From the IMG/VR virus record IMGVR_UViG_3300048834_001235, positions 1 to 22,513 of that record: a DNA stretch of 22,513 nt; one strand, 5' to 3'. The first letter of the stretch is position 1; every line of letters starts with the position of its first letter. The stretch comes from a virus. A program made the position numbers and the translations under genes. This document shows positions 1-22,513 of this stretch, piece by piece. The notes under the pieces are model-generated. The model did no database searches, had not been told where the DNA came from, and saw nothing but the letters and a program-made list of their open reading frames with translations.

Positions 1-121
1 CACGAATCGGCAGACGTTTGGTCGTGACCTCGCCGCTGCCGTACCAGGCGTCAACCGTCGTCGTGGCGCCGGAGATGTGCCGTTCTACGCCGGCATTGGG
101 CTCAAAGGAGTCGAGCAATGA
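1..121 (+). CDS. C-terminal end of phage replication primase/helicase (partial, 5' end outside window)
   Basis: Reading from base 2, the first 39 codons are open and stop at the TGA at 119-121. The residues contain TFGRDLAAAVPG followed by an Arg-rich stretch and then FYAGIGL. That pattern (a TFGR..L...P segment, basic residues, then Y.GIGL) is what I know from the extreme C-terminus of phage and plasmid D5/P4-type primase-helicases, where it forms part of a C-terminal winged-helix region. The gene is too short here to show catalytic motifs, so the assignment rests on this tail alone. It reads in the same direction as the late genes. The following repeat cluster and the lack of any gene for 600 bp fit the end of a replication module. 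An alternative is another DNA-binding protein with a similar tail. Confidence 0.6.
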   Translation, partial: TNRQTFGRDLAAAVPGVNRRRGAGDVPFYAGIGLKGVEQ

Positions 122-136
122 CTCCTACCGCTGGAC

Positions 137-340
137 ACCGTCGCGATACCGTCGCGATGATTTGGCGCACTGCGACGGTAGCCAGCCCTTACGCCACAAA
201 GGGTTACATGCTTACCGTCGCACACCGCTGCGATGTTCCCCACCCACGCGCGCACGCGCCCGCGCGCGCAGGAGACGAGTGGCGCACAATGGGAACCGTC
301 GTGACGGTGTGCGACGGTTGCGACGGTAGGTGGCGACGGC
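137..340. repeat. Iteron-like cluster of GCGACGGT / ACCGTCGC octamers
   Basis: The octamer ACCGTCGC occurs at 137-144, 148-155 and 214-221, and its complement GCGACGGT at 172-179, 311-318 and 320-327. One-mismatch copies lie at 295-302, 301-308 and 333-340. The first two copies belong to a perfect tandem 11-mer (ACCGTCGCGAT at 137-147 and 148-158). Copies occur in both orientations with irregular spacing, and no convincing protein is encoded across them. Clustered short repeats just downstream of a replication primase resemble iterons or primase-recognition sites of phage and satellite origins. This function is inferred from position and pattern only. Confidence 0.55.
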
Positions 341-526
341 GACCGCTGTCATCCCACCCGCCTACCCGGGGCTCCGCTCCCCCACGTGGTACGCCCCCGT
401 CGCCACCCCGTTGGCCCACGTCGCGTCCTGCGCCACGACCTGGTCAACCACCGCCAGCGCTACGCCTCGCGCCCCTGTGGCCAACGTGACGCGAGCGCGG
501 AGTTCCCCACAAGCCGCCACGGAGGC

Positions 527-535
527 AGTGGATAA
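527..535 (-). promoter_or_regulatory. Near-consensus DnaA box
   Basis: AGTGGATAA on the plus strand reads TTATCCACT on the minus strand. It differs from the DnaA box TTATCCACA only at the last base. It is followed by an AT-rich patch, and a weaker TTCCCCACA sits at 503-511. A single box proves little, but it lies about 190 bp beyond the octamer repeat cluster, which fits an origin. Confidence 0.3.
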
Positions 536-629
536 GTCCTTTAAGGATAGATGGTTCCCCCCTGGCCAAAGTGGCCGGAGATGGCCGCGGGAACGCCAGC
601 AATCTAGCACTGTCTTTATTGACTGTGAG

Positions 630-662
630 AAAAAAAACGGCTGCAGGCGTGTGCCCGCAGCC
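630..662 (-). terminator. Hairpin with U-tract for leftward transcription
   Basis: GGCTGCAGGC (639-648) and GCCCGCAGCC (653-662) form a ten-position stem with one A-C mismatch and a GTGT loop. Eight A residues at 630-637 become a U-tract on the minus-strand transcript, the standard form of an intrinsic terminator in that direction. No leftward gene ends here, so it may block antisense transcription toward the primase gene, or act as a leader structure of the methyltransferase mRNA. Confidence 0.5.
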
Positions 663-745
663 ACATGGCCTTGCCCAGTCGCGTCGTGCCTTGCCTCACC
701 AGGCCAAGCCATGCCTAGGCCTGCATTCTAACCGTGGAGACCAAC

Positions 746-2104
746 ATGCAGATCGAAACTCGACCCATTGACAGTATCAAGCCCTACTCGGGCAACCCGC
801 GCCAGAACGACGAGGCCGTGGACGCCGTGGTGGCGTCGCTGCGCGAGTTCGGCTTTCGCCAGCCCATCGTCGTGGACCCCGACGGTGTGATCATCGTCGG
901 GCACACGCGCTACAAGGCGGCGCTAAAGCTTGGCATCAAGCAGGTGCCGGTGCACGTGGCCACCGACCTGACTCCGGCGCAGGTGAAGGCATATCGCATC
1001 GCGGACAACGCGACCAACGATCTCGCCAAGTGGGACTATGAACTCCTGCCCATCGAGCTGTCGTCGCTGAAGGAGATGAGCTTCGACCTCGGCCTGCTGG
1101 GGTTCGAGCCGCAGGAACTGACGCGCCTGATGTCGGGCGATGTGCAGGAGGGCCTGACCGATCCCGACGACGTGCCGCTTCCACCTGACGCGGCCGTCAC
1201 GCAGCCAGGCGACATCTGGGTTCTGGGCAACCACCGACTCATGTGCGGTGACAGCGGCAAAGCTGAGGATGTGGACCGGCTGCTCGATGGCGCCCCGATC
1301 CACCTGGTCAACACCGACCCGCCGTACAACGTGAAGGTCGAACCGCGCAGCAACAACGCCATCGCCGCGGGGCTGTCGTCGTTCCAGGCGACGAATACGA
1401 AGCCGCAGAATCATCACCAGTCTTTCGACGCCGCGCGGGGCGCCTTCAACCCTGACAAGGTCGCCAAGAAGCTGCGCCCCAAGGACCGGCCGCTGGCGAA
1501 CGACTTCGTGAGCGATGAGGCGTTCGACCAGATGCTTGATGCCTGGTTCGGCAACATGTCGCGCGTGCTGCTGCCCGGGCATGGGTTTTATATTTGGGGT
1601 GGCTTCAGCAACGTCGCCAACTACCCGGGCCCGCTGAAGCGCTGTGGACTGTACTTCAGCCAGACGATCATCTGGGATAAACAACATCCCGTCCTCACGC
1701 GCAAAGATTTCATGACAGCGCATGAATGGTGCTTTTACGGCTGGAAGGAAGGCGCCGCTCACCGCTTCTTCGGCCCGAACAACGCCACCGATCTGTGGCA
1801 CGTCAAGAAGATCCCGCCGCAGCAGACCGAGCACTTGACGTCCAAACCTGCTGAACTCGCGGTCCGCGCAATTCAGTATTCCTCGCTCGCAGGCGAAAAC
1901 GTTCTGGACCTTTTCGGCGGCAGCGGTTCCACCCTCATCGGGGCGGAGCAGACCGGACGCCGTGCCTACCTGATGGAGTTGGACACCCTCTATTGTGATC
2001 TGATCGTAGAGCGCTACCAGCGCTTCTCCGGCAAACCGGCGGTGCTGGAGCGAACGGGAACGTCGCCCATTCCCATTGGAGCGCGCGAGGAAAACATGCG
2101 ATGA
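746..2104 (+). CDS. ParB-domain / adenine-specific DNA methyltransferase fusion
   Basis: A 452-residue protein. Residues 6-90 form a ParB/sulfiredoxin-like N-terminal domain, with an IDSIKPY start, SL.EFGF.QPIVV and the signature GHTRYKAA. Residues about 155-440 are an N6/N4 methyltransferase of the beta order: catalytic motif DPPYN comes first (191-195), and the S-adenosylmethionine motif DLFGGSGSTL follows near 388-397. It should transfer a methyl group to adenine (or the N4 of cytosine) in double-stranded DNA. Such ParB-methylase fusions are common in phages, where they may mask restriction sites or mark the genome; the ParB domain may help target DNA. The ATG at 746 is preferred over the in-frame GTG at 734 because GGAGA at 736-740 is well spaced. 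The stop overlaps the HNH start by 4 nt (ATGA). No cognate restriction enzyme is evident. Confidence 0.93.
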   Translation: MQIETRPIDSIKPYSGNPRQNDEAVDAVVASLREFGFRQPIVVDPDGVIIVGHTRYKAALKLGIKQVPVHVATDLTPAQVKAYRIADNATNDLAKWDYELLPIELSSLKEMSFDLGLLGFEPQELTRLMSGDVQEGLTDPDDVPLPPDAAVTQPGDIWVLGNHRLMCGDSGKAEDVDRLLDGAPIHLVNTDPPYNVKVEPRSNNAIAAGLSSFQATNTKPQNHHQSFDAARGAFNPDKVAKKLRPKDRPLANDFVSDEAFDQMLDAWFGNMSRVLLPGHGFYIWGGFSNVANYPGPLKRCGLYFSQTIIWDKQHPVLTRKDFMTAHEWCFYGWKEGAAHRFFGPNNATDLWHVKKIPPQQTEHLTSKPAELAVRAIQYSSLAGENVLDLFGGSGSTLIGAEQTGRRAYLMELDTLYCDLIVERYQRFSGKPAVLERTGTSPIPIGAREENMR

Positions 2105-2577
2105 AAGCGGCGGCACGAGGTTACATCACGGAGTACGGCTACCGGCGCTTTCGGCTGCGGGATGGAACGATGAAGTTTGAGCACGTGCTGGTGTGGGAAC
2201 GGCATCATGGCCCGGTGCCCGCGGGTATGGAGATTCACCACATCAACGGCGACAAGCTCGACAACCGGATCGAGAACCTACTGCTGGTCACCCGGCTGCA
2301 GCACAAGCGCATCGAGACGGGCTGCTACCTGTTCAAAGGCGAATGGTGGAAGCGATGCCGTCGTTGCCGCTGGTACCGCCCGGTTGATTCCGAGTTCTAC
2401 GTCTACCCGGGCAGAAATGGTGCGATGGGTATCTGCAAGCGCTGCGCGATCGAAGTGGCCGTCCGCAACAAGCAGCGCCGCAAGCGGCGACGTGCTGCTG
2501 CCGGTTCCGGAATCGCTTCTTCACACGAGAAAACCCCAGCCGAGGCGGCCGGGGTCAAGGTTGCGGAGGCTCAGTGA
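2101..2577 (+). CDS. HNH endonuclease with C-terminal zinc finger
   Basis: A 158-residue protein. Residues 7-30 form a short beta-rich region of the type found in phage HNH enzymes. The nuclease motif EIHHINGDKLDNRIENL occupies 44-60, with paired His at 46-47, Asn at 49 and 55, and a late Asn at 59. A second metal site is likely from C86-x2-C89 and C112-x2-C115, then a very basic stretch (NKQRRKRRR) near 128-136. It probably cuts or nicks DNA, either as a homing-type enzyme or as a packaging helper. It starts inside the methyltransferase stop region, so the two are translationally coupled. The last 16 or so codons also carry the terminator of the leftward operon, and the C-terminus is compositionally odd, so its end may be poorly constrained. 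Confidence 0.85.
   Translation: MKAAARGYITEYGYRRFRLRDGTMKFEHVLVWERHHGPVPAGMEIHHINGDKLDNRIENLLLVTRLQHKRIETGCYLFKGEWWKRCRRCRWYRPVDSEFYVYPGRNGAMGICKRCAIEVAVRNKQRRKRRRAAAGSGIASSHEKTPAEAAGVKVAEAQ
2530..2554 (-). terminator. Intrinsic terminator of the leftward accessory operon, inside the HNH gene
   Basis: CCCC-A-GCC (2534-2541), loop GAGGC and GGC-C-GGGG (2547-2554) form a GC-rich stem with one A-C mismatch. On the minus strand it is followed by TTTTCTC (2533 downward). It lies 26 bp past the stop codon of the last leftward gene. It sits within the coding sequence of the opposing HNH gene, so both uses share the same bases. Confidence 0.7.
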
Positions 2578-2579
2578 TG

Positions 2580-2936
2580 TCATGCCCGCTCTGGTTTCTC
2601 GGACAACGCGTGCCACTCGACCATGGCATCCAGGTAGATCTCGCTCGATGCGGGGTAGCAGCGACGGTGACGCACCTCGACCAGGCCACGTTCCTTCATG
2701 AACTCGAAAGCGACGTTGGCCTGCGTGAACGGGATGCACTCCTGGGTTGCGATCATCGCCATGGTCGTGCCGTTGCCGGTTGCCGGCGTCTCGTTGAGCG
2801 CATGCGCCACCTTTTCATAGGCGGCCATCGCGCAGCGGTGCGTGTAATGCCGCCCGTCCGCACCGGTGACGGTACGGACAAGGCAGCCATCTTCGTGACG
2901 GAAATCAACATTGCGATTGGGCAGAGTGGATCGCAT
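2580..2936 (-). CDS. Hypothetical protein, last gene of leftward operon
   Basis: A 118-residue soluble protein I do not recognise. It starts at the ATG at 2936 after a GAGGTG ribosome binding site, 9 nt beyond the stop of the HARE-HTH gene, so the two are almost certainly co-transcribed. The N-terminal third contains DFRHEDGCLVRTV and a Cys-containing segment. The second half (about residues 60-105) looks like a small helical domain with alternating charged and hydrophobic residues (AFEFMKERGLVEVRHRR), reminiscent of a winged helix. That part might bind DNA, which would match its neighbour, but this is a guess. There is no signal peptide or membrane segment. The codon pattern looks like its neighbours. 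Confidence 0.75.
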   Translation of the reverse strand: MRSTLPNRNVDFRHEDGCLVRTVTGADGRHYTHRCAMAAYEKVAHALNETPATGNGTTMAMIATQECIPFTQANVAFEFMKERGLVEVRHRRCYPASSEIYLDAMVEWHALSEKPERA

Positions 2937-2945
2937 CGCTGCACC

Positions 2946-3473
2946 TCACTTGTTCGCCGCGGCGAAGAGCCCGCGGTCAGTCTTCCGGAAGCGTGCGTCG
3001 GCGCCCTTGGCTCCGGTCTCGCGCAGGATGGCAGCGTACAGCGTGGCGTGCGGCGTCTTGCCCTTCGGGCTGGACCACAGGCCCTTGGCGGTGACTGCGT
3101 CCACCATCTGCTTCGCCGTCATCGGCTCGGCGGACTCGGCAAGGACCTGGGCGGCGGCGTCGAGCAGGCTGACCTTCTTCGGCTTGGCCGGGTCACGCGG
3201 CTTGCGAGCGTTCTTCTCCGCCGTCGCGGTGCCGACCTGCCGCTTGCTCGGCTCGGCCTTGCTGGGTTCGGGCTTGGCGGCCTGCTGCTTGCCGCCGGCA
3301 TTCACTTCGCCGCGCAGGCGCTGGGCCGACTTAATGCGCACCTTCTTGTTCGTGGACATGTTGGTGGCGTCCCACCCGCCGTGGCGGCTCTCGGCGTCGA
3401 TGCGGACCGGGACGACCTTGTCGCTGACCTTGGCCAAGTACGTTCCGCCGATCTTGATTTCACCCTTTTTCAT
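2946..3473 (-). CDS. HARE-HTH winged-helix protein with N-terminal beta domain
   Basis: A 175-residue protein with three parts. Residues 1-55 are a small beta-rich, probably SH3-like domain (KIGGTYLAKVSDKVVPVRI, then a TNKKVRIKSAQRL segment). Residues 56-100 are a Lys/Pro/Ala-rich linker. Residues 101-172 match the HARE-HTH fold (SLLDAAAQVL, then MTAKQMVDAV, GLW, and TLYAAILRE with FRKTDRGLFA). In bacteria this domain is known as a winged helix in restriction enzymes, RNA polymerase delta and chromatin-like proteins, so a DNA-binding or regulatory role is likely. The ribosome binding site GGAGA lies 7 nt before the ATG at 3473. I associate this architecture with phages and mobile elements of Planctomycetota and some Pseudomonadota; that is recollection, not a search result. 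Confidence 0.85.
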   Translation of the reverse strand: MKKGEIKIGGTYLAKVSDKVVPVRIDAESRHGGWDATNMSTNKKVRIKSAQRLRGEVNAGGKQQAAKPEPSKAEPSKRQVGTATAEKNARKPRDPAKPKKVSLLDAAAQVLAESAEPMTAKQMVDAVTAKGLWSSPKGKTPHATLYAAILRETGAKGADARFRKTDRGLFAAANK

Positions 3474-3521
3474 GGTGTGGTCTCCGTTGGCCGTGTTCAG
3501 GCTGGCCAGGCCTCGTTGATT

Positions 3522-3803
3522 TCACTCGGTGAAGCGGTAGAGCTCCTGGGCATAGGCGTGAACATCGCTGTTCGTGCCGCGGAACCCCTCGGTGCGCTGG
3601 TGGAGGATTTCCGCAAGGTTGATGATGGTGGCGTCGTCGCTGCGAGCCTCGATCTCCCAGGTCTTCCACGCGAGCTGGTCGCGCTTGGGATCTCGGATGA
3701 TCGAGTCGATCCGGATGACGGTGCAGCGTTTGGCGTCGCGGCGGTCGCGCTCGATGGTGAGCGTGCCCGCGCTGCCTTCAATCTCGATTCGCTTCGTCTG
3801 CAT
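3522..3803 (-). CDS. Hypothetical protein in leftward operon
   Basis: A 93-residue protein of unknown function. It starts at the ATG at 3803, with a strong AGGAGA 5 nt upstream. The N-terminal 55 residues appear beta-rich and strongly charged (KRIEIEGSAGTLTIERDRR). The C-terminal part is helical and ends in HAYAQELYRFTE. There are no Cys pairs, membrane segments or catalytic motifs that I can identify. It lies between the DUF6900-like and HARE-HTH genes, 30 nt from the former and 48 nt from the latter, and shares their transcription direction, so it belongs to the same accessory operon. The ribosome binding site and operon position are the main reasons to believe it is real. Confidence 0.72.
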   Translation of the reverse strand: MQTKRIEIEGSAGTLTIERDRRDAKRCTVIRIDSIIRDPKRDQLAWKTWEIEARSDDATIINLAEILHQRTEGFRGTNSDVHAYAQELYRFTE

Positions 3804-3833
3804 GGCGATCTCCTTGATGGTGGTGCTTGGTGT

Positions 3834-4157
3834 TCAACGTGCAGCCTTGGTGGCGCGTCGCAGGCGTCGCCATTCGGCGACGGTGACCATCTGGTTGTCG
3901 TGGGCGTCGAGCAACGCCTGGGCGGCGGCGAGGACCTCGTCCATCGCGGCGCCGCGCTTGCCGGCCCGGCGTTGGGCGGCTTCCTGACCGGCGTCGAAGG
4001 CCGCGGTCAAGGCGTCGCGCACGCCCCACACCGACACCTCGTGGAAGTCGAGGCTGCCCACCCACCGCTTTTCGAGCGTCTCGATCTGCAGGTGCTGACT
4101 GGCAATTGCGGCGAGCGTCTGGTCGGTGGTGCTGGTCGCGTTCCTCTTGTCTGCCAT
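3834..4157 (-). CDS. DUF6900-like protein, first gene of leftward operon
   Basis: A 107-residue protein. Residues 15-62 read as a helix-rich DUF6900-type domain, with the characteristic run LQIETLEKRW, then SLDFHEVSVWGVRDAL and AAFDAGQEAA. The remainder is a short helical extension with many Ala and Arg. The function of DUF6900 is unknown to me; members I recall occur in phages, plasmids and gene-poor accessory regions. The start at 4157 has GGAGA 6 nt upstream. It is the first gene of the leftward operon, so the operon promoter should lie in the 133-bp gap before the rightward packaging genes. Confidence 0.75.
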   Translation of the reverse strand: MADKRNATSTTDQTLAAIASQHLQIETLEKRWVGSLDFHEVSVWGVRDALTAAFDAGQEAAQRRAGKRGAAMDEVLAAAQALLDAHDNQMVTVAEWRRLRRATKAAR

Positions 4158-4290
4158 CGCCTATCTCCTGTTTTGGCCCTGCGTGACATGCACATTGAGC
4201 CGGGACGCGGCGACGACCTCAAGGCAATCTGCCGCCATGTGGGGAACTTTCCGAGGTGCGCAACTGTCGCTCCCGTTGGAGCTTCTGAAC
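4158..4290. promoter_or_regulatory. Divergent intergenic region (expected to hold promoters both ways)
   Basis: This 133-bp gap separates the leftward accessory operon from the rightward packaging genes, so at least the leftward promoter is expected here. I find no convincing -35/-10 pair in either direction. TGTGGGGAACT at 4238-4248 is the exact complement of the 11-mer at 501-511 in the other large non-coding region, a possible shared site. An in-frame ATG at 4237 could extend the downstream ORF into this gap. Confidence 0.3.
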
Positions 4291-4533
4291 ATGCCTGAAG
4301 ACACCCAAAAGATTCCTTCCAACGGCGCTGTCCCAGGTGGCGGTTCCGCGGTCAATCCCGCGTCCCTGTCCATAGAGGACATGGCCCGGCTGCTGTCGGC
4401 GGCAGGTGGGCGTCGCGTGACGCCCGAGCAGGTCCAGGCGGACATCGAAGCCGGCGCGCCGCTGGGCCCGGGTGGGCGTCTCAACCTGGTGCACTACACC
4501 GCGTGGCTGGTTCGAGAGGTGCAGGCGAATTGA
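4291..4533 (+). CDS. Small packaging-associated protein, candidate small terminase, related to the terminase N-terminus
   Basis: An 80-residue protein. The ATG at 4291 is chosen because GGAG lies at 4278-4281; the alternative ATG at 4237 would add 18 residues without a clear ribosome binding site. The first 25 residues are Gly/Pro/Ser-rich. Residues 26-78 form a compact helical unit: SIEDMARLLSAAGG, then TPEQVQADIEAG and LNLVHYTAWLVREV. The closing part mirrors residues about 47-62 of the next gene (GDGRRIDLIKYAAWLFHE). Position directly before the large terminase suggests a small-terminase or DNA-recognition role, but there is no clear family match. Its stop overlaps the proposed TTG start of the terminase by 4 nt. 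Confidence 0.72.
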   Translation: MPEDTQKIPSNGAVPGGGSAVNPASLSIEDMARLLSAAGGRRVTPEQVQADIEAGAPLGPGGRLNLVHYTAWLVREVQAN

Positions 4534-6806
4534 AGGTTGACCCGCGACAACTTCGGGTGGCCGAGGCAGTGCGGATGCTCAACTCCACGCCGCTGGGCGA
4601 GGTGGTGCAGCCGCACGTGGTGTATCGCCACCAGAACCGCGCGGGCTATCGCATTGGTGACGGCAGAAGGATCGACCTGATCAAGTACGCGGCCTGGCTG
4701 TTCCACGAGCGGCACAGTCGGAGCGACGCGCCTGCGACCGAAGCCGACGCGTACGAGAAACACAAGGAGTTGATGAACACCCGCAGCCGCGCGATGAGCG
4801 AGTCGTCGCGAGACATCGCTGCCGAAGGCTGGGTGCATCCACCGGTCAACAGCGATCGCAAGGATGCCTGCCGCCGGAGCTTTCGGGGGTTCTGTGAAGC
4901 GTACTTCCCGCAGACGTTTCACCTGGCATGGTCGCCGGACCACCTCAAGGTCATCCGCAAGATCGAAACCGCCGTCCTCGAGGGCGGGCTGTTCGCTATG
5001 GCCATGCCCAGGGCAAGCGGAAAGTCTTCGTTATGCGAGACCGCCTGCCTGTGGTCGCTTCTATATGGCCACCGCGAGTTCGTCGCGCTCATCGGCTCCG
5101 ACGAGGAGCACGCTGCCGACATGCTGGACGCCATCAAGAGTGAGCTCGAAAACAACGACCTGCTGGAAGAGGATTTCTCCGAGGTGGCCGGACCCGTGCG
5201 CGCCTTGGAGGGCATCCATCAGCGCGCTTCGGGGCAATTGTTTCGTGGCGCCCGCACCCACATCGGGTGGACCGCCAAGGAGATCGTGCTGCCGACGATC
5301 GAAGGCTCGGCTGCGGCGGGCGCCATCATCAAGGTGGCTGGCATCACCGGTCGCATCCGCGGCATGAAACACAAGCGGGCCGACGGCGTGACGCTGCGGC
5401 CGTCGCTGGTGCTGCTGGATGATCCGCAGACGGATGAGTCGGCTCGATCACTGTCCCAGTGCGTGACGCGCGAGCAGATCCTCGCCGGCGCCATCCTAGG
5501 CCTGGCCGGACCCGGGCGCAAGATCGCCGGCCTGATGACGCTGACCGTGGTGCGGCCCGACGACATGGCCGACCGCATCCTCGACCGCGAGAAGCACCCC
5601 GAGTGGCAAGGCGAGCGGACGAAGATGGTGTACGCGTTCCCGGCGAACGAAAAACTGTGGCAGCAGTACGCCCAGCTACGGGCCGAAGGTCAGCGTAACG
5701 ACCGTGGTGTCGACGAGGCGACCGAGTTCTACCGCCAGCACCAGGTGGAGATGGACGAGGGTGCCCTGATCGCCTGGCCGCAGCGCCACAACCCGGACGA
5801 GCTCACAGCCATCCAGCACGCCATGAACCTCAAGCTCGACCATGGTGAGGCGGCGTTCTGGGCGGAATACCAGAATGAGCCCCTGGCCGATGCGGTGGAA
5901 GGCGAGACGCTGTCAGCGGACGTCATCGCCGCCAAGACCAACGGCATGAAACGTGCCGAGGTGCCCGTGGGCGTGAACCACCTGACCGCCTTTGTGGACG
6001 TGCAGGGCAACTTGCTGTTCTGGATGGTCTGCGGCTGGGAGGACGATTTTTCCGGCTATGTGCTGGATTACGGGGCGTACCCCGATCAGAAGCGGCCGTA
6101 TTTCACGCTGCGCGACGCCAAGCGCACGCTCATGGCGGTGCATCAGGGCACGGGCCAGGAAGGCGCCATCTACGCCGGGCTCGAAGCGCTGACCGGCAAC
6201 CTGCTCACCCGCAAGTACCGGCGCGATGACGGGGCCGAGATGGCCATCGAGCGTTGCCTCATCGATGCCAACTGGGGCAACAGCACAGACGTCGTCTACC
6301 AGTTCTCGCGCCAGAGCCCACACGCTGCCGTCATCATGCCCAGCCACGGGCGCTACGTCGGCGCGGCCAGCACGCCGTTCTCCGACTACAAGCCTAGGCG
6401 GGGTGACCGCGTGGGGCTGCACTGGCGCATCCCGAGTGTGCAGGGCAAGCGCAACGTCCGCTACACGCTGATCGACACGAATTTCTGGAAAAGCTTCATC
6501 CACGCCCGGCTCGCGGTGCCCATGGGCGACCCGGGCTGCCTGTCGCTGTTCACACCGGCGCATGGCGACCACCGCATGTTGGCCGAGCACCTGACCTCGG
6601 AGTACCGCGTGAAGACGCAGGGGCGAGGGCGGGAACTGGAGGAATGGAAACTGCGGCTGGCCGGTGCGGACAACCACTTCCTGGACTGCCTGGTGGGCTG
6701 CGCTGTGGCGGCGTCGATGCAGGGCGCCATCCTGTTCGGCACCGATGCTCGGCAGGCGGCGCGGCCGAGGATCAAACTGTCGGACCTGCAGGGGAGGCGG
6801 CGATGA
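4530..6806 (+). CDS. Phage terminase large subunit, GpA family
   Basis: The 758-residue packaging motor and nuclease. Residues 1-65 form an extra N-terminal helical unit related to the preceding small protein. The ATPase follows, with Walker A PRASGKSS near 160-167 and Walker B LVLLDDPQTDE near 293. The C-terminal nuclease domain of RNase H type has acidic residues in LTAFVDVQGN (about 485-494), CLIDANWG (about 575) and DNHFLDCLVG (about 713). These match the GpA family (lambda gpA), which cuts concatemers and pumps DNA through the portal. TTG at 4530 is preferred because it overlaps the previous stop and has GAGAGG at 4514-4519; GTG at 4503 is the alternative. The length is slightly above the usual 600-700. 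Its end overlaps the zinc-ribbon gene by 4 nt. Confidence 0.95.
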   Translation: MKVDPRQLRVAEAVRMLNSTPLGEVVQPHVVYRHQNRAGYRIGDGRRIDLIKYAAWLFHERHSRSDAPATEADAYEKHKELMNTRSRAMSESSRDIAAEGWVHPPVNSDRKDACRRSFRGFCEAYFPQTFHLAWSPDHLKVIRKIETAVLEGGLFAMAMPRASGKSSLCETACLWSLLYGHREFVALIGSDEEHAADMLDAIKSELENNDLLEEDFSEVAGPVRALEGIHQRASGQLFRGARTHIGWTAKEIVLPTIEGSAAAGAIIKVAGITGRIRGMKHKRADGVTLRPSLVLLDDPQTDESARSLSQCVTREQILAGAILGLAGPGRKIAGLMTLTVVRPDDMADRILDREKHPEWQGERTKMVYAFPANEKLWQQYAQLRAEGQRNDRGVDEATEFYRQHQVEMDEGALIAWPQRHNPDELTAIQHAMNLKLDHGEAAFWAEYQNEPLADAVEGETLSADVIAAKTNGMKRAEVPVGVNHLTAFVDVQGNLLFWMVCGWEDDFSGYVLDYGAYPDQKRPYFTLRDAKRTLMAVHQGTGQEGAIYAGLEALTGNLLTRKYRRDDGAEMAIERCLIDANWGNSTDVVYQFSRQSPHAAVIMPSHGRYVGAASTPFSDYKPRRGDRVGLHWRIPSVQGKRNVRYTLIDTNFWKSFIHARLAVPMGDPGCLSLFTPAHGDHRMLAEHLTSEYRVKTQGRGRELEEWKLRLAGADNHFLDCLVGCAVAASMQGAILFGTDARQAARPRIKLSDLQGRRR

Positions 6807-6976
6807 CCACCCACGCAAATCTTCAAGCCGCCAAAGGACTGATATGCCCGCGATGTGGTTGCGCACATTTCCATGTCCTGTACACTCGGCGGTCATCGGG
6901 TGGCAAAGTCATCCGCCGACGCGAGTGCAGGAACTGCCGCAGAAGGCTTACGACGACCGAGCGAATCACAGGCTAG
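6803..6976 (+). CDS. Small NrdR-like zinc-ribbon protein
   Basis: A 57-residue protein. Residues 15-54 read CPRCGCAHFHVLYTRRSS, then an RRRECRNCRRRLTTTER segment. The layout CPxC, a short segment with VL and R, an RRRECxxC and a TTxER ending is that of the NrdR N-terminal zinc ribbon, and it also resembles small phage Ogr/Delta-like zinc fingers. The ATP-cone of NrdR is absent, so this is not a full NrdR repressor. A nucleic-acid-binding or transcription-activator role is plausible. The ATG overlaps the terminase stop (ATGA) with GGGAGG upstream, so translation is coupled. The last 11 nt overlap the opposing PLD gene, so the two converge tail to tail. Confidence 0.8.
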   Translation: MTTHANLQAAKGLICPRCGCAHFHVLYTRRSSGGKVIRRRECRNCRRRLTTTERITG

Positions 6977-8144
6977 GTACCTGCGGCCAATCGAGTTGGT
7001 CGAGTTCAGCTCGTGACAAGCATCCATGCACAGCAAATGCCTGCTCCAGCCGCGCATTCATCCACGCCGCACCCTCGGCGGAAAGCTTGACAGCCGCTTG
7101 GCGAAGATAGGCCATTCGAGGATTCGTGTTGCCATGTCCCTGGGTGGCATGCCGCTGCGTCGATTCAAAGCAGTCAGGCCCCAACTCCATCATGAGTTGA
7201 TTGAGTGAGATGCCGTTCGCGACGGGACCGGCCAAGAACTCGCCACCATGGACGCGGATGTAGTGCGGCCACTGATCTTTCCAATGCCGTACTGCGACAT
7301 CTTCTGCAGTCGCGTCGTCGCGACCAGGTACATGTGCAATTGCTGTTGCACGTCCAAAGATCAGGGTGTCGGCGGGTCTTCGAACCAGCCGTCCCATGAA
7401 CATCACCGCACCGGGCGGAACGGAGCGAGGGCGCTTCTCTTTCGGATAGGCACAGGCCCAGTGGCACCCAGAGGCTCTGACCAGATCGAAGACTGTTTTG
7501 TCACGCTCCACCCTATTGTCACCTTGTCCCCAGAACTTCACAAAGGCCTGAGTACCGTCACCGGCATCTTGAGGCAGTGACAAGGGGAACGACTGGGTGC
7601 CATTCTGTACCGATACGCCCTCATCGCCGAGTTCAGTTACAACCCTGGGACGAGCGCCACCAAGTCGGACCATGTTGATCCGGGCTTCCCAATGATCAAG
7701 TCTTTCCAGACTCAGGTCGTTGCCTGCCTGCGCCCAAAGTCGGTGGAAATATCTGTGACAGCACTTGACAAGATCGCTGGCCTGCAAAAGGCATCCAAAC
7801 TCATGATTGCTCCTTAGCGCCGCGTCAGTCAGATTGGCAGACGTGACGATTGCTCGTTTTTGACCAAACAAATAGACCTTTGCGTGCAAGCCCTTCACAC
7901 CACGAATGCGTGCTCCGGCGGTGAGCAGCTCGCGGAGCGCAGCAATGTCACTGACGCCCTCACAAAAATCGCAGAGGCTAAATCGAGTGATGATCTGAAT
8001 CTGTTTAGGCTTCACGCGCTCAAGAAAACGTGAGACGACCTTCTTCTTGATGTACGGGCAGACGAGCCGAAGTTGCTCTCGACCCAGCGGCAACGCTTCG
8101 TTGAAATGGCGGTCCCAACCACAGTCCAGCAGCTTAAGCGTCAT
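6966..8144 (-). CDS. Phospholipase D-fold nuclease-like protein with C-terminal PUA/EVE-like region (cargo gene)
   Basis: A 392-residue protein read leftward inside the rightward late operon. Residues 80-120 form a PLD-type half site: HAKVYLF (H87, K89), TSANLT (S102, N104) and NHEFGCLL (E115), as in bacterial PLD-fold nucleases. The Asp of the classical HxKx4D is replaced by Gly, and only one motif is present, so the active form would be a dimer. Residues about 185-330 contain FVKFWG, HWACAYP, PPGAVMFMGRLV and PHYIRVH, which together look like a PUA/EVE-type modified-base or RNA-binding fold; this is tentative. Composition is nearer 50-55% GC in sampled lines, below its neighbours, consistent with recent acquisition. 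ATG 8144 is preferred to TTG 8156, although the ribosome binding site is weak. A DNA-cleaving defence or exclusion role is inferred. Confidence 0.82.
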   Translation of the reverse strand: MTLKLLDCGWDRHFNEALPLGREQLRLVCPYIKKKVVSRFLERVKPKQIQIITRFSLCDFCEGVSDIAALRELLTAGARIRGVKGLHAKVYLFGQKRAIVTSANLTDAALRSNHEFGCLLQASDLVKCCHRYFHRLWAQAGNDLSLERLDHWEARINMVRLGGARPRVVTELGDEGVSVQNGTQSFPLSLPQDAGDGTQAFVKFWGQGDNRVERDKTVFDLVRASGCHWACAYPKEKRPRSVPPGAVMFMGRLVRRPADTLIFGRATAIAHVPGRDDATAEDVAVRHWKDQWPHYIRVHGGEFLAGPVANGISLNQLMMELGPDCFESTQRHATQGHGNTNPRMAYLRQAAVKLSAEGAAWMNARLEQAFAVHGCLSRAELDQLDWPQVPSL

Positions 8145-8171
8145 TGTGGCCCCCAAACAGATGAGTGAATG

Positions 8172-8183
8172 TCTACCCGTAGA
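8172..8183. promoter_or_regulatory. Inverted repeat upstream of the PLD gene (candidate operator)
   Basis: TCTAC-CC-GTAGA is a perfect 5-bp inverted repeat with a 2-nt centre. It lies 28-39 nt before the ATG of the leftward PLD gene, in an AT-richer 100-bp gap. Position fits a repressor site or leader hairpin; no -35/-10 pair is clear. Confidence 0.25.
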
Positions 8184-8227
8184 TTAACCTGATCCGACTT
8201 CACATTTTCCATAGCCAAGCCACCGTC

Positions 8228-8249
8228 TCAACCTGTCCTTAGAGGTTGA
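8228..8249 (+). promoter_or_regulatory. Inverted repeat overlapping the ribosome binding site of the next gene
   Basis: TCAACCT (8228-8234) and AGGTTGA (8243-8249) are perfect 7-bp inverted arms with an 8-nt spacer. The right arm includes part of the AGAGG Shine-Dalgarno and touches the ATG at 8249. A hairpin here would hide the ribosome binding site. It could equally be a protein-binding dyad or a trace of the right edge of the inserted PLD gene. Confidence 0.3.
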
Positions 8250-8485
8250 TGACAACCCTCGCGCTCGATCCATCGACGTGGCCCCCCGGCCTGACCCGTG
8301 CCGCCATGCACCACTGCCCGCTGTCGCTGCGTGAAGACGCGCTGCAGGCCGCATGGCTTGCCCATGCCGAAGGGCGCAAGCCCGACTCCGCGGTGCGGGC
8401 CGTGCTACGCCACGAGCAGCGCCACAACGCCACCAAGCCCAACTTTGACCTGTGCCCCACGAACCGCGTGCGACGTCGGTTCTGA
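8249..8485 (+). CDS. Hypothetical phage protein upstream of portal
   Basis: A 78-residue protein. It begins at ATG 8249 (TTG immediately before it is the alternative), with AGAGG only 3 nt upstream, an unusually tight spacing. The visible features are DPSTWPPGLTRAAMHHCP, then LREDALQAAWLAHAEGR and a basic tail. The middle helix has the look of a short sigma-factor or DNA-binding helix (AWLAHAEGR), but I do not recognise a family. It resumes the late operon after the PLD insertion and precedes the small gene and portal, so a packaging or connector-adjacent role is possible. Confidence 0.68.
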   Translation: MTTLALDPSTWPPGLTRAAMHHCPLSLREDALQAAWLAHAEGRKPDSAVRAVLRHEQRHNATKPNFDLCPTNRVRRRF

Positions 8486-8504
8486 CTCTCGGGATGTTGA
8501 ACCC

Positions 8505-8702
8505 ATGGCAGACGAACTGGAACAGTCCATCCGCGACAACGCCGCCGGTCCCAAGCGGGCCAAGGGCGATAGCTCCGAGATGGAGCAGCACTCACTGCAG
8601 GACCAGATCGCCGCCGACCGCTACCTCGCCAGCAAGGGTGCCACCAACCGCAAGGGCTTGGGCGCCATCTTCAAGAAGCTCATTCCGCCGGGAACCGTCT
8701 GA
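8505..8702 (+). CDS. Small conserved-looking protein directly before portal
   Basis: A 65-residue charged protein. It contains MADELEQSIRDNAAGP, a DSSEMEQHSLQDQI segment, DRYLASK and a closing KLIPPGTV. It sits where lambda has the head-completion gene W, between terminase and portal, but sequence resemblance to gpW is not evident. I recall similar short proteins ending in PPG.. just before portal genes in related phages, without a known function. The ATG at 8505 has only a weak GGGA upstream. Its stop shares bases with the portal start (TGATG), so the two are coupled. Confidence 0.72.
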   Translation: MADELEQSIRDNAAGPKRAKGDSSEMEQHSLQDQIAADRYLASKGATNRKGLGAIFKKLIPPGTV

Positions 8703-10201
8703 TGCTCCGTTGGCTGCGCAATCTCGCTTCACCTGCCTGGCCACAACGCCCTGCTGCCGCTGCGGGATTGCGTATCGTCCGAGCAGGTTCCACGCGATCA
8801 CTCAGCGCCCGCTATGACGCGGCTGTCACCAACAGCGACAACCGCCGCCACTGGGCCAACGCCGATGGCCTGTCCCCCAACGCCGCCATCAGCCCGGAGG
8901 TTCGGCGCGTCCTGCGTAATCGCGCCCGCTACGAGGTCGCGAACAACTCGTATGCCCGCGGCATCGTGCTCACTCTGGCCAACGACGTGATTGGCACCGG
9001 CCCGCGGCTGCAGATGCTGACCACCGACCCCACGGCGAATCGAACCATCGAACTGGCATTTGCCGAATGGGCCGACGCCGTGGGGCTTGCCTCCAAGCTC
9101 CGGACGATGCGCATGGCTCGCGCCGACTCCGGTGAAGCGTTCGGCATCCTGACCAGCAACCCCGGCGTGCCCGTACCCGTGCAACTGGACCTGCGCCTGG
9201 TGGAGGCCGACCAGGTCGCCTCGCCGCTGGGATTGGCTCGCCAGGGCCAGCCGGTGGACGGCATCGTGTTCGACCGCTACGGCAACCCGATCGAGTACCA
9301 CGTGCTGCGCCAGCACCCCGGTGACGGCGCCTCGCTGGCCCGATCGGCTGCGGAATTCGACCGCATTCCCGCACTGGCGATGCTGCACTACTTCCGGGGG
9401 GACCGGCCTGGGCAGGCGCGTGGCATCCCCGACATCACGCCCGCGCTGCCGCTGTTCGCGCAACTGCGGCGCTACACGCTGGCGGTGATCGCCGCCGCCG
9501 AAACCGCTGCCGATTTCGCTGCTGTGCTCTACACCGACGCGCCGGCCAATGGCGAAGCTGACCCCGTCGAGCCCATGGACCTGGTGGAACTCGAACACCG
9601 CATGGCCACCGTCCTGCCGGGCGGCTGGAAGCTGGGTCAGGTGACGGCCGAGCAGCCCGCGACGACATATGGCGAGTTCAAGCGCGAGATCCTCAACGAG
9701 ATCGCCCGCTGCCTGAACATGCCCTACAACATCGCGGCGGGCAATTCCTCGGGCTACAACTACGCCTCAGGTCGCCTCGACCATCAAACGTACTACAAGA
9801 GCATCCGCGTCGAGCAGCAGCACCTGCAGACCACGGTGCTCGACCGCATCCTGCGCGCCTGGCTGGACGAGGCCACGCTGGTCGAGGGCTTGCTGCCGCA
9901 ATCGATGCGTACACGCGATGCCGGCGATCAGCACTTCGCTCACACCTGGTTCTGGGACGGCCACGAGCACGTGGACCCGGCCAAGGAGGCGAACGCCCAG
10001 GCCACGCGCTTGTCGAACCACACCACCACGCTGGCCATCGAATACGCACGCCAAGGGCGCGACTGGGAAGAGCAACTGCGTCAGCGTGCGGCAGAGGTGG
10101 CGATGATGCGCGAACTCGGTCTGAGCCTGGCGGACGCCCAACCCAACACCGAGATGAACGAGGAGGACACGGATGTCGAAGATTCGGCCAAAGCCGCTTG
10201 A
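8702..10201 (+). CDS. Lambda-type phage portal protein
   Basis: A 499-residue protein, similar in size to lambda gpB (about 530). The N-terminal section has SARYDAAVTN and the conserved R.R.ARYEVANNSYARGIV region (near residues 70-90), then DVIGTGPRLQ. Downstream come ADSGEAFGILTSN, DLRLVEADQV and the FDRYGNPIEYHVL section, all typical of portal family 2 (lambda B). The C-terminal half contains RCLNMPYNIAAGNSSGYNYA, the motif I associate with portal crown and clip elements. Twelve copies form the DNA channel at one capsid vertex and dock the terminase. It starts with TGATG coupling and its end overlaps the capsid-fusion gene by 29 nt. Confidence 0.95.
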   Translation: MLRWLRNLASPAWPQRPAAAAGLRIVRAGSTRSLSARYDAAVTNSDNRRHWANADGLSPNAAISPEVRRVLRNRARYEVANNSYARGIVLTLANDVIGTGPRLQMLTTDPTANRTIELAFAEWADAVGLASKLRTMRMARADSGEAFGILTSNPGVPVPVQLDLRLVEADQVASPLGLARQGQPVDGIVFDRYGNPIEYHVLRQHPGDGASLARSAAEFDRIPALAMLHYFRGDRPGQARGIPDITPALPLFAQLRRYTLAVIAAAETAADFAAVLYTDAPANGEADPVEPMDLVELEHRMATVLPGGWKLGQVTAEQPATTYGEFKREILNEIARCLNMPYNIAAGNSSGYNYASGRLDHQTYYKSIRVEQQHLQTTVLDRILRAWLDEATLVEGLLPQSMRTRDAGDQHFAHTWFWDGHEHVDPAKEANAQATRLSNHTTTLAIEYARQGRDWEEQLRQRAAEVAMMRELGLSLADAQPNTEMNEEDTDVEDSAKAA

Positions 10202-12206
10202 CGATGCCCAGCGCTCGCTGGCCCTGACCGCCCATGCCCAGATCGATCTGGAGGCGGCCGGTGAAGGCGCTGACCCTACGGTGCGCATCCCGCGCTTCCG
10301 CATGGTCGCTTACACCGGCGTGCCCATGCGCATCGCCGCGTGGCGTCATCCCGTCATCGTCGATCTGGCCGGCCTGTCCATCCCGTCGCAGTCGCGGCCG
10401 ATCCGCTTCAGCCACGATCCCAGCGCTGGCATCGGCCACACCGACAGCATCCGCATCGAATCCGGACAGCTCGTCGCCACCGGATTGGTCTCGCGCGACA
10501 CCGCGATCGCTCGCGAGATCGTCGCCTCCGCGAAGAACGGGTTCCCGTGGCAGGCCTCCATCGGCAGCAGTGTCGAGGAGTTCGAGTTCGTCAAGGACGG
10601 GCAGAACGTCCTGGTCAATGGCCAGAGCTACCGGGGTCCGCTCAACGTGGTGCGCAAGGCCACCCTGGGCGAAATCAGTTTCGTGGACCTAGGCGCCGAC
10701 GGCGCCACCACCGCCAGCATCGCCGCCCAACAGCGGCAGGAGTTTTCAGACATGAGCATGTCCAACGACAGCAACAAGGTTCAGGACCAGGTTGCCGCCA
10801 CGGCGGAATCCAATGCCTCCACCGTCGTGGAAGCCGCCGCCACTGTGACCGCCGCGGCTGACGATCCTGTTGCTCAGATGCGCGCGCAGGCTGCCGCCGA
10901 ATCGGCCCGTATCGCCGCGGTGCGGAAGCTGTGCGCCAAGCATCCCGACGTGGAAGCCACTGCCATCGCCGAAGGCTGGGACGTCAATCGCACCGAACTG
11001 GAGGTCCTGCGCGCTTCGCGGCCCGCCGTGCCGCACATGATCACCGGCGCTGCCCCCGGAAGTGGCGGGGCCGGCGGCGCCACCAGCCAGATGCTGGAGG
11101 CCGCCTGCATGCTCACGGCCGGGCTGGGCAACCTGGACAAGCTGTTCGACGAGCAGACGCTGGACACCGCATCGAAGCGGTTCCGTGGCGGGATCGGGCT
11201 GCAGGAACTTCTGCTCGAGGCGGCGTGGGCTAACGGCTACAGCGGGCGCAACTTCCGCGACAACCGCGCCGTGCTGCGCTTCGCCTTCGGCCACGACATC
11301 GCGGCCTCCGGGGGAGGTTCCACCATCGACATCGGCGGCATCCTGTCCAACGTCGCCAATAAGTTCCTCCTTGAGGGCTTCTTCAGCGTCGAGCGCACCT
11401 GGCGCAACATCACCGCTGTTCGCAACGTCTCCGATTTCAAGACGGTGACCAGCTATCGCCTGATCGGCAAGGACCAGTACGAGAAAGTCCTGCCCGGCGG
11501 CGAGCTCAAGCACGGCACCCTGGGCGAGCAGAGCTACAGCAACAAGGCCGACACCTACGGCCTGCTGCTGAGCATTGACCGCCGCGATGTGATCAACGAT
11601 GACCTGGGCGCCATCACGACCGTGCCCCGCAAGTTGGGGCGCGGCTCGGGCCTGAAGATCAACGACGTCTTCTGGGCGGAGTTCCTGGCGAACAGCAACT
11701 TCTTCAAGACCGCCAACAAGAACTACCTCGAGGGCGCTGACACGGCGCTCGGCATCGACGGGCTGACCAAGGCCGAGGTGGCGTTCCTCGACCAGGTCGA
11801 TCCCGACGGCAAGCCCATCGGCGTGATGCCGGCCATCGCGCTCGTGCCCACGGCGCTCAGTGCCATCGGTACGCAGCTCTACAAGTCGATGGAGCTGCGC
11901 GAGACGACCAGCAATGCGAAGTACCCCATCGCGAACCCGCACCAGGGCAAGTTCCGCGTCGAGGTCAGCCGCTACCTGGCCAACACGCTCTACACCGGCC
12001 ACTCGGCCAAGGCCTGGTACCTGCTGGCAGACCCGAACGACCTGCCCGTGATCGAGGTTGCGTTCCTCAACGGTCAGGAGTCCCCCACCATCGAAACCGC
12101 GGAGGCGGACTTCAACGTGCTGGGCGTGCAGATGAGGGGCTACCACGACTTCGGCGTCGCCCTTCAGGAACCCCGCGGCGGCGTGAAGGCCAAGGGTGAA
12201 GCCTGA
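10173..12206 (+). CDS. Prohead protease / major capsid protein fusion
   Basis: A 677-residue protein in two functional parts. Residues about 37-185 form an S78-type (HK97-like) prohead protease: IRFSHDP with likely catalytic His81, WQASIG with likely nucleophile Ser129, and LGEISFVDL with acidic Glu167. Residues about 194-300 are Ala-, Ser- and Glu-rich and predicted helical, as expected for a scaffold/delta region. Residues about 305-670 are the major capsid protein, with TGHSAKAWYLLADPNDLP, a Mu gpT/HK97-like capsid ending. Other phages carry protease and capsid as separate genes; such fusions are known but less common. The protein presumably self-processes. The start overlaps the portal gene by 29 nt. 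An internal start at 10752 could yield a 484-residue scaffold-capsid product. Confidence 0.92.
   Translation: MSKIRPKPLDDAQRSLALTAHAQIDLEAAGEGADPTVRIPRFRMVAYTGVPMRIAAWRHPVIVDLAGLSIPSQSRPIRFSHDPSAGIGHTDSIRIESGQLVATGLVSRDTAIAREIVASAKNGFPWQASIGSSVEEFEFVKDGQNVLVNGQSYRGPLNVVRKATLGEISFVDLGADGATTASIAAQQRQEFSDMSMSNDSNKVQDQVAATAESNASTVVEAAATVTAAADDPVAQMRAQAAAESARIAAVRKLCAKHPDVEATAIAEGWDVNRTELEVLRASRPAVPHMITGAAPGSGGAGGATSQMLEAACMLTAGLGNLDKLFDEQTLDTASKRFRGGIGLQELLLEAAWANGYSGRNFRDNRAVLRFAFGHDIAASGGGSTIDIGGILSNVANKFLLEGFFSVERTWRNITAVRNVSDFKTVTSYRLIGKDQYEKVLPGGELKHGTLGEQSYSNKADTYGLLLSIDRRDVINDDLGAITTVPRKLGRGSGLKINDVFWAEFLANSNFFKTANKNYLEGADTALGIDGLTKAEVAFLDQVDPDGKPIGVMPAIALVPTALSAIGTQLYKSMELRETTSNAKYPIANPHQGKFRVEVSRYLANTLYTGHSAKAWYLLADPNDLPVIEVAFLNGQESPTIETAEADFNVLGVQMRGYHDFGVALQEPRGGVKAKGEA
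10738..10754 (+). promoter_or_regulatory. Internal ribosome binding site and ATG inside the protease-capsid fusion
   Basis: AGGAG at 10738-10742 is followed by a 9-nt spacer and an in-frame ATG at 10752-10754 (residue 194). The site falls precisely between the protease and the scaffold-like region. It is a stronger ribosome binding site than most in this window. Initiation here would make scaffold-capsid protein without protease, similar in logic to lambda C/Nu3. Confidence 0.6.
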
Positions 12207-12228
12207 GCCTCGCGCTGAGGGCGGCTTT
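12200..12228 (+). terminator. Weak hairpin after the capsid gene
   Basis: AGCC (12200-12203) can pair with GGCT (12223-12226), and CCTC (12208-12211) with GAGG (12217-12220), over a GCGCT loop; a short TTT follows. The internal loop is asymmetric and the U-tract very short. It could attenuate transcription or stabilise mRNA after the capsid gene, but may be nothing. Confidence 0.25.
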
Positions 12229-12260
12229 GCATCGATCAACCCTGACGAAGGATTCTCAAC

Positions 12261-12593
12261 ATGCCTGCAACGTTCATTCAAGATGGCCGCTTCATCGACT
12301 ACACCCCCTCAAGTGACACGCCTTCGGGCGCAGTTGTGGTGCAGGGCGATCTGGTCGGTGTGACGGTGCGCCCGATTGCTGCCAACACCGGCGGCAGCCT
12401 GGTGCTCGAAGGCGTCTTCGACTTCCCCAAGGCTTCCGGCGCCAGCACGGCCATCGCCGTGGGAGTCCCCGTCTACTGGCACTCCGATACGCAGACGGCC
12501 AATACCACCGCCTCGGGTGGAAAGCTCATCGGCAAGACCGTTAAGGCCGCCGCCGATGCCGACACCACCGTGCGCGCCCGACTGACCCAGTAA
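12261..12593 (+). CDS. Capsid decoration/cement protein, DUF2190 type
   Basis: A 110-residue beta-rich protein located right after the capsid gene. It has VVVQGDLVGVTVRPIAANT, then SLVLEGVFDFPKA, VGVPVYWHSD and VRARL near the end. This order of short strands is that of DUF2190 family proteins, which act as capsid-decorating or cement proteins on the head surface. The ATG at 12261 is preceded by AAGGA. Length is normal for the family. It is separated by 54 nt from the capsid gene; that gap contains only a weak hairpin. Confidence 0.85.
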   Translation: MPATFIQDGRFIDYTPSSDTPSGAVVVQGDLVGVTVRPIAANTGGSLVLEGVFDFPKASGASTAIAVGVPVYWHSDTQTANTTASGGKLIGKTVKAAADADTTVRARLTQ

Positions 12594-12608
12594 TAAGGAT
12601 GCACGTTC

Positions 12609-12986
12609 GTGCCTGACCTGCTCGCTTATGGCTCTGCCTGGCTGGAAGACCAGCGCCATCGTCACCTGACGACAACGGTGACGTATCGCCGCGACAGCCA
12701 GAGCGTGCAGGTGCAGGCCACCGTCGGGCAGACGGTGTTCCGCATCGATGGCGACCTGGGCGCCACCATCCGCCACGTGCGCCGCGATTACCTGGTTCGA
12801 GCCGCCGACCTGGTGCTTCCTCCCGACACGGCGCCATCCCTGCCGCAGCGGGGCGATCGGATCCTGGAAGCTTCCGGGGGTGTCCATGAGGTCATGGGTC
12901 CGGGCGGCGGTGAGCCGGACTGGCGCTTCAGCGACCCGCAGCGCCTCACGCTTCGCATCCACACGAAGGAGATTGCCACGCCATGA
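12609..12986 (+). CDS. Head-tail connector-like protein
   Basis: A 125-residue protein starting at GTG 12609 with AAGGAT 8 nt upstream. It shows DLLAYGSAWLEDQ, TVTYRRDSQSV, ATVGQTVFRIDGDLG, RRDYLVRAADLVL and DPQRLTLRIHTKEI. The pattern of a strand, GxT.F.ID, RDYLV.AADLVL, then a final DP...LRIHTK resembles phage head-tail joining and tail-attachment proteins that follow capsid genes. I recall this family from phages of this general type but have no experimental role for it. Position after the decoration gene supports the connector. Its end overlaps the next gene by 4 nt (ATGA). Confidence 0.72.
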   Translation: MPDLLAYGSAWLEDQRHRHLTTTVTYRRDSQSVQVQATVGQTVFRIDGDLGATIRHVRRDYLVRAADLVLPPDTAPSLPQRGDRILEASGGVHEVMGPGGGEPDWRFSDPQRLTLRIHTKEIATP

Positions 12987-13276
12987 CCCACAACGGCACC
13001 GACAACAAGGACACGAGCAAGGCCGGACTGATCAAGTCGATCGCACGCTGGCCCTGGCCCGAGATCGTCTTCTTCATCATCTGCGTGTATTCGACCGTCA
13101 CCATCGTCTCAACCGTGGCAGGTGATTATTCCGCGGTCAGGCGCCAGGCTCAGGTCAACGCCGTCGCAGTGGAGGAACACGACGATCGCCTGCGCGCGCT
13201 GGAGACGCAGCTCACCCGCATCGACACCAACGTCGAGTGGATTCGCGCCACCCTGGAGTCGCAGAGCAAGCCGTGA
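12983..13276 (+). CDS. Small membrane protein with coiled-coil tail
   Basis: A 97-residue protein with one membrane helix. Residues 1-20 are polar and basic, residues 24-27 contain PWPE, and residues 27-46 form a hydrophobic segment (IVFFIICVYSTVTIVSTVA). Residues 50-95 are helical, with heptad-like spacing (DDRLRALETQLTRIDTNVEW) suggesting a coiled coil. It resembles small phage membrane proteins found among head-tail genes. Possible roles are a holin- or spanin-like function or membrane anchoring, none of which is supported by motifs. It overlaps both neighbours by 4 nt (ATGA and GTGA), so its translation is coupled to structural genes. Confidence 0.8.
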   Translation: MTHNGTDNKDTSKAGLIKSIARWPWPEIVFFIICVYSTVTIVSTVAGDYSAVRRQAQVNAVAVEEHDDRLRALETQLTRIDTNVEWIRATLESQSKP

Positions 13277-13707
13277 GTTTCATCACCCACATCGCGGATG
13301 CCGTGGTGGCCGAGCTGAACACGGCAGCGCCCACGCTGATCGCCGGCGGTTTCGTGGCTGAACGCCATTACCGACCGGTGATGGACCTGCGTGAGCTGGC
13401 GGAACTCAAGGTCACCGTCGTGCCGCGTGGCGTGACCATCACGCCCGCGAACCGGGCCGGCAACCAGAGCGATGTGCAGATCGACGTGGCGGTGCAGAAG
13501 AAGGTTGACGATGCGGATAGCGCCGCACTGGATGAGCTGATGGTCCTGGTCGAGCGCATCGGAGACCTGTTCAGCCACCGGCGGCTCGCAGGCGCCTCTG
13601 CAACATGGGCGAAGACTGAGAACAAGCCCATCTACTCCGCGGAGCACCTCGAGCAGTACCGCACCTTCACCAGCGTGGTGACCCTGACGTTCAGGATGTC
13701 GCGATGA
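13273..13707 (+). CDS. Tail-terminator/minor-tail-like protein
   Basis: A 144-residue protein. GTG at 13273 is chosen because it overlaps the previous stop as GTGA; no other nearby start fits. Visible features are FITHIADAVVAELN, then DLRELAELKVTVVP, SDVQIDVAVQKKVDD, LDELMVLVERIGDLF and a final TFTSVVTLTFR strand. The pattern of an N-terminal helix, a central sheet with V.V.KKV, a helix LxxLxxLVExI and a closing VTLTFR is like small tail terminator or completion proteins that cap the tube at the head end. Position between connector and tube genes agrees. No strong family signature is present, so this remains a structural guess. Confidence 0.68.
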   Translation: MSFITHIADAVVAELNTAAPTLIAGGFVAERHYRPVMDLRELAELKVTVVPRGVTITPANRAGNQSDVQIDVAVQKKVDDADSAALDELMVLVERIGDLFSHRRLAGASATWAKTENKPIYSAEHLEQYRTFTSVVTLTFRMSR

Positions 13708-13964
13708 ACAACGTGATCATGCGCAAGATCGTCCTGACCGCCTCGTGGCAGCCGCTGTCGGCAACCAGCCTTGTCGGCTCGGTCACCGTGAGCACACCCC
13801 CCACCAATGCGGCCACCGTCTTGTTCCGTGCCGCAGGCGAACCGGCCCATGAACTGCCGTGGGTGCCCGGGCAATGGATCGATCTTCGCAAAGTAGACCT
13901 GGCCTCCATCGAAGTGCGCGGCACCCCTGGTGATCTTGTGACTGTCATGGGTGGGACATGGTGA
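13704..13964 (+). CDS. Small beta-rich hypothetical structural protein
   Basis: An 86-residue protein beginning with ATG 13704 inside the previous stop (ATGA); a second in-frame ATG follows at codon 6. Residues 6-30 alternate as strands (MRKIVLTASWQPLSA, then LVGSVTVSTPP). Later come ATVLFRAAGEPAH, WVPGQWIDLRKVDLASIEVRG and VTVMGG. It looks like a compact beta-sandwich, as do many minor virion components, for instance adhesion or attachment domains that receive the fibre downstream. I do not recognise the family. Co-translation and context place it in the virion. Confidence 0.7.
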   Translation: MNNVIMRKIVLTASWQPLSATSLVGSVTVSTPPTNAATVLFRAAGEPAHELPWVPGQWIDLRKVDLASIEVRGTPGDLVTVMGGTW

Positions 13965-13967
13965 ACC

Positions 13968-14225
13968 ATGGGCTATTTCAGCAGTGGCGGCTCAACCGGT
14001 GGTTCCGATCACACCCATCCGAACAAGGGCGTGCTCGACCAACTGACCAGCGCCGGCAGTGGGCAGGTGATCACAACGCAGGAACGAACGGCCATCGGCG
14101 CGTACGCCGGTGGCGCGAATGAGATCAGCACCTGGTCCGGCATGGTGCCGGCCACCACAGATGAGGCGATCGCACGTATCGCACGGCTACTGAAGCAACA
14201 CCTCGGGACGCAGATCCCCGAGTAA
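13968..14225 (+). CDS. Small fibre-associated protein sharing a C-terminal motif with the next gene
   Basis: An 85-residue protein, 3 nt after the previous stop. The N-terminus is Gly/Ser-rich with SDHTHPNKGVLDQL, a phrase typical of phage tail-fibre and collar segments, followed by VITTQERTAIGAYAGGA. The last 32 residues align without gaps to the last 32 of the tailspike-like protein at 14242 (13 identical positions including W, AI.R.A, HLG and the final IP), and both end at their stop. This suggests a shared assembly or attachment module. It could be a small chaperone, an adaptor or a short fibre. Confidence 0.7.
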   Translation: MGYFSSGGSTGGSDHTHPNKGVLDQLTSAGSGQVITTQERTAIGAYAGGANEISTWSGMVPATTDEAIARIARLLKQHLGTQIPE

Positions 14226-14241
14226 CGACGGAGACACAGTC

Positions 14242-15525
14242 ATGGCAGACCGCAAGGCACTCATCGGCGAGTTCGTGGACGGCGTCGTCCTGCACGAGCA
14301 GGACCAGTGGGCCCCCGGCAGTGACCGGCTCGTCGATCCTGAGGGTCGCGCGCTGGCGCTGCTGACGGAGATTCCCGGCGCCGGGGGCGGGGGCGGGGGC
14401 AATATCCCGAAGACGCGCTCGATCCATGTCGATCCCGAGCGCACCGACGAATACACCGCCGACGGCTCGATCAGCCTGCCGTTCAAGACGGCCCAGGCCG
14501 GCATCGACGCGCTGATGGAACTCACCGCTGTCAGCGGCGAGGTCAACGGCGTGCTGCGGCTCGCGCCCTCGCGTGCCTACGTGACCGAGACCAGCCAACT
14601 GGTCATGACGCTGCCGACAGACGCCTCGGCTGCGCGTCGCCTGTCGATCGTCGGCGACTCGGTCAGCGCGGCGAACACCATCATTCTGCCACCGCTGCGC
14701 ATCGACGCGCCCGGCAACAGCTCGGTGAACTTCATCGCCATGCGCGGGTTGACCTTCGCCGGCGTGAGCGGCGGCAATGCGCGTGTGTTGCACGTCCAAG
14801 GGCACGCGTCGTTCACCGGCCAGATCCGGATGTACGTCAGCGACGTGCAGTTCCACACCAACAGCCAGGCGACCGACGCCTTCTACGTGGACGCCGTGGG
14901 CGGCGGTTCGTTTGGCCTGTTTGGTGTCGGGCACACCAACTTCATCGTGCACAGTTCCGGGACCGGCAACGCCATCCTCATGGAGCGTGGCTGGATGAAT
15001 CTGCGAGGCAGCAACGTCTGGGGCGGCGCAGCGCCGGCGGTGAACCTCTCGGGCACGGCCTCGGTGACGTTGTGGACCGGCGAACTGACGGTCGCCGGAG
15101 GCACCGACACCAACCTGGTGACGCTGGCTGATACCGCGGGTCTGCACCTGAACACGGTGTACGCCAACCCGCGCGGCAACGGTCACATCGTCAGCCACAG
15201 CGGCTCCGGCGTGATCAGCCTGCGCGATGTGAACACGGGCCAGCTCCCTGGCGGCGGCACCGGCGGCATCGACGCGGCCAACGGCGCGACGGTGCTGCTG
15301 GGCGTGGTGACCAAGGCCGACGGCTCGCCGGTGCCGGTCACCGTTCAGAGCGGCGCGCTGCTGGGCAGCGTCATGCCGGGCAGTCAGGTCGGCTACGCCG
15401 ACGGCTCCAGTGATGGTGACGACGGCAGTGCCTGGGCCACCAGCGCCCCCGGCACCGTGAAGGACGCGATCGATCGACTCGCGACGCAGGTGGCGGCGCA
15501 CCTGGGCGGAACGATTCCCGCGTAG
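14242..15525 (+). CDS. Tailspike/beta-helix-like structural protein
   Basis: A 427-residue protein. Residues 1-45 form a short N-terminal domain (MADRKALIGEFVDGVV), followed by a Gly-rich linker of six Gly. Residues about 60-340 carry repeated turn-rich strands with conserved Ser/Thr/Gly/Asn (for example ISLPFKTAQAGIDAL, then FHTNSQATDAFYVDAVGG and GSNVWGGAAPAVNLSG). This is the look of a right-handed parallel beta-helix, common in tailspikes and receptor-binding or glycan-cleaving proteins. The DPERTDEYTADGS..LPFKT opening is a frequent start of such helices. The C-terminus repeats the motif of the previous gene. Its location before the tail tube, not at the operon end, is unusual and may mean a head or neck decoration fibre. 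Confidence 0.7.
   Translation: MADRKALIGEFVDGVVLHEQDQWAPGSDRLVDPEGRALALLTEIPGAGGGGGGNIPKTRSIHVDPERTDEYTADGSISLPFKTAQAGIDALMELTAVSGEVNGVLRLAPSRAYVTETSQLVMTLPTDASAARRLSIVGDSVSAANTIILPPLRIDAPGNSSVNFIAMRGLTFAGVSGGNARVLHVQGHASFTGQIRMYVSDVQFHTNSQATDAFYVDAVGGGSFGLFGVGHTNFIVHSSGTGNAILMERGWMNLRGSNVWGGAAPAVNLSGTASVTLWTGELTVAGGTDTNLVTLADTAGLHLNTVYANPRGNGHIVSHSGSGVISLRDVNTGQLPGGGTGGIDAANGATVLLGVVTKADGSPVPVTVQSGALLGSVMPGSQVGYADGSSDGDDGSAWATSAPGTVKDAIDRLATQVAAHLGGTIPA
14383..14400 (+). repeat. Three in-frame copies of GGGGGC encoding a Gly hinge
   Basis: GGGGGC occurs at 14383-14388, 14389-14394 and 14395-14400, giving six Gly between the N-terminal domain and the beta-helix. The 6-bp unit keeps the reading frame, so slippage would only change hinge length. 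Confidence 0.6.
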
Positions 15526-15540
15526 GTCAGGAAGTGAGCC

Positions 15541-15951
15541 ATGGTTGACGTGAAGGTGACAGTCAAGCTGAAGCCGCGCGAGGGCATCGACGTGAAGCGC
15601 GTGAAACGCACTGTCGATCGCAGCACATTCCGGGGGCTGGGCCACGCCGGTGGCGCGATTCGCCTGACCGCGCGGCGCAGCATCCGCAAGAGCAAAAAGG
15701 CATCGCCACCCGGAATGCCGCCGCACACGCGTCAGGGGCAACTCAAGCGGGCCGTGGTGTACGCGGTGGAGAAGTCAAAGCAGAGGGTCGTCATCGGTCC
15801 CACGCACGAGTTGGTGGGACCGTCGGCCATGGCGCACGAGTTCGGCGGGCGCTTCCGTGGCGACCAGTACCCCAAGCGCCCGCTGATGGGACCGGCACTG
15901 GAGAAAAACCTCGACCGCCTGCCCAAGTTCTGGGCCGGGTCGGTCCGTTGA
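15541..15951 (+). CDS. Tail completion / HK97 gp10-like protein
   Basis: A 136-residue basic protein. It begins with a strand (VDVKVTVKLKPREG), then a helix with RKSKKASPPGMPPHTR and RQGQLKRAVVYAVE, a VIGPTHELVGPSAMAHEFGG loop, and RPLMGPALEKNLDRLPKFW at the end. The combination of PG.PP..R.G.L, a GP....A...EFGG loop and a closing RP.M.PAL is the signature of HK97 gp10/Mu gpG-type virion morphogenesis proteins, which join tail to head. AGGAAG precedes the ATG. It follows the tailspike-like gene by 15 nt and precedes the tube gene by 39 nt. Confidence 0.82.
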   Translation: MVDVKVTVKLKPREGIDVKRVKRTVDRSTFRGLGHAGGAIRLTARRSIRKSKKASPPGMPPHTRQGQLKRAVVYAVEKSKQRVVIGPTHELVGPSAMAHEFGGRFRGDQYPKRPLMGPALEKNLDRLPKFWAGSVR

Positions 15952-15990
15952 CCCCCGGACACTTCCCGGTCTGGGGAAAGGATAAACATC

Positions 15991-16431
15991 ATGGGCATCA
16001 AGCTGGGCATGGAGTGCAAGCTGTACCACGGTGCGGCCGGCGCCACCGCCACCACACTGCTGGCCAACGTCAAGGACCTGACGCTCAACCTGGAAAAAGG
16101 TGAGGCGGACGTAACCACCCGCGCCAACCAAGGCTGGCGCGCCGTCGTCGCCACGCTCAAGAGCGGCAGCGTCGAGTTCGAGATGGTGTGGGATACGGAA
16201 GACGCCGGATTTGCCGCCCTGAAGAACGCGTACTTCAACAACACAGCGATCGCGCTGGCCATCCTCGATGGCGAGAACGGGGAAGGCTTGGACGCGGATT
16301 TCAGCGTGACCAACTTCACGCGCAACGAACCTTTGGAGGAGGCGGTGACCGTCAACGTGACGGTGAAGCCAACGTACTCGACGCGGGCTCCGGCCTGGGT
16401 CGAGCCCACCAGCGGTGGAGGTGGCACCTGA
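15991..16431 (+). CDS. Major tail tube protein
   Basis: A 146-residue protein. It opens with MGIKLGMECKLYHG, followed by LLANVKDLTLNLEKGEADVTTR, then SVEFEMVWDTEDAGFAAL and AIALAILDGE. It closes with NEPLEEAVTVNVTVKPTY, all strand-turn features of siphovirus tube proteins, where rings of six stack to make the tail. AAAGGA precedes the ATG. It overlaps the next gene's start by one nucleotide (TGATGA). The position before the chaperone pair and tape measure is the standard order. Confidence 0.87.
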   Translation: MGIKLGMECKLYHGAAGATATTLLANVKDLTLNLEKGEADVTTRANQGWRAVVATLKSGSVEFEMVWDTEDAGFAALKNAYFNNTAIALAILDGENGEGLDADFSVTNFTRNEPLEEAVTVNVTVKPTYSTRAPAWVEPTSGGGGT

Positions 16432-16958
16432 TGAAGACGTTCAACGACAACGCCGGCCGCACCTGGACCGTGGCCATCAACGTCAACGCCATCAAGCGGG
16501 TCAAGGGCCTCACCGGCGTGAACCTGCTGGATGTGGTCAACGGCGATTCCGAGCAGCGTGACGGTGGCCTCCTCGGCAGACTGAGCAGCGACCCCATCCT
16601 GCTGTGCGACATCCTCTATGCCGTCTGCAAGCCCGAGGCCGACCCCCGGAATGTGAGTGACGAGGATTTCGGGCGTGCGATGGCCGGTGACGCCATCGAC
16701 GCCGGCACCACGGCGCTGCTGGAGGAACTGGTGGATTTTTTCCCGCAGGCGAAGCGCCGCGTGCTCGACCAGGCGCTTCGCAAACTGCGGTCGCTGGAGG
16801 CACGGGTCATCGATCTGGCATCCAAACGGCTCGACAGCCCCGAGATCGACGCCCTGCTCGAAAAGGCGATGCAGGACAGCGCAGGCGCCATGCCGTCGAT
16901 GGCGCCCGGCTCATCGCCGAACTCGCCGGCATTGCCGGCATCGACCCAGGCCCCGTGA
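16431..16958 (+). CDS. Tail assembly chaperone, upstream (G-like) part
   Basis: A 175-residue protein. Residues 1-140 are well-formed: a beta start (KTFNDNAGRTWTVAINV), IKRVKGLTGVNLLDVV, LLCDILYAVCKPEA, then VSDEDFGRAMAG and long helices ending LASKRLDSPEIDALLEKAM. Residues about 150-175 are Ser/Pro/Ala-rich and look like out-of-frame sequence, while the -1 frame of the same bases encodes a plausible protein joining the next ORF. This is the arrangement of lambda G and G-T, where a -1 ribosomal frameshift makes a longer chaperone for tape-measure assembly. A T-TTT-TTC run at 16736-16742 and an A-AAA-G at 16861-16865 are the candidate slip points; the second fits the protein evidence better. 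Confidence 0.84.
   Translation: MKTFNDNAGRTWTVAINVNAIKRVKGLTGVNLLDVVNGDSEQRDGGLLGRLSSDPILLCDILYAVCKPEADPRNVSDEDFGRAMAGDAIDAGTTALLEELVDFFPQAKRRVLDQALRKLRSLEARVIDLASKRLDSPEIDALLEKAMQDSAGAMPSMAPGSSPNSPALPASTQAP
16860..16957 (+). other. Candidate -1 ribosomal frameshift region (G/GT-type)
   Basis: The -1 frame is open from at least 16742 to the next ORF. From about 16895 it reads GARLIAELAGIAGIDPGP and runs straight into VTLRELVW of the downstream ORF, so the downstream protein appears to have homologous sequence before its only start codon (GTG 16955). CGAAAAGG at 16859-16866 allows AAG to slip to AAA. Slipping there would give a product of about 257 residues. Confidence 0.5.
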
Positions 16959-17203
16959 CCCTGCGCGAGCTGGTGTGGATGGCCGAGTCGCGGCAGCGCG
17001 AGGCCTGGGGCCGGACTTCGACGCTGCTTGCCATGATCGCCAATGTGGCGCGGGCACTTGCCGGCAAGTCCGGTTCCGGCCTGCTGAAACCCTCGGACTT
17101 CGATCCGTTCGAGCAGCGCAAGCAGGCGCAGGCCGAACCCATCCCCGGCAGTGTCCGCATGCTCAAGGACGTGTTCGTGAAGCCGCAGTCGAAAGGAGTC
17201 TGA
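16955..17203 (+). CDS. Tail assembly chaperone, downstream (T-like) part
   Basis: Eighty-two residues if started at GTG 16955 (GTGA overlap with the previous stop). It has TLRELVWMAESRQREAW, then TSTLLAMIANVARAL, DFDPFEQ and a basic tail. I know this pattern (TLREL...MA..R...W..TS...A...N, then DFDPF or DFNPY) from the small gene between tube and tape measure in many siphophages. In those, a sequence like AELAGI.GIDPGP precedes TLREL, as found here in the -1 frame upstream. It is therefore probably made mostly as the C-terminal part of the frameshift fusion, though independent initiation is possible. Confidence 0.78.
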   Translation: MTLRELVWMAESRQREAWGRTSTLLAMIANVARALAGKSGSGLLKPSDFDPFEQRKQAQAEPIPGSVRMLKDVFVKPQSKGV

Positions 17204-17206
17204 CCG

Positions 17207-17668
17207 ATGACTCGCAACCAGACCATCTTCGTATTCGTGCTCATCCTGGTGGTGGCCGGACTGGCCTCTTGCGCGGGCATGAACCTGGGCGACATTGTCC
17301 AGGTCCGCACGCCCAACAGCGTGCAGCAGACTACGGGGCTGCCGTCGCGCACCAGCCTGAACGAGGCAGTGGTTGAGTACCAAGCCTGGTTCGAAGATGT
17401 GCAGCGCACCGGCGCCCAGTGGAAGGGCAACATCGAACGCGCCAACGAGATGCGTGGCATGCTCAGCCAGTTGACGCTGGCTGCACTGGATGATCTCGGT
17501 CCGACCCTGGCCGGTGTGCCCATGCTCGGTCCCCTGCTGCCTGCCGCCACCGGGCTGATCGGCCTGTTCCTGGGCGTGGGACGTCTGCGCCAGGAGAAGG
17601 AGGCCTCGTTCAACAAGGGTCTGGAAGAAGGTCGCAAGGCGATGATCCTGCCGGACGTGGAGACGTAG
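17207..17668 (+). CDS. Predicted lipoprotein with C-terminal hydrophobic segment
   Basis: A 153-residue protein. Residues 5-18 are hydrophobic, and LASC at 19-22 is a lipobox, so Cys22 should be lipidated after signal peptidase II cleavage. The mature part has NLGDIVQVRTPNSVQQTTG, a helical middle, and a second hydrophobic stretch at about 101-126 (LAGVPMLGPLLPAATGLIGL). It ends with basic and acidic helix KEASFNKGLEEGRK. A lipoprotein between the chaperones and tape measure is unusual. Possible roles are superinfection exclusion, as for phage Llp-type lipoproteins, or envelope association during assembly. AAAGGAG lies directly before the ATG. Confidence 0.8.
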   Translation: MTRNQTIFVFVLILVVAGLASCAGMNLGDIVQVRTPNSVQQTTGLPSRTSLNEAVVEYQAWFEDVQRTGAQWKGNIERANEMRGMLSQLTLAALDDLGPTLAGVPMLGPLLPAATGLIGLFLGVGRLRQEKEASFNKGLEEGRKAMILPDVET

Positions 17669-17672
17669 CCAT

Positions 17673-19670
17673 ATGGTCTCCGCACGCGGCATCAAGGCAG
17701 GCGCGGCCTACGTCGAGCTGCTGGTCAGCGACAACAAGCTCGTGCGCGGGCTGAAGGCGGCGCAGGCGCGCCTCAAAGGCTTCGGCGAGGGCGTCAGCGG
17801 CATCGGCCGCAAGCTCACTGCCGCCAGCGCCGCGGTGGCTGCGCCCCTGCTCGCGACATCCAAGGTGTTCATCGGCATGGGCGACGCGATGGCCAAGGCC
17901 AGCGATCGCACCGGCATCGCCGTCGAAACGCTGTCGGAGCTGACCTTCGCCGCCGAGATGAGCGGAGCGAACCTACAGTCGTTCGAGAACGGCATCCGCC
18001 GCATGCAGCGGACAGTGGTTGAAGCCGCCGATGGGACGCAGACGGCTGTGGACGCCCTGGCCATGCTCGGCCTGAGAGCCGAGGAACTGCAGGGCATGTC
18101 GCCCGACCGAATGTTCAAGCTGCTCGCCGAGCGGCTCAGCCAGGTGGCCGATCCGACACACAAAGCCGCGATCGCCATGGAAATCTTCGGCCGCGGCGGT
18201 GCGGAACTGCTTCCTTTAATGAAGGACGGCGTCCGGGGGATAGAGGCGCTGCAGGACCAGGCGCGGGAACTTGGCCTCACGCTCAGCACCGAGGCCGCGC
18301 GGGACGCCGAGCGCTTCGGCGACACGCTCGACGTGCTGTGGAAGGTGATCAAGCGCGCCGCGTTCGCGGTGGGCGCTGCCTTGGCTCCAACGTTGACGCG
18401 CGTGGCAGAGACCATCACGCGGGTGGTGGTGCAGGTCGTGCAATGGATCGATCGCAACCGCGGCCTCATTGTCAGCGTGACCAAGCTCGCTTTAGCCGGC
18501 GTCGCCACGGGTATGGCGCTGGTCGGCATCGGCTACGCCATCCAAGGGCTGGCCGCCGCGTTCGGTGGTGTGGCGGCGGTGATCACGGGCGCGGGTGCGG
18601 CGATTGGCCTTCTGGGCACGGCGCTGGCGGCGCTGCTGTCGCCGGTGGGCCTGGTCATCGCCGGTGCCGTGGCACTCGGTGCGTACATCGCCCATAGCAC
18701 GGGCGTCGCGGGGCAGGCGCTGGCGTGGCTGTCTGAGCAATTCCGGGGGCTGAAGGATCGGGCGCTGGTGGCGTACCAGGGCATCGCCGATGCACTGGCT
18801 GCCGGTGACATTGCGCTTGCCGCACGCGTGCTGTGGCTCGCTCTGAAGGTCGAGTGGCAGCGCGGCATCCACTACATCCAAGGCCTTTGGCTGGGCTTCA
18901 AGGACTACTTCCTCGGCATAGCGGTGGACGCGTTCTACGGCGCGGTGAAGGCACTGGCCACTGCGTGGCATGGGCTGCGCGCGGTGTGGGTACAGACGAT
19001 CAGCTTCCTCGCCAAAGGGTGGACCCAACTCACCAGCGGCATGCAATCCGGCTTCCGCAAGGCGCAGCTCAAAGTGGAGGAGGGTCTGCATCGCCTGCGC
19101 GGCATGTTCGATGAGTCCTACGACGTGGACATGGCGATCAACATCGCCCGCACCAATGAGCAGGCCGACCAAGGCAAGATCGAGCAGCAGCGCAAGACCA
19201 ACCTCGACCAGAGCGAGCAGCAGCGCCAGCAGGACCTGGGCAGGATCGGCAGCGAGTTCGAAGCTGAGAAGAAGGCGCTGGATCAGGCGGCTCAGGCAGC
19301 GCAGGACCAGCGTCGCCAGCAGTACCAGAAGCAGATCAATGAGTCGATGTCTGCCCTCGAAGCCGCGCGGAAGGAATACCGATCCTCGCTGGACGAGGCC
19401 GCGCAAAAGCGACGCGAATCGGATGCCGCGAAACCCACTGCGCAGCCGAGCGGCATAGACGACCTGCTCAATCGCCTCGCCGGCCTCGGAGACACGTTGG
19501 AGGCCGTAGGCGAACGCACCGAGGTGCGTGGCACGTTCAACGCGGCCGCGATCCAGAGCCTGATGGGCACGCGGACCCAGGACCGCATCGCGGCCGCCAC
19601 TGAGCAGACGGCCAACCACACCAAGCGCCTCGTCGATGCCGCCCGCAGTGGTGGCTTGGCCTTCGAGTGA
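17673..19670 (+). CDS. Tail tape measure protein
   Basis: A 665-residue protein. The N-terminal section has AYVELLVSDNKLVRGL followed by ARLKGFGEGVSGIG and a long Ala-rich helix. The conserved tape-measure core follows, DRTGIAVETLSEL (78-90) and IFGRGGAELLPL (171-182). Residues about 266-350 are a very hydrophobic, Gly/Ala-rich region able to insert in membrane. Residues about 503-595 are a charged coiled coil (EQQRQQDLGRIGSEFEAEKK). The C-terminus has VRGTFNAAAIQSLMG. By the usual 1.5 angstrom per residue the tail would be near 100 nm. No lytic enzyme domain is evident. GGAG at 17659-17662 precedes the ATG. Confidence 0.93.
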   Translation: MVSARGIKAGAAYVELLVSDNKLVRGLKAAQARLKGFGEGVSGIGRKLTAASAAVAAPLLATSKVFIGMGDAMAKASDRTGIAVETLSELTFAAEMSGANLQSFENGIRRMQRTVVEAADGTQTAVDALAMLGLRAEELQGMSPDRMFKLLAERLSQVADPTHKAAIAMEIFGRGGAELLPLMKDGVRGIEALQDQARELGLTLSTEAARDAERFGDTLDVLWKVIKRAAFAVGAALAPTLTRVAETITRVVVQVVQWIDRNRGLIVSVTKLALAGVATGMALVGIGYAIQGLAAAFGGVAAVITGAGAAIGLLGTALAALLSPVGLVIAGAVALGAYIAHSTGVAGQALAWLSEQFRGLKDRALVAYQGIADALAAGDIALAARVLWLALKVEWQRGIHYIQGLWLGFKDYFLGIAVDAFYGAVKALATAWHGLRAVWVQTISFLAKGWTQLTSGMQSGFRKAQLKVEEGLHRLRGMFDESYDVDMAINIARTNEQADQGKIEQQRKTNLDQSEQQRQQDLGRIGSEFEAEKKALDQAAQAAQDQRRQQYQKQINESMSALEAARKEYRSSLDEAAQKRRESDAAKPTAQPSGIDDLLNRLAGLGDTLEAVGERTEVRGTFNAAAIQSLMGTRTQDRIAAATEQTANHTKRLVDAARSGGLAFE

Positions 19671-19684
19671 TGGAGTGCTGAAGG

Positions 19685-20509
19685 ATGCCTGCCACCATTC
19701 AGGACCGGTTCGGCTGGTCGCTCTCGGACAAAGGTGCCGAGCGGCTCTACACCGTCTTCGACACCACCAGCCCGGTTGAAGCACGGCAGGTCGTTGAGGA
19801 TGAAAGCCCATCCTCGATAGACATCGGTCCGCTGCGGTTGTACCGGTCCTCCTGCGAGGTTGAGGAAACCTCCAACGGCCTGTGGCATTGCCGCGCCATC
19901 TACGCGCCACGCGAGCGCAGCGGTGCGGTGGAGGAAGACACCTCCTTCAGCTTCGAAACCCGCGGCGGCACCCAACACATCACCCAATCGCTGGAGACCA
20001 TCGCGCGCTACCCCGCCGCCAGCGCCAGTTTCGCGCCGCCCAACTTCGGCGGTGCCATCAACGTGGACGAGAACGGGCCGCAGGGCGTGGACATCAATGT
20101 TCCGGTCTTCTCGTTCAACATCGTGGACGTGCGCGAATCGGTGTCGCAGGCCTACATCGGCAACCTGTACGGGCTGACCGCCACGGTGAACAGTGCGCCG
20201 GTCACCTTCGCCACCGATGACAATGCGTCCATCACTATCGCTGCCGGCGAGGGCCTATACCTCGGTGCCGCCGGCACCAAGCGCAGCGGTCAACCCTGGG
20301 AAATTTCTCATGCCTTCGCCGCCTCACCCAACGTGACCGGCCTGTCCATCGGCACGATTAATGACATCGCAAAGGCCGGCTGGGAATACCTCTGGGCTTA
20401 TTACGCCAAGGCCGAGGATGCCGTGGCCAAACGGCTCATCGTGCGGCCGATTGCGGTCTATGTCGAGCGTGTCTACCGCTACGGCAACTGGAGCCTGTTG
20501 GACCTGTAG
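19685..20509 (+). CDS. Distal tail protein, unassigned family
   Basis: A 274-residue beta-rich protein directly after the tape measure. Notable segments are RFGWSLSDKGAERLY, then FETRGGTQHITQSLETI, NFGGAINVDENGPQGVDI and VPVFSFNIVDVRESV. The C-terminal half has LTATVNSAP, GEGLYLGAAGTKR, WEISHAFAASPNVTG and GWEYLWAYY, ending VYVERVY..GNWSLLDL. I recall relatives with the GGTQHITQSLETI phrase in many phage tail modules but no assigned function. Position fits the distal tail (Dit-like) role. The GGAG at 19672-19675 is well spaced from ATG 19685. Confidence 0.78.
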   Translation: MPATIQDRFGWSLSDKGAERLYTVFDTTSPVEARQVVEDESPSSIDIGPLRLYRSSCEVEETSNGLWHCRAIYAPRERSGAVEEDTSFSFETRGGTQHITQSLETIARYPAASASFAPPNFGGAINVDENGPQGVDINVPVFSFNIVDVRESVSQAYIGNLYGLTATVNSAPVTFATDDNASITIAAGEGLYLGAAGTKRSGQPWEISHAFAASPNVTGLSIGTINDIAKAGWEYLWAYYAKAEDAVAKRLIVRPIAVYVERVYRYGNWSLLDL

Positions 20510-20515
20510 CCCTAT

Positions 20516-21436
20516 ATGAGCATCCGTCGCGTCCAACCCGGTGATCGTTTGGCCATTCGCGCTGCAGACTGGAACGCCGTGCGTGAGATGGTGCAGGCGT
20601 ACCAGCAGGAGCGGCTGAACGCCCAGGGGAGTGGCCGACACGTCAAGGACGATCTGATCTATGGCCGCAACGACACCGGTGCCGATCTGGCTCGCTGGTC
20701 CACAGCCGGCATCGGTGGCCTGGTCTTCCTGCCTGCTGACCAGGGCGACTCTTTCGGCTCGCCGATCGTGTTCACGCTGCAGACGCCAACACTCGCGCAC
20801 GCCAGCCGGTTCGCCATCGCCATTGAGCCCATCGCCGCAGGTGCGATCGGGCGCTTGGCTGTTGCGGGGATCACCGTTGCCACCGTGAGCAACACCGCCC
20901 AACTGGGCTCGCCCACGCACGCTGCCCTGGCCGATGACGGCAACGGCTTGGTGACGCTGGAGGCGGCGACGTCAGGTCCCGTTGAACTGCTTTGGCGTGA
21001 TGCGTCCAGCATGAGCGACCTGGCCGTCATCCGCTTCGGCAGTTCCGGGGGCGGAGGCGGCACCTCGCTCACCACGTTCCGCATCACCGGTGCCACGCGC
21101 GATGGCGCGAACTGGCGCTGGGTCTACACCGGCATCATCCAGGCCAAAGGTTCGCCCGGCTACGGCGGCTGGGGCGATGCCGATGCCGTCACGCACACGC
21201 TCTACAACGAGGCGGAGAACGGTAACGGCTCCACCGGCACCTACGGCAACGGTGTCAATCAGAGCGACCTGAACATCGCCAATCAGCCCACAGGCTTCCA
21301 GCAGCCTGGCACCTACGCCATCCGCCAGATCCCCGTCGGCACCATTGTCAGCTGCAAAGAGGTGCCGGTCGGCGCTGTGAATGAGTGGTGGATCGTCGGC
21401 ATGCCCAATGGAGTGACCGGCCGATGCCCAGGCTAA
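20516..21436 (+). CDS. Tail tip or fibre protein
   Basis: A 306-residue protein. The N-terminus has RRVQPGDRLAIRAADWNAV, a phrase I associate with proteins in phage tail-tip regions, then a helix (MVQAYQQERLNAQG). Residues about 50-170 are a beta-sandwich-like region (DTGADLARWSTAGI, IVFTLQTPTL, FAIAIEPIAAGAIG, VELLWRD). A SGGGGGTS hinge near residue 177 precedes a second domain (FRITGATRDGANWRWVY), ending QIPVGTIVSCKEVPVG. The double-domain plan with a Gly hinge suggests an adaptor carrying a binding domain. The gene overlaps the next by 13 nt. The ribosome binding site is weak. Confidence 0.75.
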   Translation: MSIRRVQPGDRLAIRAADWNAVREMVQAYQQERLNAQGSGRHVKDDLIYGRNDTGADLARWSTAGIGGLVFLPADQGDSFGSPIVFTLQTPTLAHASRFAIAIEPIAAGAIGRLAVAGITVATVSNTAQLGSPTHAALADDGNGLVTLEAATSGPVELLWRDASSMSDLAVIRFGSSGGGGGTSLTTFRITGATRDGANWRWVYTGIIQAKGSPGYGGWGDADAVTHTLYNEAENGNGSTGTYGNGVNQSDLNIANQPTGFQQPGTYAIRQIPVGTIVSCKEVPVGAVNEWWIVGMPNGVTGRCPG

Positions 21437-22350
21437 CCCCCGGAAGCCCCGCCCACGGACCCGCTTCTCGGAATCGCAGCTGGGCGTATCGCCTGCACCA
21501 CGAGGGCGGGTTCTTCTATCGCTGCTGCAACTGCAAGGCCTACTACCGCCTGCGTAACCAGTGCGACAACGCACTGTCGGACTACTACGTGCCGTCCAGC
21601 GACATCAGCAACGTCAGTACCACGTTCATCTACTTCAACGGGCGCTGCTATCGCATCGCCAACCTGGTGGCGCAGGTGCCTGAGCCCGACGGCATCGCCC
21701 TCAACAAGACCGATTACACCAAGACGCTGGCCGGGACCACTCCGGGTCGATGCTGCAGCATGACCGGCCACGTCGGATTGGCAGGCCCGATCACCATCAC
21801 TTTCAACGGCGTGCAGCAGATCGCGGCCTGCCAGCGGCAGGAACTGCCGCCGTTTGTGCCGCCGGAGAATGAGCCCTTCTGGGACCTGATCCACATCCGA
21901 CCGGACAGTATGCCCTCGTTGAACACCACGATTACGGTCCCGAGCGCCTGCGAGATCAGCAATCTCACGACCAGCGAACCCTGGGCGCTCTACAACCATG
22001 GGCTCGACCCTGCCTGTGCAATCACCTGGGACCCAGCCGATGACCAGTGGTATCGCTACCGCGTCACGCACCGCACACTGAAACTCAGACGCGAAACCCG
22101 CGACAACGTGCTGGGGTGGAGACTGGAGCTGTTCTGGTTCAACGACACGACCGGCGCGAGCGGCAATGATGGTGTGCCGCGCGGGTTCCAGGGGTTCGAC
22201 GGCTGGACGCCGGCCACCTGCAGCAGCAACACCATCACGATCCCCAATGAGCTGAATGCATTCTGGGGCGACATCGGACTGATGGCCCAGGTGGTGGGTA
22301 AGAATGGTTCTGCGACCGTGACATTCACCCCGGGGGTCCTGCTGCCATGA
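21424..22350 (+). CDS. Cysteine-rich tail-tip protein
   Basis: A 308-residue protein that starts inside the previous gene. Its N-terminus has SWAYRLHHEGGFFYRCCNCKA, with C34, C35, C37 and C47 close together, and then GRCYRI, GRCCSM, AACQ, SACE, PACA and ATCS later, eleven Cys in all. Such a number is unusual for a phage tail protein and suggests metal binding or disulfides outside the cell. Other segments are WALYNHGLDPACAITWDP and LGWRLELFWFND. I do not recognise a family. A receptor-binding or tip-stabilising role is inferred from position. The end overlaps the next gene by 4 nt (ATGA). Confidence 0.72.
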   Translation: MPRLTPGSPAHGPASRNRSWAYRLHHEGGFFYRCCNCKAYYRLRNQCDNALSDYYVPSSDISNVSTTFIYFNGRCYRIANLVAQVPEPDGIALNKTDYTKTLAGTTPGRCCSMTGHVGLAGPITITFNGVQQIAACQRQELPPFVPPENEPFWDLIHIRPDSMPSLNTTITVPSACEISNLTTSEPWALYNHGLDPACAITWDPADDQWYRYRVTHRTLKLRRETRDNVLGWRLELFWFNDTTGASGNDGVPRGFQGFDGWTPATCSSNTITIPNELNAFWGDIGLMAQVVGKNGSATVTFTPGVLLP

Positions 22351-22513
22351 GGGTCTTCTACACACACGAGCAGATCGCCGAGCACGCGACGTCGCGGCCT
22401 GCGGGCTATGTCGAGCGTCTGATGAAAGCTGCGGTCAACTCGACCGTGGAAGGCGTGACATTTGAGGTGGAGTCGCCGGCCTGGAAGGAACTGGAGGCGG
22501 AGTTCGCCGGGGC
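22347..22513 (+). CDS. Unknown protein, 3' end outside window
   Basis: An open frame begins at ATG 22347 inside the stop of the previous gene and stays open to the window edge (55 codons). It reads MRVFYTHEQIAEHA, then YVERLMKAAVNSTVEG and VESPAWKELEAEF. The seen part looks like a small soluble, mostly helical domain, with no membrane segment or catalytic motif. The ATGA overlap makes coupled translation with the tail-tip gene likely. It cannot be named from this fragment. Confidence 0.6.
   Translation, partial: MRVFYTHEQIAEHATSRPAGYVERLMKAAVNSTVEGVTFEVESPAWKELEAEFAG

Follow-up and report, generated by a model that had tools for sequence, protein, structure and literature searches.

What is a nuclease gene doing in the late operon of a phage, on the opposite strand and between the genes for the terminase and the portal? 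The question arises from a 22,513-base virus record (IMG/VR IMGVR_UViG_3300048834_001235), probably a fragment, which is called the window here at its full length. A megablast search with the window phage among phages gave no match. The region in question is laid out as follows.

4503 to 6806, plus strand: terminase large subunit (GpA type), the left border of the hotspot described below
6803 to 6976, plus strand: small NrdR-type Zn-ribbon gene (Pfam Zn_ribbon_NrdR, 5e-10), which borders the slot
6966 to 8144, minus strand: 392-aa protein with a PLD nuclease and a C-terminal domain, a proposed phage-borne restriction-type defence gene
8702 to 10201, plus strand: portal protein of the lambda family (Pfam Phage_portal_2, 6e-60), the right border of the hotspot

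The nuclease reading frame is intact, with its stop codon at 6966-6968 on the minus strand, and the ATG at 8144 is likely its start, because homologues share the same beginning (MSFKLLDSGW). The original prediction had placed the gene at 6966-8248; its reading frame is real and intact, but the end at 8248 takes in about 100 bp of upstream sequence. Its description of a gene inserted against the late operon is borne out, since the gene runs antisense between the terminase/Zn-ribbon pair and the portal. The Zn-ribbon gene, which is conserved in many related loci, and the nuclease gene overlap tail to tail by 11 bp at their 3' ends.

Base composition and comparison with a close relative show that the gene is acquired cargo. 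Its GC content is 0.566 and its GC3 0.593, against a GC3 of 0.81-0.88 in five phage genes (terminase, portal, capsid, methyltransferase and a tail-region ORF), in agreement with the lower GC first noticed for the insert. In the close relative L025, whose terminase is 95% identical in protein and 88% in DNA, the nuclease gene is absent, and the two sequences differ by one exchanged block.

6862 to 8232, no strand assigned: block exchanged relative to the cargo-free L025; nucleotide homology ends at 6861 and restarts at 8233

L025 has only about 206 bp in place of this block. With foreign composition, absence from a close relative and a slot that is variably filled, the gene is a moron. A gene of the phage life cycle, serving DNA processing, recombination or packaging rather than defence, might be expected in the head gene region beside the terminase, yet such a gene would hardly be missing from L025, lie antisense to the late operon with foreign composition, or be absent from every other phage record searched while its homologues are bacterial and plasmid genes; we regard this explanation as very improbable.

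Control signals around the gene are sparse. The control-like dyads that had been proposed upstream reduce to one palindrome with 5-bp arms, TCTACCCGTAGA, at 8172-8183, and dyads as control elements are rejected, since 29% of shuffled sequences have as many. No terminator was found around the gene. One promoter-like site was seen.

8204 to 8231, minus strand: weak sigma-70-like site, TTGAGA-16-GAAAAT, a possible promoter of the gene's own

One such site was found where 0.4 is expected by chance, and the match is not in itself evidence of function.

Across related phages the site of insertion turns out to be a hotspot for cargo. Collecting related viruses through their terminase gave 162 distinct loci, in which terminase and portal lie a median of about 520 bp and at most 4.6 kb apart; a slot was counted as loaded at 900 bp or more. 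The interval corresponds to 6806-8702 in the window and was followed in L025-L104 and L142-L277. It is at least 900 bp long in 34 of the 162 loci, whereas the portal-capsid junction exceeds 900 bp in only 1 of 109. Profile matches reveal recognisable defence or toxin-antitoxin cargo in 11 of the 34 loaded slots.

AbiE: AbiEi in L078, AbiEi/AbiEii in L207 and AbiEii in L267
Prokaryotic viperin (pVip, 2e-81): L192:7911-8798, minus strand, on a viral contig
IetA/IetS pair: L195:4671-8360, plus strand
HipA: L070 and L183
AAA_14/DUF4143 ATPase, within the PADLOC candidate PDC-S01: L047
ImmA/IrrE with MazG: L049 and L266, the MazG of L266 assigned by comparison with L049
DpnII/MboI-type nuclease beside a DCD-PD-(D/E)XK protein: L051:2498-5269

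The slot is not exclusively defensive, because related C5-cytosine methyltransferases occupy 5 of the 34 (L220 by Pfam; L218, L229, L231 and L237 by similarity) and about half hold unrecognised genes. A pentapeptide/ion-channel protein lies in the slot of L087, and weakly annotated or unrecognised occupants include L039:3055-3837, L058:4996-6727, L151:8436-10366 and L181:8438-9493. The partner protein in L051 combines Dev_Cell_Death (DCD) domains with a C-terminal PD-(D/E)XK-type region and is possibly another phage-borne reader-nuclease. No relative of the window nuclease occurs in the other loaded slots of the phage group.

The protein itself consists of two conserved parts joined by a variable linker. 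Identity to the window protein across homologues is 44-52% in the PLD region (residues 1-140), 24-30% in the linker and 42-58% in the C-terminal domain (residues 196-375).

7734 to 8078, minus strand: PLD nuclease domain, residues 23-137, with a single HxK...SxN site formed by H87, K89, S102, N104, N113 and E115
7020 to 7559, minus strand: conserved C-terminal domain, residues 196-375, about 180 aa, a proposed target-recognition domain

Residues 23-137 match Pfam PLDc_2 significantly (E 4e-12). The single site that had been read from the sequence (H87, K89, S102, N104, E115) is correctly placed, and all of these residues, together with N113, are invariant in 12 of 12 PLD-bearing homologues. 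For the PLD half, the confidence of the AlphaFold model is moderate to good, and the top Foldseek matches of this model are the single-site nucleases Zucchini, NucT and Nuc, with E-values of 7e-6 to 2e-4 and target-normalised TM-scores of about 0.5-0.63. A nuclease profile also matches PDB 7clg at 3e-5, an entry deposited as a putative helicase, which we take to be SauUSI. By its HxK motif, downstream S/N residues and PLD fold, the protein is thus a predicted nuclease of the PLD superfamily, whose enzymes also act on RNA, lipids and other phosphodiesters.

The C-terminal domain is present in every full-length homologue and is constrained as much as the nuclease domain, because its identity across homologues is equally high. 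That the C-terminal half is a real and conserved domain therefore stands; the resemblance to PUA/EVE-type base readers proposed for it is confirmed by no test. A Pfam scan of 12 C-domains returned no convincing match (the best, 0.079, in 1 of 12), and a C-domain profile matched no solved structure in the PDB. AlphaFold gives the domain a pLDDT of about 30-38, both in full-length models (7 sequences) and in models of the domain alone (8 sequences). Alignment of the C-domain with EVE and DCD by hhalign was negative, but an EVE-to-EVE positive control failed too. By eye, its strand-helix-strand-strand order with "G(A)VMFM...IFGRA" recalls EVE proteins, a likeness to be taken as a hint rather than a finding. 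A search of 398 genomes with the C-domain profile for fusions to other nucleases gave convincing matches only to full-length members already known. Target recognition by this domain is proposed from the architecture.

Chains that join a reader to a PLD nuclease form a class of architecture that has been described before, so the original remark that no described system with exactly this composition could be named was too strong. EVE-PLDc fusion proteins, predicted to be type IV modification-dependent enzymes, likewise join a PLD nuclease to a presumed recognition domain with a predicted restriction role (PMC7641849); unlike them, the window family has a C-domain that in none of 12 members is convincingly recognised by Pfam as EVE or another PUA-like domain. 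BfiI has an N-terminal PLD dimer with the active site at the dimer interface, followed by a C-terminal DNA-binding domain (PMC4081073). BfiI/BmrI and NgoFVII share with the window protein an N-terminal single-site PLD domain, a C-terminal domain of similar size and a stand-alone chain. SauUSI, a type IV enzyme made of PLD, helicase and target-recognition domains, is, among solved structures, the one most closely related to the PLD half by sequence profile; its dimer is held by the nuclease domains (PMC7913695), and the window protein differs from it in having no ATP-driven helicase. A virus-encoded restriction enzyme also has a characterised precedent in HHPV4I, which depends on m6A and has been suggested to keep other viruses out (PMC10101028), although that protein belongs to an archaeal virus and is built from SRA, winged helix and HNH domains instead of PLD.

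The likeness to BfiI and NgoFVII raises the possibility of a type II enzyme, in which the PLD domains dimerise, the C-domain reads an unmodified sequence and a host or phage methyltransferase protects self. Beyond the shared layout, the PLD half matches RE_NgoFVII weakly (E 3e-4), although the 20.4 bits fall below the Pfam cut-off of 23.8 and cover residues 86-139 only. A BfiI search with the profile of the window family found no match, and no B3-like domain like that of BfiI is detectable in a C-domain that lacks a solved-structure match. The phage genome also encodes a methyltransferase.

734 to 2104, plus strand: ParB-N6/N4 methyltransferase, a conserved phage gene

One remnant homologue adjoins another N6/N4 methyltransferase. 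The phage enzyme, however, is kept at 94.5% identity in L025, which has no nuclease, and across the contexts surveyed the homologues have no methyltransferase that regularly lies beside them. The phage methyltransferase is therefore rejected as a dedicated partner of the nuclease, because it is conserved in relatives that lack it, and the suggestion that it bears on self versus non-self is weakened accordingly. With no dedicated methyltransferase, the window protein departs from BfiI and NgoFVII on a further point, and a type II enzyme seems an unlikely alternative. In the same part of the window (734-2577), the ParB-methyltransferase is widespread in related phages, the HNH gene that comes after it occurs in only 5 loci including the window, and a 175-aa gene on the minus strand at 2946-3473 has matches in 128 loci of the phage group, the window included.

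Annotation tools point elsewhere. The PADLOC model PDLC02599, named "DrmC", matches the window protein over its full length (E 4e-120), as would be expected of a DrmC-type accessory nuclease of DISARM. The curated DISARM_DrmC_I model, by contrast, scores 41.7 bits over 51 aa against a cut-off of 133. There is no drmA or drmB in the window, and MZB (DUF1998, DrmB) is absent from 11 of 12 homologue-carrying genomes and lies on another contig in the twelfth. In most DISARM DrmC proteins a four-helix bundle has been reported at the N-terminus (PMC12458937), whereas the PLD domain of the window protein begins near residue 10-23 with no such bundle before it. With no DISARM genes around and the curated model missed, membership of DISARM is rejected as an assignment from the PADLOC label, which is probably no guide to function for PDLC02599; an accessory role in DISARM is given scarcely any weight.

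Homologues provide the other line of evidence. The family is rare in bacteria: PDLC02599 matches occur in 3 of 398 Pseudomonadota genomes, in 2 of the 385 genomes of one class and in 2 of the 298 of one family. Plasmid relatives with about 43% identity come from Ti-type plasmids of Agrobacterium and from plasmids of Rhizobium. Searches of phage and viral collections found no relatives and no second phage carrier of the window nuclease; weak Staphylococcus matches in these searches cover the PLD core only. Rarity and the missing second carrier leave no independent phage example, which counts against a defence reading.

Neighbourhoods of these homologues argue in the other direction, with several copies beside defence genes. 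Type I restriction-modification genes lie near homologues in two independent settings (L021/L024 and L022). On Rhizobium plasmids the homologue is flanked by an AAA ATPase and an S8 peptidase that resemble IetAS, with 35.8% and 24.5% identity to the IetA/IetS pair that L195 carries in the phage slot. An FRG-domain gene lies near the homologue in L008 and a second PLD gene in L010; the L013 homologue has no recognised neighbour. In L023, an SNF2-type helicase and the N6/N4 methyltransferase already mentioned adjoin a remnant that keeps the C-domain only. What stays constant across these settings is the gene alone, a pattern that speaks for a stand-alone function within defence neighbourhoods.

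Family members also vary in integrity and length. Broken or partial copies occur at L014:9983-11151, L015:10001-10676 and L023:9578-10147, in R. johnstonii pRL10, S. fredii and one further genome. Some Agrobacterium homologues carry an extra C-terminal region of about 130 aa (L005:5001-6611 compared with L002:8001-9611), which is fused in pTiCFBP5477 and a separate ORF in pTi-SAKURA.

One recurring neighbour suggests a different mode of action. In Ti-type plasmids an Abi_2 gene precedes the homologue by 15 bp, and Abi_2 adjoins the homologue in two further genomes, as might be expected if the protein were a toxic or abortive-infection nuclease, acting on DNA or RNA, that is restrained by such a partner and released on infection. 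Zucchini-type PLD enzymes are known to act on RNA, and the phage slot also holds the toxin-antitoxin genes AbiE and HipA. Against this, no partner gene accompanies the window gene, and Abi_2 is missing beside the homologues in type I restriction-modification, IetAS-like and other contexts, which makes abortive infection a distinctly unlikely explanation.

The explanation that fits best, and that we hold with moderate confidence from sequence comparison, is that the gene encodes a stand-alone restriction-type nuclease, acquired by the phage as cargo and used by the carrier cell against other phages. By analogy with Nuc, BfiI and SauUSI, two chains would dimerise through their PLD domains to form one composite active site. 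The C-terminal domain would recognise a feature of foreign DNA, and the carrier would be spared because its own DNA lacks that feature. Cutting of the recognised DNA would then exclude competing phages. Recognition of modified DNA, in the style of type IV enzymes, is favoured over ordinary type II restriction because the family has no consistent methyltransferase partner and the phage ParB-methyltransferase is kept without the nuclease, though this is the least certain part of the proposal.

On balance, the original prediction is supported in part. The inserted PLD-nuclease gene stands, as does its standing as a phage-borne defence candidate, which gains from the AbiE, HipA, viperin, IetAS and restriction genes that fill the slot in relatives and from the homologues beside defence genes. 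Its PUA/EVE reader is not supported, and its methyltransferase link is weakened. The gene is probably a weapon against rival viruses.

Novelty may lie in the C-domain, in the family as a stand-alone unit and in the hotspot between terminase and portal. A literature search for such a hotspot found no description of it, an absence that is no proof of novelty. A bolder view, possible but doubtful, is that the C-domain is a new sensor of DNA modification or foreign DNA, unrelated in sequence to known readers, and that the protein is a minimal one-chain, ATP-independent restriction enzyme traded by phages through a previously undescribed defence hotspot.

These observations concern both the protein family and the phages that carry such cargo. 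A conserved, uncharacterised family is filed by PADLOC as DrmC with no support from gene context, and defence surveys may therefore miscount it. The P2 and P4 hotspots are fixed slots in phage genomes that hold interchangeable anti-phage genes (PMC9122126). The terminase-portal slot acts like them, as a fixed position with many known defence genes, here between the terminase/Zn-ribbon genes and the portal in phages with a lambda-family portal. Since known defence genes are so numerous in the slot, the genes in it that are not recognised make good candidates for new anti-phage systems.
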